From NCBI RefSeq assembly GCF_030345075.1, contig NZ_CP128361.1:1612001-1676000 (forward strand): a stretch of DNA of 64,000 nucleotides. Reading direction: 5' to 3'. The DNA is from Solwaraspora sp. WMMA2065. GTDB lineage: Bacteria; Actinomycetota; Actinomycetes; Mycobacteriales; Micromonosporaceae. The notes below the pieces were generated by a model. The model was not told the origin of the DNA and ran no database searches. It saw only the letters and a list, made by a program, of their open reading frames with translations. The position numbers and the translations under genes are program-made. Positions 1-64,000 of the stretch are shown here, in pieces (the stretch's first letter is position 1; every line of letters starts with the position of its first letter).

Positions 1-1
1 C

Positions 2-985
2 GTGCCGCTGCGACGCCAGGGTTTCGACGGGCCGGCCGGGCTGCACGAGTTCAACTCCGCGCTGCGACACACCTTGGTGCAACAGACCGTCACGATCCGC
101 GATCCAAGCCGATTCCGCGCCCGCATCACCGAGGTACCACTGGGATCCTTGCGGCTCATCTCCGCCGCGGTCGGCGCGCTGCACTCCTCCCGCCGACCGC
201 ACGACACCACCGACCCCAACGCCGCCGATGCGGTGTTCCTGCTGCTCGGCCAGCGGGCCACCGGCACCATCACGCACCGGGGTGGCACCGACCCGATCGG
301 CCCGGACCGGCTGGTCGTCGTCCCCGGCCCGGAGACGTTCGACGTCGACTACCCAGCACCGGCCCACGTACTGTTCGTGGCCCTGCCCCGCGCACTCGTC
401 ACGGCCCGCTACCCCGGCCTCGACGGACCGGTGCGCTCCGCGATGTTGGGTCCGGTGGGCCGGGCGTTGTGTCGGCAGTTGCCACACCTGATGACCGCAG
501 CCGCGGCCGCCGGGGCCGGGCAGCGAGCGGAGGTCGCGACCATGGTCGACACCGTCATCACCGCCACGCTGTTCGGTGCCGGCGTCGCCGTCGACGCCGA
601 CCCGTTGGCCGCGCTGCGCACCGCGGCCGAGCGGCTGATCGAGCACTCGCTGGCCGAACCGGCGTTGTCGGTGCCGTGGCTGGCCCGCCGGCTGGCGGTG
701 TCCCCCCGGCAGCTGCACCGGGCGTTCGCCGCCGGCGGCACCACCCCGTACCGATGGATCCGGCAGCGTCGGCTGCACGCCTGCGCTGTCGCGCTAGCCG
801 GGTCCGACGTCCCGGTCGCGCAGCTAGCCCACCGATACGGCTTCGCGTCGGCGTCGCATCTCGGAGCGCTCTTCCGCGCCCGGTACGGCGCACCACCCGC
901 ACAGTGGCGCAGCGAACACCGCGCCGACGGGCCGGCCGGCCAGCGCGGGCAGGATCCCGACAGCGATCCGGCGCGCCGGCGATAA
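2..985 (+). CDS. AraC-family transcriptional regulator (possibly 5'-truncated)
   Basis: The 327-residue product has an N-terminal half resembling the AraC-binding-like ligand domain and a C-terminal AraC HTH pair at about residues 205-305, with the typical 'SPRQLHRAF' and 'YGFASASHLGALFRARYG' helices. Length fits the roughly 320-residue AraC/XylS class. The first in-frame GTG is at base 2, so the true start may lie outside the window. The alpha/beta hydrolase follows 59 bp downstream on the same strand and may be its target, but that is inference. The C-terminal tail is proline/arginine rich and probably disordered. Confidence 0.85.
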   Translation: MPLRRQGFDGPAGLHEFNSALRHTLVQQTVTIRDPSRFRARITEVPLGSLRLISAAVGALHSSRRPHDTTDPNAADAVFLLLGQRATGTITHRGGTDPIGPDRLVVVPGPETFDVDYPAPAHVLFVALPRALVTARYPGLDGPVRSAMLGPVGRALCRQLPHLMTAAAAAGAGQRAEVATMVDTVITATLFGAGVAVDADPLAALRTAAERLIEHSLAEPALSVPWLARRLAVSPRQLHRAFAAGGTTPYRWIRQRRLHACAVALAGSDVPVAQLAHRYGFASASHLGALFRARYGAPPAQWRSEHRADGPAGQRGQDPDSDPARRR

Positions 986-1044
986 CCCTGCGTACGCAGG
1001 CCGGCCTACCGTCAGGCCCACCGACCGCGACGGAGGCACCCGAG

Positions 1045-1758
1045 ATGCGTTTCGTTCTCGTCCACGGATCCTGGCACGACGGCAGCTGCTGGGACGGCGT
1101 CCGGCAGGTACTCACCGCCGCCGGACACGAGGTCCACACACCCACCCTGCCGGGCAACGGCACCAACGCCGACCCTACGGTGACCTTCGCCCGGACCGCC
1201 GGTGCCGTCACCGACCTGATCCGGCGGTCCGACCTGCGCGACGTGGTGCTTGTCGGGCACAGCCTCGGCGGCGCGGTCGTACAGGCCGTCGCGGTGGCCG
1301 TACCGGACCGGCTCCGCCGGCTGGTGTTCCACAACGCGTACGTCCTCGCCGACGGCGACACCGTCTTCCAGCATGTGCCACCGTCGGCCGCCGCCGCCTT
1401 CACCAGCCTGGCTACTCCGGAAGGCACCCTGATGCTGCCGTACGGGGCGTTCCGCTCGTTCATCAGCGACGCCGACGAGCAGACCGCCCGGGTCGCCTAC
1501 GCGCGGCTGACCCCGGAGCCGCTGGCCCGGGCCGCGGAACCGGTCGCGCTGCCCGGATTCGCCGACCTGCCGGTCCCCCGTTCCTACCTGTACGCCGTCG
1601 ACGACGTCGCGTTCCCGCCGGACGAGTTCCGTTGGCATCCCGGCCAGTCGCAGCGGCTCGGCGAATTCCGGCTGGTCGAGATGCCGGGTTCGCACGAGGT
1701 GCTGTTCACCGATCCGCAGTTGCTGGCGGCGAAGCTGATCGAGGCGGCAGCGGACTGA
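1045..1758 (+). CDS. alpha/beta-fold hydrolase
   Basis: This 237-residue protein begins with the 'FVLVHGSWHDG' oxyanion-hole strand typical of salicylate-esterase/MenH-like alpha/beta hydrolases. The nucleophile elbow GHSLGG is at residues 71-76 (Ser73), an Asp lies in 'YAVDD', and the catalytic His is in 'PGSHEVLF' near the C-terminus, so the triad looks complete. I chose ATG 1045 because a cggagg sequence lies at 1031-1036; the much longer upstream reading frame is antisense-type shadow. Substrate unknown. The amidase starts 39 bp downstream, so the two may be co-transcribed. Confidence 0.88.
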   Translation: MRFVLVHGSWHDGSCWDGVRQVLTAAGHEVHTPTLPGNGTNADPTVTFARTAGAVTDLIRRSDLRDVVLVGHSLGGAVVQAVAVAVPDRLRRLVFHNAYVLADGDTVFQHVPPSAAAAFTSLATPEGTLMLPYGAFRSFISDADEQTARVAYARLTPEPLARAAEPVALPGFADLPVPRSYLYAVDDVAFPPDEFRWHPGQSQRLGEFRLVEMPGSHEVLFTDPQLLAAKLIEAAAD

Positions 1759-1797
1759 CCACCCGTCGACCGGGTGGCAACCGAGCGGGAGGCGGGC

Positions 1798-3243
1798 ATG
1801 GAACTGCTGGACGGGTCGATCACCGAGCTGACTGCCGCCGTACGGTCCGGTCAGGTGCCCGCTCGAGAGGTCGTCGACGCAGCGGTACGCCGCATCGAGG
1901 AGCGTGACGCCGGGCTCAACGCGGTGGTGGCGGTCGACTCCGGGCCGGCGTTGCGTCGCCTGGCCGCCGCCGGTGGCCGACCGGTCGGGCCGCTGGCCGG
2001 GCTGCCGTACCTGGTCAAGGATCTGCACGCCGAGGTCGCCGGCTTTCCGTTGACCCGGGGCAGCCGGCTGGCCGTCGGCCTGGCACCGGCCGGCACGAGC
2101 ACGTTGCTGCGCCGGCTGGAACAGGCCGGAGCGCTGATCATCGGACGGACCAACTCGCCGGAGTTCGGGCTGAACATCACCACAGAACCGGTGCTGCACG
2201 GGCCGACCCGCAATCCGTGGCGGCCGGACCGGTCCGCCGGTGGTTCCAGCGGCGGCGCGGCGGTAGCGGTGGCCGCAGGGATGGTGCCGGCGGCGCACGC
2301 CAGCGACAGTGGCGGGTCCATCCGGATCCCGTCGGCCTGGTGCGGCACCATCGGCTTCAAGCCGACGCGGGGCCGCAACCCTGCCGGCCCGTACCGGATG
2401 GACGACTGGTCGGGGCTCAGCCACGAACACGCCATCACCCGCACCGTCGCGGACTCCGCGTTGTTGCTGTCGGTCAGCAGCGGGATGGCCGCTGGCGAGC
2501 CGTACCCGGTGGACGGTGTCCAGTGGACCGGTCCGGCTGGTTCGGGCCCCGGCCGGGTCCTACGGGTCGGACTGCTCACCGAGGCACCCGGCGGCGCCCC
2601 GGTGCATCCGGCGTACCGGGCTGCCGCCGAGTCCGTCGCCGCCGAGCTGGCCGCCGCCGGTCACCGGGTGGTCCCGATCGGGCCGGTGGAGCCGGCCGGC
2701 CGGCTCGGGCCGGTGCTCGGTGCGGTCATCGCCGGTCATCTGGCCGCCGCGGTCGACGATATCTGCGCCGCCACCGGACGGTACGCCGGGCCGGACACCC
2801 TGGAACCGGCGGTGCTCGACCTGGTGCAGCGGGGACGGCGGGCCGACGCCCGTACCCAGGTCCGGGCGACCACGGCACTGCGCCGACTCGCCGGTGAGTT
2901 GGCTGCCGTCCTCGACGGCGTGGACCTGCTGCTCAGCCCGACCACCGCGCAACCGGCGCCACCGCTCGGGCAGCTGCACACCGACCGGCCGGGCAGCGAG
3001 CTGTTCCGGGAGATCTTCGCGATCTCCCCGTTCGTGGGGATGTTCAACGTGACCGGCGGACCGGCGATCAGTCTGCCCTGGGGGCGTGACAACCTCGGGA
3101 TGCCGATCGGGGTGCAGCTCGGCGGACGGCCGGGCGACGACCTCGCCGTCCTCGCCGTGGCGGCAGCGTTGGAGGCGACCCGACCCGACCTGGTCAGGCC
3201 CGGCCCGGCAGCGGCGGCCCCGGGTCACGGCGTCCCGGCCTGA
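1798..3243 (+). CDS. amidase signature family hydrolase
   Basis: A 481-residue amidase. The Ser-cisSer-Lys triad is visible: Lys74 in 'YLVKD', the cis-Ser in 'GGSSGG' (Ser150) and the nucleophile Ser174 in 'DSGGSIRIPS', embedded in the glycine/serine-rich amidase signature at residues 146-180. Members hydrolyse aryl or aliphatic amides or act as GatA homologues. No gatB or gatC is adjacent, so a catabolic amidase is more likely. ATG 1798 is preceded by gggagg at about 1787; an in-frame GTG at 1774 is less well placed. It follows the alpha/beta hydrolase and may be co-transcribed with it. Confidence 0.9.
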   Translation: MELLDGSITELTAAVRSGQVPAREVVDAAVRRIEERDAGLNAVVAVDSGPALRRLAAAGGRPVGPLAGLPYLVKDLHAEVAGFPLTRGSRLAVGLAPAGTSTLLRRLEQAGALIIGRTNSPEFGLNITTEPVLHGPTRNPWRPDRSAGGSSGGAAVAVAAGMVPAAHASDSGGSIRIPSAWCGTIGFKPTRGRNPAGPYRMDDWSGLSHEHAITRTVADSALLLSVSSGMAAGEPYPVDGVQWTGPAGSGPGRVLRVGLLTEAPGGAPVHPAYRAAAESVAAELAAAGHRVVPIGPVEPAGRLGPVLGAVIAGHLAAAVDDICAATGRYAGPDTLEPAVLDLVQRGRRADARTQVRATTALRRLAGELAAVLDGVDLLLSPTTAQPAPPLGQLHTDRPGSELFREIFAISPFVGMFNVTGGPAISLPWGRDNLGMPIGVQLGGRPGDDLAVLAVAAALEATRPDLVRPGPAAAAPGHGVPA

Positions 3244-3478
3244 CCCTTGGTCAGGCCCGGCCCCGCCGGGCTGACCCTGGCCGGCCTGCGTCGGCGGGCC
3301 GACCTACCCCATTCGCTGCGGTCGGCGCAGCCAGGCAGACAGCCATGTTCGGGTGGGCGACCGGCGGACGGCCGGTGGATGAGCGGATCCCCGTCCGCGG
3401 CCTGCCAACCCAGTTGCGGCACCGCCGGTTCCGCAGGTCAACCGACAGGTCAAGATCCGAATTCGTTCGACACCCCTC

Positions 3479-3536
3479 TTGACATCCAACAGAGCCGGGC
3501 GTAAACAAACCTGAAGCAAAACGAAACGGCGGTGAA
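3479..3536 (+). promoter_or_regulatory. putative promoter/operator of the PTS operon
   Basis: The 298-bp gap after the amidase is gene-free. Near its end lies TTGACA (3479-3484), then 17 bp, then TAAACA (3502-3507), a plausible -35/-10 pair. Downstream to the DeoR start there is an A-rich run with repeated AAAC/GAAAC units, the kind of direct repeat DeoR/FruR repressors bind. Autoregulation by the adjacent DeoR gene is inferred. Confidence 0.45.
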
Positions 3537-3541
3537 ACCAC

Positions 3542-4303
3542 ATGTACGCCGAGGAACGGCAGCAGGAGATCGTCCGGCTGGCCCGGGCCGACGGGCGAGT
3601 CGACGTGACCGCGCTTGCCGAGTCACTCAACGTGACCGCCGAGACGATCCGGCGCGATCTCACCACCCTCGAGCGGGCCGGCGTGCTGCGTCGGGTGCAC
3701 GGCGGTGCGATCCCGGTCGAACGGATCGGCTTCGAGCCCGCGCTCGCAGCCCGGGACGCGGTGCTGACCACCGAGAAGGAACGGATCGCCAAGGCCGCGC
3801 TGGCCGAGCTGCCCCACGAGGGCGCGATCATCCTGGACGCCGGCACCACCACCGCCCGGCTGGCCGCGATCCTGCCGGCCGACCGGGAACTCACCGTCGT
3901 GATCAACTCCCCGGCGCTGGCCACCGTCCTCGGTGCCCGCAGCAACCTCAACGTCCTGTTGCTGGGCGGTCGGGTACGCGGTCGCACGATGGCCACCGTC
4001 GACGACTGGGCCCTTCGCCCGCTCGCCGACGTCTACGTCGACGTGGCCTTCATCGGTACCAACGGTTGCTCCGTCGAACGTGGCCTGACCACACCCGACC
4101 CGGCCGAGGCGGCGGTCAAGCGGGCGATGATCGGCGCCGCCCGCCGGTCGGTCGTGCTGGCCGACCACACCAAGATCGGCAACGACTACCTTGCCCGGTT
4201 CGGCCGGCTCGCCGACATCGACACGCTGATCACCGACAACGGCCTCAACGCGGACCTCGTCGCCGAGGTGGAGTCGGCCGGGCCACGGGTGGTGCGGGCA
4301 TGA
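3542..4303 (+). CDS. DeoR-family transcriptional repressor of the PTS operon
   Basis: A 253-residue DeoR/GlpR regulator. The N-terminal winged HTH covers residues 1-57, with the family signature around 'VTAETIRRDLTTLERAGVLRRVHGGA'. The C-terminal DeoRC sugar-phosphate sensor has 'DAGTTTARLA', 'GTNGC' and 'ADHTKIG' motifs typical of ISOCOT folds. It is the first gene of the PTS operon and overlaps the PfkB kinase by ATGA. FruR-type DeoR proteins are released from DNA by a phosphorylated ketose or polyol, which fits this context. Start ATG 3542; no strong Shine-Dalgarno sequence is visible. Confidence 0.9.
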   Translation: MYAEERQQEIVRLARADGRVDVTALAESLNVTAETIRRDLTTLERAGVLRRVHGGAIPVERIGFEPALAARDAVLTTEKERIAKAALAELPHEGAIILDAGTTTARLAAILPADRELTVVINSPALATVLGARSNLNVLLLGGRVRGRTMATVDDWALRPLADVYVDVAFIGTNGCSVERGLTTPDPAEAAVKRAMIGAARRSVVLADHTKIGNDYLARFGRLADIDTLITDNGLNADLVAEVESAGPRVVRA

Positions 4304-5244
4304 TCCTCACGCTCACCCTCAACCCCAGCCTGGACCGCGCCGTCGAGATCGACGACCTGGTCCGCGGCGAGGTCATCCGGGCCACCGGCGCCCGCCTCGA
4401 CCCCGGTGGCAAGGGCGTCAACGTGTCCCGGGCGCTACTGGCCAACGGCGTACCGTCGGTCGCCGTGCTGCCCTGCGGCGGCGACGAGGGCGGTCAACTC
4501 GTCCGGCTGCTGGCCGCCGAGGGGGTCGAGGTGGTCGCCGTGCCAATCGCCGGGCAAACCCGGTCCAACATCACCCTCGCCGAGCCGGACGGCACCGTCA
4601 CCAAGGTCAACGAGCCCGGTCCGACCCTGAGCCGGGACGAATTCGACGCGATCACCGCCCGGCTGCTGGACACCGCGCACCAGGCCGACTGGGTGGTGGT
4701 CTGCGGCAGTCTGCCACCCGGGCTGCCGGTGGACGGGTTCACCGCGCTGTGCCGGCAGTTGCTCGACGCCGGGCTCCGGCTCGCCGTCGACACCAGCGGC
4801 CCACCGCTGCGGGCCGCCGCCGAGGCCGGAGCCGATCTGGTCAAACCCAACCAGGAGGAGCTGGCCGAGGCCGTCGGGCGGCCGCTGGACGCCCTCGGCG
4901 ACGTGGTCGACGCCGCCCGACAGGTCCGCGCATGGGGTGCCGGCACCGTGCTGGCCAGCCTCGGGGCGCAGGGTGCCGTGCTGGTCGACACCGACGGGGT
5001 ACGCACCGGCGACTCCCCCGTCGACCAGCCGCGCAGCACGGTCGGCGCCGGTGACGCGCTGCTCGCCGGTTTCCTCGCCGCCGGTGCCAGCGGGCCGGAC
5101 GCCCTCGCCGAAGGGCTGGCCTGGGGGGCGGCGGCGGTCAGCCTGCCGGGCAGCCGGATGCCGGGGCCGGCCGACCTGCGCCGGCACACCGTACGACTGC
5201 ACCCCCGACCGGATGACCTGCAACAACTCGTCACCCAAGGATGA
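4300..5244 (+). CDS. PfkB-family hexose-phosphate kinase (1-phosphofructokinase type)
   Basis: A 314-residue ribokinase/PfkB kinase of the FruK/LacC subfamily. It has the N-terminal signature 'GGKGVNVSRAL', the 'VKPNQEEL' strand and the C-terminal 'STVGAGDALLAGF' motif with the catalytic Asp. FruK makes fructose-1,6-bisphosphate from fructose-1-phosphate; close relatives phosphorylate tagatose-6-P or fructose-6-P. Because the operon carries a mannitol-type permease and a dehydrogenase, the substrate here could be the ketose-6-phosphate made by the dehydrogenase rather than fructose-1-P. Translationally coupled to the DeoR gene. Confidence 0.88.
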   Translation: MILTLTLNPSLDRAVEIDDLVRGEVIRATGARLDPGGKGVNVSRALLANGVPSVAVLPCGGDEGGQLVRLLAAEGVEVVAVPIAGQTRSNITLAEPDGTVTKVNEPGPTLSRDEFDAITARLLDTAHQADWVVVCGSLPPGLPVDGFTALCRQLLDAGLRLAVDTSGPPLRAAAEAGADLVKPNQEELAEAVGRPLDALGDVVDAARQVRAWGAGTVLASLGAQGAVLVDTDGVRTGDSPVDQPRSTVGAGDALLAGFLAAGASGPDALAEGLAWGAAAVSLPGSRMPGPADLRRHTVRLHPRPDDLQQLVTQG

Positions 5245-5312
5245 CCCGTCACCTCGATACCCCAGACCGATCGCCTACTCCCTACCCCCGCACATAGAAG
5301 GAGCAGCAGACC

Positions 5313-6485
5313 ATGGCCACCGACTACACACCCCAGGTGCAGGGCACCGGGGTAAAGGCCACGATCCAGAGAATCGGCGGCTACCTCGCCGGCATGGTGA
5401 TGCCCAACATCGGCGCGTTCATCGCCTGGGGTCTGATCACCGCGCTGTTCATCCCCACCGGATGGATCCCCAACGCGACCATGGCCGAACTGGTCGGGCC
5501 GATGATCTCGACGCTGCTGCCGATCCTGATCGGCTACACCGGCGGCCGGCTCGTGCACGGCCAGCGCGGCGCGGTGGTCGGCGCGGTCGCCACGGTCGGC
5601 ATCATCGTCGGTGCCGACGTACCGATGTTCCTCGGTGCGATGATCATCGGCCCGCTGACCGCGTACCTGCTGAAGCTCTTCGACGGCCTGGTCGAGGACA
5701 AGATTCCGGCCGGCTTCGAGATGCTGATCAACAACTTCTCCGCCGGCATCATCGGCGGTGGCATGGCACTGGTCGGTATCTGGGTGATCGGCCCGGTGGT
5801 GCAGGCCGTCACCGACGCCGCCGGCTCCGCAGTGGACTGGATGGTCGGCCACAGCCTGCTGCCGTTCGTGTCGATCCTGGTCGAGCCGGCCAAGGTGCTG
5901 TTTCTCAACAACGCGATCAACCACGGCGTGTTCGGACCGCTGGGCGTCGCCGAGGCCGCCGAAGACGGTAAGTCCATCCTGTTCATGATCGAGTCGAACC
6001 CCGGGCCGGGTCTCGGCCTGCTGGTCGCCTTCCTCCTGTTCGGGCCCCGGCTGCTGCGCGCCAGCACCCCGGCGGCGATCATCATCCACTTCCTCGGCGG
6101 CATCCACGAGATCTATTTCCCGTACGTGCTGATGAAGCCGCGGCTGATCCTCGCCATGATTGCCGGTGGCGCGGCCGGTGTCTGGACCTTCATGGTCACC
6201 GGTGCCGGTCTGGTTGCCACCCCGTCGCCGGGCAGCATCTTCGCCTACCTGGCGGTCACCCCGCGAGGGGGCTGGTTCCCGGTCCTGCTCGGCGTGATCA
6301 TCTCGGCGGCGGTCTCCTTCGCGGTCGCCTCGGTGCTGCTCGGCTTCGGTCGGGGCGAGGGCAAGGAACCGGTAGAGGAGAACACCGGTCCGCAGGCCGC
6401 CACCCCGGACACGCCCGCCGCCGCGCACGCGTACCACGCCACCCCGACCGCCGGTACCCACCGGCCGACCGCCACGGAGGCATGA
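5313..6485 (+). CDS. mtlA: PTS mannitol-type EIIC permease
   Basis: A 390-residue polytopic membrane protein. It carries hallmark segments of mannitol EIIC: NNAINHG (residues 199-205) and GGIHEIYFPY (262-271), the latter holding the substrate-contacting Glu. The B and A domains are separate genes downstream, unlike E. coli MtlA where all three are fused. The C-terminal 40 residues are low-complexity linker. Start ATG 5313 has agaaggag at 5296-5303. It imports and, with EIIB, phosphorylates a hexitol, most likely mannitol. Confidence 0.9.
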   Translation: MATDYTPQVQGTGVKATIQRIGGYLAGMVMPNIGAFIAWGLITALFIPTGWIPNATMAELVGPMISTLLPILIGYTGGRLVHGQRGAVVGAVATVGIIVGADVPMFLGAMIIGPLTAYLLKLFDGLVEDKIPAGFEMLINNFSAGIIGGGMALVGIWVIGPVVQAVTDAAGSAVDWMVGHSLLPFVSILVEPAKVLFLNNAINHGVFGPLGVAEAAEDGKSILFMIESNPGPGLGLLVAFLLFGPRLLRASTPAAIIIHFLGGIHEIYFPYVLMKPRLILAMIAGGAAGVWTFMVTGAGLVATPSPGSIFAYLAVTPRGGWFPVLLGVIISAAVSFAVASVLLGFGRGEGKEPVEENTGPQAATPDTPAAAHAYHATPTAGTHRPTATEA

Positions 6486-6487
6486 CG

Positions 6488-6796
6488 ATGGCCACCATCG
6501 ATGCCCAGAGCATCCACAAGGTCGTCGTCGCCTGCGACGCCGGCATGGGCAGCAGCGTCATGCTCGCCAGCCAGCTGCGCAAGCAGCTCAAGAAGCAGCA
6601 GGTGACCGTCGAGCACACCCCGGTCAACTCCATTCCGGCCGACGCCGACGTCATCGTCTGCCACCAGGGGCTCGCCGACCGGGCCCGCGTCAGCGCGCCC
6701 GGCAAGGTGGTCGTCCCGGTGCAGATCTTTCTCGGCGACCCGGCCGTCGCCCGGCTGGTGGCCGTGGTGCAGCAGGGCGGCCAACTCGATGGTTGA
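6488..6796 (+). CDS. PTS mannitol-type EIIB
   Basis: A 102-residue EIIB domain protein with the P-loop 'ACDAGMGSSVM'; Cys16 is the phosphocysteine that passes phosphate to the incoming polyol. ATG 6482 is also in frame, but the cggagg at 6475-6480 sits only one base from it and seven bases from ATG 6488, so I chose the latter. It starts right after the EIIC stop and overlaps the EIIA start by 8 bp. Confidence 0.88.
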   Translation: MATIDAQSIHKVVVACDAGMGSSVMLASQLRKQLKKQQVTVEHTPVNSIPADADVIVCHQGLADRARVSAPGKVVVPVQIFLGDPAVARLVAVVQQGGQLDG

Positions 6797-7256
6797 ACCG
6801 CAATCGGACCCCGGCGCTCTGCTCGAGCGCCGGGCCGTCCGGCTGAACGAACATGCCGGCGACCGGGTCGCCGCCGTGCGCCGCTGCGGCGAGGTGCTGG
6901 TCGAGCTCGGTGCGGTCACCGAGGAGTACGTCGCCGCGATGCTGCAGCGCGAGCAGTCCATCTCCACCTATGTCGGGGAAGGTGTGGCGATCCCGCACGG
7001 CACCCTGGCCGGCAAGGAGGCGGTACGCCGCGACGCGCTCGCCGTGCTGCGCTTCCCCGACGGGGTGGACTGGGCCGGATCCCCGGTCACCGTCTGCGTG
7101 GCGATCGCGGCGCGCGGCGACGGCCACGTGGAGTTGCTTGCCGCCCTCGCCCAGATCCTGCTCGACCCGGAACAGGCCCGCGAGCTGCGTGAGGCCACCG
7201 AGATCGACGACGTGCTCCGGCTGCTCGCGCCGGTAGGAGAGGAGAGCTCCACATGA
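6789..7256 (+). CDS. mtlF: PTS mannitol-type EIIA
   Basis: A 155-residue EIIA of the mannitol/fructose class. The phospho-acceptor His70 lies in 'GEGVAIPHGT', as in MtlF. It takes phosphate from HPr (encoded downstream) and passes it to EIIB Cys16. It overlaps the EIIB gene by 8 bp and the dehydrogenase gene by 4 bp (ATGA), which indicates tight translational coupling. Confidence 0.9.
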   Translation: MVEPQSDPGALLERRAVRLNEHAGDRVAAVRRCGEVLVELGAVTEEYVAAMLQREQSISTYVGEGVAIPHGTLAGKEAVRRDALAVLRFPDGVDWAGSPVTVCVAIAARGDGHVELLAALAQILLDPEQARELREATEIDDVLRLLAPVGEESST

Positions 7257-8293
7257 AGGTCGTCCGGTTCCACTCCCCCGGCGACGTCCGGATCGAGGCG
7301 GCACCGCAGCCGCAGCCCGGCCCCGGCGACGTGTTGATCCGCGTCCGGGCCTGTTCGACCTGCGGCACCGACGTCAAGATCCGCAACTACGGTCACCACC
7401 ACCTCGCCCCGCCCCGGGTGATGGGCCACGAGATTGCCGGCGAGGTCGTCGAGGTCGGCGCCGAGGTCGCCGGGTGGCACGCCGGCGACCGGATCCAGGT
7501 GATCGCGGCCATCCCGTGCGGCACCTGCGGCGAGTGCCGGCGCGGCCGGATGACGGTCTGCCCCAACCAGGAGTCGATGGGCTACCACTACGACGGTGGG
7601 TTCGCCGAGCACATGGTGGTCCCGGCCAAGGTGCTCGCCGTCGACGGGCTCAACCGCATCCCGGACGGGGTCGGCTACGCCGAGGCGTCGGTGGCCGAGC
7701 CGCTCGCCTGCGTACTCAACGGGCAGAACCTGGCCCGGGTCGGCCCGGGCGACGACGTCGTCATCATGGGCTCCGGCCCGATCGGCTGCCTGCACGTACG
7801 GCTGGCCCGCTCGCGCGGCGCCGCCCGGGTCTTCCTGGTCGATGTCAACCGTGAGCGGCTCGATCTGGCCGCCGCGCTGGTGCATCCCGACGCCACCGTC
7901 TGCGGTGCCGAAACCGACGTGATCGACGAGATCAAGAAGTTGACCGACGGACGCGGCGCCGATGTGGTGATCACCGCGACCGCCGCCGGCGTCGCCCAGG
8001 AACAGGCGCTGCAGATGACCGCCCGGCAGGGCCGGATCAGCTTCTTCGGCGGTCTACCCAAGGACAAGCCGGTCATCGCCTGCGACTCCAACCTGGTGCA
8101 CTACCGGGAGCTGACCATCGTCGGTGCCAACGGCTCCAGCCCGTCGCACAACGCCGAGGCGCTCGCCCTGATCGCCAGCGGCGCGGTTCCGGTCGCCGAT
8201 CTGATCACCCACCGGCTGCCGTTGGACCGTGCCCTCGACGCCTTCGACGTGGTCGCCCGCGGCGAAGCCATCAAAGTCACCATCGAGCCCTGA
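7253..8293 (+). CDS. zinc-dependent MDR dehydrogenase, probable hexitol-phosphate dehydrogenase
   Basis: A 346-residue medium-chain dehydrogenase. Catalytic zinc ligands Cys37 and His59-Glu60 are present. The structural zinc lobe is complete at Cys89, Cys92, Cys95 and Cys103. The Rossmann motif 'GSGPIGCLH' follows in the second half. Relatives include sorbitol, threonine and galactitol-1-phosphate dehydrogenases. Lying between EIIA and HPr, it most simply oxidises the PTS product (mannitol-1-P) to fructose-6-P. That would replace MtlD, which belongs to a different, metal-free family. The phosphate specificity is inference. Confidence 0.85.
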   Translation: MKVVRFHSPGDVRIEAAPQPQPGPGDVLIRVRACSTCGTDVKIRNYGHHHLAPPRVMGHEIAGEVVEVGAEVAGWHAGDRIQVIAAIPCGTCGECRRGRMTVCPNQESMGYHYDGGFAEHMVVPAKVLAVDGLNRIPDGVGYAEASVAEPLACVLNGQNLARVGPGDDVVIMGSGPIGCLHVRLARSRGAARVFLVDVNRERLDLAAALVHPDATVCGAETDVIDEIKKLTDGRGADVVITATAAGVAQEQALQMTARQGRISFFGGLPKDKPVIACDSNLVHYRELTIVGANGSSPSHNAEALALIASGAVPVADLITHRLPLDRALDAFDVVARGEAIKVTIEP

Positions 8294-8337
8294 CCCGGGA
8301 ACCCAACGAACCCGTGACCCGGGAACCCAACGAACCC
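8291..8337 (+). repeat. 23-bp tandem direct repeat
   Basis: Two perfect copies of a 23-bp unit beginning TGACCCGGGAACCC lie at 8291-8313 and 8315-8337, separated by one base (24-bp period). The first copy includes the stop codon of the dehydrogenase gene; a third TGACC follows at 8338. It lies in the 74-bp spacer before HPr, so it lengthens the only sizeable gap in the second half of the operon. Confidence 0.9.
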
Positions 8338-8367
8338 TGACCCCCACCAGGGACAAAGGAGGCAGAC

Positions 8368-8679
8368 ATGCCTACCCGTACCGTCACCGTCGGCTCCGCC
8401 AGCGGCCTGCACGCCCGGCCCGCCGCGTTGTTCGTCGCCGCCGCCGCAACCGCACCGGTGCCGGTGATGATCAGCACCGCCGGCCGACCGGCGGTGCCGG
8501 CCCGCAGCATGCTCTCGGTGCTCTCCCTCGGCGCGAAGCAGGGCACCGAGGTAACCCTGGAGGCCGACGGTGACGGCGCCGACGCCGCGCTCGACGAGCT
8601 TGCCGCGTTGCTCGCCCGCGACCTCGACGCCGAGCCCGGCGGTGACGGCGCCGGTGCCACGGCGGCCGGTCGTGGCTGA
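8368..8679 (+). CDS. ptsH: phosphocarrier protein HPr
   Basis: A 103-residue HPr with the active-site signature 'GLHARPA' (His15) and a regulatory-site-like Ser at position 47 in 'ARSMLSVLSLG'. The last 15 residues are a glycine/alanine tail beyond the usual 88-residue length. Strong Shine-Dalgarno aaaggagg at 8355-8362. It overlaps the Enzyme I start by 8 bp. HPr shuttles phosphate from Enzyme I to EIIA. Confidence 0.93.
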   Translation: MPTRTVTVGSASGLHARPAALFVAAAATAPVPVMISTAGRPAVPARSMLSVLSLGAKQGTEVTLEADGDGADAALDELAALLARDLDAEPGGDGAGATAAGRG

Positions 8680-10321
8680 GCTGCACACCGGGCTCGGCGT
8701 CAGCACCGGGCTGGCCGCCGGCCCGATCCACCGGGTGGCCAAGGCACCCAGGCTGCCCGCGCCGGTGCCGGTCGACGACCCAGCAGCCGAGGCGGACCGG
8801 GCGGTCGCCGCCCTGGTGGCGGTCGCCACCGAGCTGGGCCGGCGGGCCAGCACCGCGACCGACCCGACGGCGGCGGAGATCCTGCGGGCGCAGGTGATGA
8901 TGGCTGAGGACCCGGTGCTGCACGAGGCGGCACGTGCCCGCGTGGCCGCCGGTGCCGGCGCGCCGCACGCCATCGACGCCGCGCTCGCCGAGCACCGGGC
9001 GGCGTTCGCGGCCGCCGGCGGGTACCTCGCCGAACGGGTCGCCGACCTGGACGACCTGCGCGACCGGGCGGTCGCGGTCTGCCTGGGCGAACCGATGCCC
9101 GGCGTGCCCGACCCGGGCGTGCCGTTCATCCTCAGCGCCCAGGACCTGGCCCCGGCCGACACCGCCGGGCTCGACCCGGCCCGGGTGCTCGCCCTGGTCA
9201 CCGCAGCCGGCGGGCCGACCAGCCACACCACCATCGTGGCCCGCGCGCTCGGGTTGCCGGCGATCGTACGGTGCCCGGGCATTCTCGACGTGCCGGACGG
9301 CACCCTGGTCACCGTGGACGGCACCACCGGCGACGTCACCGCCGGAGTCGACGACGACACCGTCGCCGAGACCCGCCGACGGGAACAGCACCGCCGGGCG
9401 GAACTGGCCGCCACCAGCGGCCCGGGACGCACTGCCGACGGACATTCGGTGGCCCTGCTGGCCAACGTCGGCTCCGCCGCCGACCTCATCGACGATGTGG
9501 AAGGCGTCGGCCTGTTCCGCACCGAACTGCTCTACCTGGACCGGGCCGAGCCGCCCGGCCACGACGAGCAGGTCACCGCGTACGCGAAGGTGTTCACCGC
9601 CGCCGGTGACCGCAAGGTGGTGCTGCGGACCCTGGACGCCGGTGCGGACAAGCCGTTGCCGTTCCTGCACGCCGGCGAAGAGCCGAACCCGGCGCTCGGC
9701 GTACGCGGGCTACGGACCGCCCAGCGCCGCCCCGAGGTGCTGCGCACCCAGCTCGACGCGATCGCACAGGCCGCCGGGGCCACCGGAACCGAGGTGTGGG
9801 TGATGGCACCGATGGTGACCACGCCGGCGGAGGCGGCCGAGTTCGTCGAGCTGGCCCGCGCCGTCGGGCTACCCACGGTAGGCGTGATGGTGGAGGTGCC
9901 GGCTGCCGCGCTGCGGGCCGGGGCGCTGCTGCAGCACGTCGACTTCCTCAGCATCGGGACCAACGACCTGAGCCAGTACGCATTCGCCGCCGACCGGCTC
10001 TGCGGCGACCTGGCCGACCTGCTCGACCCGTGGCAGCCGGTCCTGCTGGAGCTGATCGCCACCTGCGCGCAGGCCGGCGCGGCCGCCGGCAAACCGGTCG
10101 GGGTCTGCGGTGAGGCGGCCGCTGACCCGGCCCTGGCTGTGGTGCTGACCGGGCTCGGGGTGTCCAGCCTGTCGATGTCGGCCCGGTCGGTGCCGGCAGT
10201 GCGGGCCGCGCTCGCCGCGCACACCCTGGACGACTGTCAGCGCCTGGCCCGGGCCGCGCTGGCCGCGCCGGACGCGGCGGCCGCCCGCGCGGCGGTCTCA
10301 GCCGGCCCGGCCGCCGGCTGA
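8672..10321 (+). CDS. ptsI: PTS Enzyme I (phosphoenolpyruvate-protein phosphotransferase)
   Basis: A 549-residue Enzyme I that starts the PTS relay from PEP. The phospho-His is His185 in 'GGPTSHTTIVARALGLPAIV', matching E. coli His189. The PEP-binding barrel has the 'GTNDLSQY' signature and the 'VGVCGE' active-site Cys motif. The frame runs further upstream, but GTG 8672 aligns with the family N-terminus and overlaps ptsH by 8 bp. Having ptsH and ptsI inside a sugar-specific operon makes this PTS self-sufficient. Confidence 0.93.
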   Translation: MAELHTGLGVSTGLAAGPIHRVAKAPRLPAPVPVDDPAAEADRAVAALVAVATELGRRASTATDPTAAEILRAQVMMAEDPVLHEAARARVAAGAGAPHAIDAALAEHRAAFAAAGGYLAERVADLDDLRDRAVAVCLGEPMPGVPDPGVPFILSAQDLAPADTAGLDPARVLALVTAAGGPTSHTTIVARALGLPAIVRCPGILDVPDGTLVTVDGTTGDVTAGVDDDTVAETRRREQHRRAELAATSGPGRTADGHSVALLANVGSAADLIDDVEGVGLFRTELLYLDRAEPPGHDEQVTAYAKVFTAAGDRKVVLRTLDAGADKPLPFLHAGEEPNPALGVRGLRTAQRRPEVLRTQLDAIAQAAGATGTEVWVMAPMVTTPAEAAEFVELARAVGLPTVGVMVEVPAAALRAGALLQHVDFLSIGTNDLSQYAFAADRLCGDLADLLDPWQPVLLELIATCAQAGAAAGKPVGVCGEAAADPALAVVLTGLGVSSLSMSARSVPAVRAALAAHTLDDCQRLARAALAAPDAAAARAAVSAGPAAG

Positions 10322-10369
10322 CCGCCGGTCGACGTTGACGCGGCCGCGGACCGGCCGCAGGATCAGTGC

Positions 10370-11116
10370 ATGAGTCGGACGATCCTGGTCACCGGGGCGC
10401 GACGCGGCATCGGCGCGGCCCTCGCGACCGGTCTCGCCACACCCGGGACAGCCCTGGTGCTGCACCACCTGGCCGCCGCCGACGAGGCAGAGACCGTCGC
10501 CGCACGGTGCCGGGCGGCCGGCGCGCACGCCCGGATCGTCGAGGCGGACCTGTCGGTCCCCGCCGAGGTGCTGGCCTTGGCCGAGGCGGCTGGGCCGGTC
10601 GACGTACTGGTCAACAACGCGGCGCGGGCGTCCAACGTCTGGATCGACGAGTTGCCGCTGGCCGAATGGGAGGCGACGTTCGCGGTCAACGTCACCGCCC
10701 CGATGCTGCTCAGCCAGGCCTTGGCGGCGGGGATGCGGGCCCGTGGCGGCGGCCGGATCATCAACGTCACCTCGGCCACGGTCCGCCTGGGCGGCCCGTC
10801 CGGGCCGTCGTACGTGTCGAGCAAGGCAGCACTGGTCGGTCTCACCCGTTCGCTGGCCCGCGCGTTCGGACCCGACGGCACGACGGTCAACGCGATCTCG
10901 CCGGGCGCGATCCGAACCGAGGGCGAACGAGAACTCGCCGGGAACGCCCCGGTCGACGAGGCCGCGGTCGACGCCGCGATCCTGCACCGGCAGGCGGTGC
11001 AGCGCCGGCTCGACCCCGACGACATGGTCTCCACCGCCCGCTTCCTCGCCAGCCCCGACTCCGGTGCGGTCACCGGCCAGGTGATCGAGGTCGGTGGCGG
11101 GCTGGTACACCGCTGA
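10370..11116 (+). CDS. short-chain dehydrogenase/reductase (FabG-like)
   Basis: A 248-residue classical SDR. The nucleotide-binding TGxxxGIG motif is at residues 8-15, NNAA at 82-85 (NNAG-like), and the catalytic Ser135, Tyr148 and Lys152 are all present. The C-terminal 'GGGLVHR' resembles the FabG-type end. Substrate cannot be deduced. It lies 48 bp after ptsI on the same strand and could be read through, but its start lacks a convincing Shine-Dalgarno sequence. Confidence 0.88.
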   Translation: MSRTILVTGARRGIGAALATGLATPGTALVLHHLAAADEAETVAARCRAAGAHARIVEADLSVPAEVLALAEAAGPVDVLVNNAARASNVWIDELPLAEWEATFAVNVTAPMLLSQALAAGMRARGGGRIINVTSATVRLGGPSGPSYVSSKAALVGLTRSLARAFGPDGTTVNAISPGAIRTEGERELAGNAPVDEAAVDAAILHRQAVQRRLDPDDMVSTARFLASPDSGAVTGQVIEVGGGLVHR

Positions 11117-11222
11117 CCCGCCGGGTACAGGCGTTCATCCGCTGGTCAGCGTCGCTCGACGGTGCTGTTCACCTGTGCCGAGGATGCTGCGGCTCGTCTG
11201 ATCCCCGCAGCGTGGAGGCATC

Positions 11223-13046
11223 GTGTCCAGACCGATCTGGCAGTTCACCGCGATCGTCGCGGTCCTGACCCTACTGATGGGCGCGGCGGCGCCGTCCGGG
11301 GCGAGCGCCGGCGCTGGTGCCGACCCGGTCCTGCTCACCGAACCGTTCCTGCAGTCCCCGGCGAAGAACTCCGTCCGGGTTGTCTGGCTGACTGAGTTCG
11401 CCGGTCGGCACCACGTCGTGGTGGTCGGTGACCGGGCCGACGAGCTCAACCGGGCCGAGCTACGGGCCGCGGCCACCGGCGGCAAGATCCGGGGCGTACG
11501 GGTGTTCCGGGCCCGGACCGGCGAGTTGTCCCGGGTGGCGGAGGACGCCGCCTCGCAGATCCCGGACCCGCCGACGCAGATCACCCGGCGGCACATCTGG
11601 CGGCACGAGGCGACCGTACGCGGCCTCGGCGTGGGCAGCCGGACGCCGTACCGGGTGGTGTCAATCGAGCGTGGTGCGATGGTCGCTTCCGACACCTACA
11701 CCCTGGCGCCCGCCGCCGCCCCCGGCCAGCCGCAGAAGATCCTGCTGACCAGCGACCACCAGTCGATGCCGAACACCCCGGCCAACCTGCAGAAAGCGGT
11801 CGAGACGGTCGGCCGGGTCGACGCGGTGTTCCTCGCCGGGGACCTGGTCAACATCCCGGACCGGGCCTCGGAGTGGTTCGACGACCAGCGCGGCGGGGCG
11901 TTCTTCCCGGCGCTGCAGGGCCGGGCGTCGCGTACGGTCGGCGGGGTCACCTGGACCGGCGGTGAGATCCTGCAGCACGCGCCGATCTTCCCGGCGATCG
12001 GCAACCACGAGGTGCAGGGCCGCAGTGGGCTGCCGACGCTGAACGAGTCGTTCAACGCGCCGGTGCCGCGTGAGGTGGCCGAGGCGGCATACCGCAAGGT
12101 CGCCAGGCAGGTGAACCCGCGGAACAACCGCAAGATCAAGGAACGCTGGATCCTGGAGAACTCGTTCAACACCGAGACCTACGAGGAGATTTTCTCCCTG
12201 CCGACCAGCGGGCCGGGCGGGGAGCGCTGGTACGCGACGACCGTCGGCGACGTCCGGTTGATCTCGCTGTACGCCACCCGGATCTGGCGGGGCACCGGTA
12301 TCGCCGCCGACCCGGCGAACTGGCAGCGGACCCGGTACACCGAGGCACCGGCGAGCACCGACGACCTGCTCGCCCAGGGCTGGGGTTCGCACATCTTCGA
12401 GGAAATCGGCGTCGGCAGCCGGCAGTACCGGTGGTTGCAGCGTGAGGTGGCCAGCCGGCAGTTCCGGGACGCGAAGTACACGGTGGTGATGCTGCACGAG
12501 GGCCCACACGGGCTGGGCGACAACGTCAACCCGCCGTTCACCGACCCGGTGCGCACCGAGCAGACCGACACCGACGGCAACCCCCTGGTCCGGTACGACT
12601 ACCCACAGGCGGACAACGTGCTGACCCGTGACGTCGCCCCGCTGCTGGAGTCCGCCGGGGTGAACCTGGTGCTCAACGGCCACTCACACCTGTGGAACCG
12701 GTTCACTGCCGAGTCCGGCACCCACTACCTGGAGACCTCTAACGTGGGCAACTCGTACGGTGCGTTCCACCCGCTGTCGGGCCGGTCCCGGCCGGTCCCG
12801 CCGGCGCCGTGGAACCCGGACAACTACCTGGCCCAGGGCAACCCGGGCGGGTTGGAGCCGCAGGTGCCGACGGTCGCGCCGCTGACCGACCCGGCCGGTA
12901 CGCCGTTGCCGTTCGTGCAGAGCAACGACTACTCGGTGTTCAGCGTCCTGGACACCGGCACCGGCGAGGTGACCAGCTACCGCTACGACATGCGTACCCC
13001 CGATGTCGCACCGGTCGTGCTGGACCGGTTCCCGCTCGGCGCCTGA
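11223..13046 (+). CDS. secreted calcineurin-like metallophosphoesterase (purple acid phosphatase-like)
   Basis: A 607-residue protein with an N-terminal signal peptide (hydrophobic residues 8-24, Ala-rich cleavage region near 29-33) and a beta-sandwich region (35-165) like the N-terminal domain of purple acid phosphatases. The metallophosphoesterase core has Asp178-x-Gln180, GDLV (206-209), GNHE (260-263), a His in 'VVMLHEGPHG' and GHSH at about 486-489, so the dinuclear metal site looks complete. Start GTG 11223 has ggagg at 11214. Its last 64 bp overlap the convergent snapalysin gene. Confidence 0.87.
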   Translation: MSRPIWQFTAIVAVLTLLMGAAAPSGASAGAGADPVLLTEPFLQSPAKNSVRVVWLTEFAGRHHVVVVGDRADELNRAELRAAATGGKIRGVRVFRARTGELSRVAEDAASQIPDPPTQITRRHIWRHEATVRGLGVGSRTPYRVVSIERGAMVASDTYTLAPAAAPGQPQKILLTSDHQSMPNTPANLQKAVETVGRVDAVFLAGDLVNIPDRASEWFDDQRGGAFFPALQGRASRTVGGVTWTGGEILQHAPIFPAIGNHEVQGRSGLPTLNESFNAPVPREVAEAAYRKVARQVNPRNNRKIKERWILENSFNTETYEEIFSLPTSGPGGERWYATTVGDVRLISLYATRIWRGTGIAADPANWQRTRYTEAPASTDDLLAQGWGSHIFEEIGVGSRQYRWLQREVASRQFRDAKYTVVMLHEGPHGLGDNVNPPFTDPVRTEQTDTDGNPLVRYDYPQADNVLTRDVAPLLESAGVNLVLNGHSHLWNRFTAESGTHYLETSNVGNSYGAFHPLSGRSRPVPPAPWNPDNYLAQGNPGGLEPQVPTVAPLTDPAGTPLPFVQSNDYSVFSVLDTGTGEVTSYRYDMRTPDVAPVVLDRFPLGA

Positions 13047-13558
13047 TCGGTGACTGTCGCGGCGGCGCGGGCGAACAGTTGGTCGACCCGGGCCGCCTCG
13101 GCGGCGCTCGGGTAGGCGTTGCGGCAGGACACCGGCGCGCTGCTGCCGGACATCAGGTCGGAGCAGAGCCCGGTACGCCGGTCCGGCAGCCCGAGGATGT
13201 GTCCCCACTCGTGGGTGGCGATCCGGGTCCGGTCGTAGCCCTGGTCCACTGCCTGGGTACCCATGTAGATGCGGCCGGCGCCCAGCCGGGTGACGTACGC
13301 CCGGGGCCAGCCGCTGTCGACGTAGATGACGACCGACGCCGGGCTGCCCGGCTGCAGCCGGACGTTGTCCACGCTGCTGTTCCAGATCTGCGCGGCCTGG
13401 GCGAAGTTGGTCGCGAACTGGCCGGCGCGGCTCGCGTCGTAGTAGATCGTGGTCACTGCGGCCGAGGCCGGCGCGGTGGCCACGACCTGGACACCGATCA
13501 GCGACAGGATGACGGTGACCGTCGCGAGGATCGCCCGGACGGTGCGTTGTCTCAACAT
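12983..13558 (-). CDS. snpA: snapalysin-type secreted zinc metalloprotease
   Basis: A 191-residue M7 protease. The signal peptide (1-34, ending 'APASA') leads directly into 'VTTIYYDASRAGQF', as in mature snapalysins. The zinc site HEWGH (116-120) continues with Gly123 and Asp126, the HExxHxxGxxD metzincin pattern of this family. Cys132 and Cys145 can form the conserved disulphide. ATG 13558 is preceded by aaggagg six bases upstream; the frame extends further but without a ribosome site. The usual neighbouring LysR regulator is absent. Confidence 0.92.
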   Translation of the reverse strand: MLRQRTVRAILATVTVILSLIGVQVVATAPASAAVTTIYYDASRAGQFATNFAQAAQIWNSSVDNVRLQPGSPASVVIYVDSGWPRAYVTRLGAGRIYMGTQAVDQGYDRTRIATHEWGHILGLPDRRTGLCSDLMSGSSAPVSCRNAYPSAAEAARVDQLFARAAATVTDQAPSGNRSSTTGATSGVRMS

Positions 13559-13755
13559 GGCGTGCCTCCTTGGAAACGGGCCGCGATACCGGCTGGCATC
13601 GACTGACATCGCTCACCGTAGACCGGCTTAATCGACACACACCTATCCCATTTCGCTCATAGCGCATCCCGCTGGTTGAGCCTCGCGGCGCACCCGGCAG
13701 GCCGGACTCGACGTGACGACTCGCACAGCACGGACCCCCGGCGGCGAATGACTAC

Positions 13756-13771
13756 TTGAAGAAGTCTTCAA
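13756..13771. promoter_or_regulatory. palindromic ArsR-type operator
   Basis: TTGAAGA-AG-TCTTCAA is a perfect 7-2-7 inverted repeat that stands out in this GC-rich DNA. It ends eight bases before ATG 13780 of the ArsR gene, where an autoregulatory SmtB/ArsR operator is expected. No Shine-Dalgarno sequence separates it from the ATG, so the transcript may be leaderless and the operator may overlap the promoter. Confidence 0.75.
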
Positions 13772-13779
13772 TTGCACAC

Positions 13780-14133
13780 ATGCCAGTGCCGCTCTACCAG
13801 AAGAAGGCCGAGTTCTTCCGTATGCTCGGGCACCCGGTGCGGATCCGGGTGCTCGAACTGCTCGGCGAGCGCCCCCGCCAGGTCCGCGAACTGCTCGCCG
13901 AGATCGACGTCGAGACGTCCAACCTGTCCCAACAGCTCGCGGTGCTGCGCCGGGCCGGCATCGTGGTCTCCAGCCGGGACGGCTCCGCCGTGACCTACGC
14001 CCTGGCCGGGCCGGACGTCGCGGACCTGATGCGGGCGGCCCGGCGGATCCTCACCGAGATGCTGGTCGACCAGACCGAGTTGCTGGCCGAACTGCGGGAC
14101 GCGTCGGCCCATGCCCCGTCAGGACGCGGATGA
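13780..14133 (+). CDS. ArsR/SmtB-family repressor
   Basis: A 117-residue winged-helix regulator with 'EFFRMLGHPVRIRVLELL' as helix 1, the recognition helix in 'NLSQQLAVLRRAGIVVSSRDG', and a C-terminal dimerisation helix. There is no Cys pair, so it probably senses something other than a thiol-bound metal. An in-frame TTG at 13756 exists, but it would place the operator inside the coding region. The stop overlaps the SulP start by ATGA. Control of the transporter is inferred. Confidence 0.88.
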   Translation: MPVPLYQKKAEFFRMLGHPVRIRVLELLGERPRQVRELLAEIDVETSNLSQQLAVLRRAGIVVSSRDGSAVTYALAGPDVADLMRAARRILTEMLVDQTELLAELRDASAHAPSGRG

Positions 14134-15776
14134 ACGCCGTCGCCGGGGGGCGCCGGCTGCTGCCGCAGGCCACCGACTGGCGGGCGGTCCGCCGGCAACC
14201 GGGCCGGGACCTGCTCGCCGGGCTCACCGTGGCGGTCGTGGCCCTCCCGCTCGCCCTCGGCTTCGGTGTCGCCTCCGGGTTGGGCGCCACCGCCGGGCTG
14301 GTCACCGCTGTGGTCGCCGGTGCCCTCGCGGCGGTCTTCGGCGGGTCGAACCTGCAGGTCTCCGGGCCCACCGGGGCGATGACGGTGGTGCTGGTGCCGA
14401 TCGTGGCGCAGTTCGGTCCGGGCGGTGTGCTCACCGTCGGGCTGCTGGCCGGGGTGATCCTGATCCTGCTGGCACTGGTCCGGGCGGGTCAGGTCGCCCG
14501 GTACATGCCGGCCCCGGTGATCGAGGGCTTCACCGCCGGCATCGCGGGGGTGATCCTGCTGCAGCAGATCCCGACGGCGCTCGGCGTGGACGTCCACGGC
14601 GACCGGGTGCTGCCGCTGGTCGGGCAGGCGGTGGCGGCGTTCGTCCGGCAGCCGCAGTGGCCGTCGTTGCTGATCGCCCTCGCCGTCGCCGCCGCGATGC
14701 TGACCGGGGCGCGGTGGCGGCCAACTGTGCCGTTCTCGCTGCTCGCGGTTGCCGCAGCGACCGTCACGACGATGCTGTCCGGATTGCCGGTGCCGACCAT
14801 CGGCGCACTGCCGGCCACCCTGCCGGCACCGTCGCTGGCGTTCCTGGACCTGGCGGCGGTGCCGGCACTGGCGACCGCGGCGATCGCGGTCGCCGCCCTG
14901 GCCGCGTTGGAGAGCCTGCTGTCGGCCACAGTGGCGGACGGCATGTCGGTCGGGCAGCGGCACGATCCCGACCGGGAACTGTTCGGCCAGGGCGTGGCCA
15001 ACCTGGTGACACCGCTGTTCGGCGGGGTCCCGGCCACCGCGGCGATCGCCCGGACGGCGGTCAACGTCCGGGCTGGTGCCGCCTCCCGACTGGCCGCGCT
15101 GTCGCACGCGCTGATCCTCGCGCTGCTCATGTTCGTGGCGGCTCCGCTGGTCAGCCGAATCCCGTTGGCCGCGCTGGCCGGGGTGCTGATCGCCACCGCC
15201 ATCCGGATGGTCGAGGTGAGCGCGCTGGCCGCACTGGCCCGAGCCTCGCGTTCCGACGGGCTGGTGATGGCGCTCACCGCAGCGACCACCGTCCTGCTGG
15301 ACCTGGTCACCGCCGTGCTGGTGGGCCTGGTCGTGGCCGGCGGGCTGGCGCTGCGCAGGATCGCCCAGGCGGTACGGCTGGATCGGGTGCCGCTGGACAC
15401 CGGCGACCACCACGCCGAGGAGCAGGCGCTGCTGGCCGAGCACATCGTGGCGTACCGGCTGGACGGGCCGTTGTTCTTCGCCGCCGCCCACCGGTTCCTG
15501 CTGGAGCTGTCCGACGTCGCCGAGGTACGGGTGGTGATCCTACGGATGTCTCGCGTGTCCACCATCGATGCCTCCGGCGCCTTGGTGCTGCGCGACGTGG
15601 TGCAGCGGCTGGAGCGACGGGGCATCACCGTCTATCTGTCCGGGATCCGGGACGGACACCACAAGGCGCTCACCGCGTTCGGGCTGCTCCCCCGGCTGAG
15701 CGGACTCAACCGGGTCTTTCCCGACACTCCGGAGGCGATCGCCGCCGCCCGGCAGATCATCGGGGCGGACCGATAG
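14130..15776 (+). CDS. SulP-family anion transporter with STAS domain
   Basis: A 548-residue SulP protein. About 11-12 membrane segments occupy residues 25-415, including the 'SGPTGAMTVVLVPIV' and 'PAPVIEGFTAGIAGVILLQQIP' signatures. A C-terminal STAS domain (about 430-540) carries 'SRVSTIDASGALVL'. Substrates in this family include sulfate, bicarbonate and dicarboxylates; nothing here discriminates. It is translationally coupled to the ArsR gene. Confidence 0.9.
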   Translation: MNAVAGGRRLLPQATDWRAVRRQPGRDLLAGLTVAVVALPLALGFGVASGLGATAGLVTAVVAGALAAVFGGSNLQVSGPTGAMTVVLVPIVAQFGPGGVLTVGLLAGVILILLALVRAGQVARYMPAPVIEGFTAGIAGVILLQQIPTALGVDVHGDRVLPLVGQAVAAFVRQPQWPSLLIALAVAAAMLTGARWRPTVPFSLLAVAAATVTTMLSGLPVPTIGALPATLPAPSLAFLDLAAVPALATAAIAVAALAALESLLSATVADGMSVGQRHDPDRELFGQGVANLVTPLFGGVPATAAIARTAVNVRAGAASRLAALSHALILALLMFVAAPLVSRIPLAALAGVLIATAIRMVEVSALAALARASRSDGLVMALTAATTVLLDLVTAVLVGLVVAGGLALRRIAQAVRLDRVPLDTGDHHAEEQALLAEHIVAYRLDGPLFFAAAHRFLLELSDVAEVRVVILRMSRVSTIDASGALVLRDVVQRLERRGITVYLSGIRDGHHKALTAFGLLPRLSGLNRVFPDTPEAIAAARQIIGADR

Positions 15777-16161
15777 CTCCGCATGACAGTCGAGCTGGCC
15801 GCGCAGGTGGGCGCCGGGCGTCCGCTGCGTGATCAGGCGGCTTCCACGCGGAGACCGGCCGGAAATTATTCAGACCCGTACACAACCTCGCAAAAGTGTG
15901 GTGCATGTGCAGTGGCACGTGCAGGTGCACTTGCATCTCCTCGCCCACGCATGCATGATTCCCCTATGTCGATCTCACGTTCACGACACGTGACGAGCCG
16001 CGATCAGCGACCGGGACTTTGGGCAGACCTCGCTGACCGTCTTGAGGCGTACTGGTGAAAGCCAGCAGCCTGACGGCCCGCGCGTGCAGCACTCCATAGG
16101 CTCACCCGTAGTGGCACCGCTGCTGGGAATCGAACTGCTTCTGGTCGGGTTCTCCATCGGT
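15777..16161. other. gene-poor spacer, scar of a lost sugar-uptake locus
   Basis: No convincing gene in this 385-bp stretch. It contains the dyad at 15907-15930 and a 30-codon frame from ATG 15966 to 16058 with no ribosome site, perhaps the N-terminus of a truncated regulator. The coding remnant of a sugar ABC permease begins immediately after it on the other strand. Confidence 0.5.
15907..15930. promoter_or_regulatory. operator-like dyad centred on CACGTG
   Basis: GTGCA-N4-CACGTG-N4-TGCAC forms a 24-bp dyad with perfect outer and inner arms. Further TGCA/TGCAT units flank it. The layout resembles LacI- or GntR-type operators. No intact regulator or transporter gene is adjacent, so it may be a relic of the degraded ABC transporter locus. 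Confidence 0.45.
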
Positions 16162-16440
16162 GACGATGACGAACACGATGAGCACCGGGATCGCGGTCAA
16201 CGACGCCGCCGACAGCTGCACGTTCCACATCGGCCCGCCGTACGCGTCGACGAGCTGGGTCAACGCCTGCGGCAGGGTGAGCTTCTCCGGGGTGGACAGG
16301 AACACGATCGGCTCCAGGTAGAGGTTCCAGCCGTGCAGGAAGGTGAAGATCGCCACCGCGCCGAACGCCGGGCAAGCCAACGGCAGCGCGATCCGCCAGA
16401 AGAACATCACCGAGTCGTCGTACGCCCGTTGCCCGGCGTA
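16162..16440 (-). pseudogene. fragment of carbohydrate ABC transporter permease (MalG type)
   Basis: About 93 codons keep the EAA-loop region 'FFWRIALPLACPAFGAVAIF' followed by 'TFLHGWNLYLEPIVFLS', the 'TLPQALTQL' segment and the terminal 'AIPVLIVFVI' helix, as in MalG-type permeases. The first two thirds of the gene and the last residues are missing, and upstream codons are out of register. No substrate-binding protein or second permease is near. This is a decayed remnant. Confidence 0.8.
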
Positions 16441-16580
16441 CCCGACTACCGCCACTCGGCGGCACCGGCATTCGGCACCGACCGCGGCCGGTGGTACATG
16501 CCCTGCGAGGCCGGCCAGCGGGGCAGCACCAGGGTCGCGGTGGACGGGGCGATCTGACAGGACGTCCAGGGCGACCGCTG

Positions 16581-16629
16581 GCTGGTGGGGTGAGGGGCGC
16601 CCCCGTTCCGCGCCCCTCACCGCACCAGC
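16581..16629. terminator. long GC-rich hairpin, probable bidirectional terminator
   Basis: A perfect 12-bp stem (16589-16600 with 16610-16621, nine-base loop) extends after one mismatch into a further 7 bp (16581-16587 with 16623-16629). That makes about 20 stem pairs. No U-tract follows, as usual in actinomycetes. It isolates the decayed ABC fragment from the XRE operon. Confidence 0.75.
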
Positions 16630-16738
16630 GGCATCAAGGTCGGCCACTGCAACGGGTTGGTCAACCTCAAGTCGTGATCGTATACTGACTCGGCGTACGG
16701 TCGTCAACCGATATTAACCGACAACGCTAACGTGACTA

Positions 16739-16772
16739 ATCTTAGCTGTAGTTCCGGACCAGATCTTAGCTG
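16739..16772 (+). repeat. 10-bp direct repeats upstream of the EspR-like gene
   Basis: ATCTTAGCTG occurs at 16739-16748 and 16763-16772, a 24-bp period, in an AT-rich segment ending 20 bp before the GTG start. Two AACCGA units lie just upstream. This arrangement suggests a binding site for a dimeric regulator, possibly the XRE protein itself. Confidence 0.55.
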
Positions 16773-16792
16773 CACATCCGACGGAGGTAGCC

Positions 16793-17260
16793 GTGACGGG
16801 CGGCACCACCCCCCCTGGCGGATCGGGATCCAGCCTCGCCGACAAGCTCAACCTGCTTTTCGAGACGGTCCGGCCGGCCCGCCGCGACCCGTACACCTCA
16901 CGGGAGGTGGCCGACGCCATCCGCGACCGGGGCGGTTCCATCTCCGACGTGTACATCTGGCAGCTGCGCACCGGTCGACGGACCAACCCGACCAAGGAGC
17001 ATCTGGAGGCGCTCGCCGACTTCTTCGACGTGGACCCGGCGTACTTCTTCGACCGGCGTCGCTCCGGCGAAATCGAACGGGACCTGCATGCGCTGCAGGC
17101 GATGCGCAACCTCAAGGTGCGCGCGGTCGCGACCCGGCTGAGTACGCTGCCCGAGGCGCAACTCGACGCGGTCGGCGAGATCCTCGACCGGGTGGTCCAG
17201 GCGCTTCAGACCCGCCACGCCGAGGGCGGCCCCGGTGCCGAAGGACGGCAGGACCCGTGA
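16793..17260 (+). CDS. EspR-like XRE-family DNA-binding regulator
   Basis: A 155-residue protein whose residues 15-90 match the layout of mycobacterial EspR: a helix 'LADKLNLLFETV', then 'YTSREVADAI', a recognition region 'SDVYIWQLRTGRRTNP', then 'LEALADFFDVDPAYFF'. The C-terminal helices resemble the EspR dimerisation arm. The C-terminal 20 residues are extra. Start GTG 16793 follows cggagg. It heads a co-directional set with an ImmA-type protease, a membrane protein and an oxygenase, suggesting a repressor relieved by cleavage. Confidence 0.87.
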   Translation: MTGGTTPPGGSGSSLADKLNLLFETVRPARRDPYTSREVADAIRDRGGSISDVYIWQLRTGRRTNPTKEHLEALADFFDVDPAYFFDRRRSGEIERDLHALQAMRNLKVRAVATRLSTLPEAQLDAVGEILDRVVQALQTRHAEGGPGAEGRQDP

Positions 17261-17307
17261 TCGTCCTGCAGTGGCGAAGGACGGACCAAGCTGAGGGAAG
17301 CACGGAT

Positions 17308-17862
17308 ATGAAGTCATCCCCGCTGCGCCGGACCTGCCGCAGTCGGCTGCGTCAGCTCGAGGAACAGGGCCTGCGGACGCCCCGGCCGTTCGATGCGCCA
17401 CAACTGTGCCAGCGGGTCGGTGCGGTGCTCGGCCAGCAGATCACCCTGGTCGGCGTGCCAATGCCCGCCGGTGCGCCGTTCGGCCTGACCTTCTTCACCG
17501 ACGCCGGTCATGTCGTCGCCTACGAGGAACGCACCAGCCGGGTGCACCGGGACCACATCATCGCCCACGAGATCGGCCACATCCTACTCGGCCACCGTGC
17601 CCTCGCCCTCGACGACCAGGAGGCCAGCCAACTGCTGATGCCGGCACTGCGCCCCACCCTGGTGCACCGGGTACTCGCCCGGACCGGGGTGTACAGCCGG
17701 AGCGAGGAACAGGAGGCCGAGATGATGGCGACCATCCTGCTGGAGGCCGCCGCCCGCGAGACCGACCTCGGATCGGCTCCCGCCCACGACGAAGCCGGGC
17801 CGGTCACCGACGCCGCGTTGGCGGCCCGGCTGCGGCACGGGCTCGAACCACCGCCCCGGTGA
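17308..17862 (+). CDS. ImmA/IrrE-family metallo-endopeptidase
   Basis: A 184-residue protease with the gluzincin motif in 'HIIAHEIGHILLGH' (His87, Glu88, His91). A downstream Glu in 'SEEQEAEMMATILL' is the third metal ligand candidate. ImmA/IrrE enzymes cleave XRE repressors, and the XRE gene lies immediately upstream. ATG 17308 is chosen; an in-frame GTG at 17257 overlaps the XRE stop as GTGA and would add 17 residues, also plausible. The end is six bases from the next gene. Confidence 0.87.
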   Translation: MKSSPLRRTCRSRLRQLEEQGLRTPRPFDAPQLCQRVGAVLGQQITLVGVPMPAGAPFGLTFFTDAGHVVAYEERTSRVHRDHIIAHEIGHILLGHRALALDDQEASQLLMPALRPTLVHRVLARTGVYSRSEEQEAEMMATILLEAAARETDLGSAPAHDEAGPVTDAALAARLRHGLEPPPR

Positions 17863-17868
17863 GCGCCG

Positions 17869-19098
17869 ATGGACACCCCACTGTACGCGGTCTGCGCGGC
17901 CGCCGGCTGGCTCGCCTTCGGCTACAAACTGCGTGACCTGCGGCGGGACCGCGACAACCGGGTGCTGAGGGCGATGGTGTACGCCTTCTGTTCGTTCGCC
18001 GCCGGTGTGACCGTCGCCGTCCGGCCGGTCGCCGAGGCGGTGGACCGGATCACCGGGCTGCCGAACCTGGCCAAGCTGCTGGCGCACGCCGGGGTGATGG
18101 GGGTCGCGGCCAACTCCGAGATCCTGCTGCTGTTCCTGGCCCTGCCGCCGACGGTCGCGGCCCGCCGGGTCCGGCGTCGGGTGATCGCCTCGGTGACCGC
18201 GTCCGGACTGCTCACCGCACTCTGGGCGTCCACGTTGACCGGTGCCGCACCGGTCCGGTTGGTGGTCGAGGACGCCGCTCATCCGGCGGTCGCCGGCTAC
18301 CTGGTCGTCTACCTGGTCGTCTTCGTCTGCTACGCCACCGACCTGGCCCGGCTCTGCTGGCGCTTCTCCCTGGTCACGCCACGTCGGTGGCTCCGTCGTG
18401 GACTGCGGATCACCGCCTTCGGCGCGGCCGCCGCACTACTGTACTGCGCCACCAAGGCCGGCTACCTGATCGCCTACCGGATCGGCCGGGAACCGGCCGG
18501 CGAACCGCAGATCGCGGCGGTCCTGGTGACCGTCGGTGCGCTCGCCATGCTGATCGGGCTCACCCTGCCGACCTGGGGTCCCATGGTGGACACCGGGCGG
18601 GCCTGGTTGCGGCGGCACCGGTCGTGGCACCGATTGGCGCCACTGTGGCGGGCGGTCAGCGCGGCGCAACCGCACCTGGTCCTCGACGACCGGGCCCACC
18701 ACCGGCGGGTGGCCCTACGCGACATCGACTACGCGCTGCACCGCCGGATCACCGAGATCCGGGACGGCCGGTTGGCACTGCGCCCGTACATTGACTGTCG
18801 GATCGCGCCGACGGCCGACCGGCTGGCCGCGGCGGCCGGCCTGGCCGGCACCGACCGCGCGGCGCTGGTCGAGGCGGCGATGATCGCCGCCGGGACGCGG
18901 CAGGCCGCCACCGGCGGGCCGGTGCGGGAGCCGGACTTCTCCGAGCCGCACGATCCGCCGAACGGCTATTCTGGCGAGGTCGCCTGGTTGAGTCGGGTGG
19001 CCGAGTGGTTCAGCCGCTCTCCGCTGGTCGGCCAGGTGCTGGCCGCCGATGCGTCGTCGCCCGAGCTATGGCCCGCGCCGCCGCCATACCGATCCTGA
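17869..19098 (+). CDS. MAB_1171c/DUF6545-family membrane protein
   Basis: A 409-residue protein with seven hydrophobic segments in the first 240 residues (the last near 'LVTVGALAMLIGLTLPTWGP') and a cytosolic C-terminal half containing 'LRDIDYALHRRITEIRDGRLALRPY', the conserved tail of the MAB_1171c family. These are annotated as putative transporters but have no established function. In actinomycetes they recur beside XRE and ImmA genes, as here. The 3' end overlaps the oxygenase gene. Confidence 0.82.
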   Translation: MDTPLYAVCAAAGWLAFGYKLRDLRRDRDNRVLRAMVYAFCSFAAGVTVAVRPVAEAVDRITGLPNLAKLLAHAGVMGVAANSEILLLFLALPPTVAARRVRRRVIASVTASGLLTALWASTLTGAAPVRLVVEDAAHPAVAGYLVVYLVVFVCYATDLARLCWRFSLVTPRRWLRRGLRITAFGAAAALLYCATKAGYLIAYRIGREPAGEPQIAAVLVTVGALAMLIGLTLPTWGPMVDTGRAWLRRHRSWHRLAPLWRAVSAAQPHLVLDDRAHHRRVALRDIDYALHRRITEIRDGRLALRPYIDCRIAPTADRLAAAAGLAGTDRAALVEAAMIAAGTRQAATGGPVREPDFSEPHDPPNGYSGEVAWLSRVAEWFSRSPLVGQVLAADASSPELWPAPPPYRS

Positions 19099-19991
19099 AC
19101 GGGGTCTTCGTGCAGCCGCACCGCTACGCCGACCTCCGGCGGATCCGTATCCTCGACCCGCAGCACGACTACCTCGAGATCTATCAGACGATGGTGCGAT
19201 ACGAGTTCCCGTGGGACAGCAAACTCGGCCTGAACCTGGCGTTCAACCGCTCCTTCTCGCTGCCCCGGGTCGCCGCCGTGCACGTGCGCACCGGTGAGCT
19301 GCTGCACCACACGCGCAAGCGGATCGACGACACCGGATTGCTGATGTACGAAGTGATGCTGCACGGTTTCGACGCCCCGCGCGGTCGCGACGCGATCCGG
19401 CGGACCAATCAGATCCACCGCCACTACGACATTGCCGACGACGACTACCGCTACGTCCTCGGCTGTCTGGTGGTCGTCCCGATCCGCTGGCTGGAGCGGT
19501 ACGGCTGGCGGCGGCCCTGCTGCCATGAACGGACCGCCGCCTACCACTACTACCAGGAGCTAGGCCGAAGGATGGGCATCCGGGACATTCCGGGCTCCTT
19601 CCGCGAGTTCGCCACCTGGTTCGACGACCGCGACCGGACGCATCTGCGCTACAACGACGACGCCGCCTCGATCGAGCGGGCCACCCGGGCGCTGCTGCGC
19701 GGCAAGATTCCGCGACCGCTCGCGCCGGTCGGTGACGCGCTGGTCGCCGCCATGTACGACGAACGGCTGCGGGCCGCGACCGGGGTAGCCACGCCGAGCC
19801 CGGCGGTGCGCGCGGGCCTGCACGTCGGGCTGCGGCTACGCGCCGCGATGCTGCGCTGGGCCGGCCGACCTCGGCAGACCCCGCTGTTCGCCGACGGAAT
19901 CCACACACCTACGTATCCGGACGGATACGACATATCCCGGCTCGGCCCGGTCACGACGCAACCCGGCCATCACACCCAGGGATCGTCGTAG
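19068..19991 (+). CDS. MpaB/DUF2236-family oxygenase
   Basis: A 307-residue protein resembling the MpaB/rubber-oxygenase catalytic domain family. Diagnostic segments are 'IHRHYDIADDDYRYVLGCLVVVPIRWLERYGWR' in shortened form near residues 113-145 and a downstream 'YYQELGRRMGI'. Relatives are b-type haem proteins that cleave or oxidise isoprenoids. Start uncertain: ATG 19068 overlaps the previous gene by 31 bp and lacks a good ribosome site. As the last gene of the cassette it is a likely effector. Confidence 0.75.
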   Translation: MARAAAIPILNGVFVQPHRYADLRRIRILDPQHDYLEIYQTMVRYEFPWDSKLGLNLAFNRSFSLPRVAAVHVRTGELLHHTRKRIDDTGLLMYEVMLHGFDAPRGRDAIRRTNQIHRHYDIADDDYRYVLGCLVVVPIRWLERYGWRRPCCHERTAAYHYYQELGRRMGIRDIPGSFREFATWFDDRDRTHLRYNDDAASIERATRALLRGKIPRPLAPVGDALVAAMYDERLRAATGVATPSPAVRAGLHVGLRLRAAMLRWAGRPRQTPLFADGIHTPTYPDGYDISRLGPVTTQPGHHTQGSS

Positions 19992-20088
19992 TCGAGCAGA
20001 CACGCTAAGTCGATCACGTTCGGTGGATGTGGTCACAGTCCGGGTACGGGTCCGACCATCAGTGCGACGCACCCTTAACATCCCGTGC

Positions 20089-21981
20089 ATGACGGTGCCA
20101 TCCGAGAGCCTCGACCCGGCCGCTGGATTCCCACCGGCCACGCCGGACGACTGGCGACGGCTCGCGCTCGGCGTCCTGCGCAAGTCGGGCGCCGCCGGCC
20201 CGGACACCCCGGCCGAATCCGTGGACGAACTGCTGGCCACCACCACCTACGACGGCGTCCGGATCGCCCCGCTGCACACCCGGCAGGCGGCCCCACCGGG
20301 GGTCGGGGTGCCCGGTACGGCACCGTACGTACGCGGTGCCCAGGCCCGGCGCGACGGTGGCGGCGCGGGCGGCACCGACCCGGCCGCGACGGTTGCCGGC
20401 TGGGACGTCCGGCAGCGGTACGTCGACCCGGATCCGAAGGCGGTCCGGGAGGCGGTGCTGACCGACCTCGCCAACGGTGCCACCTCGGTCTGGATCGATC
20501 TGAGCGCGGGCGGCCTGCGCGCGAGCGACCTGCCGGAGGCGCTCGACGGGGTCCACCTCGGCCTCGCTCCGGTGGTGCTCGACGCCGGCGCGGACAGCGT
20601 CGCCGCGGCCGAGGCGTTGCTCGCGCTCGCCGACGACCGGAGCGTCGAACGCGACGCCCTGGCCGGCTGCCTGGGCGCCGACCCGCTCGGCTGGCAGGCC
20701 CGCACCGGCCAGGCCGGCGACCTCGCGCAACTCGCCGTCCTCGCCGGGTACGCCGAGCGGTCGCCGATGCTGCGTACAGTCACTGTGGACGCCACCGCGT
20801 ACCACGACGCGGGCGGTGGCGACGCCCAGGAGATCGGCTGCGCCCTGGCCACCGGGCTAGCCTATCTCCGGGCCCTCACCGACGCCGGGCTCGACCTACC
20901 GGCCGCCTTCGGGCAACTGGAGTTCCGCTTCGCCGCCACCACCGACCAATTCGCCACCATCGCCAAGCTGCGCGCCGCTCGGCAGGCCTGGGCCCGGGTC
21001 GGGCAGCTCTGCGGGGTGCCCGAGGCAGGTCGGCAGCGGCAGCACGCGGTCACCTCCGCCGCGATGATGACCGCCCGGGATCCGTGGGTGAACATGCTGC
21101 GCACCACCGTCGCCTGCTTCGCGGCCGGGGCCGGCGGGGCGGACGCGGTCACTGTCGCGCCGTTCGACGCCCGACTGGGGCTGCCGGACGGCTTCGCCCG
21201 GCGGATCGCCCGCAACACCCAGTCGGTGCTGCTCGCCGAGGCGCACCTCGGCCGGGTGCTGGACCCGGCCGGCGGGTCCTGGTACATCGAACAGCTCACC
21301 GCGGACCTGGCGGCGGCCGCCTGGGACTGGTTCACCGAGATCGAGCGGGCCGGCGGGGCCGCCGCCGCGCTGTCCGCCGGGCTGATCGCCGACCGCATCG
21401 ACGACACCTGGCGGCGCCGGGCCGACAACCTGGCGCGCCGGCGGGACCCGGTCACCGGGGTCAGCGAGTTCCCCAACCTGGACGAGCGACTGCCCGCCCG
21501 TACCCCGGCGCCCGTACCGCCCGGCGGCGGCCTGCCGCGACGGTTCCACGCCGGGGCGTTCGAGGCCCGGCGGGACCGGGCCGACGCGTACCTGGCGGCC
21601 ACCGGTTCCCGGCCGAGCGTCTTCCTGGCCACCCTGGGCCCGCTCGCGGCGCACAGCGCCCGTGCCGGGTTCGCCGGCAACCTCTTCGCCGCCGGTGGGA
21701 TCGCCACCACCCGGGGCGGCGACCCGGCCGACGATCCGGCGGCGATCGCCGCCGCGTTCGCCGCCGACCCGTCCGCCGTGGCCTGCATCTGCGGCACCGA
21801 CGCCAGCTACGCGGCGGCAGCGGCGCCGCTGGCCGCCGCGCTGGCCGCTGCCGGGGCCCGGCGGGTCTGGCTGGCCGGTCGGCCCGGTGACCATGCCCAG
21901 GTAGACGGCTACCTGTACGCCGGCTGCGACGCGACGGCCGTCCTCGACGCCACGTTCGACGACCTGGAGGTCCCCCGATGA
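20089..21981 (+). CDS. mutA: methylmalonyl-CoA mutase small subunit
   Basis: A 630-residue mutase small (beta) subunit. It has the TIM-barrel homology of the large subunit, including '[31 protein letters not shown]', but its degenerate C-terminal B12 domain lacks the DxHxxG cobalamin motif, as expected for a non-catalytic subunit. ATG 20089 chosen; the frame extends upstream without family similarity. It overlaps mutB by ATGA. The heterodimer interconverts succinyl-CoA and methylmalonyl-CoA. Confidence 0.93.
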
Positions 21982-24182
21982 TCCCGGACTTCACGCAGGC
22001 CACACTGCTGCCACCGGACGCCGCGGGCAGCGTCGGCGGGCCGGCCGCGGCACCGGGCCCGCAGCCGCCCGGGCCGAGCTGGCACACGCCGGAGGGGATC
22101 GAGGTCGCGCCGCTGTACACCGCGGCGGACACCGCCGACCTGACCTTCCTCGACACGGTGCCCGGCGTCCCGCCGTACCTGCGCGGACCGTACCCGACGA
22201 TGTACACCACTCAGCCGTGGACGATTCGCCAGTACGCCGGGTTCTCCACCGCTGAGGAGTCCAACGCCTTCTACCGGCGCAACCTGGCCGCCGGACAGAA
22301 GGGCCTGTCCATCGCCTTCGACCTGGCCACCCACCGGGGGTACGACTCCGACCACCCCCGGGTCGCCGGGGACGTGGGGATGGCCGGGGTCGCGGTGGAC
22401 TCCATTCACGACATGCGCCAGCTGTTCGACGGCATCCCCCTGGACCGGATGAGCGTGTCGATGACCATGAACGGCGCGGTGCTGCCGGTCCTGGCGCTGT
22501 ACATCGTCGCCGCCGAGGAACAGGGCGTGCCGCCGGAGAAACTCACCGGGACGATCCAGAACGACATCCTCAAGGAGTTCATGGTCCGCAACACCTACAT
22601 CTACCCGCCTGGGCCGTCGATGCGGATCATCTCCGACATCTTCGCCTACACCTCGGCACGGATGCCCCGCTTCAACTCGATCTCGATCTCCGGCTACCAC
22701 ATCCAGGAGGCCGGGGCGACCGCCGACCTGGAGCTGGCGTACACCCTCGCCGACGGCGTCGAATACCTGCGGGCCGGGCAGGCCGCCGGGTTGGCGGTGG
22801 ACACCTTCGCGCCCCGGTTGTCGTTCTTCTGGGCGATCGGGATGAACTTCTTCATGGAGGTCGCCAAGTTGCGGGCCGCCCGGCTGCTGTGGGCCCGGCT
22901 GGTCCGCGACGCCGGCGCCACCAACCCGAAGTCGTTGAGTCTGCGCACCCACTGCCAGACCTCCGGTTGGTCACTGACCGCGCAGGACGTGTTCACCAAC
23001 GTGGTCCGCACCTGTGTGGAGGCGATGGCGGCCACCCAGGGGCACACCCAGTCGCTGCACACCAACGCCCTGGACGAGGCCCTGGCGCTGCCGACCGACT
23101 TCTCCGCCCGGATCGCCCGCAACACCCAGTTGCTGCTGGCCCAGGAGTCCGGCACCAACCGGGTGATCGATCCGTGGGGTGGCAGCTACTACCTGGAACG
23201 GCTCACCCACGACCTCGCCGGGCGGGCCTGGCAGCACATCCAGGAGGTGGAGGCCGCCGGTGGGATGGCACGGGCGATCGACGAAGGGCTGCCCAAGCTG
23301 CGGATCGAGGAGGCCGCCGCCCGTACCCAGGCCCGGATCGACTCCGGCCGGCAACCGGTGATCGGGGTGAACCGGTTCCGGCCGGACGCCGACGAGCCGA
23401 TCGAGGTGCTCAAGGTCGACAACACGGCGGTACGGGCCGCGCAGCTGGAGAAGCTGCGGCGGCTGCGCGCCGAGCGGGACGGGGCGGCGTGCGACGCGGC
23501 GCTGGCCGCGCTGACCCGTGCCGCCGACGCCGGGCCCGACTCCGGCGGTGAACCACTGTCCGACAACCTGCTCGGGTTGGCGGTCGACGCCGCGCGGGCC
23601 GGGGCCACCGTCGGGGAGATCTCCGCCGCGCTGGAGCGGGTGTACGGCCGGCACGCGGCGCAGATCCGTACCATCAGCGGGGTGTACCGACAGGAGGCGG
23701 GCGCGGTGGCCGGGATCGACCGGGCCCGGGCCGCAACCGACGCGTTCGCCGTCGCCGAGGGACGCCGGCCCCGGATCCTGGTGGCGAAGATGGGCCAGGA
23801 CGGGCACGACCGGGGACAGAAGGTGGTCGCCACCGCATTCGCCGATCTCGGCTTCGACGTCGACGTGGGTCCGCTGTTCCAGACCCCGGCCGAGGTCGCC
23901 CGACAGGCCGTCGAGGCCGACGTGCACCTGGTCGGCGTCAACTCCCTCGCCGCCGGGCATCTGACCCTGGTGCCGGCGCTGCGCGACGAACTGGCCGCCC
24001 TCGGCGGGGACGACATCATGGTGATCGTCGGCGGGGTGGTGCCGCCGCAGGACTTCGAGGCGCTGCACGCCGCCGGTGCGGCGGCGATCTTCCCGCCCGG
24101 CACGGTGCTGGCCGACGCCGCGGTGGACCTGCTCGCCGAACTGTCCCGTCGGCTGGGGCACGACACCGCCGAGGCCGGATGA
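21978..24182 (+). CDS. mutB: methylmalonyl-CoA mutase large (catalytic) subunit
   Basis: A 734-residue catalytic subunit. The barrel contains '[15 protein letters not shown]' and '[16 protein letters not shown]', and the C-terminal B12 domain has '[13 protein letters not shown]', whose His is the lower cobalt ligand. Length matches the family (about 730). It feeds propionyl-CoA carbon into or out of the TCA cycle and supplies methylmalonyl-CoA for polyketides. Coupled by 4-bp overlaps to mutA and meaB. Confidence 0.96.
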
Positions 24183-25225
24183 CCGGCGGACGACGCGCGC
24201 CGGCGCCGGTGGCCGACTACGTCGCCGGAGTGCGTGCGGCGGCACCGGCGTGGCTGGCCCGGGCGATCACCCTGGTCGAGTCGACCCGGCCGGACCACCG
24301 GGCACACGCCCAGCAGGTGCTGGTGGCGCTGGCCCCGTACGCCGGGCAGGCCCGGCGGGTCGGGGTGACCGGCGTACCCGGGGTCGGCAAGTCCACCTTC
24401 ATCGACGCGCTCGGGTCCCGGCTGACCGGCGACGGGCACCGGGTCGCGGTGCTGGCGGTCGACCCGTCGTCGGCCCGAAGTGGCGGCAGCATCCTCGGCG
24501 ACAAGACCCGGATGGCCCGGCTGGCCGTTGACCCGGCCGCGTTCGTCCGCCCGTCGCCGACCGCCGGCACGCTCGGCGGGGTGGCCCGCGCCACCCGGGA
24601 GGCGATGGTGGTGGTGGAGGCAGCCGGCTACGACGTGGTGCTGGTGGAGACCGTCGGGGTCGGACAGTCCGAGACGACCGTTGCCGAGATGGTCGACACG
24701 TTTCTGCTGCTTACCCTGGCCCGCACCGGTGACCAGCTGCAGGGCATCAAGAAGGGTGTGCTGGAGCTCGCCGACGTCGTGGTGGTGAACAAGGCCGACG
24801 GCGCGCATGCGACGGAGGCCCGGTCCGCCGCACGTGAGCTGGCCGGGGCGTTACGGATGCTGCGCGGCGGGCACGACGACTGGGCCGTCCCGGTGCTCAC
24901 CGCCAGCGGCCGGGACGGGACCGGGTTGGCCGAGGTGTGGCAGCAGGTGACCGCCCACCAGGACCGGCGGCGGGCCAGCGGGGAGCTGGACCGGCACCGC
25001 CGGCAGCAGCAGCTGCGCTGGGTCTGGGCGATGGTGCGCGACGGGTTGCTGGACCAGCTGCGCGGGCATCCGGCGGTGGTCGCGCTGACCCCGCAGACCG
25101 AGAAGCGGGTGCTCGCCGGGGAAATCACTCCCGCGCAGGCCGCGGCCCAGCTGCTGGCGGCGTTCACCGGGCCCGTCGACGGCGGGGGCGACCGGTCGAG
25201 CGGTCGGGGGGTGACCGGACGCTGA
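24179..25225 (+). CDS. meaB: methylmalonyl-CoA mutase-associated GTPase MeaB
   Basis: A 348-residue G3E P-loop GTPase with Walker A 'GVPGVGKST', a switch region '[18 protein letters not shown]', '[10 protein letters not shown]' and the base-specificity motif 'NKAD'. MeaB guards cofactor loading and protects the mutase. It starts inside the mutB stop (ATGA). Its stop ends at 25225, directly abutting the convergent phosphoesterase gene, so there is no room for a conventional terminator between them. Confidence 0.95.
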
Positions 25226-26107
25226 TCAGCCCGGCTGCGGGCCGGGCAGGATCCGGCGCAGCTGGCCGGGCACCGCCAGGCGGCGACGCCACTCCCGGGG
25301 GTAGCCCACCGACACCTCCTCGAAGCGCACGCCGTCGTAGACGGTGGTGCGCGGGATGTGCAGGTGGCCGTAGACCATCACCGCCGCCCGGTACCGCAGG
25401 TGCCAGTCGGCGGTCCGGTCGGTGCCGCACCACATGGCGAACTCCGGGTAGTGCAGCACGTCCATTGGCGTGCGCACCAGCGGGTAGTGATTGACCAGGA
25501 CGGTAGGCAGCTGCGGTCCCACCTCGGCGAGGCGCCGTTCGGTCTCCGCCAGCCGTTGCCAGCACCACTGCTCCCGGGTCGGGAACGGGTCCGGGTGCAG
25601 CATCGCCTCGTCGGTGCAGACGATGCCGGTGCGGTGTGCGTACGCGAGCCCTTCCGCCTTGGTGCCGGTGCCCGGTGGCAGGAAGCTGTAGTCGTACAGG
25701 GTGAACAGCGGCGCCACCGCCGCCGGTCCGCCGGCACCGGACCAGATCAGGTACGGGTCCTCCGGGGTTCGCACGTCGAGCGACCGGCAGAGGTCGACCA
25801 GGTGCGCGTAGCGCTCCACGCCGCGCAGCTGTACCGGGTCGTGCGCGGTGGTCCACAGTTCGTGGTTGCCCGGTGACCAGATCACCTCGGCGAACCGCTC
25901 GCGCAGCGTGGCCAGTGCCCACCGCACGTCGGCGATCGTCTCGGCGACGTCGCCGGCGACGATCAGCCAGTCCTGCGGCGCCGGCGCCGCCAGGTCGGCG
26001 ACGATCTGGCGGTTCTCCGGGTACGCGATGTGCAGGTCGCTGATCGCCCACAGCGTCGGTGCCGTCCCCGTGGCCTCCCCGTCGCCGCCGATCTGCCGTA
26101 CCGTCAC
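25226..26107 (-). CDS. calcineurin-like metallophosphoesterase (cytosolic)
   Basis: A 293-residue phosphoesterase with 'WAISDLHIAYPENR' (Asp-x-His), 'VAGDVAE', 'SPGNHELW', 'LVNHYPL' and 'VYGHLHI', giving a full metal site and no signal peptide. Proteins of this type often sit beside NRPS or phosphopantetheinyl transferase genes in actinomycetes, and an adenylation protein gene lies upstream here. I chose GTG 26107, preceded by gggagg eight bases upstream. A longer reading from GTG 26218 would overlap the upstream stop as GTGA and add 37 residues. Confidence 0.88.
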   Translation of the reverse strand: MTVRQIGGDGEATGTAPTLWAISDLHIAYPENRQIVADLAAPAPQDWLIVAGDVAETIADVRWALATLRERFAEVIWSPGNHELWTTAHDPVQLRGVERYAHLVDLCRSLDVRTPEDPYLIWSGAGGPAAVAPLFTLYDYSFLPPGTGTKAEGLAYAHRTGIVCTDEAMLHPDPFPTREQWCWQRLAETERRLAEVGPQLPTVLVNHYPLVRTPMDVLHYPEFAMWCGTDRTADWHLRYRAAVMVYGHLHIPRTTVYDGVRFEEVSVGYPREWRRRLAVPGQLRRILPGPQPG

Positions 26108-26214
26108 CGTGGCCGCCTCCCGTCCGCGTTCCGTCTCCGGTCCACCGCCGGTATCGATCATCCGGTACGCGGCCGCCGAGCGGTAGCCCGCCCGCCGATC
26201 GACGTCGGCGGGGG

Positions 26215-28176
26215 TCACCCCGGTCCGAGGCCCCCACCACGACCGGCGACGCCCGCGCTGGCCGCGACCACCTCCCGGTTCTCGCCACGCCGCCGGCCCT
26301 CAGGCTCCGGCCCGGCGGCCCGGGTCACCCCGGATCGCTCGGCTGACTCGTCGCTGCTGGTCCGGCGGTCACTCCGGCCGACCAGGTGTAGCCGGCCGTC
26401 CTCGTCGAAGCGGCCCAGGTCCCCGCTGTGGTAAAGCAGCTCACCCGGGATCTCCGTGAACGGATTGGCGACGTACCCGGCAGCGGCGCGCCATGGCGTG
26501 CCGTGCCGGCCGGGGCCGACGCCGGCCCCACCGATCAGAATCGCGCCGGTGGCGCCGGGCGGCAGCAGCCGCAGCCGATGGTCGGCGACGAGCAGGTGGC
26601 AGTTGTCGACCGGCTGACCGACCGGGATGACGTCACCGTCTGTCTCGCCCACCCGGTGGTAGGCGACGGCGGCCGTCCCGACCGGACCGTACCCGGTGCT
26701 GACCTCGACCTGCGGTAGCAGGCGTCGCAGCCGGCGGGCGCTTGCCGGCCGCAGTCCCGGACCCGGCACCACGACATGCCGCAGGCTGGCAAGACGCCCG
26801 GCGACCGCAGCGTCCCGCTCAATCGCCGCCACCATCGCGTCGAGCGTGTCCGGCTCTGTTTCGATCATCGTCACCTGCTCGGCCGCGACGACGGCGACCA
26901 CGGTGGACAGATCCGGCCGACCAGCGGCGGGGGGCGGCAGCACCAGCCGTCCACCGGTCGTCAACGGCCAGATAAGGTTGCCGACGGCCGGACCCGGCCC
27001 GAGGCCGCCCGGCAGCACGACCTCGCCGCCGGTGACGGCGAAGAAGCGGGTCATGAAGTGCACCCGGTCCGTCAGTGCCACATGCCGACTGACGGTGCAG
27101 CGCGGCACCCCGTCCCCGGCGGCGGTGACCAGGGCGTGCGCCGGGTCGTCAGGCGTCCCGGTCGGTTCCGGGCGCCGGGGCGACGGCGGGACCTGACCCG
27201 GCCGTACGTCGATCACGCGTGCGCCGGACAGCGCCGGGTCCCCGGGCGGCGCGGCGGCAAGCACGGGCGCACCGGGCACCGAGGCCAGCACGGTCCGTAG
27301 CCTGGCCGGGGACCAGCGCGGGTCGACGGTGACGTGGACGGCCCTGATCTTGAGCAACGCAAGACTGGCCACCGACAGCGCCGGGCCGGCGGCGAGCAGT
27401 ACCGGCACCGGATCGCCGGCCCGTACACCGACCTCGGCCAGGGACGCGGCCAGTCCGTTGGCGGCGTCGTCCAGTTCACGGTAGGTCAGGCGGCCCCCCG
27501 GGCCGCTGACCGCGACCCGCCCCGGATGCCGGTCCACCGCCTGCTCGACCAGCAGGGACAGCGGACGGAACGGCCCACGGTCCACCCGACGACCGGCGTA
27601 CCGGTCGAGGAGCAGGTCACGCGAGGCACCGCTGATGCCGGCGGTGCGCCAGCTGGCCTGGCCGGGTTCGTCGACCAGTTCGCGCAGCACCTCCGCGTAC
27701 AGCTCGGCGACCGCCGGCAGGCAGTGCCGCCACGGGTCCCCGCCGGGGCAGCTGGCGTGGATGGTCAGGTGGTTCGCGGTGACCCGCCAGTCGATGCGGG
27801 CGGTGGGTGGGCCGGGCGGGGCCGCCACCCCGGTGGTCGCCCGCACCAGCAGGGCGTCCCGCCGCTCCGGCAGCAGGTCCACCGGGCGCAGCCGCCGGGA
27901 CAGCCAGGAGCGGACCGCCGGTCCGGCCAGATGGCGCAGTTGCTCAGGGGGATCGACCAGGTCGAGGCCGAGCGTCGCCGTGGTCGACCGGATCGGCACC
28001 GGCCGGTCCAACCGGGCTGCGGTCTCCAGCGCGGCGAGCGCACCGAAAACGGCCGCCTGGGCTTCGTCGATCGACGTCCGGCCGCCGGCACAGGACGTGC
28101 GGTAGGTCGCCACAGTCGGGGCCACCCGGGTGGATGCCGCCGTCCCGTCGCTGGCCTGGACACGTTCGGATGCCAT
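26215..28176 (-). CDS. degenerate NRPS-like condensation-remnant/adenylation protein
   Basis: A 653-residue protein. Residues 20-195 look like the C-terminal half of a condensation domain. Residues 205-600 are an AMP-binding fold with 'LTYRELDDAANGLA', 'STGYGPVGTAAVAYH' (A5-like) and 'YHSGDLGRFDEDGRLHLVGRSD' (A7/A8). The A3 phosphate loop is replaced by 'VTAAGDGVPRC', and the chain ends shortly after A8 in an Arg/Gly-rich tail without the A10 lysine. No carrier domain follows. Catalysis is doubtful. ATG 28176 has ggggagg eight bases upstream. Confidence 0.72.
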   Translation of the reverse strand: MASERVQASDGTAASTRVAPTVATYRTSCAGGRTSIDEAQAAVFGALAALETAARLDRPVPIRSTTATLGLDLVDPPEQLRHLAGPAVRSWLSRRLRPVDLLPERRDALLVRATTGVAAPPGPPTARIDWRVTANHLTIHASCPGGDPWRHCLPAVAELYAEVLRELVDEPGQASWRTAGISGASRDLLLDRYAGRRVDRGPFRPLSLLVEQAVDRHPGRVAVSGPGGRLTYRELDDAANGLAASLAEVGVRAGDPVPVLLAAGPALSVASLALLKIRAVHVTVDPRWSPARLRTVLASVPGAPVLAAAPPGDPALSGARVIDVRPGQVPPSPRRPEPTGTPDDPAHALVTAAGDGVPRCTVSRHVALTDRVHFMTRFFAVTGGEVVLPGGLGPGPAVGNLIWPLTTGGRLVLPPPAAGRPDLSTVVAVVAAEQVTMIETEPDTLDAMVAAIERDAAVAGRLASLRHVVVPGPGLRPASARRLRRLLPQVEVSTGYGPVGTAAVAYHRVGETDGDVIPVGQPVDNCHLLVADHRLRLLPPGATGAILIGGAGVGPGRHGTPWRAAAGYVANPFTEIPGELLYHSGDLGRFDEDGRLHLVGRSDRRTSSDESAERSGVTRAAGPEPEGRRRGENREVVAASAGVAGRGGGLGPG

Positions 28177-28463
28177 TCCGCTGTCCTCCCCTGGCGACGG
28201 CGCGCCGCCGATCGACACGACCACAAACTCACTGCGATCGGACCATCACCCAGAGAGGTTATGCCAAATAGGCGGAGGTGAAAACATCTAACTTTGCGTG
28301 ACGACTATTTCCGACAACACGTACTCCCACTCCCCTACGCCACATAGTTCCTATCCGGCACATGCCGGAAAGGCGGTGGGGCGCCGTGACGACCTTCCAG
28401 TTCGGCCGACACGGCGCCACCGGCCGAACGCGAATACTCCCGCTCGGTGGCTAATGCCGGCTT

Positions 28464-29855
28464 TCAGCGGGTCGGAAAGTCGTCCGCACTGCGAATCCGT
28501 TCCCGAATCCAGACGCCCGCTTCCTTGAGCGGGGCGGTACCGGCGTAGGAGCCACTGCCGCACACACCGGCACGGAAGACCGCCCCGGAGCGGAAGTCGT
28601 CGGAGTAGTTCCAGTTCACCCAGCTGATCTTGCGCGATTCCAGCAGGTCGATCCACAACTGAGCGTTGACCAGATCGTTGGCTCCGTCGCCGGTGTAGGT
28701 CTGGATGCCGAACTCGGTGACGAACATCGGCAGCTGGTCCGCCGCCCGCGACAGCGCCGAGCGGTACGCGTCGTGGTGCGACCCGGCGTAGAAGTGGAAG
28801 GTGTACATGATGTTGGTCGCGGCCACCGGATTCGCGATGACCTCGGCCTCACTGCCGCCTTCCGACACGCCCAGCGACGACCAGGCCCGGGTGCCGACCA
28901 ACACGACGCCGTCCGGGTCGGCCGCCCTGATCACCGGAATGACCTGCTCGGCATAGCTCTTGATCCCGGCCCAGCCGACTCCGTTCGGCTCATTGGCGAT
29001 CTCGTAGAGGACGTTCGGCTTGCCGGCGTGCCGCTGGGCAATCTCGGCGAAGAAGGTCTTCGCCCGGTCCAGGTTGTAGTTGGGGTCACCCGGGGTCAGC
29101 ATGTGCCAGTCGACAATGGCGTACATGCCGCGGGCGGTCGCCTCGTCGATCAGTCCGTGCACCCGGTCGGTGAAGCCGCGCGGATCGGTCTCGTAGCCGC
29201 CCTCCTGGATGTACATCGAGATCCGCAGGACGTCGGCCTGCCAGTCGGTGGCGAGCGTGTCCAGCGAGGCATCGTCAAGACACTGGGCGTACCACTGCAG
29301 TCCGTGCGTGCTCATGCCGCGCAACTGGATCGGGTGGCCGTGCTGGTTGCACAGGTTGACCCCGCAGACCCGCAACTGGCCGTTGATCGCGACCGGCGTG
29401 GTGCCGGTCGGCGGTGGGGTCGTCGGTGGAGCCGTCGTCGGCGGCGGGGTGGTCGGAGCCGGTCCGCCGGCGCAGTCGGCCCCGTTGACCGTACAGTTGC
29501 CGGGTGTGCCGCTGCCGACGACGATGAACCCGAACGTCGTGCTGCCGCCGGCCGCGATGGTGCCGTTCCAACTGGCGTTGTCGAATGTGTACCGGTTACC
29601 GACAGTGGTCGACCGCGCGTTCCACGACGAACTGATCCGGCTGCCGGCCGGCAGGTCGAAGCCCACCTGCCAGGAGGTGATGGTGCCGGCCGTGTCGTTG
29701 GTGACGGTGAACCGGCCCTCGTAGCCACTGCCCCAGTCGTTGACCTTCACGAAGGCCGCAGTGGCGGCGCTGGCCGACGGCGCGAGCAGGGCCACCGCCC
29801 CGACGACGGCCGCCGCTAGTCCTCCGACTGCGACGACAAATCTCCAACGACGCAC
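28464..29855 (-). CDS. secreted CBM2-GH5 endoglucanase
   Basis: A 463-residue cellulase. The signal peptide covers 1-30; a family 2 cellulose-binding module (about 32-128, with paired Cys and surface Trp) is followed by a Pro/Thr linker (131-154) and a GH5 catalytic domain. The acid/base is Glu289 in 'ANEPNG' and the nucleophile is Glu381 in 'VTEFGIQ'. GTG 29855 is preceded by gggagg five bases upstream; the frame extends 24 codons further without support. No CebR-type palindrome was recognised upstream. Confidence 0.93.
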   Translation of the reverse strand: MRRWRFVVAVGGLAAAVVGAVALLAPSASAATAAFVKVNDWGSGYEGRFTVTNDTAGTITSWQVGFDLPAGSRISSSWNARSTTVGNRYTFDNASWNGTIAAGGSTTFGFIVVGSGTPGNCTVNGADCAGGPAPTTPPPTTAPPTTPPPTGTTPVAINGQLRVCGVNLCNQHGHPIQLRGMSTHGLQWYAQCLDDASLDTLATDWQADVLRISMYIQEGGYETDPRGFTDRVHGLIDEATARGMYAIVDWHMLTPGDPNYNLDRAKTFFAEIAQRHAGKPNVLYEIANEPNGVGWAGIKSYAEQVIPVIRAADPDGVVLVGTRAWSSLGVSEGGSEAEVIANPVAATNIMYTFHFYAGSHHDAYRSALSRAADQLPMFVTEFGIQTYTGDGANDLVNAQLWIDLLESRKISWVNWNYSDDFRSGAVFRAGVCGSGSYAGTAPLKEAGVWIRERIRSADDFPTR

Positions 29856-29901
29856 GACGCCCTCCCTCAGGTCAGCGGGCACAACATATCGACGTGCGAC
29901 G

Positions 29902-31701
29902 TTAAACGGGATCTTCAGTAAGGTCAACCGTCGAGGTTGGACCGCCGGTCCAGCTGTCCCACAGCCGCCGGTAGTCGCCGTCGGCGGCGATCAACTCGTC
30001 GTGCGTACCCGAGGCCACGACCCGGCCGGCGTCGAGCACCACGATCCGATCGGCCCGCCGGGCCTGGGTGAGCCGGTGCGCGACGATCAGAGTCGTCCGG
30101 CCGGCGGTCGCGGCGAACGCGGCCCGTTCCAGGTCCCGCGCCCCGGCGCTGCCCGCCTCAGCCGTCGCCTCGTCGAGGATCGCCACGTCCGGATCGGCCA
30201 GCACCAGCCGGGCCAGGGCGAGCTGCTGCGCCTGGGCGGCGGTCGGCTGGTGACCGCCCTCACCGACTACGCTGTCGATGCCGTCCGGCAATGCCCGGAC
30301 CCAGCCGAGCGCGCCGACCGTGGCCAGCGCATCGGTGATCTCGTCGGTGGTGGCGTCTGCGCGGGCCAGCCGCAGATCCTCGGCCAGTGGGCCGGCGAAC
30401 ACGTGCACGTCCTGGCTGACCAGCGCGATCCTGCCGGCGAGCCCCGGGTGACCGGCACGGTCCGGCCCGGCGACCGGCACCCCGCCGAGCCGGACCGTGC
30501 CCGCGATCGGCCGGAGCAGGCCGGCGACCACGCCGGCCAGGGTGCTCTTGCCCGCGCCGCTGGCCCCGACCAGCGCCACCCGTTGCCCCGGCTCGACACG
30601 CAGGGTCACGTCGCGCAGCACCAGCGGGCCGTCCTCGTACCGGTGGCTGACGTCGTCGATCTCGATCCCGGTGTCGGCTGGCACGACCGGCCCGGTCGCG
30701 GCCGGCGTCGGGGGCAGGTCGGCCACCCCCACCAGTCGCGCCAGGCTGGCCCCGGCCTGCTGGACCTGGTCGAACTCGGCGACCAGTGCGCCGAGGGGAT
30801 TGAACAGCCGGTGAAAGTACAGCGCAGCGGCCGTGGTAGCCCCGACCGTCACCAGGTCCGCCCGCACCAGCAGGAAGCCGACCACCAGGACCGAGGTCAG
30901 GCCGACACACTCGGCCCGGTTGAGCCGGGAGCCGAACCGGGTGAACATCCGCAGCACGGACACCGACAGGTCGCGCGACGCCGCCGAACGCTGCTCGATC
31001 TCGGCGAGATGCGCCGCCTCCAGCCGGTACGCGCGGACCGTCGCCGCGCCGCGCAACGCGCCGATCATCGCCTGGGACCGTTCCCCGGTGACGACCCGTT
31101 CCCGGGCGTAGTACGGTCCCGAGCGGGGCAGATACCAGCGCAGCGCCAGCAGGTACATCGGCACCGCGGTCAGCCCGGCCAGGCCGAGTCGCCAGTCCAG
31201 CGCGAACAGTCCGGCGACGGTGAGCCCGACGGTCAGCAGCGCGGACACCAGTACCGGCGCGGTGTCGGTGATCACCCGGGTCACCACCGACACGTCGTCA
31301 CCGACCCGGGCCAGCAGGTCGCCGGTGCCGGTGCGGTCCAGCGTCTGACCGGGCAGGTGCAGAGCGCGGTCGAGCACCCGTTCGCGCAGCCGGGCGAGCA
31401 CGGTCTCGCCGGTCCGGGCGACCAGCGCGGCACCGATGCCGGTCAGTACGGCGCCGACGGTGGCCGCGAGCACGATCAGCACCACCGAACGGACCACCTC
31501 GCCGGTGCCGACGCCGGCTCGGATGTCGTCGACCATGACACCGAGCGCCCAGGGTGCGACCAGCCCACTGGCGCTGGCCGCCAGGACGGTCACCAGCGCG
31601 GATCCACTCAGCACACCGGCGCGGCGCAGCTGCCCGCCGAGCACCAGCCAGGTCCGCGCGCCGGTGGCGGTCGGCAGCCGGTCGCGGGCAGGACCGGTCA
31701 T
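29902..31701 (-). CDS. ABC half-exporter with intact Walker motifs but degenerate signature
   Basis: A 599-residue type IV ABC protein with six membrane helices (30-300) and an ATPase domain. Walker A GASGAGKS is at 379-386, Walker B ILDE at 508-511, and the H-loop in 'IVAHRL' is present. The LSGGQ position reads QPTAAQ, so its own signature is broken. It is coupled by ATGA to the upstream half-exporter, which has the opposite defects. The pair should form one competent and one dead ATP site. Confidence 0.88.
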
Positions 31702-33440
31702 CGCAGCACCGCCGCGCGGTAGGTCGGGTCAGTCCGGACGAGATCGTGGTGCGGTGCGACGCCCACCACCCGACCTGCGGCCAGGACGCAGACCCGGTCG
31801 GCCCTGCTGAGCAACGCCGGGCTGCTGGTCACCACCAGGGTGGCCGGTGCTCCGGGCTCGACTGCCGGGTTCACCGTACGGCTGTGGCGGGCCGCCCGCA
31901 GACCGGCCGCCAGTCGTTCCTCGGTTGTCGCGTCGACCGCCGTCGTCGGATCGTGCAGCACCAGGATCGGCGGGTCCGCGGCCAGCGCCCGGGCCAGCCC
32001 GATCCGCTGTCGCTGGCCACCGGAGAGGCTGGCGCCCCGGTCGGTGACCGGATGGTCGAGTCCGGCGGGATGCGCCGCGACGATGTCGTCCGCGCAGGCG
32101 GCACCGACCGCCGCCGGCAACGGATCCGCGGTCTGACCGGGTCGGATCAGCAGGTTGCTGCGCAGCGTGCCGGCGAACAGCGCCGTGTCGTGCGGTTCGA
32201 CCAGGACCCGTTCGCGCAGGCCGTCGAGGGTCAGTTCGGCGACCGGTACGCCGTCCACCGCCACCGTCCCCCGATGGTCGTCGGCGGCGACGGCGCCGCG
32301 CAGCAGGTCGAGCAGCGCTTGGGCGTCGCGCGGCTCGTACGCCACCACTGCGAGCAGCTCTCCCGCCGCCAGCCGCAGGTCGACGTCGCGCAGTGAGCGG
32401 TGGCTGACCCTGGTCAGTGCCAGGCGCACCGGCTGCGGCCGGGCCACCGGACGCTGGCCGGGCAGCACGGCGGGTGGCGCGGCGAGCACCCGGGCGACCC
32501 GTTCGGCCGAGGCCCGCGCGGCGGCGGCGAGCTGGCCACAGAAGCCGAGTACACGGACCGGCTCGGCGATGAACTGAGCCAGACCAACCACGGTGATGAA
32601 CTCACCGACGCCGATCCGGCCCCGGACCGCCATCGCGCCGGCCGCGCCCGCGACGCCGGCCAGGAGCAGCCCGCTGGCACCGGCGGTGATCCCCTGGTAG
32701 ACGCCGGCCATGGTGGTCGCCCGCAGGGTCACCTGGAGGGTGTGCCGGCTCGACTCGCGGTAGCGCCGGGCCGCGTTGCGCTGCGCGCCGAATCCGCGCA
32801 GCGCACCCAGCCCGTTGACCAGGTCGGTGGCGAGCGCGGTGGTCGCCCCGGCGGCGGCCTGCTGCGCGCCGGTACGCCGGGTGACCACTGGGGCGAGCGC
32901 CTGCAGGGCCAGCACCAGCGCCGGCACGCCGAGCAGGACACCAAGGCCGAGCGGCACGTCGATGGTGAGCAGGACCACGGACGAGACCGCCAGCGCCGCC
33001 ACGGCGGCGACGGCGACCGTGGCGGCCCGGATGATCAACGCGGTCCGTTCGGCGTCGGCGGCGGCGATGGCGAGCAGCTCGCCGGAGCGAAGCCCGGTGC
33101 GGTGCCCGCGTGGGTCGAGTGCGCGCCCGGCGACCTCCACCCGGAGCCGGTGGGTCTCCCGGTGGATCGCGGTCTCGGTCAGCCGGGCACCGAACCGCCA
33201 GGCGAAGGTAAGGACGGTGAACAGAGCGGCCAGTCCGGCCACCGAGACCGCGAGCGCTGTCCAGTCGCCGGTCGCGACGGCCTGCTCGACGATCAGTCCG
33301 ATGGCCAGCGGTACCGCCGCTTCGGCCGCCTGGTGCAGGCTGAGCAGTACGACACCGGCGGTGAGCCGGCCGCGGTGCCGGCGCAGGGTGCGCCGCAGCA
33401 GCCGGGCCGTGGTCAGCGGGGCGGGTCGGGGTACGGGCAC
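31698..33440 (-). CDS. ABC half-exporter with intact LSGGQ but degenerate Walker A/B
   Basis: A 580-residue partner of the downstream ABC gene. It has six membrane helices and a normal '[15 protein letters not shown]' signature. The Walker A loop is replaced by 'VAYEPRDA' with no Lys, Walker B reads 'LVLHDP' instead of LDE, and the H-loop His is a Ser in 'VTSSP'. GTG 33440 is preceded by ggagag; GTG 33482 is an alternative that lies nearer the iron-box-like site. Heterodimers such as IrtAB or YbtPQ handle siderophores; the substrate here is unproven. Confidence 0.86.
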
Positions 33441-33496
33441 GGCAGGTCTCTCTCCGGCGGGGTCGGTGACGGTCCGGCTCACCGACCGGCTACCGG

Positions 33497-33515
33497 TGAG
33501 CCGAGGCTAACCTAA
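33497..33515 (-). promoter_or_regulatory. IdeR/DmdR iron-box-like sequence
   Basis: Read on the minus strand the 19-mer begins TTAGGTTAGCCT and agrees with the actinobacterial iron-box consensus at 14 of 19 positions by my count. It lies 15 bp upstream of GTG 33482 and 57 bp upstream of GTG 33440. That is where an Fe-dependent repressor would block the ABC exporter operon. Confidence 0.55.
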
Positions 33516-33602
33516 GCCGCGACCGGGCTCCATCGTCGATCACCGGCACCGGACATGACAGTCGCCACGTTGGGGTGACATCCGGTCCACCATGAGATAG
33601 GT

Positions 33603-33617
33603 TATTCTCAGATTGAG
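33603..33617 (+). promoter_or_regulatory. putative -10 element and short dyad upstream of the NrtR-like gene
   Basis: TATTCT (33603-33608) is a fair -10 box in an AT-rich island. It overlaps the dyad CTCA-GAT-TGAG (33607-33617), which would fall near the transcription start 43 bp before ATG 33660. An autoregulatory site is possible; the dyad is short, so this is tentative. Confidence 0.35.
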
Positions 33618-33659
33618 TTGTTCTTAATCAGAGACTTTCTAGTAACGAGAAGGACCGCG

Positions 33660-34478
33660 ATGTCGGAGGCCGAGTTCCTCGCCAGCTACGACCCCCGGGC
33701 GTTCCCGCCGGTCGCCGTGACCGTCGACGTGGTGGCGCTGACCATCCGCGACGCACAGCTGCACGTGCTGCTCGTGCGGCGGGGCGCGCCGCCACACGAA
33801 GGGGCCTGGGCGCTACCCGGCGGCTTCGTCCAGCCCGACGAGGACCTGCCCACCGCCGCCGCCCGGGAGCTGGCCGAGGAGACCGGGCTGGACACCCGGC
33901 CCGGCCGGGCCGCCGCGATGGACCGGGTGCATCTGGAGCAGCTGGCCAGCTACGGCGCACCCGAGCGGGACCCGCGGATGCGGGTGGTCTCCGTGGCGTA
34001 CCTCGCCTTCGCGCCCGAGCTGCCCGACCCGGCGGCCGGCAGCGACGCCGCCGCAGCGGCCTGGGTGCCGGTGGACGCGCTCGGCCTACCCGAACGGGCC
34101 GACCCGGACCGGCCGGTGCGGCAACTGCCCGGCACCAGCCGGCGACTCGCCTTCGACCACGCCCGGATCGTCGTCGACGGCCTGGACCGGGCCCGCGCCA
34201 AGCTCGAGTACACCCCACTGGCCACCCGGTTCGTCGGCGACGAGTTCACCGTCAGCGAGCTGCGCAGCGTCTACCAGACCGTCTGGGGTGTCGAACTGCA
34301 CGCCGGCAACTTCCACCGCAAGGTGCTCTCCGTACCCGGCTTCCTGGAAAGCGTCGGCGCCACCACCGAACGCGGCGGCCCACGCGGCGGACCCCGGTCG
34401 CGCATCTACCGGGCCGGCGACGCCCGGCTGCTGCACCCGGCGCTGCTGCGACCCGCCCGGGAGGATGAGGTCAGGTGA
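33660..34478 (+). CDS. NrtR-type Nudix/winged-helix regulator
   Basis: A 272-residue protein. Its Nudix domain carries a complete box: Gly55-x5-Glu61-x7-Arg69-Glu70-x2-Glu73-Glu74-x-Gly76. A C-terminal winged helix (about 190-260) has the NrtR-like 'FTVSELRSVYQTVWG' and 'NFHRKVLSVPGFL'. NrtR proteins bind ADP-ribose and repress NAD-related genes; many have lost Nudix catalysis, but this box looks intact. ATG 33660 follows gaagga. The stop overlaps the next gene as GTGA. It probably regulates the three genes behind it. Confidence 0.87.
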   Translation: MSEAEFLASYDPRAFPPVAVTVDVVALTIRDAQLHVLLVRRGAPPHEGAWALPGGFVQPDEDLPTAAARELAEETGLDTRPGRAAAMDRVHLEQLASYGAPERDPRMRVVSVAYLAFAPELPDPAAGSDAAAAAWVPVDALGLPERADPDRPVRQLPGTSRRLAFDHARIVVDGLDRARAKLEYTPLATRFVGDEFTVSELRSVYQTVWGVELHAGNFHRKVLSVPGFLESVGATTERGGPRGGPRSRIYRAGDARLLHPALLRPAREDEVR

Positions 34479-35485
34479 CCGTGACCGAGGCGATCGAACT
34501 CGTCCTGACCGCGCACCACCCGGCCGAGGTGTTCGGCACCGACCAGACGACCGGGCGCTACCACCAGCTGGCCCGGCTGCTGCACCCGGACACCGCCGGG
34601 GCGGCCACACCCGACCCGCGCGCCACCGCCGCGTTCATGCAGCTGACCGAGCTGTGGCGGGAGCACCTCGCCGACGGCCGGGACACCGTCACCATCGACA
34701 CCGGCCGGCACCGGTACGTCGTGGACCGGACCGCCCGCTACACCGGCGACCTCGCCGACCTGTACCGGCACGGCGACGACCAACTGGTGAAGGTGCCCCG
34801 GGATCCGGCCAACAACGATCTGATCGCCCGGGAGGCGACCGCGCTGACCCGGCTCGCCGAGCAGGGCGACCCCCGCTACCTGCCGTACGTGCCCCGGGTG
34901 GCGGACGAGTTCCGGCACCGCGACACCGGCACCGGCGCCGTCCGGCAGGTCACCGTGCTGGGCACCGCCGCCGGGCTACGCAGCCTCGCCGAGGTACGCC
35001 GGGCGTACCCGGACGGGGTCGACGCCCGGGACGCGGCCTGGATGTGGCGGCGGCTGCTGGTCGCGCTCGGCTTCGCCCACCGCGCCGGGCTGGTCCACGG
35101 CGCGGTGCTGCCCGACCACGTCCTCATCGAGCCCGACCAGCACGGCGTGGTGCTGGTCGACTGGTGCTACGCCAGCATCGACGCCACGCCGGTGCCGGCG
35201 CTGGTCCCGGCGTACGCCGACTGGTACCCCGACGAGATCCGCCGACGCCGCAGTCCCGGGCCCGGCACCGACCTCGCGATGGCCGCCCGCTGCCTCGACT
35301 GGCTGACCGGCGGTCAGGCACCGGAACCGATGCGCCGGTTCACCGGCAGCTGCCAACTGGCATCGCTGCGGCAGCGGCCCGACGACGCGTGGCGGCTGCT
35401 CGCCGAATTCGACGACCTGCTCGAACGGCTCTGGGGCCGCCGCCGGTTCCGGCCGTTCACCATCCCCGACCGCAATCACCGTTAA
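34475..35485 (+). CDS. J-domain/protein-pseudokinase fusion
   Basis: A 336-residue protein. The first 65 residues look like a J-domain: 'YHQLARLLHPDTAG' contains the diagnostic HPD at 37-39, followed by 'FMQLTELWREHL'. From about residue 70 a kinase-like fold follows, with 'LVKVPRD' for the ATP-anchoring Lys and 'HGAVLPDHVLI' where HRDxKxxN is expected. The catalytic Asp is therefore replaced; 'VDWCYA' stands for DFG. It is probably a pseudokinase linked to Hsp70 recruitment. Coupled to the NrtR-like gene by GTGA with gggaggatgagg upstream. Confidence 0.7.
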   Translation: MTVTEAIELVLTAHHPAEVFGTDQTTGRYHQLARLLHPDTAGAATPDPRATAAFMQLTELWREHLADGRDTVTIDTGRHRYVVDRTARYTGDLADLYRHGDDQLVKVPRDPANNDLIAREATALTRLAEQGDPRYLPYVPRVADEFRHRDTGTGAVRQVTVLGTAAGLRSLAEVRRAYPDGVDARDAAWMWRRLLVALGFAHRAGLVHGAVLPDHVLIEPDQHGVVLVDWCYASIDATPVPALVPAYADWYPDEIRRRRSPGPGTDLAMAARCLDWLTGGQAPEPMRRFTGSCQLASLRQRPDDAWRLLAEFDDLLERLWGRRRFRPFTIPDRNHR

Positions 35486-35513
35486 GAATCACCCGCTTCG
35501 AAGGAGGCCGGAC

Positions 35514-36482
35514 ATGGGCAGTGGAGCCTGGTCGACCGACGTGTACCGCGCCGCGAGCGCCTACCGCAAGGCCACCGGCGCCAGCGCGTTCGCCTACAGC
35601 GACGGCGGCGCCCGCACCGTCCACCCGACCCTCGACCCGCGCGGCGTCACCGCCCGGGAAAGCCGCGACTCGGCCGAACACCCGCAGTCGCTGGCCGTCG
35701 CCGTCCTGTTCGACGTCACCGGATCGATGGGCGGCGTGCCCCGGACGCTGCAGCAGAAGCTGCCGCAGCTGCTCGGCCTGCTGCTGCGCAAGGGCTACGT
35801 CACCGACCCGCAGATCCTGTTCGGTGCGATCGGCGACGCGACCTGCGACCGGGTGCCGCTGCAGATCGGCCAGTTCGAGTCGGACAACCGGATGGACGAC
35901 CACCTGGGCAACATCGTGCTCGAAGGCGGTGGCGGCGGGCAGATGATGGAGTCGTACGAGCTCGCCATGTACTTCATGGCCCGGCACACGTCGATCGACT
36001 GCCACGAGCGGCGCGGCAAGCGCGGCTACCTGTTCGTCATCGGCGACGAGATGGCGTACCCCAAGGTCAAGGCCCGCGAGGTTCGGAAGTTCATCGGGGA
36101 CGACCTGAACGAAGACGTCCCGCAAAGCGCCGTCGTCGACGAGGTCCGTCGCCGGTGGGACACCTACTACCTGATGCCGGCCGGCAGCCACTACGCCGGC
36201 AACCGCCGCATCCTCGACTTCTGGCGGGACCTGCTCGGGCAGAACGCCGTCGAACTCGACGACCTCGACGCGGTCTGCGAGACCATCGCCACCACCGTGG
36301 CACTCGGCGAAGAGGCCTGCGACCTCGACACCGCCCTGGCCGACCTGCGCGACGTCGGTGCCGGCGACGCCGCCACCACCGTGTCGCGGGCGCTCGCCCG
36401 CATCGGCAGCAGCCGCACCCCCGCGGTACGCGGCACCCTGCCGGCCGCCTCGGGCCACGCCGACCGGGTGACCCGGCTGTGA
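35514..36482 (+). CDS. von Willebrand A-domain protein with MIDAS motif
   Basis: A 322-residue soluble protein. The MIDAS metal site is Asp67-x-Thr69-Gly-Ser71 in 'VLFDVTGSMGG', with further candidate ligands at Asp108 ('IGDATCDRVP') and Asp178 ('VIGDEMAYPKV'). There is no signal peptide or membrane segment, so it acts in the cytoplasm, probably as a scaffold. Strong aaggagg at 35501-35507 before ATG 35514. Its stop overlaps the PurA-like start as GTGA. No MoxR AAA+ partner is adjacent, unlike many vWA operons. Confidence 0.82.
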   Translation: MGSGAWSTDVYRAASAYRKATGASAFAYSDGGARTVHPTLDPRGVTARESRDSAEHPQSLAVAVLFDVTGSMGGVPRTLQQKLPQLLGLLLRKGYVTDPQILFGAIGDATCDRVPLQIGQFESDNRMDDHLGNIVLEGGGGGQMMESYELAMYFMARHTSIDCHERRGKRGYLFVIGDEMAYPKVKAREVRKFIGDDLNEDVPQSAVVDEVRRRWDTYYLMPAGSHYAGNRRILDFWRDLLGQNAVELDDLDAVCETIATTVALGEEACDLDTALADLRDVGAGDAATTVSRALARIGSSRTPAVRGTLPAASGHADRVTRL

Positions 36483-37774
36483 ACCCGGTGACCAGCAGCA
36501 TGACCGGGGACCCGACCGGCCGGCACGTCGCCGTGGTCGACCTCGGCTACGGCGACGCCGGCAAGGGCACCGTCGTCGACTGGCTGTGCGCGAGCCGGCC
36601 GGTCGACGCGGTCATCCGGTTCAACGGGGGCGGGCAGGCCGCACACAACGTCGTCCTGCCCGACGGCCGGGCCCACACCTTCGCCCAGTTCGGCGCCGGC
36701 ACCTTCCACGGCGTACCGACGCACCTGTCCCGGTTCGTGGTCGTCGACCCGCTGGCGTTGGCCGGCGAGGCGACGCACCTGGCCGGGGTCGGGCTGCCCG
36801 ACGCACTGGACCGGGTGACCGTCGACCGGGAGGCGCTGCTGGCCACCCCGTACCACCGGGCCGCGAACCAGGCCCGGGAGATCGCCCGTGGGGCCGACCG
36901 GCACGGCTCCTGCGGGATGGGGGTGGGCGAGAGCATGTCGTACGCTCTCGCCCACCCCGACACCGCGCCCCGGGTCGGCGACTGCCTCGACGAAGGACTG
37001 CTGCGACACCGGTTGACCCTGCTGCGTGACCGGCTCACCGCCGAGTTGGGGCCGCTGGACGCCCCGCCGGTGGCGGACACCGTCACCGCGTTCACCGCGT
37101 TCGCGCGGCGGGTGTCGATCGTCGACCGGTCATGGACGACCCGGCTACTGCGCGCCGGAACCGTCGTCTTCGAAGGCGCTCAGGGGGTGCTGCTCGACGA
37201 GTGGCACGGCTTTCACCCGTCCACCACGTGGAGCACCACGACGTACGGCAACGTCGACGCGCTGCTGGCCGAGGCGGGCATGCCCGGTACGGTGACCCGG
37301 CTCGGGGTGCTGCGAACCCTCACCCCCCGGCACGGGCCGGGCCCGCTGGTCACCGAGGACCCGGCGCTGCGGCCGCCGGAGCGGCACAACGGCACCAACG
37401 CCTGGCAGGGGCGGTTCCGGTTCGGCCACTTCGACGCCGTCGCCCACCGGTACGCGCTCGACGTCACCGGCGGCGTCGACGCCCTCGCGTTGACCCATCT
37501 GGACCTGGTCGGCGCGCACCGGCTACGGCTGTGCGCGGCGTACGACTGGACCGACCGGTTGCCGACCGGCCCGCCCGGTGACCTCGACCGGCAGGCGGCG
37601 CTGACCGCCCGGCTGCTGACCAGCCGACCCCGGTACGCCACCGACCCGGAGCCCGACCCGGACTCCTGGGTGGCGGCGGTCGAGGCGGCGCTCGGCGTAC
37701 CGGTGCGGCTGACCTCGCACGGCCCGACCACCGACGACAAGGCCGCCCGGCTCACTGCGGCGGCAGGAAGGTGA
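36479..37774 (+). CDS. adenylosuccinate synthetase-like (PurA-family) enzyme
   Basis: A 431-residue PurA homologue. The P-loop reads 'GYGDAGKGTVVDWL' against GDEGKGK in PurA, keeping the catalytic Asp. Other matches are 'FNGGGQAAHNVV' (active-site His), 'VFEGAQGVLLDEWHG', 'NAWQGRFRFGHFD' in place of the Arg-rich IMP loop, 'LTHLDLVG' and 'SHGPTTDD'. The GTP site is conserved while the nucleotide-acceptor loops diverge, so a modified substrate is likely. Housekeeping purine genes are absent nearby. It is the last gene of the NrtR/J-kinase/vWA operon. Confidence 0.8.
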   Translation: MNPVTSSMTGDPTGRHVAVVDLGYGDAGKGTVVDWLCASRPVDAVIRFNGGGQAAHNVVLPDGRAHTFAQFGAGTFHGVPTHLSRFVVVDPLALAGEATHLAGVGLPDALDRVTVDREALLATPYHRAANQAREIARGADRHGSCGMGVGESMSYALAHPDTAPRVGDCLDEGLLRHRLTLLRDRLTAELGPLDAPPVADTVTAFTAFARRVSIVDRSWTTRLLRAGTVVFEGAQGVLLDEWHGFHPSTTWSTTTYGNVDALLAEAGMPGTVTRLGVLRTLTPRHGPGPLVTEDPALRPPERHNGTNAWQGRFRFGHFDAVAHRYALDVTGGVDALALTHLDLVGAHRLRLCAAYDWTDRLPTGPPGDLDRQAALTARLLTSRPRYATDPEPDPDSWVAAVEAALGVPVRLTSHGPTTDDKAARLTAAAGR

Positions 37775-38807
37775 CCTCGGTCGGCCCGCCGCCGGTGATC
37801 ACTACCGGCGTGGCGCTGTCGAAGTCGGTGCCGCCATGCCAACTGGTGGTGCCGCCGCAGAGACACTGAATCTTGACCTGCTGCCCCAGGACGACCCGGA
37901 TCCGCACCTTGGAACCGGAGCCGAGTGATCCGACGCCCACCGACTCACCGGTGGTCACGTTGCGCAGCACCACCCGATTGTCCGAGCCCGCCGGCGGGTC
38001 AGGAAAGTTGACGATGGCGGATACGCCACGCTTGACAGTGAAGTCGATGATAGGCGAATTGCCCGGTACAGCGGCCTGGATCAGATCAGCTCGTAGTCGG
38101 TTGCCGCCACCGCCGCTCCACTGGTCTGCATGGCCGGGGATCCGGAACAGCAGCGGCCACTCGTACGGGCCGAGCCAGAGAATGCTGAAACTGCCGTCGG
38201 AAGCGATCCCGGAGGCGTAGGGCTGCCAGCGGTTCTCCGGCTCCGGGGCGACGATCCCGACGGTGCCGCCCTGCCCTGGGGGCGGGATCTCCTCCGGTGC
38301 CGGGAGCTTACCCCGAATCGAGCCACGCCGATCAATGAAGATCGTCGGGGCGGTCTTGGTCTCACCTGGCACCGACGCGGTGATCAAACGAGCCGACTGT
38401 TGTGTCCCGGTGCCACCGGACGGCCCCACCCACTGTGACCCGTACATAGTGCTGGGCGGAACGAACGCGAACAGGTTGTACGACCCGGGCGCCGCCACCG
38501 GCACGTTCACCCGCCCCAGTCCGGTACTCTTCGGCCGGCACCCGTCCGGGAAGCTGAAGGTGCCTCGCGCGGGAACGGCGATGACGCAGACGCCTTTCAT
38601 CGGCAGGCCGGTGTCGCGGGCGTACACCCAGGTTTTGATGTACGCCTCGGTAGACTGTGCGGCGGCGGCACGCGCCGGTGGCCCGCCGACCATGGTGACG
38701 ACGAGGGTTGCGATCACGACCGCCACACCTGTCATCCGGAACCTGGTCACCCTCTGATGGTGCTGGCCATGCACCTCACCAGACGATCCCCTGCTGCTGC
38801 CTGCCAT
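37752..38807 (-). CDS. secreted protein of unknown function, paralogue 1
   Basis: A 351-residue exported protein: signal peptide (hydrophobic residues about 25-45, Ala-rich end), then a beta-rich domain with 'TGLPMKGVCVIAVP', 'GSYNLFAFVPP', 'YGSQWVGPSGGTG', and a middle 'LGPYEWPLLFR'. The C-terminal module has 'GQQVKIQCLCGG' and 'WHGGTDF'. The first part resembles carboxypeptidase-regulatory-like sandwich domains. Two homologues follow. ATG 38807 has agggag. The 3' end overlaps the PurA-like gene by 23 bp. I do not recognise a function. Confidence 0.75.
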   Translation of the reverse strand: MAGSSRGSSGEVHGQHHQRVTRFRMTGVAVVIATLVVTMVGGPPARAAAAQSTEAYIKTWVYARDTGLPMKGVCVIAVPARGTFSFPDGCRPKSTGLGRVNVPVAAPGSYNLFAFVPPSTMYGSQWVGPSGGTGTQQSARLITASVPGETKTAPTIFIDRRGSIRGKLPAPEEIPPPGQGGTVGIVAPEPENRWQPYASGIASDGSFSILWLGPYEWPLLFRIPGHADQWSGGGGNRLRADLIQAAVPGNSPIIDFTVKRGVSAIVNFPDPPAGSDNRVVLRNVTTGESVGVGSLGSGSKVRIRVVLGQQVKIQCLCGGTTSWHGGTDFDSATPVVITGGGPTEVTFLPPQ

Positions 38808-38841
38808 GTCGTCACTCCCTATTCAAGGACGTCTGTCCGCG

Positions 38842-39861
38842 CTACCGCATGTCAAGGTTGATGCCTTCGTAGTAGGCCACGGCAATCGGCGTGGCGCTGG
38901 CAAAGTCGGTCCCGCCGTACCAGCGTGTCCCGTCGGGGCAGTGGCACTCGACCTTGACCTGCTGGCCACCGACGACTCGCGCACGAGCTGCGTTCTTCCC
39001 CCCGTCGAACTCACCTACCCCCATCACGTCCCTGGTAGCGCTGTTGTAGAACACGACCCGCCCCGCCTGGCCAGTCGGCAAGCTGCTGACCTGGACTCCG
39101 AAGGCAGCTCCCCTGAACTGCAGCGTGCGGAACGTGTACCGGTCGGCCGAGCCGCCGACGACCGCGGGAACCGTCTCGGCAAGAAGTCGATTGCCAACCT
39201 GCCCGCTCCACAGTGCCCAGTCGAGCTGCGGCCGGAACAACAACGGCCACTCGTACGGCCCGACCCAGTCGATGTCGAACGTCCCGTCGACGTCAACCGG
39301 CACGGATCGCGGCTCCTGGTGCACGTCGAGCTCCGGCTGCGCGATGGAGATCAGCCCTGCGGGGTCCCCAGCCCAGTGGTCGACCACGCCGCTAATCGTG
39401 GCGCGCGGATCCAGCAGGATCTGTGCGACCCGTTTCGTCTCGCCAGCGGCGAGGGTGACCCGCCGGGCGTCCTGCTGCCTGCCGGTGCCGCCGTCCGGGC
39501 CTACCCACTGGGCACCGTACGGGCTGTCCAGCTTCGGCAGGGCGAACAGGTTGTACTGCCCCGGCCCCGGCACGTCGACGGTCACCCGACCACCACCGCC
39601 GCTGCGGGCCGGGCACGCGTTCGGCAGGCTGAACGTCGGCACCGGCATGGCCAGCACGCAGACGCCCTTGACCGGCTCGCCGGTGGCCCGGTCGAACACC
39701 CGGGTGGTGATGGCGGCACCAACGTCGGCTGGCACCGCCGCCGCGCCGCTGGTCATCACCACTGCCAGCGCTACCCCGGCCGCAACCGACAACAGCCGCC
39801 GAGTGTGGCCGGAGCGGACACCCGACCGGGCATCCGGAAACCACTGCCTACTGCTCGTCAC
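38842..39861 (-). CDS. secreted protein of unknown function, paralogue 2
   Basis: A 339-residue homologue of the neighbouring secreted protein with the same order of motifs: signal peptide, 'TGEPVKGVCVLAMP', 'GQYNLFALPK', 'YGAQWVGPDGGTG', 'VGPYEWPLLFR', 'GQQVKVECHC' and 'WYGGTDF'. Conserved Cys residues suggest disulphides outside the cell. It ends 34 bp upstream of paralogue 1, so the two are probably one transcript. GTG 39861 is a tentative start because no close Shine-Dalgarno sequence is visible. Confidence 0.72.
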   Translation of the reverse strand: MTSSRQWFPDARSGVRSGHTRRLLSVAAGVALAVVMTSGAAAVPADVGAAITTRVFDRATGEPVKGVCVLAMPVPTFSLPNACPARSGGGGRVTVDVPGPGQYNLFALPKLDSPYGAQWVGPDGGTGRQQDARRVTLAAGETKRVAQILLDPRATISGVVDHWAGDPAGLISIAQPELDVHQEPRSVPVDVDGTFDIDWVGPYEWPLLFRPQLDWALWSGQVGNRLLAETVPAVVGGSADRYTFRTLQFRGAAFGVQVSSLPTGQAGRVVFYNSATRDVMGVGEFDGGKNAARARVVGGQQVKVECHCPDGTRWYGGTDFASATPIAVAYYEGINLDMR

Positions 39862-40056
39862 TGCCCACCTGCCAATCCTTCCTGCACGTCGAGTAATCAA
39901 AGGCCTACCACGCGCATGGATGATCGTCGGGGACGTCGAGGGCCCGGACAGCCGGCGTGTCGACGAGTGTCCGTCATCCAGGTGTCGCCGGCCGGTGCGT
40001 GGGTAGGTCCGGAGAGGTCCGACCCTCCGCTCGAACACGACCCAGGGAAACTCACC

Positions 40057-41484
40057 GTGCCGACCGCCTTCCTTCTGCGCCAACAGCCCACCCCCGTCCC
40101 GGCCGGCCGGGGCCAGCTCCGGTGGTACGGGCCCGGCTTGCTGTGGATGGTGTCGTCGGTGGGTTCCGGCTCGGTGCTGTTCACCCCCCGGATCGGCGCG
40201 CGGTACGGCTACGAACTGCTGTGGCTGGCGCTGATCGTGACCGTTCTCATGTGGATCATGATCCGGGAGGCTGGCCGGTACAGCGTGGCCACCGGCCGCA
40301 CCCTGCTCGACGGCTTCCGCGACGTACCGGGGCCGGCCAACTGGGCGATCTGGGTGATCTTCGTGCCGCAGATCGTCGCCGGGGTGGTCACCATCGCCGG
40401 TATCGCCGCCCTGGTCGGCAGTGCGCTCATGGTGGCGCTGCCCGGCGGACAGGCGGTCTACGCCAGCGCCGTCATCCTCGGCTCCGGGGCACTGGTGCTG
40501 GCCGGCCGTTACCGGGGCGTGGAACGGATCACCGCGGTGATGGCCCTGGTCCTGGTCGGCGCGGCCCTCACCGCGGCGGCCAGCACGGTCAGCGGCGACA
40601 TCGCGACGGGCCTGGTGCCGGGCGCGCCGGACGACCTCGACCTGTACTTCGTGCTGCCCTGGGTCGGATTCATCCTGGCCGGCGCCGTCGGCATCATGTG
40701 GTTCTCCTACTGGGTGGCGGCGCGTGGCTTCGGCGGGCCGACAGGCCCGTCCTCGTCGACGGATCAGACTGATGCCGGGGCCCGCGACGATGTGCCTTCG
40801 GACGGGCAGGCCGGCCGCGACGAGCGGATCGAGCGGGTACGCGGCTGGACCCGGACGATGAGCCGGACCGCCGCGCTCGGCGTCGCCGGCGGTGGACTGG
40901 TCATCGTCTCCTTTCTGGTGCTGGGCGCCGAACTGCTCGCCCCGCAGGGGCGGGTACCCGACGGGGTCGACGTCGCCCGCGACCTGACCGCGCTGCTCGG
41001 CGACCTGTGGGGCACCTTCGGTGAGGTGCTGCTGCTGACCTGTGTGGTGGTTGCTCTCTGGGGCACCATCTTCGCCAACCAGGACGGCTGGGCGCGCACG
41101 TACGCTGACGCCACCAGACTGATCACCGCCGGCCGATCCGACGACGAGCCGGCTGATGACGGCGAACATACCGGCAGGCTGGCCCGTCTGATCCGCCACC
41201 CACGGGCGGTCTACCTGACCTATGTCGCGGTCGCCATGACTCTCGCCCCGCTGGTGCTGTTCCTGCTGGTCCGCAACCCGGTCGAGATCCTGTCGGTCGG
41301 CGGTATCATCGCCGCCGCGCACACCCCCGTCGTGGTCGGCCTCACCCTGTACGTCAACCGCCGGCTCCCCGCACCGGTACGGCCGTCGTGGACCAGCCAG
41401 GTGGCGCTCGGCACCGCCGGGTTGTTCTTCGGCGCCTTCGCCGTCGTCTACCTGCTGAGCCTGGTCGGAGTCCGGATCGGTTGA
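40057..41484 (+). CDS. Nramp-like transporter lacking canonical metal-binding motifs
   Basis: A 475-residue protein with about 11 membrane helices and Nramp-like spacing, for example 'GARYGYELLWLALIVTVLMWIMI' in two parts after helix 1. Helix 1 has 'VGSGSVLFTPRIG' where Nramps have DPGN, and helix 6 has 'IMWFSYWVAARG' where MPH is expected. An acidic loop of about 45 residues follows helix 6. It probably moves something other than Mn or Fe. GTG 40057 chosen (aggga upstream). It lies between the second and third secreted paralogues on the opposite strand. Confidence 0.75.
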   Translation: MPTAFLLRQQPTPVPAGRGQLRWYGPGLLWMVSSVGSGSVLFTPRIGARYGYELLWLALIVTVLMWIMIREAGRYSVATGRTLLDGFRDVPGPANWAIWVIFVPQIVAGVVTIAGIAALVGSALMVALPGGQAVYASAVILGSGALVLAGRYRGVERITAVMALVLVGAALTAAASTVSGDIATGLVPGAPDDLDLYFVLPWVGFILAGAVGIMWFSYWVAARGFGGPTGPSSSTDQTDAGARDDVPSDGQAGRDERIERVRGWTRTMSRTAALGVAGGGLVIVSFLVLGAELLAPQGRVPDGVDVARDLTALLGDLWGTFGEVLLLTCVVVALWGTIFANQDGWARTYADATRLITAGRSDDEPADDGEHTGRLARLIRHPRAVYLTYVAVAMTLAPLVLFLLVRNPVEILSVGGIIAAAHTPVVVGLTLYVNRRLPAPVRPSWTSQVALGTAGLFFGAFAVVYLLSLVGVRIG

Positions 41485-41501
41485 CCCGGTCCGGCACCGA
41501 C

Positions 41502-42171
41502 TCACAGGATCAGGTTCAACCAGTCCCGGTGACGGACCCGTACCGAGGCGGCCGTCGCGAAGTCCGAACCGCCGTACCAGCGGTCGCCACCCGTACAGCG
41601 GCACCGGATCTTCACGTGCTGCCCGCCGCTGACCCGCAATAAATCCCCAGGTGGCGTCGTCGCCGATCGCCACCGACCCGACATGCTCGCCGGATCCGGA
41701 GTTGTACAGGACCAGTTGCCGGCCGGCGCTCGTCGGCTCGTCGGCTCGTCGGCTCGTCGAGGATGTGAACGGTCAACTCGCCGCCGTGCCGCAGCCGGTA
41801 GGTCGCCGGGTCCGGGGTGCCGACGACCGCCGGGACGAGGTCGGCCTGGGCACGCCCGGCGACACCGACCACACCGCGGCGGGCCCCGGACTGGACCCGG
41901 GTGCCGCCGTCCGGTCCAACCCACTGCGCGCCGTACGGGCTGCCCGGAGCCGGCAACGCGAAGAGGTGGTAGGAGCCGGCCCTGCTACATCGATGGACAC
42001 CCGGCCGGTACGGCCGCTGTTCGGCCGGCACTGCGCTGGAATGCTGAACACCCTGACCGGGGTCGCGAACACGCATACGCCAGCTACCCGGGCACCAGTG
42101 TTGCGGTCGCGCACCCACGTATCGATCCTGGCGGTCTCGGCACTGGCCGGGGCGGCTGCCGTCATGGACAC
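41502..42171 (-). pseudogene. broken third copy of the secreted paralogue
   Basis: Homology to the two secreted paralogues is spread over three frames. 'IDTWVRDRNTGARVAGVCVFATP' in part appears in one frame, 'GSYHLFALPAPGSPYGAQWVGPDGG' in part in a second, and 'SGGQHVKIRCRC' with 'WYGGSDF' in a third. The signal-peptide core is missing, and the middle GPYEWPLLF segment is deleted. A frame change falls at or close to the octamer repeat at 41728-41759. No product is expected. Confidence 0.82.
41728..41759. repeat. 4 x 8-bp tandem repeat (GCTCGTCG)
   Basis: Four perfect tandem copies of GCTCGTCG occupy 41728-41759, inside the broken paralogue. The unit length is not a multiple of three, so gain or loss of one copy shifts the frame. 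It is the likely slippage site behind one of the frame changes. Confidence 0.92.
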
Positions 42172-42452
42172 CTGTCAACCTCATCGACCTGCCAGGGACG
42201 GCTCCGCTCGCTACATCCCCACTACGCTCAGACTTCGGTCATGCGCCGTTCGTGTCGTCCTCGCTCCGGAGATGGGCCCCGATCTCGGGCTCATGGTCGC
42301 CCCCAGCTCCGCAAGGCCATCCCACCGGCTGCTGCCGAAAAATGATCGCTTTCCGTACCGAGAGCGACGGAATGCGCATCGACCACGCGGACCGTTTCCG
42401 CCCACCGGGCAGCCCAGCAATCACCATCAGTGGTGGATCTATGACGCCCGGC

Positions 42453-42659
42453 TCATCCTTGACGGAGGTACTCGGCGGCGAGGCCGGCCAGCGCGGCGAC
42501 TATCCCGCCGATCGCGCTCACCGCAGCCGATCGCCCGGAGCCACCGGCCACGAGCATGATGACGACAATCGCCACGACGCCGAACAGGCCCACGCCAAGT
42601 GTCCGATTGACGACAGCGACCCGGCGAAGGCCAGGTCGACCTTGATCCGACTGGTCCAT
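42453..42659 (-). CDS. small two-helix membrane protein
   Basis: A 68-residue protein with a charged N-terminus, two hydrophobic segments ('TLGVGLFGVVAIVVIMLVAG' and 'AVSAIGGIVAALAGLAAEYL') and a short C-terminal tail. ATG 42659 is preceded by gaggag eight bases upstream, supporting a real gene. It is divergent from the large XRE regulator, with 172 bp between. Function unknown. Confidence 0.7.
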   Translation of the reverse strand: MDQSDQGRPGLRRVAVVNRTLGVGLFGVVAIVVIMLVAGGSGRSAAVSAIGGIVAALAGLAAEYLRQG

Positions 42660-42763
42660 TGTCTTCGCTCCTCACCCACCGTCCGGCGCCATCACCGCCG
42701 CCCTTCCAGGACAGCAGCGACCAGGTAGCGCCGACACGCCCCGTTACCGGATACGCAAGCGCT

Positions 42764-42790
42764 TTGCACGCGCTGGCACGTCCGTTGCAC
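42764..42790 (+). promoter_or_regulatory. three phased T(T/G)GCAC repeats upstream of the XRE gene
   Basis: TTGCAC (42764), TGGCAC (42774) and TTGCAC (42785) recur at 10- and 11-bp steps, that is, on one face of the helix, 42 bp before ATG 42832. Such phased arrays suit cooperative binding by the adjacent regulator. Confidence 0.5.
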
Positions 42791-42831
42791 AGTGGAGGCA
42801 ATACCGAGCGTGACCATGGTGGGAGACTGCG

Positions 42832-44211
42832 ATGAGCGGCGACCGCCGGTGGGCTGGCCTTCCCGAGACACGTCGGGCGGCGGCAGCCGGCGACTACGGC
42901 AACCTGATCCGGCTGGCCCGCACGGCCGCCCGGCTGACCCTCGCGGAGGCCGGAAGACGCTGCGGCTACTCCGCGGCGAGCCTGTCGCGGATAGAACGCG
43001 GCCGCCAGCGCCTGACTGACGTGTCCGCCCTACGACGGCTCGCCGACGTGTTCGACATTCCACCGGAGCTGTTCGGCTTGACCAACTCTGGCACATCGGC
43101 CAGCCACCACGGGTCCACTTCGATCGTTAGGCTTCCCGGTAGCCGATCCTGGCCGCAGACGGGAGAGGACGTGATCCGACGGCGCGCGGTACTGAGCGGT
43201 CTGGCGGGGCTCGCCGGTGCGGCCATCCCCACGGGCCCAGGCTCTGCCGGCCACGCCACTGCCCGCCCGCCGCAGCTGGCGGCCGGACTGTCGGGCCTGC
43301 TCCTCGGCGCGGAGCCGAGCACCACCCCACCTGTCGGCCCGGTCGAGCTGCGCACCACGCTGGCCGCCGCGTCGGCGGACCTTCAGGCGTGTCGGTACGC
43401 GCGACTCGCCACCCGCCTACCGCAGCTGGTCACCGGCGCGGCGACGGTCACCGCGAACGCCGCCGATGACCGACGATGTGCCGCCACCGCCCTGGCGACC
43501 CGGGCATACCACCTCACCGCACAGGTGCTGATCAAGCTGCACGAGGACGGCATGTCCTGGTCGATCATGGACCGGGCTGGTCAGACGGCGCGAGCCTGCG
43601 GGGACCCGCTGCTGCAGGCCGAACATGCCCGGATCACCGCGATCGTGCTCCGCCGGACCCTACACCGCGACACCGCCCAGAAGGTCGTGCTCACCGGCGC
43701 GGCGACGCTCGACACCGCCACCGGGCTGCGGCAACGCGATGACGTCACCGCGTACGGGCGGCTCCTCGCCACCGCCGCCTACACGGCCGCACTCGGCGAC
43801 CAGCGGGAAACCGCTCTGGATCTACTCGCCGAGGCGGACGAGGCCACCCGGCGAGCGGACCTGAAGGCCGCCTTCGGCAGCGTCGATGTCGCGTTGTACC
43901 GGATCGGAGTCTGCCGAGCGCTGGGTGACTTCGGCGCAGCGGTCGAATGCGCCCGCACCATCACCCCGCAGCAGTTGGGCACCGTGGAGCGTCGGGCCCG
44001 CTACTGGCAGGACACCGCGCTGGCGTTGCACGGCCGAGGCGCGGACACCGAGGCGTACCGGGCGTTGCTCGCCGCCGAGCAGACCGCGCCGCAGGAGGTC
44101 CGCTACCGGCCGTGGGCTCAGCGGTTGACCGTCGACCTGCTGGCGAGCGACCGCCACCGGTCTCTTCCGGACCTGCGCGCCTTCGCCACCCGCATCGGGG
44201 CCGACGCGTAA
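42832..44211 (+). CDS. large XRE-family regulator with TPR-like C-terminal region
   Basis: A 459-residue regulator. The N-terminal HTH (about 25-85) includes 'LTLAEAGRRCGYSAASLSRIERGRQRLTDVSALRRLAD' in pieces. A twin-Arg-like linker 'IRRRAVLSGLAGLAGAAIP' sits near residue 120, a known oddity of this actinobacterial class that does not imply export. Residues 170-455 are alpha-helical, TPR-like repeats. gggag precedes ATG 42832. The ligand and targets are unknown. Confidence 0.84.
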   Translation: MSGDRRWAGLPETRRAAAAGDYGNLIRLARTAARLTLAEAGRRCGYSAASLSRIERGRQRLTDVSALRRLADVFDIPPELFGLTNSGTSASHHGSTSIVRLPGSRSWPQTGEDVIRRRAVLSGLAGLAGAAIPTGPGSAGHATARPPQLAAGLSGLLLGAEPSTTPPVGPVELRTTLAAASADLQACRYARLATRLPQLVTGAATVTANAADDRRCAATALATRAYHLTAQVLIKLHEDGMSWSIMDRAGQTARACGDPLLQAEHARITAIVLRRTLHRDTAQKVVLTGAATLDTATGLRQRDDVTAYGRLLATAAYTAALGDQRETALDLLAEADEATRRADLKAAFGSVDVALYRIGVCRALGDFGAAVECARTITPQQLGTVERRARYWQDTALALHGRGADTEAYRALLAAEQTAPQEVRYRPWAQRLTVDLLASDRHRSLPDLRAFATRIGADA

Positions 44212-44286
44212 TCCGATCCGCCCGAGCAAACGTCCCACCGTAGTGTCGCGTCGATGACGCGCAGTGGTCCAACAACAGCTGTTGCC

Positions 44287-44349
44287 GTGGCTCAGCGGGT
44301 GACGCGGCACCATCCAGGTCGAACCGGTAGTGCAGGTCCGCTGAGCCAC
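44287..44349. repeat. 12-bp inverted repeat with 39-base loop
   Basis: GTGGCTCAGCGG (44287-44298) pairs perfectly with 44338-44349. It follows the XRE gene by 75 bp and precedes the IS copy. It could act as a terminator, but the long loop makes this uncertain. The rest of the 228-bp gap before the IS shows nothing else except a CAACAGCTGTTG palindrome near 44273. Confidence 0.5.
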
Positions 44350-44555
44350 CCGGGAAGTCCCCGCCAGATGCTGCACCACGTCGACACGGGCGTCTCCAAT
44401 GCGGTGAGCGCTGACAAATCCGTGGTGTAGGTGTACTCGGAGGCTTATTCAGCAGGGTCCAGTAACCCACAGTGGACCCCCCGATGAATGAGACGGCCCG
44501 CCCTCCCATAGGATGGAGTTTCCACACAACAACCAAAGAAAGCGGACCGCCGAGC

Positions 44556-44693
44556 ATGTATCATACCACCGGCTTCACGACCGATCAGATTCGCGACCTC
44601 TGCGTGCTGGTCCGCGCCGAATGCCGGAACCTGGGCATGGAACCGTGGCCCCCGGTCCTCGGCCTCTACCGTGCCCTCGTGGTCGCGTTGACC
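44556..44693 (+). pseudogene. 5' part of interrupted IS5-type transposase
   Basis: The first 46 codons of the transposase, starting 'MYHTTGFTTDQIRDLC', identical in protein to intact copy 2 at 52199. The reading frame is broken at 44693, where the IS66 element enters. The rest resumes at 46618. On its own this fragment contains no DDE residue. Confidence 0.88.
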
Positions 44694-46617
44694 GTAAGTA
44701 GTCCCAAGTCTCGTGGGGTTGGGCGACGCGGTTTGTGGGCATGCTGATGGTCGGCGTGGCCGGGTGTGGCGTCGCCGTCGCCGTCGCGGTGGTCGGTGTG
44801 GGTGTCAGCCGGTCGGGGGTGGCTGGGCCCAGGTGTGCAGGTCGGCGGGGGACGCGGTCCAGGGCAGGAATCGTTGGAGGTCGGGGCCGGTCAGGGGTCT
44901 GCCGCCGTTGCGACCGCAGGCGTCGAGGTAGGCGGTGAGGTAGGTCAGGACGTTGAGGCCGGCCTGTTCGGCGGTGGCGGTGACGGTCCAGACGGTCGCG
45001 GCGAGGCGCGCGGCGTCGTCGGTGCGGGAGCCGTAGGCGTTCTTGCGGGTGATGACGGGCCGTCGCAGTGCCCGCTCGGACGTGTTGTTGTCCAGGCTGA
45101 TCATCGGGTAGTCGCGGTGCGCGGTCAGGCCGTCCCACTCGCGGTCCAGGGTGGCCAGGGCCTTCTTCGCGGGTTGTTGCAGGCCGGGGCTGGCCATCTG
45201 GGCCTGCCGGGCGGTGTCGATCGCCTGCAGGGCGGTGTCCCAGGCGGTGTACGCGTCGTCCAGCCGGGTCGCCGCCGTCCCTGCGGCGGCCGTGGATGCG
45301 TTCCACGCGTCGGTCAGCTCGTCGTGGGCGTGGTACAGGGCCTTGATCCGGTCCAGCCAGTCTCGGGTCCAACACGCCAGTTGGGTCGGGTTCGCGTCCC
45401 CGGCGCGCACGAAGTACCGGCGGACATGGGCCCAGCAGTACAGGTTGGTCAGGCCGTCGGTCCTACGCCCGGCCGAGGCGTAGACGGTGTAGAAGTCGCT
45501 GGAGACGACCAGCCGCCGTGGCCCACCATCAGCGTGCGGGGTCAGCTGTCCGGTGGCGGTGTCGATCCCGGCGTGGCGGGCCAGAACAGCGCCGGCGCGG
45601 GTCGGGTCCATCACGAAACAGGTGGTGTCCGCGCCGATGAACACCCACAGCCACCAGCGGGCCGGCCCGTCACCACCATCGGGGGTGAACACGTGCCACG
45701 ACGTCTCGTCGGCGTGCGGATGCCACGAATCACGGGACCGGGCGACAATCCGCTCCTCCAACGGCGCCAGCAACGTCCCGGCGGCCGCGCAGGTCCCGAC
45801 CAACGTCGAGGAGCTGACCTCGGCGCCCTGGCGTGCCAGCCCGGCGATCAGGGAGTTCCGGGAGCGCCCGGCCACGAACCGTTCGACCAGCAGCATCGCG
45901 ATGAACCCGTTACTGAACCGGCCCTTGCCGACCGCTTTCGGCGGGCCCGGCGCGGTCACCGTCCTCGCCCCGGCACACCGGCACCGCCGCCGGTACCGGC
46001 GCCGACGGTGCACCACCACCCGCACCGTCACCCGCCAATCGACCTGCTCGAAGGCGTGATCGTCGAACGCCTCGAACCGCGACGAACAGTCCGGGCAGCA
46101 GTACCCGCCCCCGGCGAAGTCCCACACCACCTCCACCCGCGGCAGATGCGAGTAATCCCTGCGACCGGCCCGCCCTCCCGGCCCCCGCCGCGGTGCCCTC
46201 TCCCGCTCACGCTCGCCAGGCTCACCGCCATACCCACCCTGGCCGTCACCGTCGCCCGCCGTCGGCTGCGGCCGAACCCGCTCCGACGAACGCCCGAACA
46301 CCAACCGCTGCAACACCGCCAACTCCGCCGACACCCGCTCCAACTCGGCCTCACGCCGCACATCACGTTCCCGCAACCGCTCGTTCTCCACCCGCAGCGC
46401 CGCGTTCTCCTCCCGCAACTGCCCGGCCAACCGCTCCCACCGCTCGTTGGCCTCCACCACCCGAGCCAGCGCAGACCTCAACCCCGCGTCAGCATCCGCC
46501 TCCACCGAAGCACCAACCGAGACCGTCACGGCCGCAAATCAACACCACCACGGCTGCCGGAGCACGCACCAACTGTCCGACTACACAAAGTCACCCACGG
46601 GAACTGGGACTACTTAC
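44694..46617 (-). mobile_element. IS66-family element A inside the IS5-type copy
   Basis: 1,924 bp with terminal inverted repeats starting GTAAGTAGTCCCA on both ends. It is flanked by an 8-bp target duplication cgttgacc (44686-44693 and 46618-46625). GTAA ends and 8-bp duplications are the hallmark of IS66. It carries only the tnpC-type transposase and no tnpA or tnpB accessory genes. Confidence 0.93.
44805..46529 (-). CDS. tnpC: IS66-family transposase (element A)
   Basis: A 574-residue IS66 TnpC. It has an N-terminal coiled coil ('VEANERWERLAGQLREENAALRVENERLRERD' region), a zinc-binding segment 'CCPDCSSRF', then the catalytic core with 'HADETSWHV' (first Asp), 'YCWAHVRRYF' and 'NNTSERALRRPVI' (Glu). 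GTG 46529 is taken as the start. It appears intact and could be active. Confidence 0.92.
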   Translation of the reverse strand: MTVSVGASVEADADAGLRSALARVVEANERWERLAGQLREENAALRVENERLRERDVRREAELERVSAELAVLQRLVFGRSSERVRPQPTAGDGDGQGGYGGEPGERERERAPRRGPGGRAGRRDYSHLPRVEVVWDFAGGGYCCPDCSSRFEAFDDHAFEQVDWRVTVRVVVHRRRRYRRRCRCAGARTVTAPGPPKAVGKGRFSNGFIAMLLVERFVAGRSRNSLIAGLARQGAEVSSSTLVGTCAAAGTLLAPLEERIVARSRDSWHPHADETSWHVFTPDGGDGPARWWLWVFIGADTTCFVMDPTRAGAVLARHAGIDTATGQLTPHADGGPRRLVVSSDFYTVYASAGRRTDGLTNLYCWAHVRRYFVRAGDANPTQLACWTRDWLDRIKALYHAHDELTDAWNASTAAAGTAATRLDDAYTAWDTALQAIDTARQAQMASPGLQQPAKKALATLDREWDGLTAHRDYPMISLDNNTSERALRRPVITRKNAYGSRTDDAARLAATVWTVTATAEQAGLNVLTYLTAYLDACGRNGGRPLTGPDLQRFLPWTASPADLHTWAQPPPTG

Positions 46618-47249
46618 CGTTGACCTACATGCGTCGTAACCGTGTCCAAGCGGAGATCGCCGAGGCGCACGGCGTCTCCCAGTCGACGATCTCACGGGCG
46701 GTCACCGCCATCACCCCGGTCCTCGACCGCGTGCTGGCGGGGTTCGTGCCGACCGCCGACGAGCTCGACCCGACCGCCCAGTACATCGTCGACGGCACTC
46801 TGTTCCCCTGCTGGTCATGGCGCACGGACCGCTGTCTGTACTCCGGCAAGCACAAGACCACGGGCATGAGCGTCCAGGTCGCCTGTACCCTCGACGGCGC
46901 GCTCGCCTGGGTCTCCGATCCCGTCACCGGCAACCACCACGACTCGTACGCGATCAACGACACCGGTGTTCTCGTCAGCCTGAATCCCGGAGACTGGATC
47001 GGCGACAAGGGCTACGTCGGCAACGGCATGATCACTCCGTACAAGAAGCCCAAGGGCGGCGAGCTCACAGAGTGGCAGAAGGAATACAACAGGCAGGTCA
47101 ACAAGATCCGCTGGGTCGTCGAACAGGTCATCGCAAACCTGAAGACCTGGAGAATCCTGCACACCGACTACCGCAGACCGCTCGCGACCTTCACGGAAAC
47201 GATCTCCTGTGTCATCGGGCTGCACTTCTACAGGATCGCCTGTGAATAG
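46618..47249 (+). pseudogene. 3' part of interrupted IS5-type transposase
   Basis: Continues the transposase from 'LTYMRRNRVQAEIAEAHG' to the natural stop. It includes the DDE residues in 'IVDGTLFPC', 'WIGDKGYVG' and 'WVVEQVIANLKTW'. It has lost its start and first 46 codons to the IS66 insertion. The protein sequence is the same as copy 2. Confidence 0.88.
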
Positions 47250-47257
47250 ACCTCTCG

Positions 47258-47644
47258 CTAACCCCATTGATCAGCCATGACGCCGGCCCCGCTGGTGAAC
47301 AGTTCGTTGGCGTACCGGCCACCGGGTGGCCCGGTGCGTTCCGTGGGCGGGAAGGCCGCGTCCAGCTCGTCCATGGCCAGGCTGAACCAGTCGACGGAGT
47401 CCTCGACCCGGACCTGTGCACTGCTGGCGGCCACGGTCCGGGCGGAAACGGAACGCAGTTCGACGTCGAGTGTCACAGCGTCGGGTCGCAGCAGCTGGCG
47501 CAGCGACACCACCGCTGCCCGCGTACGGTCGAGTGCGGCCTCGAGCCGGTGCAGGTGACCCGCCATGAGCTCGGCGCGTTGATACGGATCGTCGGTCGCG
47601 ATGAAGTCGGTGCCGGCACCGCGCCGGCCGTGCCGGCTTCTCAC
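47258..47644 (-). pseudogene. fragment of MerR-family regulator (C-terminal, GyrI-like half)
   Basis: 128 codons matching the coiled-coil linker and effector-binding part of MerR/GyrI-like regulators: 'HLHRLEAALDRTRAAVVSLRQLL', 'ELRSVSARTVAA' and 'GPPGGRYANELFT'. The N-terminal DNA-binding domain (about 70 residues) is absent and the end is cut short next to the IS copy. It cannot bind DNA as encoded. Remnant status is inferred from length and missing domains. Confidence 0.6.
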
Positions 47645-47646
47645 TG

Positions 47647-47976
47647 CTACGGGTCGGTCCCGTTGCCGGCGCGCGGGGCTTCCCGCACCCCGGGGTGGGT
47701 CAACGACCGTTTGTAGACGGCGATCGCCACCATCCGGCCGTCGCGTCCACCGCCGACGATCGTGGCGAGGATGCCGATCACCGGCGACTCGTCGCTGTCG
47801 TGGCCGTACCGGATGTCGGAGACTCGCACCCGCATCGAGCAGTCGCCGTACACCCAGTCGGCTTTGCCCAGGTGCAGCGTCTCACCGACCCGCAGCGGCT
47901 GGCAGACATCGTCGTCGTCCTTCCCGTGCGGGTAGCCGTCCGGCATCAGCCCGGACAGCTGCAGCACCGCCCGCAC
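47647..47976 (-). CDS. conserved-looking hypothetical protein, 5' end displaced by an IS605 element
   Basis: A 109-residue frame (first GTG at 47976) with 'LSGLMPDGYPHG', 'LGKADWVYGDCSMRVRV' and 'GILATIVGGGRDGRMVAIAVYKRSLTHPGVRE', well-patterned for a real soluble protein. In-frame codons continue upstream ('LDRWDPGKARRVRAVLQ') up to the end of the IS605-like element at about 48010, so the native start was probably lost. Family not recognised. Confidence 0.5.
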   Translation of the reverse strand: MRAVLQLSGLMPDGYPHGKDDDDVCQPLRVGETLHLGKADWVYGDCSMRVRVSDIRYGHDSDESPVIGILATIVGGGRDGRMVAIAVYKRSLTHPGVREAPRAGNGTDP

Positions 47977-49243
47977 CCGGCGGGCCTTGCCCGGGTCCCA
48001 CCGGTCGAGGTTGACTTCCTCCCCGCCCTGAAGGAACGGGGATTCCCTGGGTCGCCCCAGGGGGTTCCTGCTTCACCGACGACCGCCCCGTCCGAGAGGA
48101 GGACTCCCGGTGAGGTCTCACACCGCCTCCACAGGCAATCACGGAGAGCCCCTCCGCGAGAATGTTCCGGGCCGCGTTCACGTCCCGGTCGTGGGCCTGC
48201 CCGCACCGGCAGGTCCACGACCGGACCGCCAACGGCAGGTGTTCAGCCAGTACGCCACACGCGGAGCACAGTCGGGTCGACGGGAACCAGCGGTCCACGA
48301 CCACCAGATCCCGGCCGTACCAGTCGGTTCTGTACCCCAGCATGCTGCGGAACTGCCGCCAGGCCGCGTCGGAGACGGCGCGGGCCAGGCTGTGGTTGGC
48401 CATCATGTTGCGGACGGTCAGGTCCTCGATCACGATCGTCTGGGTTTCACGAACGAGCCGGGTGGTCAACTTGTGCAGGTGGTCGCGGCGGCGGTCGGCG
48501 ATCCGGGCGTGGATGCGGGCCACCGCCAGCCGGGCCTTGGCCCGGTTCGCGGAGCCTTTGGCCTTGCGTGCGAGGTTCCGCTGGGCGCGGGCCAGCCGCC
48601 GCCGGTCACGGCGTTCATGTCTCGGGTTGGGGATCTTCTCCCCGGTGGAGAGAGTGAACAGGCTGTCGAGGCCGGCGTCGACCCCCACCACAGCGGCGGT
48701 GGTGGCCGGGGCCGGGTCGATCCGGTCGTCGCAGAGCAGGGAGACGAACCAGCGGCCCGCCGGGTCCTGCGACACGGTCACCGTCGACGGCGCCGCGCCC
48801 TGCGGGAGCGGTCGGGACCAGACGATGTCCAACGGTTCGGTCATCTTCGCGAGGGTGAGCCGGCCGTCGCGCCAGCGGAACGCGCTGGCGGTGTACTCCG
48901 CCGACCGCCGCGACCTCTTCCTCGACTTGAACGTCGGGTACCGGGCCCGTTTGGCGAAGAAGTTGGCGAACGCGGTCTGCAGGTGCCGCAACGCCTGCTG
49001 CAGAGGGACGCAGGAGACGTCGTTGAGGAACGCCAGTTCGTCGGTCTTCTTCCACCCGGTGAGCATCGCCGACGTGGCGTTGTAGGTGACCCGTTCCCGA
49101 CGCAGGGTTCACGCCTCGGTGCGGGCGGCCAGCGCCTTGTTGTAGACCAGCCGGACACAGCCGAACGTCCGGGCGAGCTCGGTGGCCTGCCCGGGGGTGG
49201 GGTGGAAGCGGTACCTGAACGCCCGCTTCACGGTCCTGGACAC
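47882..49243 (-). pseudogene. tnpB: TnpB RNA-guided nuclease with in-frame TGA stop
   Basis: Starting at GTG 49243 ('VSRTVKRAFRYRFHPTP'), the frame reaches 'NKALAARTEA', then TGA at 49109-49111, and continues in the same frame with 'TLRRERVTYN' and 'SAMLTGWKKT'. TnpBs usually have Trp there, so a TGG-to-TGA change is likely. The RuvC residues are otherwise intact ('GVDAGLDSLF', 'IEDLTVRNMM', 'HDRDVNAARN'), as is the zinc ribbon CSAC...CRCG. The normal terminal stop is also lost, so the frame runs beyond the element to 47882. ATG 49066 could give a truncated protein. Confidence 0.85.
48010..48150 (-). ncRNA. putative omega RNA (reRNA) scaffold at the TnpB right end
   Basis: In IS605 elements the guide RNA overlaps the tnpB 3' end and finishes at the right-end boundary, with the following host bases as guide. 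The hairpin at 48021-48041 and the GGAGGAAGTCAAC terminus fit. The guide would begin at about 48009 and read CTCGACCGGTGGGACC. The 5' limit is arbitrary, and transcription is not shown by sequence. Confidence 0.4.
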
Positions 49244-49400
49244 AGTCGACAGTCTAGCGATTCGGTCGTGAGCCGTGGGGTCGCGTGTGGGGTGGACGCC
49301 GGTCCGCCCCGGCGGCGGATCGGCTTTCCCTGCCCTGCTCCGCAGGAGTTCCGTTTCCTCCCCGGCCTCAAGGCCGGAGTATCCACGGAAGGACTCTGAT
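48010..49400 (-). mobile_element. IS605/IS1341-like element with TnpB only
   Basis: The right end has the characteristic GGGCGGGGAGGAAGTCAAC sequence (ending about 48010 on the minus strand) with a CCCCG/CGGGG hairpin at 48021-48041. The left end has the palindrome CCGGCCTCAAGGCCGG at 49362-49377. No Y1 (TnpA) transposase is present, so it moves, if at all, with help in trans. No target duplication, as expected for this superfamily. The left boundary is approximate. Confidence 0.8.
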
Positions 49401-49637
49401 GACCAGCGACCGCAGCATCGGCCGGCACGGCGCGGCGACGTCACAGGTGCGGCATTCGCCGAGCCGCGCCGACGGCAGATGCTCGGCGATGTCGAGCCGC
49501 GCCTGGCGCACCGCCTGCGCCACGACGGTGTCACCGGGGTCAAGCGCGGCGTCGATCGCACTGGCCGGGGCGGGGTCGACCGCGCGGGCGGCGGTCAGCC
49601 GGCGCGTCCCGCCGATCCCGTCATTCCTGTACACCAC
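49368..49637 (-). CDS. small Cys-containing hypothetical protein, 3' end altered by the IS605 element
   Basis: 89 residues, of which about the first 79 are native. GTG 49637 is preceded by aaggagg six bases upstream, a strong start. The visible part has 'AVRQARLDIAEHL' and a cysteine cluster 'GECRTCDVAAPC', perhaps a metal or zinc-knuckle site. The last residues are read from the IS left end. Family not recognised. Confidence 0.5.
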   Translation of the reverse strand: MVYRNDGIGGTRRLTAARAVDPAPASAIDAALDPGDTVVAQAVRQARLDIAEHLPSARLGECRTCDVAAPCRPMLRSLVIRVLPWILRP

Positions 49638-49980
49638 CAGGATCCTCCTTGGATAGCCGAATCAGTTGCGACATCCCACCCTGGACTCCGATTCACGGTT
49701 AGCGGAACCCGAGCGGTGACCCCGTGCACGCCGGGAGTCCCATGACGCGGACCTCGACCACCGCGAGGGGAACTGAGGGATGCGAAAGCCTTGCAGCGTC
49801 AAGTGTCCATCTGATAGATGCTCGAAGATCAATCACTCAACCTGATCTTGCAGTTATCCGCAGGACCGAGATCCATGCTGGACGCCTTTGCATTCGTCAA
49901 GGAAGATGGTTGGCGACTTCACGCAACGGGGACGCCTTTCGGCGATGCCTCCGCCGCGTGGGCACGAGGGAATCCGAGGG
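49638..49980. other. intergenic region, no supported gene
   Basis: 343 bp between the small minus-strand gene and the second IS66 element. A plus-strand frame beginning at 49818 runs across the IS boundary and lacks a ribosome site, so I do not call it. The segment before 49981 should hold the native promoter of the XRE gene now separated by the IS. Confidence 0.5.
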
Positions 49981-49988
49981 ATGCGAGG

Positions 49989-51690
49989 GTAAACATTCAG
50001 GTGGTGCGCGAAGAGTGACGGTCAGCGCGGGTTGAGTGACGGGGTTCGACCGGCTCGACGCCGTTCTGTCCGTTGTGGTTTGATCTTGGCGTGTCGGTGT
50101 CGGAGGATCTGTCTCGTGAAGAGTTGATCTCGCTGGCACGGACGCAGGACGCTCGGATTGCTGAGCAGGACGCGCAGATCGCGGAGTTGACGGCGGCGTA
50201 CGAGGCGCTCGCGGTGCGGCTGGCGCGGGTCGAGCATCTGTTGTCGCGGAACTCGTCGAACTCGTCGTCTCCGCCGTCGAAGGATGATGATCCGGGGCGT
50301 ACGCCACCTGCGGCGAGGAAGAAGCGGGACACCCCGGCGGGTACGCGGGGTAGGCAGCGGGGTGCGCCGGGGTCGAACCTGGCCTGGTCGGATGCTCCTG
50401 ATCAGCGGCGGGACCGGTTCCCCGAGGGTAGTTGCGGGTGCGGCGCGGAGTTGGTGGACGCGCGGGATCTGGGTGTGGTGGACCGGTATCAGCAGGTCGA
50501 GGTTCCGTTGATGACCGCGACGCTGACCCAGTACGACCAGCATGCGGTGCGGTGTGGGTGCGGGAAGCTGCACACCGCGGCCCGGCCGGAAGGCGCGGGG
50601 GCCGGTCCGGTGGGGTACGGCCCGAACCTGCAGGCGTGGGCGGTCTATCTGATGGTCGTGCATTTCATCCCGGTGCAGCGGTGTGTACAGATGCTTCGGT
50701 CGCTGACCGGTGCGACACCGTCGCCGGGGTTCGTGCACGGCGTGCTGACCCGGGTCGCGGCGCTGACCAGCGAGGTCGACAAACGGATCCGCATGTTGAT
50801 CACCCTGGCGTACGCGGTGTGCTGTGACGAGACGCCGCTGCGGGTCGGGCCAAAGAAACCGAGGCCGGGCCGGAAGAAGGCCGAGAAGTACCTGCTCGTG
50901 GCGTGTACCGAGTTGTGGACTCACTACCAGGTCGGTGACCGGGACCTGGCCACGTTCACGGCGTTCGTGGTCAAGGACCTGACCGGCTCGGTGGTCGTGC
51001 ACGACCGGTACCGGAACTACGACTCGGCCGAGTTGGGCACGCTGGTCCACCAACTGTGTTGCGCTCACCTGTTACGTGATCTTGACGGTGCGGCCGAGGT
51101 GTACCCCGACGCGGTCTGGCCGAAGCAGATCTCCGACGCGCTGCGCGCGCTGATCCACGAGACGAACACGGCCCGTGAGCAGAACCGGCCGGGCATCGAC
51201 CCCACAGTGAAGGCCGAGTTGCTGTACCGGCTGCACCACGGCGTGCTGGTCGGACTGTCCGACACCAGCACCATCGGCAACCGGCCGGGTGAGCGTAAAG
51301 CCCGCCTGCTGTTGGAAGTCTTCCGGGACCGACGTGCCGACGTGCTGCGCTTCGTTGACGACCTGTTGGTGCCGCCGACGTCGAACCAGGCCGAACGGGA
51401 CCTGCGACCGGCGAAGATCCAGCAGAAGATCTCCGGGCGGCTCACCAGCGAGCAACGCACCAAGGATCGGTACAAGATCCTCGGCTACGTCTCCAGCGCG
51501 GCGAAGAACGGCCTCGACAAAATGGCCGTCCTGCGCGACGCCATCCTCGGACGACCCTGGATGCCGAACCTACCCGCACCCACCTGACCCCCACCCCACC
51601 CAGGTCAACATCAGCCGGCGGCCACCAACCAACCGGCCATCACGCTATGCCACCACGCGGAATCCCAGCGCGCACCACCTGAATGTTTGC
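49989..51690 (+). mobile_element. IS66-family element B upstream of the XRE regulator
   Basis: 1,702 bp with terminal inverted repeats of about 20 bp (AAACATTCAGGTGGTGCGCG, ends GTAA at left and GCAA at right). It is flanked by an 8-bp target duplication atgcgagg (49981-49988 and 51691-51698). It is not closely related to element A. The insertion lies five bases before GTG 51704, and the duplicated GCGAGG supplies the remaining ribosome-site-like sequence. Confidence 0.93.
50091..51587 (+). CDS. tnpC: IS66-family transposase (element B)
   Basis: A 498-residue transposase. An N-terminal coiled coil is followed by 'SRNSSNSSSPPSKDD', a Cys-containing segment 'SCGCGAELVDARD', and the core with 'VCCDETPLRV' (Asp), 'CCAHLLRDL' and 'TSNQAERDLRPAKIQQKISG' (Glu). 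GTG 50091 is the likely start; a second GTG at 50097 is possible. Sequence differs widely from the element A enzyme. No accessory tnpA or tnpB. Confidence 0.92.
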   Translation: MSVSEDLSREELISLARTQDARIAEQDAQIAELTAAYEALAVRLARVEHLLSRNSSNSSSPPSKDDDPGRTPPAARKKRDTPAGTRGRQRGAPGSNLAWSDAPDQRRDRFPEGSCGCGAELVDARDLGVVDRYQQVEVPLMTATLTQYDQHAVRCGCGKLHTAARPEGAGAGPVGYGPNLQAWAVYLMVVHFIPVQRCVQMLRSLTGATPSPGFVHGVLTRVAALTSEVDKRIRMLITLAYAVCCDETPLRVGPKKPRPGRKKAEKYLLVACTELWTHYQVGDRDLATFTAFVVKDLTGSVVVHDRYRNYDSAELGTLVHQLCCAHLLRDLDGAAEVYPDAVWPKQISDALRALIHETNTAREQNRPGIDPTVKAELLYRLHHGVLVGLSDTSTIGNRPGERKARLLLEVFRDRRADVLRFVDDLLVPPTSNQAERDLRPAKIQQKISGRLTSEQRTKDRYKILGYVSSAAKNGLDKMAVLRDAILGRPWMPNLPAPT

Positions 51691-52083
51691 ATGCGAGGGG
51701 CTTGTGAGCGGCAGCGAGTATCTGATATCGGAGCTACGGCGGGTGCGCGAGTCGATGGGCCTCACCCAGGAGTCCTGGGGTGAGCGCGTCCACTTCTCGG
51801 CAAAGCACGTCGGCTCGATCGAGCGCGGCGAACGCCCCGCCCTGCCCAACTACCTGGGCATGGTCGACAAGGTGTTCGGCACCGCCTTCATGAAGTTCTA
51901 CCGCGAGTTCGTCATCGGCGAACACGCCCCCGTGTGGCTACGGCCGTTCATCGAACACGAGCAGCAGGCCAGCTTGCTCCGTGTCTTCCAACCACTCGCA
52001 GTCCCTGGCCTACTGCAAACCGAGGCGTACGCGAGAACCATCATCTGAGGTGCCCCGAGGATTCCGGACAGGGAGCCAATAAG

Positions 52084-52965
52084 GAGGCTTATTCAGCAGG
52101 GCCCAGTAACCCACAGTGGACCCCCGATGAATGAGACGGCCCGCCCTCCCATAGGATGGAGTTTCCACACAACAACCAAAGAAAGCGGACCGCCGAGCAT
52201 GTATCATACCACCGGCTTCACGACCGATCAGATCCGCGACCTCTGCGTGCTGGTCCGCGCCGAATGCCGGAACCTGGGCATGGAACCGTGGCCCCCGGTC
52301 CTCGGCCTCTACCGTGCCCTCGTGGTCGCGTTGACCTACATGCGTCGTAACCGTGTCCAAGCGGAGATCGCCGAGGCGCACGGCGTCTCCCAGTCGACGA
52401 TCTCACGGGCGGTCACCGCCATCACCCCGGTCCTCGACCGCGTGCTGGCGGGGTTCGTGCCGACCGCCGACGAGCTCGACCCGACCGCCCAGTACATCGT
52501 CGACGGCACTCTGTTCCCCTGCTGGTCATGGCGCACGGACCGCTGTCTGTACTCCGGCAAGCACAAGACCACGGGCATGAGCGTCCAGGTCGCCTGTACC
52601 CTCGACGGCGCGCTCGCCTGGGTCTCCGATCCCGTCACCGGCAACCACCACGACTCGTACGCGATCAACGACACCGGTGTTCTCGTCAGCCTGAATCCCG
52701 GAGACTGGATCGGCGACAAGGGCTACGTCGGCAACGGCATGATCACTCCGTACAAGAAGCCCAAGGGCGGCGAGCTCACAGAGTGGCAGAAGGAATACAA
52801 CAGGCAGGTCAACAAGATCCGCTGGGTCGTCGAACAGGTCATCGCAAACCTGAAGACCTGGAGAATCCTGCACACCGACTACCGCAGACCGCTCGCGACC
52901 TTCACGGAAACGATCTCCTGTGTCATCGGGCTGCACTTCTACAGGATTGCCTGTGAATAGACCTC
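52084..52965 (+). mobile_element. IS5-type insertion sequence, copy 2 (intact)
   Basis: 882 bp with the same terminal repeats as copy 1 and a 3-bp target duplication aag (52081-52083 and 52966-52968). It is inserted in the left end of the IS3 element. The differing target duplications of the two copies show separate insertions rather than a composite transposon. Confidence 0.94.
52199..52960 (+). CDS. IS5-family DDE transposase (intact copy)
   Basis: A 253-residue transposase of the DDE_Tnp_4 (HARBI1-like) type. A helix-turn-helix 'QAEIAEAHGVSQSTISRAV' is followed by the catalytic residues in 'IVDGTLFPC', 'WIGDKGYVG' and 'WVVEQVIANLKTW'. ATG 52199 fits the family start; ATG 52127 is in frame but reads through the IS end region. 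It ends five bases inside the right terminal repeat. Confidence 0.93.
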   Translation: MYHTTGFTTDQIRDLCVLVRAECRNLGMEPWPPVLGLYRALVVALTYMRRNRVQAEIAEAHGVSQSTISRAVTAITPVLDRVLAGFVPTADELDPTAQYIVDGTLFPCWSWRTDRCLYSGKHKTTGMSVQVACTLDGALAWVSDPVTGNHHDSYAINDTGVLVSLNPGDWIGDKGYVGNGMITPYKKPKGGELTEWQKEYNRQVNKIRWVVEQVIANLKTWRILHTDYRRPLATFTETISCVIGLHFYRIACE

Positions 52966-53003
52966 AAGGTTACCCTGTAAGGAAAATCGAGGGAAGAAGC
53001 GCG

Positions 53004-53297
53004 ATGGCACGCATAAGCTCATACACCCCAGAGTTCCGTGAAGAAGCAGTGCAACTCGTTCTACAGTCGAACAAGCCAGTGTCGCAGGTTGCCCGGGAGA
53101 TCGACGTTCACCCGGAGACGCTCCGTTCCTGGGTCCGCCAGTACCGGCGGGAAAACAGCGGCGCCCAGGACAGCCCACCGATCGGCGTCGACGAGCGCGC
53201 TCGACTGAAGGAACTCGAACGTCGCAACCGGGAACTCGAAATGGAGAACAGCTTCCTGAAAAAAGCCGCGGCGTACTTCGCGAAGGACCCTCGGTAA
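53004..53297 (+). CDS. IS3-family OrfA
   Basis: 97 residues: HTH_Tnp_1 domain ('YTPEFREEAVQLVLQ', 'VSQVAREIDVHPETLRSWVRQ') and a leucine-zipper-like helix 'ELERRNRELEMENSFLKKAAAYF' in pieces. A slippery A6G run at 53259-53265 lies near its end, the usual site for -1 frameshifting to make the OrfAB transposase. gaggga precedes ATG 53004. Confidence 0.92.
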   Translation: MARISSYTPEFREEAVQLVLQSNKPVSQVAREIDVHPETLRSWVRQYRRENSGAQDSPPIGVDERARLKELERRNRELEMENSFLKKAAAYFAKDPR

Positions 53298-53302
53298 CGA
53301 GC

Positions 53303-54187
53303 TTGTACGAGTTCATCGAGACGATGCGACTCGACACCGCGAAGTACGCCTACCCCGTCGACTTCATGTGCGAACAACTCGGCGTGTCCAGGTCCGGATA
53401 CTACGAATGGCGAACCCGCCCCGACTCCGCGACCGCCACCCGCCGCGCCCACCTTCGATCGACCATCGAGGAGGTGTTCGCCGCGTCCGACGGCACCTAC
53501 GGGCATCGACGTGTCCACGCGCAACTGCGGCGCCAGGGCGTGTCCGCCGGGCCGGAACTCGTCCGCCAGCTGATGCGCGAGCTCGGGCTCGTGCCGTGCC
53601 AGCCCCGCCCGAGGCGGTGGGGTCTCACCCAGTCGTCGTCCGGCACGGTGCCTGACCTCGTCGGCCGGGAGTTCACCGCCGACGCGCCTGGCGAGAAGCT
53701 CGTCGGCGACATCACGTACATCCCGACCGGCGAGGGGTGGCTGTATCTGGCGACCGTCATCGACTGCTGCACGAAGGAAGTCATCGGATACGCGATGGAC
53801 GACCACTACCAGACGCCGTTGATATCCCGCGCCATCCGTAACGCCGCCCGGAATCGCGAACTCAGGAAGAACGCCATCTTTCATTCGGACCGGGGCAGCA
53901 ACTACATGTCGGACGACTACGGCAGAACGCTTCGGGATCTGAGGTTGCGGCGATCTGCTGGCCGGACCGGAATTTGTTTCGACAATGCGATGGCGGAATC
54001 GTTCTTCGGTGCGCTGAAGAACGAACGCGTGTCGCGTGTGAAGTATCCCACTCGTGAGGCGGCACGCCGGGACGTTACTGCCTACATCGAATTCTGGTAC
54101 AATCGTCAGCGTCTGCATTCAGCGGTGGGCTACCGACCTCCCCGGGAAGTCCACGCAGAGTTCGAGAACCTTCAAATCGCGGCGTGA
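53303..54187 (+). CDS. IS3-family OrfB (rve integrase core)
   Basis: 294 residues, normally made as an OrfAB fusion by frameshift at 53259-53265; the isolated start shown is TTG 53303. It contains 'MCEQLGVSRSGYYEW', 'TYGHRRVHAQLRRQG', and the DDE core in 'LVGDITYIPT', 'IFHSDRGSNYMS' and 'NAMAESFFGALKNE', ending 'RLHSAVGYRPP'. All catalytic residues are present, so the element may be mobile despite the nested IS. Confidence 0.93.
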   Translation: MYEFIETMRLDTAKYAYPVDFMCEQLGVSRSGYYEWRTRPDSATATRRAHLRSTIEEVFAASDGTYGHRRVHAQLRRQGVSAGPELVRQLMRELGLVPCQPRPRRWGLTQSSSGTVPDLVGREFTADAPGEKLVGDITYIPTGEGWLYLATVIDCCTKEVIGYAMDDHYQTPLISRAIRNAARNRELRKNAIFHSDRGSNYMSDDYGRTLRDLRLRRSAGRTGICFDNAMAESFFGALKNERVSRVKYPTREAARRDVTAYIEFWYNRQRLHSAVGYRPPREVHAEFENLQIAA

Positions 54188-54673
54188 AAGAACCGGCCGA
54201 ACCACTGTCCGGAAAACGCGAGGCCCCTCAATCACCGCCTACGGCGCAAGGGAGGAAGACTTGGAAGCCGCGCTCGGCACGCGACTCACCCGGCAGGAGA
54301 TTCTGCGCCGCAAACCCGACCCCTGCCAGCTCGTTGCGGTGATGGACGAGTGGATGCTTCATCGGGAGATCGGCGGGCCGGAGGTCATGCGGGAACAGCT
54401 ACTCGCGATCGTCGCCGCAAGCGAGTTGCCCAGCATCCGGGTGCACATCGTTCCGACCAGCGCGGGTGCCTACCTCGGGATGGATGGCCCGTTCACGCTC
54501 GCGACAGTCGAGGGCAGATCAGTCGGCTACCTTGAAGGCCACCTCAAGGGTCGCGTCGTGGAGGGCTCTGAGGACACCGCCGACCTCGAACGGACCTGGG
54601 AGGCCGTGCGGGAGTACGCTCTGCCGGGGAATCAGAGCCGCGACGTGATCATGAGGATGGCGGAGAAGTGGAC

Positions 54674-54853
54674 ATGACCGGCGCACGCTGGCACAAGAGC
54701 ACGCACAGCGACACGAGCGGCTGTGTCGAGGTGGCCGAGAATCTTCCTGGTCGGGTGTTCGTCCGGGACACCAAGGACCGCGATGGCGGCACCCTCGCCT
54801 TCGCCCCGGCTGCCTGGCGGTCGTTCATCGCCAACATCACCGTCACCCGCTGA
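54674..54853 (+). CDS. DUF397-domain small protein
   Basis: A 59-residue DUF397 protein: 'WHKSTHSDTSGCVEVAENL', 'VFVRDTKDRDGGTLAFAPAAWRSFI' in parts. It starts within the stop of the split XRE gene (ATGA) with ggag eight bases upstream. XRE(DUF5753)-DUF397 pairs of the Scr/WhiJ type act as regulator plus small partner in actinomycete development and antibiotic control. Its partner here is disrupted, so it may be an orphan. Confidence 0.92.
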   Translation: MTGARWHKSTHSDTSGCVEVAENLPGRVFVRDTKDRDGGTLAFAPAAWRSFIANITVTR

Positions 54854-54970
54854 TTACCGGCCAGCCGGAAGCTGACCGGCCCGGCTGCCACGCACCGCAG
54901 CCTCGGTCCGGTCCGGTCCGGTCCGCGATGAGGACCGGACCGAGGGCTGATCCGTACCCGCCAGCTATTC

Positions 54971-55597
54971 TCACACGTTCATCAGCAGCAGCATCGTCGC
55001 CATGCCTGCGCTCATGACGCCGTAGCTGAGCAGATGCAGCCGATGGCCGGACGTCGTCGCGGCGCGGTAGAGCCACCACAGCGCCCCAGCCGTACTCAGG
55101 GCCACGAAGACGACGTTCGTCATGTCCGCCCACGCCGGGGTGGGGGTCGGTTCCGCCCCGGCGGCGGCTACGCCATGCGCGTGCCCGGAGCCGCCGCCGA
55201 CCCCCAACTCCGACATCAGGGTCGGCATCGCCGCGAGCATCCAGATCATCGCCAGGTTCTGCGTGACGTGGCCCAGCACGTCGACGCGCTCCGACGTGCC
55301 ACGCGCCCGCCCGTACCCGGGCAGCAACGCGAGCACCAGGATGCCGAAGATCGCGACCTGCGCCCAGGCGACCGGGCCGTCCACCATCAGCCAGGCCATC
55401 AGAATCATCGCGACACTCATCACGCAGTGATTGATGTCGACCAGCTCCGCGTCGGAGAACGCCTGGTCGCGTGGCACGCCACGGCGACGGATGACCAGGT
55501 CACCGACACAGACGAGCCCTGTCAGCAGGAAAACGATCGTCAGGACGGGAACCCAGGGTGTCTCCAGCACGACTCTAGCTAGTACCACAGGTTCCAC
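54971..55597 (-). CDS. DUF5134-like integral membrane protein
   Basis: A 208-residue protein with about six membrane helices. Conserved-looking His/Met positions sit in the membrane ('DINHCVMSVAMILMAWLMVD', 'LGHVTQNLAMIWMLAAMP', 'YGVMSAGMATMLLLMNV') and a GHAHG stretch lies in a loop. This pattern is typical of DUF5134 proteins, which often sit near copper-handling genes; a metal role is inference. Start GTG 55597 is tentative. It is divergent from the PepSY gene with a very short gap. Confidence 0.75.
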   Translation of the reverse strand: MEPVVLARVVLETPWVPVLTIVFLLTGLVCVGDLVIRRRGVPRDQAFSDAELVDINHCVMSVAMILMAWLMVDGPVAWAQVAIFGILVLALLPGYGRARGTSERVDVLGHVTQNLAMIWMLAAMPTLMSELGVGGGSGHAHGVAAAGAEPTPTPAWADMTNVVFVALSTAGALWWLYRAATTSGHRLHLLSYGVMSAGMATMLLLMNV

Positions 55598-55635
55598 CGA
55601 CGAACAACGTGACGATCAGGGGAAGGGCCACCGCG

Positions 55636-57084
55636 ATGACCACCGTAGAAGCCGAGACTCCGCCTCCCGGGGAGACGCCGCCCGAGGACGCACCCTCGTC
55701 CCCGGCCCGACCGCGGAAGACCAACTGGTTCGCCGCGTTCTGGCGCTGGCACTTCTACGGGTCGGTCCTCGTCATACCCGTACTCTTCTGCCTAGCCGTC
55801 AGTGGCATGACGTACATGTTCCGGGCAGAGGTGGACTCCCTGGCCCACCCCGGGGTACTGCAGGTGCCGGTGGCCGACGGCGCGCAGCGGGCCGAGCTGT
55901 CCGCCCAGGAAGCTGCCGTCCGCGCGGAGTTCCCGGACCGTCCCATCCTGTCCGTGCAGGACGGCACCGGCGACCGGGCGACCCTGTTCGTCGCCGGTCT
56001 GGACGACGGTGGCAGCACCAACATCTACGTCGACCCCTACACCGCCACCGTCACCGGCGAGCTCAGCCAGGACCAACTCATCTCCACCTGGGCCGAGCGC
56101 ATCCACGGCGACCTGCTCATCGGCGACGGCGGATTCGGCGACCGCATCGTCGAACTCGGTGCGTCCTGGGCCATCGTGCTGACGATCACCGGGTTCATCA
56201 TCTTCTTCCTCGGCCGCCGTGCGCGCAGTGGCGCCGAAGCCAAGGGCAAGCGCGGTGCCCGGCTGCGCAGCTACCACGCCCTCGTCGGGCTCCCCGTCGG
56301 CCTCGGCATCCTGCTGCTGGTCGTCTCCGGGCTGCCCTGGACCGGTGTGTGGGGTGCTCAGGCCCAGCAGATCGCTGTCGACTCCGGCTCCGGGCTGTGG
56401 GGCGCGGACCCAGGTGCCGAGTCGACCATCAGACAGCAGATCGAGGACGCCGACGGTCAGTCAGCACCCGCCGGGTGGGCCTCCGGCAACGCCCCGCAGG
56501 GCAGCAGCACCGGCAGCGGCACCCCGATCTCGATCGACCGCGCGATCGACGCGGCCCGGGCGCTGGGTGCCCCCGAGCCGTACCTCGTCCTGTACCCGGA
56601 GGGCGAGACCGGGGTGTTCAGCGTGATGAGCAGCCAGTGGTACGACGTCGGCAACCCCGCCGAATCCGACGTGACCCAGGAGACGACGATCCACGTCGAC
56701 CAGTACAGCGGCGACGTGGTCGGCCAGTACGGCTACGACGACTACAGCGCGATGGCGAAGGTCGTCTCGCAGGGCATCGCCCTGCACGAAGGGCGCCGCC
56801 TCGGCACCTTCAACACGATCATGTCCACGCTCTTCTGCCTCGCCGTGATCTTCATGTGCGTCACCGGACCGATGATGTGGTGGACCCGTCGGGCCACGGC
56901 CTCCGGCCTCGCCGCGCCGCGGGCGAAACTCCCCGTCTGGGGCAACTGGGTACTGCTCGCCTCGATGGTCGTACTCGGCGTCTTCCTGCCCCTGTTCGGC
57001 CTTTCCCTGCTGGTCGTCCTGGCGCTGGACCAGTTCCTCATCCGCAGGGTGCCCGCGCTGAAGTCCTTCTTCGGCACGGTCTGA
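55636..57084 (+). CDS. PepSY-associated transmembrane protein (PiuB-like)
   Basis: A 482-residue PepSY_TM protein. Helix 1 is in 'FWRWHFYGSVLVIPVLFCLAVSG', followed by an extracytoplasmic domain, a second helix after 'ISTWAERIHGDLLIGD', a third at 'YHALVGLPVGLGILLLVVSGLPW', a PepSY region 'AIDAARALGAPEPYLVLYP', and 'GIALHEGRRLG' before the last helices. The spaced His residues resemble haem- or metal-reductase-like PepSY proteins linked to iron or copper uptake. ATG 55636 follows ggggaaggg. Confidence 0.86.
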   Translation: MTTVEAETPPPGETPPEDAPSSPARPRKTNWFAAFWRWHFYGSVLVIPVLFCLAVSGMTYMFRAEVDSLAHPGVLQVPVADGAQRAELSAQEAAVRAEFPDRPILSVQDGTGDRATLFVAGLDDGGSTNIYVDPYTATVTGELSQDQLISTWAERIHGDLLIGDGGFGDRIVELGASWAIVLTITGFIIFFLGRRARSGAEAKGKRGARLRSYHALVGLPVGLGILLLVVSGLPWTGVWGAQAQQIAVDSGSGLWGADPGAESTIRQQIEDADGQSAPAGWASGNAPQGSSTGSGTPISIDRAIDAARALGAPEPYLVLYPEGETGVFSVMSSQWYDVGNPAESDVTQETTIHVDQYSGDVVGQYGYDDYSAMAKVVSQGIALHEGRRLGTFNTIMSTLFCLAVIFMCVTGPMMWWTRRATASGLAAPRAKLPVWGNWVLLASMVVLGVFLPLFGLSLLVVLALDQFLIRRVPALKSFFGTV

Positions 57085-57191
57085 GCCGAACCGGCACCCC
57101 TCAGATCGATCCGGCGCCCCAGCTGGTGCGGCCCCGGTCGCCGCCCACCCGTACTCGGGTCACGGCCACCGGGGTCCCGGGGCGAGGAACG

Positions 57192-60100
57192 CTAGTCGGC
57201 GGAGGCCAGCCGGTAGGCGTGGATCACCGTCTGGGTGAGCGTGTTGCCCTTGCGGTCCTCGGCACCGAACCGCAGCGACACGTAGCCGTCGCTGTCCGGA
57301 TGCTGGACCGTGGCCACCCAGTTGCGGCCGTCGGCTCGCACCGGCGCCGGCAGCCAGGTGGTGCCGTCGTCGTAGGAGACCTCGACCGACAACGCGTCCA
57401 GATTGACCGTGACCCCGGTCTGCCGGCGGACGGTCACCGGAATGTCGACCTGGTCGCCGGCCGGGGCGGCGCCGGCCTCGTTGACCGGCGGCGCCGGCCG
57501 GGCCACCATGACCGGCAGCCGCCGCCACTGATCGCCGTTGACCCGACCCGACTCGAAGGTCCAGGCCAGGCTCACCTCGGTGGCCAGGTCACCGGCGTCA
57601 CGGGTTGCCGACGTCTCCAGCCGGTAGTCGGCCTGGCCGGGTGGCACGACGAAATAGCCGAAGCCACCGGTCTCCCACTCCTCGACCAGCTCGCCCGCAC
57701 GGTAGAGCGCGGTGCGCTCAGTCAGTGCGACCGAACCGCCGGCGTGCCCGGCGGCGTCACCGAACAGCGGCACCTCCATAAGGATCTCGTCGCCGAGTCG
57801 GCTGGCCCAGCCGGTCGGCGACGACGTCGCCGGCATCGCCGGGCCGAACGGCGGCAGGTTCCAGATGTCGGTGCGCCGGGCACCGGCGGGGTAGGCGCGG
57901 GCCGGTGCGTACAGGAACGACACCGGTTCCAGCCAGTCGTCCTCCACCGAGTAGTTGGAGAAGTACAGGTCGGAGAACCAGGCCACCCGGTCGGTGCTGT
58001 ACCACTCGATCCGTTCGCCTGGAACGCGCACCTCGGTCAGCTCGGTGAGCGCGCCCAACTTCGGGTCGTCGAACTCGGCGACGAGCAGCCGGTCGGAGAC
58101 GTCACCGGTCGGGATGCCCCGGAAGTCCTGCCGGACCCGGGCCAGGTCACCCGCGGCGTAGTCGCGCTGGTACCCGGTGGGCAGCCGGCCGTCGAAGACC
58201 TCACTCAGCGCGTAGGCGAACGGGCTGTTCGCGTACCCGCCGTCGGGGTCCGGCTTGAACCACTGGTGGGAGATGGACGAGCTGAACCCGGGCGCCGGGT
58301 CGTCGCCGCCGAGCTGCTTCGACGACACCCCGTCGAATCCGGGGTACGCGGCACCGACGCCCGCCGGACCGCCGACGGTGTCGAAGCCGACGGTCACGTC
58401 GACGATCGCGGCCCGCGCGGCCGGTTGCGGCACGGTGGCCCGCACCGGTGCGGCCTGCCGGGCGTCCAGGGTGACAGTGGCCTCCGCAGCGACGGTGAGG
58501 CGCGGCTGGGCGAGGACGGCATTGCTGGTCGGCTCGCCCTCCTCGTCGAATTCATCGATCGTGGCGAACAGACCGTACTCGCCCTTGGGTAGTCGGGTCA
58601 CCACGGTGCCGTCCTCGTGGTACGGGAAGTCGAAGTGCGAGTTGTCCAGACCGACCAGTGCGGTCCAGTACGACTGGGCTGGTCCGCCGTCGACGTCGAT
58701 GTGCGACACGGCCACGTCGTAGCTCTCGACCTCGCGGTGCACCCCGACGGGGGTGACGACCCGGGTCTGCCCGGCGGTGGCGACCAGGTGTCCACTGTAG
58801 TAGCCGTCGACCGCGTCGGCGCTGGTGTCGGCGGTGGCGTCGACGCTGGCCGTACCGCCGGCAGGCACCTCGACCCGCGCGGCGCTGGTGGCGAACATGC
58901 CGGCCGGCACTGACGCGCCCGCCGGTCCGGTGATCTCCCAGGCCAGGTCGAGGGTGACCGGCTCGGTGCCGGTGTTGCGGTAGGTCACGGTCCGGCTGAC
59001 CGGCTCGTCGTCCTGGTGCGGCCAGAGGGCGCGGCCGTAGGAGATGCTGGCCGGCGTGGCGGTCACCGTCTGGGTGACGGCGCGGGCGACGTCGACCAGG
59101 CCGGCGCCCTGCTGGTACGCGCCGGTGCCGGGGTGTGGCGCGGCGGACCCCATCAGGGTGGACTTGAACTGCTGCGCGGTCCACTGGTGCTGTTGTTGGG
59201 CGAGCAGCGCGACGGCACCGGTGATGTGCGGCGCCGACATCGAGGTGCCCGGCGCGGAAACATGGTGCTCGTCGATCGGGACGTCGAGGGTGGTGCCCTC
59301 GGCGCGGGCGGCGACGATGTCGACACCGGGTGCGGTGATGTCGGGTTTGACAGCGTCGTCGCCGACCCGCGGGCCACGGCTGGAGAAGTCGGCCAGCGAG
59401 CCGTCGCGGTCGACCGCGCCGACGGTCAGTGCCGCGTCGGCGCTGCCGGGTGACCCGACGGTACGGTCGGCGCCGGCGTTGCCGGCGGAGATGACGAACA
59501 GGGTGCCGGTCTGCTCGGTGAGGGTGTTGACCGCCTCCTCGAGGGGGTCGATCTCGGGTCCGTCGCCGCCGCCGATGCTGATGTTGACCACCGGGACCTG
59601 TTTGTCCACGGCGAACCAGTGCATCGCGTCGATCATCGCCGAGTCGTCGCACCAGGCCGCCGGACAGACCTTCGCGGAGATGATCTTCGCGTCCGGGGCG
59701 ACGCCCCGGTACCTGCCGCCGGACGCGGCGCCGCTGCCGGCGATGATCGAAGCGACATGGGTGCCGTGGCCGGTGGTGTCGCCGTCCTCCGGCGCGTCGG
59801 TGAAGTTGCGCGTCTCGATGACGACGTCGGCCAGGTCGGGGTGTCCGGTGTCGACGCCGCTGTCCATGACGCCGACGGTGACGCCGGCGCCGGTGAATCC
59901 GGCCCGGTGGGCGGCGGGTGCACCGATCTGTGCGACGCTGCGGTCCAGCAGCATCTGCCGTTTTCCGTCCAGCCAGATCCGCTCGATACCGGTGTCGGTG
60001 CCACGGGCGGCCGGGCCGGCGGACACCGTGGTCCACAGATCGGCGATGGTGGACTTGTCGGCGGTCACCGCCGCGCCGTCGATCGCCGGCAGGTCGCGCT

Positions 60101-60560
60101 GCACGTCGAGGCCGTCAACGGCGAGCACGGCGGCGCCACGGGCGGCGACGTCGCCCCGCGCGGCGGTGACGATCAGCGGCAGGGTGTCCCGCGCGGCGTC
60201 GTGGTAGCCCCACTCGATCAACTTGGTGACGTTGAACAGTCGGCGGTCCAGCGTGCGGCGTTGAACCAGCTCGGCGGCGTCGCGTGGGACGACGTGCAGC
60301 TCCCCGTCGATCCGGTAGGTGCGGAACTGCATGCCGTCGCGACCCTCGCCCGGGCGCAGTGCAGCGGCGCCGGAACCGGTGACGGTGACCTGGTCGCCGG
60401 TGAGCAGGGTGACCGTGGCGCGCTGACCGGCCGGCGCCTGTCCGGCAGAGGTCCGACTGGCGCTGTCTCCGTCCGTCGGCGTGGCCCGGCCAGGTTGCCC
60501 CGGCCCGATCACGAGTACGGCGGCCAGTCCGGCCGCCACGAGTCTTCTCGAACGTGTCAC
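57192..60560 (-). CDS. large secreted subtilisin-like serine protease (S8)
   Basis: A 1,122-residue exported protease. Signal peptide 1-27; a propeptide-like region to about 205; the S8 domain with Asp233 in 'VGVMDSGVDTGHPD', His265 in 'GHGTHVAS' and Ser440 in 'SAPGTSMSAPH'. A C-terminal 600 residues of beta-rich domains follow. GTG 60560 is preceded by ggggagg; an in-frame TTG lies one codon earlier. It is probably cell-surface or secreted protein turnover. Confidence 0.93.
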   Translation of the reverse strand: MTRSRRLVAAGLAAVLVIGPGQPGRATPTDGDSASRTSAGQAPAGQRATVTLLTGDQVTVTGSGAAALRPGEGRDGMQFRTYRIDGELHVVPRDAAELVQRRTLDRRLFNVTKLIEWGYHDAARDTLPLIVTAARGDVAARGAAVLAVDGLDVQRDLPAIDGAAVTADKSTIADLWTTVSAGPAARGTDTGIERIWLDGKRQMLLDRSVAQIGAPAAHRAGFTGAGVTVGVMDSGVDTGHPDLADVVIETRNFTDAPEDGDTTGHGTHVASIIAGSGAASGGRYRGVAPDAKIISAKVCPAAWCDDSAMIDAMHWFAVDKQVPVVNISIGGGDGPEIDPLEEAVNTLTEQTGTLFVISAGNAGADRTVGSPGSADAALTVGAVDRDGSLADFSSRGPRVGDDAVKPDITAPGVDIVAARAEGTTLDVPIDEHHVSAPGTSMSAPHITGAVALLAQQQHQWTAQQFKSTLMGSAAPHPGTGAYQQGAGLVDVARAVTQTVTATPASISYGRALWPHQDDEPVSRTVTYRNTGTEPVTLDLAWEITGPAGASVPAGMFATSAARVEVPAGGTASVDATADTSADAVDGYYSGHLVATAGQTRVVTPVGVHREVESYDVAVSHIDVDGGPAQSYWTALVGLDNSHFDFPYHEDGTVVTRLPKGEYGLFATIDEFDEEGEPTSNAVLAQPRLTVAAEATVTLDARQAAPVRATVPQPAARAAIVDVTVGFDTVGGPAGVGAAYPGFDGVSSKQLGGDDPAPGFSSSISHQWFKPDPDGGYANSPFAYALSEVFDGRLPTGYQRDYAAGDLARVRQDFRGIPTGDVSDRLLVAEFDDPKLGALTELTEVRVPGERIEWYSTDRVAWFSDLYFSNYSVEDDWLEPVSFLYAPARAYPAGARRTDIWNLPPFGPAMPATSSPTGWASRLGDEILMEVPLFGDAAGHAGGSVALTERTALYRAGELVEEWETGGFGYFVVPPGQADYRLETSATRDAGDLATEVSLAWTFESGRVNGDQWRRLPVMVARPAPPVNEAGAAPAGDQVDIPVTVRRQTGVTVNLDALSVEVSYDDGTTWLPAPVRADGRNWVATVQHPDSDGYVSLRFGAEDRKGNTLTQTVIHAYRLASAD

Positions 60561-60948
60561 CAATACCTCCCCATTGGACGTCTGTCAGGACGTCGGGCAG
60601 ATGCGAAACGTCAGCGTTACACACCCGACGCTCAGGACAACAGGCCTGAAGATGGCTTTCTGGGTCAATCCCGGGCAATCGGCTCATTGTGCAACGGATC
60701 CGCGGTCACCCGGTCTGCCCGGCGACCAGTTCCGGTGCGATCTGCGTTCCGGCACGACCTGCGCTCCGGCACGGACCCCGCCACAGCCGCTGGGGCCGAC
60801 GTCAGCGACAACGAAACCTGGTTCTCGCAGGTCCGGCCGGGCTTGCGCGGGGTCACCGGAAGCGACGATGATCGGCGGACCAGATCCGGCCCGGCAAGTG
60901 ACGGGCGGGTTCGACAGCCCACGTCCTGATTTGAGATCATCGATTCTC
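60561..60948. other. 388-bp divergent intergenic region
   Basis: Between the divergent protease and GT-C genes. It contains the 17-bp tandem repeat at 60729-60779 and no frame with a ribosome site. A frame on the plus strand runs through it but has coding-unlike composition, so I start the next gene at GTG 60949. Confidence 0.6.
60729..60779. repeat. 17-bp imperfect tandem repeat, three units
   Basis: Units start at 60729, 60746 and 60763, each with a (G)TTCCGG- or CTCCGG-type core followed by CACGA or TGCGA. Units two and three share a 15-mer (CTGCGTTCCGGCACG, one mismatch). They lie between divergent promoters and could be a binding array or simple duplication. Confidence 0.6.
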
Positions 60949-62700
60949 GTGGAGACCGCTCAAGACCGCCCGTCCGCCCCCCGGCCCCCGCTGTGGCGGT
61001 TCCTGCGGCACGAATGGACCTTGGCCGTGCTCGGCGGACTGCTCCTCGCGGTGGTGCTGACCTGGCCCACCCTGCGACATCCCGCCAGCACCATCCCCGG
61101 CGACATCGCCGACCCCACCCTGCAGGCCTGGCAGGTGGCCTGGGGCGGGCACGCGCTGTCGACCGACCCGACCGGGCTCTGGCACTCCAACACGTTCTTC
61201 CCCGAGCGTTACACCTACGCGTACAGCGACACACTCCTCGGCTACGCACCGGCCGGGATGATCGGCTCCGGCTTCGAAGCCGCGCTGATCCGCTACAACA
61301 TCCTGTACGTGCTGCTGTACGCGTTGGCGTTCATCGGCGCGTACGCCCTGATCCGACAGCTCGGCGCGGGCCGGATGGGCGCGGCGGTGGCCGGGGTCGC
61401 GTGGGCCTTCGCCCCCTGGCGGCTGGCCCACTCCGGGCACATGAACATCCTCTCCACTGGTGGGATCGCGCTGTGTCTGGCGATGCTCGCCCGTGGCCAC
61501 GGCTGGTCGTTGCGGCACGGCTACCGCCCCGAACGGCGCAGACCGGGCTGGGCCCTCGCCGGCTGGCTGGTGGCCGCCTGGCAGATCAGCCTCGGCTTCG
61601 GCATCGGACTGCCACTGGTCTACTTCCTGCTCGCCGCCGGGATCGTCGCCGCCGGCGGCTACGGGATCTCCTGGTGGCGACACCGCCGCCGCCCACCGTT
61701 CGGCCGGCGGCTACTCGTCGCCGACGCCGTCGGCGGGGTGATCTTCGGCGCGGTCACCCTCGCGATCGCGGCGGCCTACTTCCGCGTCGTCGAGCTCAAC
61801 CCGCAGGCGGAGCGGAGCCTGGCCTGGACCGAGATGTTCTCCCCGCCGGTGGTCGGCCTGATCACCGCACCCGCCGAGTCCTGGCTGTGGGGAGAACGGC
61901 ACGCCGGCACCCGGGAGCAGATCTTCTGGCCGCCGGAGATGACGCTGCTGCCCGGGGTGACGCTGATCGCCCTGGCCGCCGCCGGCCTGATCGTCTCGTC
62001 GTTGCGGATCCGGCACCGGGTGGCGCTCGCCGCCGGAGTCATCGGCACAGCGCTGCTCGCCCTCGGCGCCACGCTCGGCGGCGACGGCGACCCCGGCTAC
62101 CTGACGCTGTCCAAGCACCTGCCGGGCTGGGACGCGCTGCGTACCCCGGGACGGATGATGATCTGGACCAGCCTGCTCCTCGCAGTGCTGGCCGCCGGAA
62201 CCCTCACGGCCGCAGCCGCCGCGCTGCGCCGGGCCACCACCGGATGGTCGCAGTGGTCCCGGCGGGCCGCCGGTGCCGTCCTGGCGATCCCCCTGGCGCT
62301 GGTGGTGGTCGAGGGGATGAACCGGACCGCTCACCCGCAGGTGCCCACCCCACCGGCTGCCTGGGACCAGCTCACCGGGCCGGTACTGGTGCTGCCCAGC
62401 GACGCCGGCGCGTTCGAGTTGAACGTAATGCTGTGGACCACCGAGGGAGATTTCCCGCAGGTTGCCAACGGCCTGGCCGGTTTCGTCCCGGCCAGCCAGG
62501 AGCAGACCCGGGCGGTCACCGCGTTCTTTCCCGACCCGGCGAGCGTCGGATACCTGCGCGACCTGGGGGTGCGTACGGTGCTGGTGATGCCGGACCGGCT
62601 GGTCGGGACGCCGTGGGACGGTGTCGCCCAACGTCCGGTCGACGGGCTGGGCATCGCCCGTGAGGAGATCGACGGTGTCCTCGTCTACCGGCTCGACTGA
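60949..62700 (+). CDS. polytopic membrane protein, GT-C glycosyltransferase-like
   Basis: A 583-residue membrane protein with about 11 hydrophobic helices. It has the GT-C-like periplasmic loop after helix 1 ('DPTLQAWQVAWGGHALSTDP', 'FFPERYTYAYSD'), including an acidic residue pair typical of polyprenyl-phosphate-sugar transferases, and a C-terminal soluble part. GTG 60949 chosen; it has no Shine-Dalgarno sequence and may be leaderless. It overlaps the GT2 gene by 26 bp, and the pair probably transfers a lipid-linked sugar across the membrane. Confidence 0.78.
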   Translation: METAQDRPSAPRPPLWRFLRHEWTLAVLGGLLLAVVLTWPTLRHPASTIPGDIADPTLQAWQVAWGGHALSTDPTGLWHSNTFFPERYTYAYSDTLLGYAPAGMIGSGFEAALIRYNILYVLLYALAFIGAYALIRQLGAGRMGAAVAGVAWAFAPWRLAHSGHMNILSTGGIALCLAMLARGHGWSLRHGYRPERRRPGWALAGWLVAAWQISLGFGIGLPLVYFLLAAGIVAAGGYGISWWRHRRRPPFGRRLLVADAVGGVIFGAVTLAIAAAYFRVVELNPQAERSLAWTEMFSPPVVGLITAPAESWLWGERHAGTREQIFWPPEMTLLPGVTLIALAAAGLIVSSLRIRHRVALAAGVIGTALLALGATLGGDGDPGYLTLSKHLPGWDALRTPGRMMIWTSLLLAVLAAGTLTAAAAALRRATTGWSQWSRRAAGAVLAIPLALVVVEGMNRTAHPQVPTPPAAWDQLTGPVLVLPSDAGAFELNVMLWTTEGDFPQVANGLAGFVPASQEQTRAVTAFFPDPASVGYLRDLGVRTVLVMPDRLVGTPWDGVAQRPVDGLGIAREEIDGVLVYRLD

Positions 62701-63748
62701 GCGTCCCGGGCCGGCCGGACCACAGGCCGAACCACCCGCGCCGGGCGGTCGGCCGCTGCGGCTGTCGGTCGTGGTGCCCTGCTTCAACGAGGACGCCTCG
62801 CTGACCCGGCTGCACACGGCGGTGACCGCCGCGGTGACCGCGCTCGACGACGTCGAGGTCGAGTACGTCTACGTCGACGACGGCAGCACCGACGGCACCT
62901 TGGCCGAGTTGCGCCGGCTGGCGGCAGCCGACCCGGCCGTCCGATATCTCGCGCTGAGCCGCAACTTCGGCAAGGAGTCGGCGATGCTCGCCGGGTTGGA
63001 CCGGGCCAGCGGGGACGCCGTCATCGTGATGGACGCCGACCTGCAACACCCTCCACGCCTGCTGCCCGATATGGTCGCCCTGTACCGGCAGGGGTACGAC
63101 CAGGTCATCGCGTGCCGCGACCGACGGGGTGACCGGTTCGTCCGTACCGTCGCGTCGCGGACGTTCTACCGGTTGATGAACCGCTGGGTGGACGTGCAAC
63201 TGCTCGACGGTGCGGGCGACTTCCGGCTGCTGTCCCGCCGGGCGGTCGACGCGCTTCGGGCCATGCCCGAGTACAACAGGTTCTCCAAGGGCCTCTACTC
63301 GTGGATCGGGTTCAACACCGTGGTGTTCGCGTACCCGAACGAGGCCCGCGCCGGTGGTGGCAGCCGCTGGAGTTTCCGGTCCCTGTTGAACTACGCGTTC
63401 GACGGGCTGCTGTCGTTCAACGACCGGCCGCTGCGGTCGGCGATCTACGCCGGTATGGGGCTCACGTTCATCGCCGTGGCGTATGCGGCCTGGGTGGTCG
63501 CGGCCGCGCTGATCCGGGGGATCGACGCCCCCGGCTACACCACGATCATCGTCAGCGTCATCGGTCTCGGCGGTATCCAGATGATGATCCTCGGCGTGAT
63601 CGGCGAGTACATCGGCCGGATCTACTACGAGACGAAGCGCCGACCCCGTTACCTGGTCATGGAGTCCGACGGGGCCGGTGGTACGCCGCAGGTGCCGACT
63701 CCCCGGCGGGAGACGACCATCCCCGGCCCGGCGGCCGACGCGGAATGA
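62675..63748 (+). CDS. GtrB/DPM-like family 2 glycosyltransferase
   Basis: A 357-residue enzyme. The GT2 domain has 'SVVVPCFNED', 'YVDDGSTDGT', the metal-binding 'MDADLQHPP', and 'GAGDFRLLSRRAV'. Two C-terminal membrane helices ('IYAGMGLTFIAVAYAAWVVAAAL' and 'TIIVSVIGLGGIQMMILGVIGEYIGRIY') mark the GtrB/YfdH type that makes polyprenyl-phosphate sugar. GTG 62675 follows gaggag. It is translationally coupled to the GT-C-like gene, a likely acceptor of its product. Confidence 0.92.
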   Translation: MSSSTGSTERPGPAGPQAEPPAPGGRPLRLSVVVPCFNEDASLTRLHTAVTAAVTALDDVEVEYVYVDDGSTDGTLAELRRLAAADPAVRYLALSRNFGKESAMLAGLDRASGDAVIVMDADLQHPPRLLPDMVALYRQGYDQVIACRDRRGDRFVRTVASRTFYRLMNRWVDVQLLDGAGDFRLLSRRAVDALRAMPEYNRFSKGLYSWIGFNTVVFAYPNEARAGGGSRWSFRSLLNYAFDGLLSFNDRPLRSAIYAGMGLTFIAVAYAAWVVAAALIRGIDAPGYTTIIVSVIGLGGIQMMILGVIGEYIGRIYYETKRRPRYLVMESDGAGGTPQVPTPRRETTIPGPAADAE

Positions 63749-64000
63749 TCCGGCGGGCGGGGTCGTTGTGCATGGTCGCGCCACGCACTCCGGCCCGCAG
63801 CCGCCGGGCGGCAGTCAGGCTCCGGGCCCGGCCGGGCAGCCCCGGTCGGTGGACCAGGTCGGGAATCGTCGGCGGGCCGGCGTGGTTGTACATGGTCACG
63901 GCGCGCAGCGGCGCACCCGCACCCCCCCTTTCGGGGCGTGCCGGAGCCGCCCACGAGCCGACGTCGCACGTCTGAGATCCCGTACCACCCGGATGACCGT
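63749..64000. other. terminal 252 bp, no supported gene
   Basis: Two imperfect copies of a 'GTGCATGGTC' / 'GTACATGGTC' motif lie near 63768 and 63888. Minus-strand frames here lack ribosome sites and recognisable motifs. A gene may begin beyond the window. Confidence 0.4.

What the first reader, a model, noticed from the sequence alone, without database searches (positions are those of the whole stretch)
33660..37774. NrtR-type Nudix regulator, J-domain pseudokinase, vWA and PurA-like enzyme in one tightly coupled operon
Four genes are joined by GTGA overlaps or a 28-bp gap. The first looks like an ADP-ribose-sensing NrtR with an intact Nudix box. The second fuses an HPD-containing J-domain to a kinase fold whose HRD Asp is replaced. 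The third is a MIDAS vWA protein. The fourth is a PurA homologue with a conserved GTP loop but changed acceptor loops. I know of no described pathway with this set. It could be a nucleotide-based stress or defence response in which a modified purine is made under NAD/ADP-ribose control.
Basis: partly seen in the sequence, partly recalled or inferred. Interest (0 to 1): 0.75.

Follow-up and report, generated by a model that had tools for sequence, protein, structure and literature searches.

The report
Phage-shared purine-enzyme and chaperone module
This bacterium carries a small operon, found also in hundreds of phage sequences, that couples a rebuilt purine-making enzyme to two chaperone-like partner proteins; its product is unknown, which makes it a good place to look for new chemistry.

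Summary
Window 33660-37774 encodes a Nudix/winged-helix (NrtR-like) regulator, a J-domain pseudokinase, a vWA protein and a PurA-like enzyme. The last is not the genome's PurA, which lies elsewhere (596 against 193 bits). All 29 genome-contig loci fetched by vWA similarity hold all four families.

The larger finding is outside the coordinates. J-pseudokinase, vWA and PurA-like form a triad that phages carry too: 207 GenBank phage records and 335 IMG/VR stretches encode the vWA; 72 of the best 80 IMG/VR loci hold all three. The Nudix gene is a bacterial add-on with a conserved operator at the promoter (window and 27 of 27 loci with Nudix upstream).

In 102 PurA-like sequences the catalytic residues are kept, but R303 is deleted (102), V273 is His (102) and T301 is Gln (98). 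Adenylosuccinate or phage Z-base synthesis is therefore unlikely.

Best reading, inferred: a chaperone-assisted purine-6 ligase with a non-aspartate partner, released in bacteria by an ADP-ribose-type signal. Ten searches of open-licence papers found no description.

The parts
33575..33603 (+). Probable promoter: GTGACA (33575-33580), 17 bp, TAGGTT (33598-33603)
   Evidence: Read by eye; matching TTGNCN-17 bp-TANGTT elements are visible in several homologous upstreams
33601..33651 (+). Probable operator: repeated GTTNTTCTCANNNNGAG units overlapping the -10 element
   Evidence: Units at 33601 (0 mismatches) and 33617 (1); third, weaker unit read by eye; present in 27 of 27 loci with Nudix upstream; 24-bp form with 0 or 1 mismatch only here in the own genome
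33660..34478 (+). Nudix/winged-helix regulator, NrtR-like
   Evidence: ribosome-binding site GAGAAGGA at 33647-33654
34475..35485 (+). J-domain (about 34475-34675) fused to a pseudokinase (about 34685-35482); HPD kept, HRD reads HGA
35514..36482 (+). vWA protein with DVTGS MIDAS motif
   Evidence: ribosome-binding site GAAGGAGG at 35500-35507
36479..37774 (+). PurA-like enzyme with rebuilt acceptor loops

Best explanation
A three-gene module shared by phages and bacteria, here under its own Nudix repressor. SHOWN by sequence: gene order, co-occurrence, a separate PurA, kept catalytic residues, rebuilt substrate loops, lost kinase Asp, kept HPD, conserved operator. INFERRED: (1) the PurA-like enzyme uses GTP (or another NTP) to activate the C6 oxygen of a hypoxanthine-type purine, as PurA does; (2) the attacking group is not aspartate, and the purine carrier may not be a plain 5'-mononucleotide; (3) the J-domain pseudokinase, recruiting DnaK, and the metal-binding vWA protein hold or present a macromolecular substrate, most likely a protein or ribonucleoprotein; (4) in bacteria the NrtR-like protein keeps the operon off until ADP-ribose or a related product of NAD breakdown displaces it; phages do without this switch.
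For: Four families in 29 of 29 loci; triad in 72 of 80 IMG/VR loci, in the same order and strand in 70; vWA near 76 of 80 viral PurA-like genes. In 102 sequences D13, K16, H41, Q224, T239, D333 kept in at least 95%; N38Q in 101, V273H in 102, T301Q in 98, R303 deleted in 102, R305 never Arg. HRD Asp kept in 1 of 62 and 1 of 75 sequences, while HPD is kept in about nine tenths. Operator at the Nudix promoter. M. smegmatis NrtR is released from DNA by ADP-ribose (PMC6800001, passages). A related idea, vWA as peptide-binding chaperone beside a Nudix-HTH repressor, is published for other operons (PMC9503650, section 31).
Against: No activity, ligand, complex or phenotype was tested. The J-kinase is not detected in 31 of 80 viral PurA loci that have the vWA, in the Rhizobium and Vibrio phages or in L029, so it may be dispensable or too diverged to see. 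PurA was not found near the J-kinase and vWA of L071. K331, conserved in 6 of 6 canonical PurA, is His or Cys in 96 of 102, so GTP specificity is uncertain. Chaperone roles of the partners rest on fold and motif alone. The own Nudix box is intact, unlike M. smegmatis NrtR, so it might hydrolyse its ligand.
Confidence: 0.4

Rival explanations
1. A free-nucleotide pathway: the enzyme makes an N6-modified purine nucleotide for DNA or RNA or for signalling, a PurZ-like trick with another amine; the J-kinase and vWA only assemble or protect the enzyme.
For: PurZ shows that phages can repurpose PurA for modified DNA (PMC8342488, passages). Catalytic residues are kept. Several viral neighbours act on nucleic acids or nucleotides.
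Against: The DatZ family (PF12917) is found in 1 of 13 phage records that carry the module or part of it, against the positive control phiVC8; PurZ profile 29.9 bits of 300; no nucleotide-pool gene is constant beside the triad. A J-domain and a vWA are unexpected for a free-nucleotide enzyme.
Confidence: 0.25
2. The PurA-like protein is a GTP-binding regulator or structural subunit without ligase activity, and the triad is a chaperone or assembly machine for large phages, later kept by bacteria.
For: The kinase partner has lost catalysis; the acceptor side has lost the known contacts; a J-domain plus vWA suits assembly work.
Against: D13, H41 and Q224 are present in 80 of 80 viral sequences, and the new acceptor residues are themselves almost invariant, which suggests a chosen substrate rather than decay.
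Confidence: 0.15
3. Inosine repair: the enzyme re-aminates or derivatises hypoxanthine in RNA or nucleotides after deaminase attack, for example by RADAR-type defence (RADAR recalled, no call).
For: D13 is kept, and D13 fits hypoxanthine rather than guanine by comparison with PurZ; HAD-SAK and ligase genes are neighbours in a minority of loci.
Against: No link to deaminases was looked for or seen.
Confidence: 0.08
4. An ordinary second PurA for purine supply.
For: Pfam PurA match well over the family cut-off.
Against: Far below NCBIfam equivalog cut-offs (148 of 402; 113 of 395.55); aspartate contacts replaced; tied to two non-metabolic partners.
Confidence: 0.04

Closest known systems
Adenylosuccinate synthetase PurA (PF00709; E. 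coli structures 1ade, 1cg0)
   Same: Fold and catalytic core: D13, K16, H41, Q224, T239, D333 kept in at least 95% of 102
   Different: R303 deleted, T301Q, R305 never Arg, V273H, N38Q, R143 not conserved; genome has its own PurA; partnered by J-kinase and vWA
Phage PurZ/PurZ0 (Z-base synthesis)
   Same: A PurA homologue in phages; R303 absent in both; public labels call this family by PurZ's name (PHROG_1211; GenBank products)
   Different: D13 kept (Ser in phiVC8 PurZ); R305 lost here but Arg in 5 of 5 PurZ; separate group in the tree; DatZ family in 1 of 13 records
NrtR, ADP-ribose-responsive Nudix repressor
   Same: Nudix plus winged helix; whole-length match to 3gz5; palindromic site at own promoter
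   Different: Intact Nudix box; different operator from M. smegmatis NrtR; no site found elsewhere in the genome within 1 mismatch
ARG-centred Nudix/vWA conflict systems (PMC9503650, section 31 read)
   Same: Nudix-HTH negative regulator and a vWA protein in one operon
   Different: No ADP-ribosylglycohydrolase among the four genes; PurA-like enzyme and J-pseudokinase instead; core triad in phages

Membership tests
PurA (adenylosuccinate synthetase) | Catalytic Asp13 and His41, NTP-site Lys16 | tested here: met
   Kept in at least 95% of 102; role of residues recalled
PurA (adenylosuccinate synthetase) | Aspartate-binding loop with Thr301, Arg303, Arg305 | tested here: not met
   T301Q 98 of 102, R303 deleted 102 of 102, R305 Arg in 0 of 102; canonical 6 of 6
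PurA (adenylosuccinate synthetase) | Equivalog score | tested here: not met
   148 of 402 and 113 of 395.55 bits
PurA (adenylosuccinate synthetase) | Makes adenylosuccinate | not testable with these tools
   Needs an enzyme assay
PurZ | Ser in place of Asp13; PurZ profile | tested here: not met
   Asp in 66 of 66 and 80 of 80; 29.9 of 300 bits
PurZ | DatZ companion | tested here: not met
   PF12917 in 1 of 13 phage records, a Rhizobium phage; control phiVC8 positive
NrtR | Nudix domain plus NrtR winged helix | tested here: met
   Both over Pfam cut-off
NrtR | NCBIfam ADPR-responsive repressor equivalog | tested here: not met
   109.1 of 400 bits
NrtR | Palindromic operator at own promoter | tested here: met
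NrtR | Binds ADP-ribose and leaves DNA | not testable with these tools
   Needs binding assay
Active protein kinase | HRD Asp | tested here: not met
   Present in 1 of 62 and 1 of 75 sequences
J-domain protein | HPD motif in a J fold | tested here: met
   H, P, D in 56, 58, 56 of 62 and 70, 71, 71 of 75; helices in the model; Pfam score of the window copy below cut-off
vWA domain | vWA fold and MIDAS | tested here: met
   Foldseek integrin I-like domains; D67, T69 invariant in 65 sequences
ARG-centred Nudix/vWA systems | ADP-ribosylglycohydrolase gene | tested here: not met
   None of the four genes matches one; flanking genes not searched for it beyond 29905-33482 and 37755-41481

The most novel reading that the evidence does not exclude
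The triad is a protein-purinylation machine: the J-domain pseudokinase and vWA protein present client proteins, and the PurA-like enzyme activates C6 of a hypoxanthine nucleotide with GTP and joins it to a protein amine, giving a stable N6-purine-protein link. It would be a new post-translational modification used by phages and, under ADP-ribose control, by bacteria.
Probability: 0.12. Interest if true: 0.95.

Novelty: categorically new. Interest (0 to 1): 0.78.

Why it matters
A purine enzyme with an intact activation site and a replaced acceptor site, tied to chaperone-type partners and spread over phages and bacteria, points to an undiscovered reaction. It would correct a probable public mislabel (the family is filed under the Z-base enzyme's name in PHROGs and GenBank), and the bacterial switch (Nudix repressor with a mapped operator) gives a handle on the trigger. 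'Categorically new' refers to the gene set as a system; every fold in it is known, and subscription papers could not be searched.

Tried and rejected
Rejected: housekeeping PurA; PurZ (the one DatZ-family match, in the Rhizobium phage, is against this for that phage); active kinase; a bacteria-only defence operon; a fifth gene constant in bacteria (no other gene cluster reached more than 13 of 29 loci); a dedicated PurB lyase in the phages (Lyase_1 in 0 of 13 phage records, 2 of 2 bacterial genomes).

Led nowhere: a viral-contig scan with the single window vWA (nothing; the alignment worked); Nudix genes in 5 phage records (weak matches of 18-19 bits in 2); PADLOC (weak kinase-fold and Nudix resemblances); phylum-wide spread (4 of 396, two of them weak partial matches); paper search for Bxz1 base modification.

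Limits of the counts: loci were chosen by vWA or PurA similarity with the best 80 viral ones kept, so they show the family's company, not its frequency in phages. One search used exact peptides of the window protein and finds close relatives only. In one search, 30 of 296 includes two weak partial matches (L031, L032) that hold none of the families; I count 28. Of these 28 clipped loci PurA is seen in 28, J-kinase in 26, Nudix in 19. IMG/VR L110 and L156 look like GenBank mycobacteriophages again. Neighbour names in viral loci rest on one representative per cluster. In one search PurZ is poorly aligned at position 143. The family branch has support 0.867 in a quick FastTree, with no archaeal PurA. 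Fragments and near copies were left out.
Full report
WHAT IS THERE. Genes at 33660-34478 (Nudix/winged helix, 272 aa), 34475-35485 (J-domain plus kinase fold, 336 aa), 35514-36482 (vWA, 322 aa) and 36479-37774 (PurA-like, 431 aa), all + strand, with two GTGA overlaps and a 28-bp gap. Pfam: NUDIX and NrtR_WHD over cut-off, DnaJ and Kdo kinase below cut-off, nothing for the vWA, Adenylsucc_synt 193.6 bits. Structure models settle the doubtful two: J-kinase pLDDT 95.1, with PknA, PknB and J-domain/PKA chimeras among the best PDB matches; vWA pLDDT 92.7, with integrin I-like domains. The genome, one 6.74 Mb contig, has a canonical PurA elsewhere (C1:4983890, 596 bits against 193).

CONSERVED AS A UNIT. 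A search of genome contigs with the vWA protein gave 29 loci, from Micromonospora, Verrucosispora, Virgisporangium, Dactylosporangium, Paractinoplanes, Frankia, Thermomonospora, Nocardiopsis, Saccharothrix, Umezawaea and others. All 29 hold all four families: Nudix upstream in 27, and downstream, at about 31% identity, in two (Saccharothrix, Umezawaea). No other gene cluster reached more than 13 of the 29 loci, mostly within Micromonospora or Paractinoplanes. Of 200 genomes of the same family 109 have the vWA; of 296 in the class 30 match, two of them weakly. One locus, L029, has no detectable J-kinase.

IT IS ALSO A PHAGE MODULE. tblastn with the vWA finds 207 phage records: 188 named Mycobacterium phage (the three inspected are Bixzunavirus), 10 Rhizobium, 6 Vibrio, 3 others. 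It finds 21 plasmid records, among them Rhodococcus, Tsukamurella, Agrobacterium vitis, Acetobacter and Variovorax. Of ten such loci inspected by profile (L062-L071), seven have J-kinase, vWA and PurA in that order; the Rhizobium and Vibrio phages have vWA and PurA without a detected J-kinase; L071 has J-kinase and vWA without PurA in the 12.7 kb fetched. In IMG/VR 335 stretches encode a vWA relative. Of the best 80, 68 have the triad alone, 4 the triad plus a Nudix match, 5 vWA plus PurA, 3 vWA plus J-kinase. Order and strand agree in 70 of the 72; after removing close copies 57 of 62 are complete. By the contig lengths, 37 of the 80 contigs are at least 100 kb. Starting from PurA, 76 of 80 viral loci have a vWA in the fetched stretch: 45 with the J-kinase detected, 31 without; of the other 4 one has only the J-kinase and three have neither. 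So the triad is the unit and the Nudix gene is added in bacteria. In a quick tree the actinobacterial copies group with a Rhodococcus plasmid copy and one viral contig copy, and two alphaproteobacterial plasmid copies fall elsewhere; I infer more than one transfer between phages and bacteria.

THE ENZYME. Compared with 6 canonical PurA and 5 PurZ/PurZ0, 102 family members form a separate group. Kept in at least 95% (E. coli numbering): G12, D13, K16, G17, H41, Q224, T239, R272, R306, D333. Changed and then fixed: N38Q (101), L52F (101), P56G (102), I126H (98), K267R (102), V273H (102), T301Q (98), R303 deleted (102). R305 is F, L, I, M, W or V in all 102; R131 is mostly hydrophobic; R143 is not conserved; K331 is His in 62 and Cys in 34. 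In PurA R303 contacts aspartate and the ribose; in PurZ the residues equivalent to D13, V273 and R143 face the base, ribose and phosphate (PMC8342488, passages). Other residue roles are recalled. PurZ lacks R303 too but keeps R305 in 5 of 5. Reading: the purine-6 activation step is kept, aspartate is not the partner, and the sugar-phosphate side has changed. D13 argues for hypoxanthine rather than guanine. The changed K331 leaves the energy donor (GTP or another) open. All of this is inference from residues.

THE PARTNERS. The HRD Asp is present in 1 of 62 bacterial, plasmid and reference-phage sequences (L071, a 485-kb uncultured phage whose copy also has DFG and a J-domain over the Pfam cut-off) and in 1 of 75 viral ones. 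HPD residues are kept in 56, 58 and 56 of 62 and in 70, 71 and 71 of 75. So the J-domain is kept while phosphotransfer is not. The vWA has invariant D67, T69, D178 and E179, and nearly invariant S71, in 65 sequences. I read both as proteins that recruit or hold a client; no call shows this, and the loci without a J-kinase count against its being essential. Other neighbours in 84 viral loci are minorities: clusters whose representatives match ATP-grasp R2K (19 loci), ATP-dependent DNA ligase (17) and HAD-SAK (15). R2K enzymes were proposed to modify proteins (PMC4431377, passages).

THE SWITCH. Upstream of the Nudix gene lie repeated or inverted GTTNTTCTCANNNNGAG units that overlap the -10 element, with at most 2 mismatches in the window and in 27 of 27 loci with Nudix upstream; L060 has a perfect palindrome. 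In the own genome a 24-bp form occurs with 0 or 1 mismatch only at this promoter; single sites with 2 and 3 mismatches lie elsewhere. L057, L058 and L066 (Nudix downstream) and L064, L065 (divergent) show other palindromes near the J-kinase start, read by eye. M. smegmatis NrtR binds a palindrome at its own promoter and is released by ADP-ribose; its Nudix box is degenerate (PMC6800001, passages), whereas the window's is intact. I infer repression relieved by ADP-ribose or a relative.

WHAT IT MOST LIKELY DOES. A chaperone-assisted purine-6 ligase, probably acting on a macromolecule, carried by phages and kept by some bacteria under an NAD-breakdown switch. It is not Z-DNA synthesis as known: D13 kept, PurZ profile not met, DatZ family in 1 of 13 phage records. 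Product and partner remain unknown.

LITERATURE. Ten full-text searches, eight of them for the gene set or its context, found no description in open-licence papers. A C1 mycobacteriophage announcement lists the gene by name only (PMC9476963, passage). A 2026 Z-DNA paper has no occurrence of Mycobacterium, Bixzunavirus or vWA (PMC12884076, find and passages). Two surveys of conflict systems and jumbo phages have no occurrence of adenylosuccinate or PurA (PMC7159879; PMC7824862). The closest published idea is the ARG-centred Nudix/vWA systems (PMC9503650, section 31 read whole). Subscription papers could not be checked.

Noticed in passing
L062:6915-8693 and similar Bixzunavirus records: The vWA gene carries an insert after about residue 172, just before the invariant GDE; intein-like by weak Pfam matches below cut-off (Hint 18.5 bits), and one record names an HNH endonuclease there.
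   Followed up: partly
L071:4794-5840: A 485-kb uncultured phage has a J-domain/kinase with intact HGD and DFG, possibly near the ancestral active form.
   Followed up: partly
L057, L058, L066, L064, L065, upstream of the J-kinase gene: Different palindromes stand near the start where the Nudix gene is downstream or divergent, which suggests lineage-specific operators.
   Followed up: no
L029 and L039: L029 lacks a detectable J-kinase; the L039 PurA-like match is split over two frames.
   Followed up: no
L067:3590-5265: The Rhizobium phage has phosphoribosyltransferase-like and NMN adenylyltransferase/Nudix genes a few kb upstream of vWA and PurA, another NAD link.
   Followed up: no
window 37752-42171: Three similar reverse-strand reading frames of secreted-type proteins without Pfam match for the two tested, the third broken over frames, with an Nramp-like transporter (about 40027-41484, + strand) between them.
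   Followed up: partly
window 29902-33482: Two adjacent ABC transporter genes on the reverse strand, divergent from the operon.
   Followed up: partly
G745, G691, G731, G671, G808: vWA matches in these five of 109 genomes run through one in-frame stop codon.
   Followed up: no
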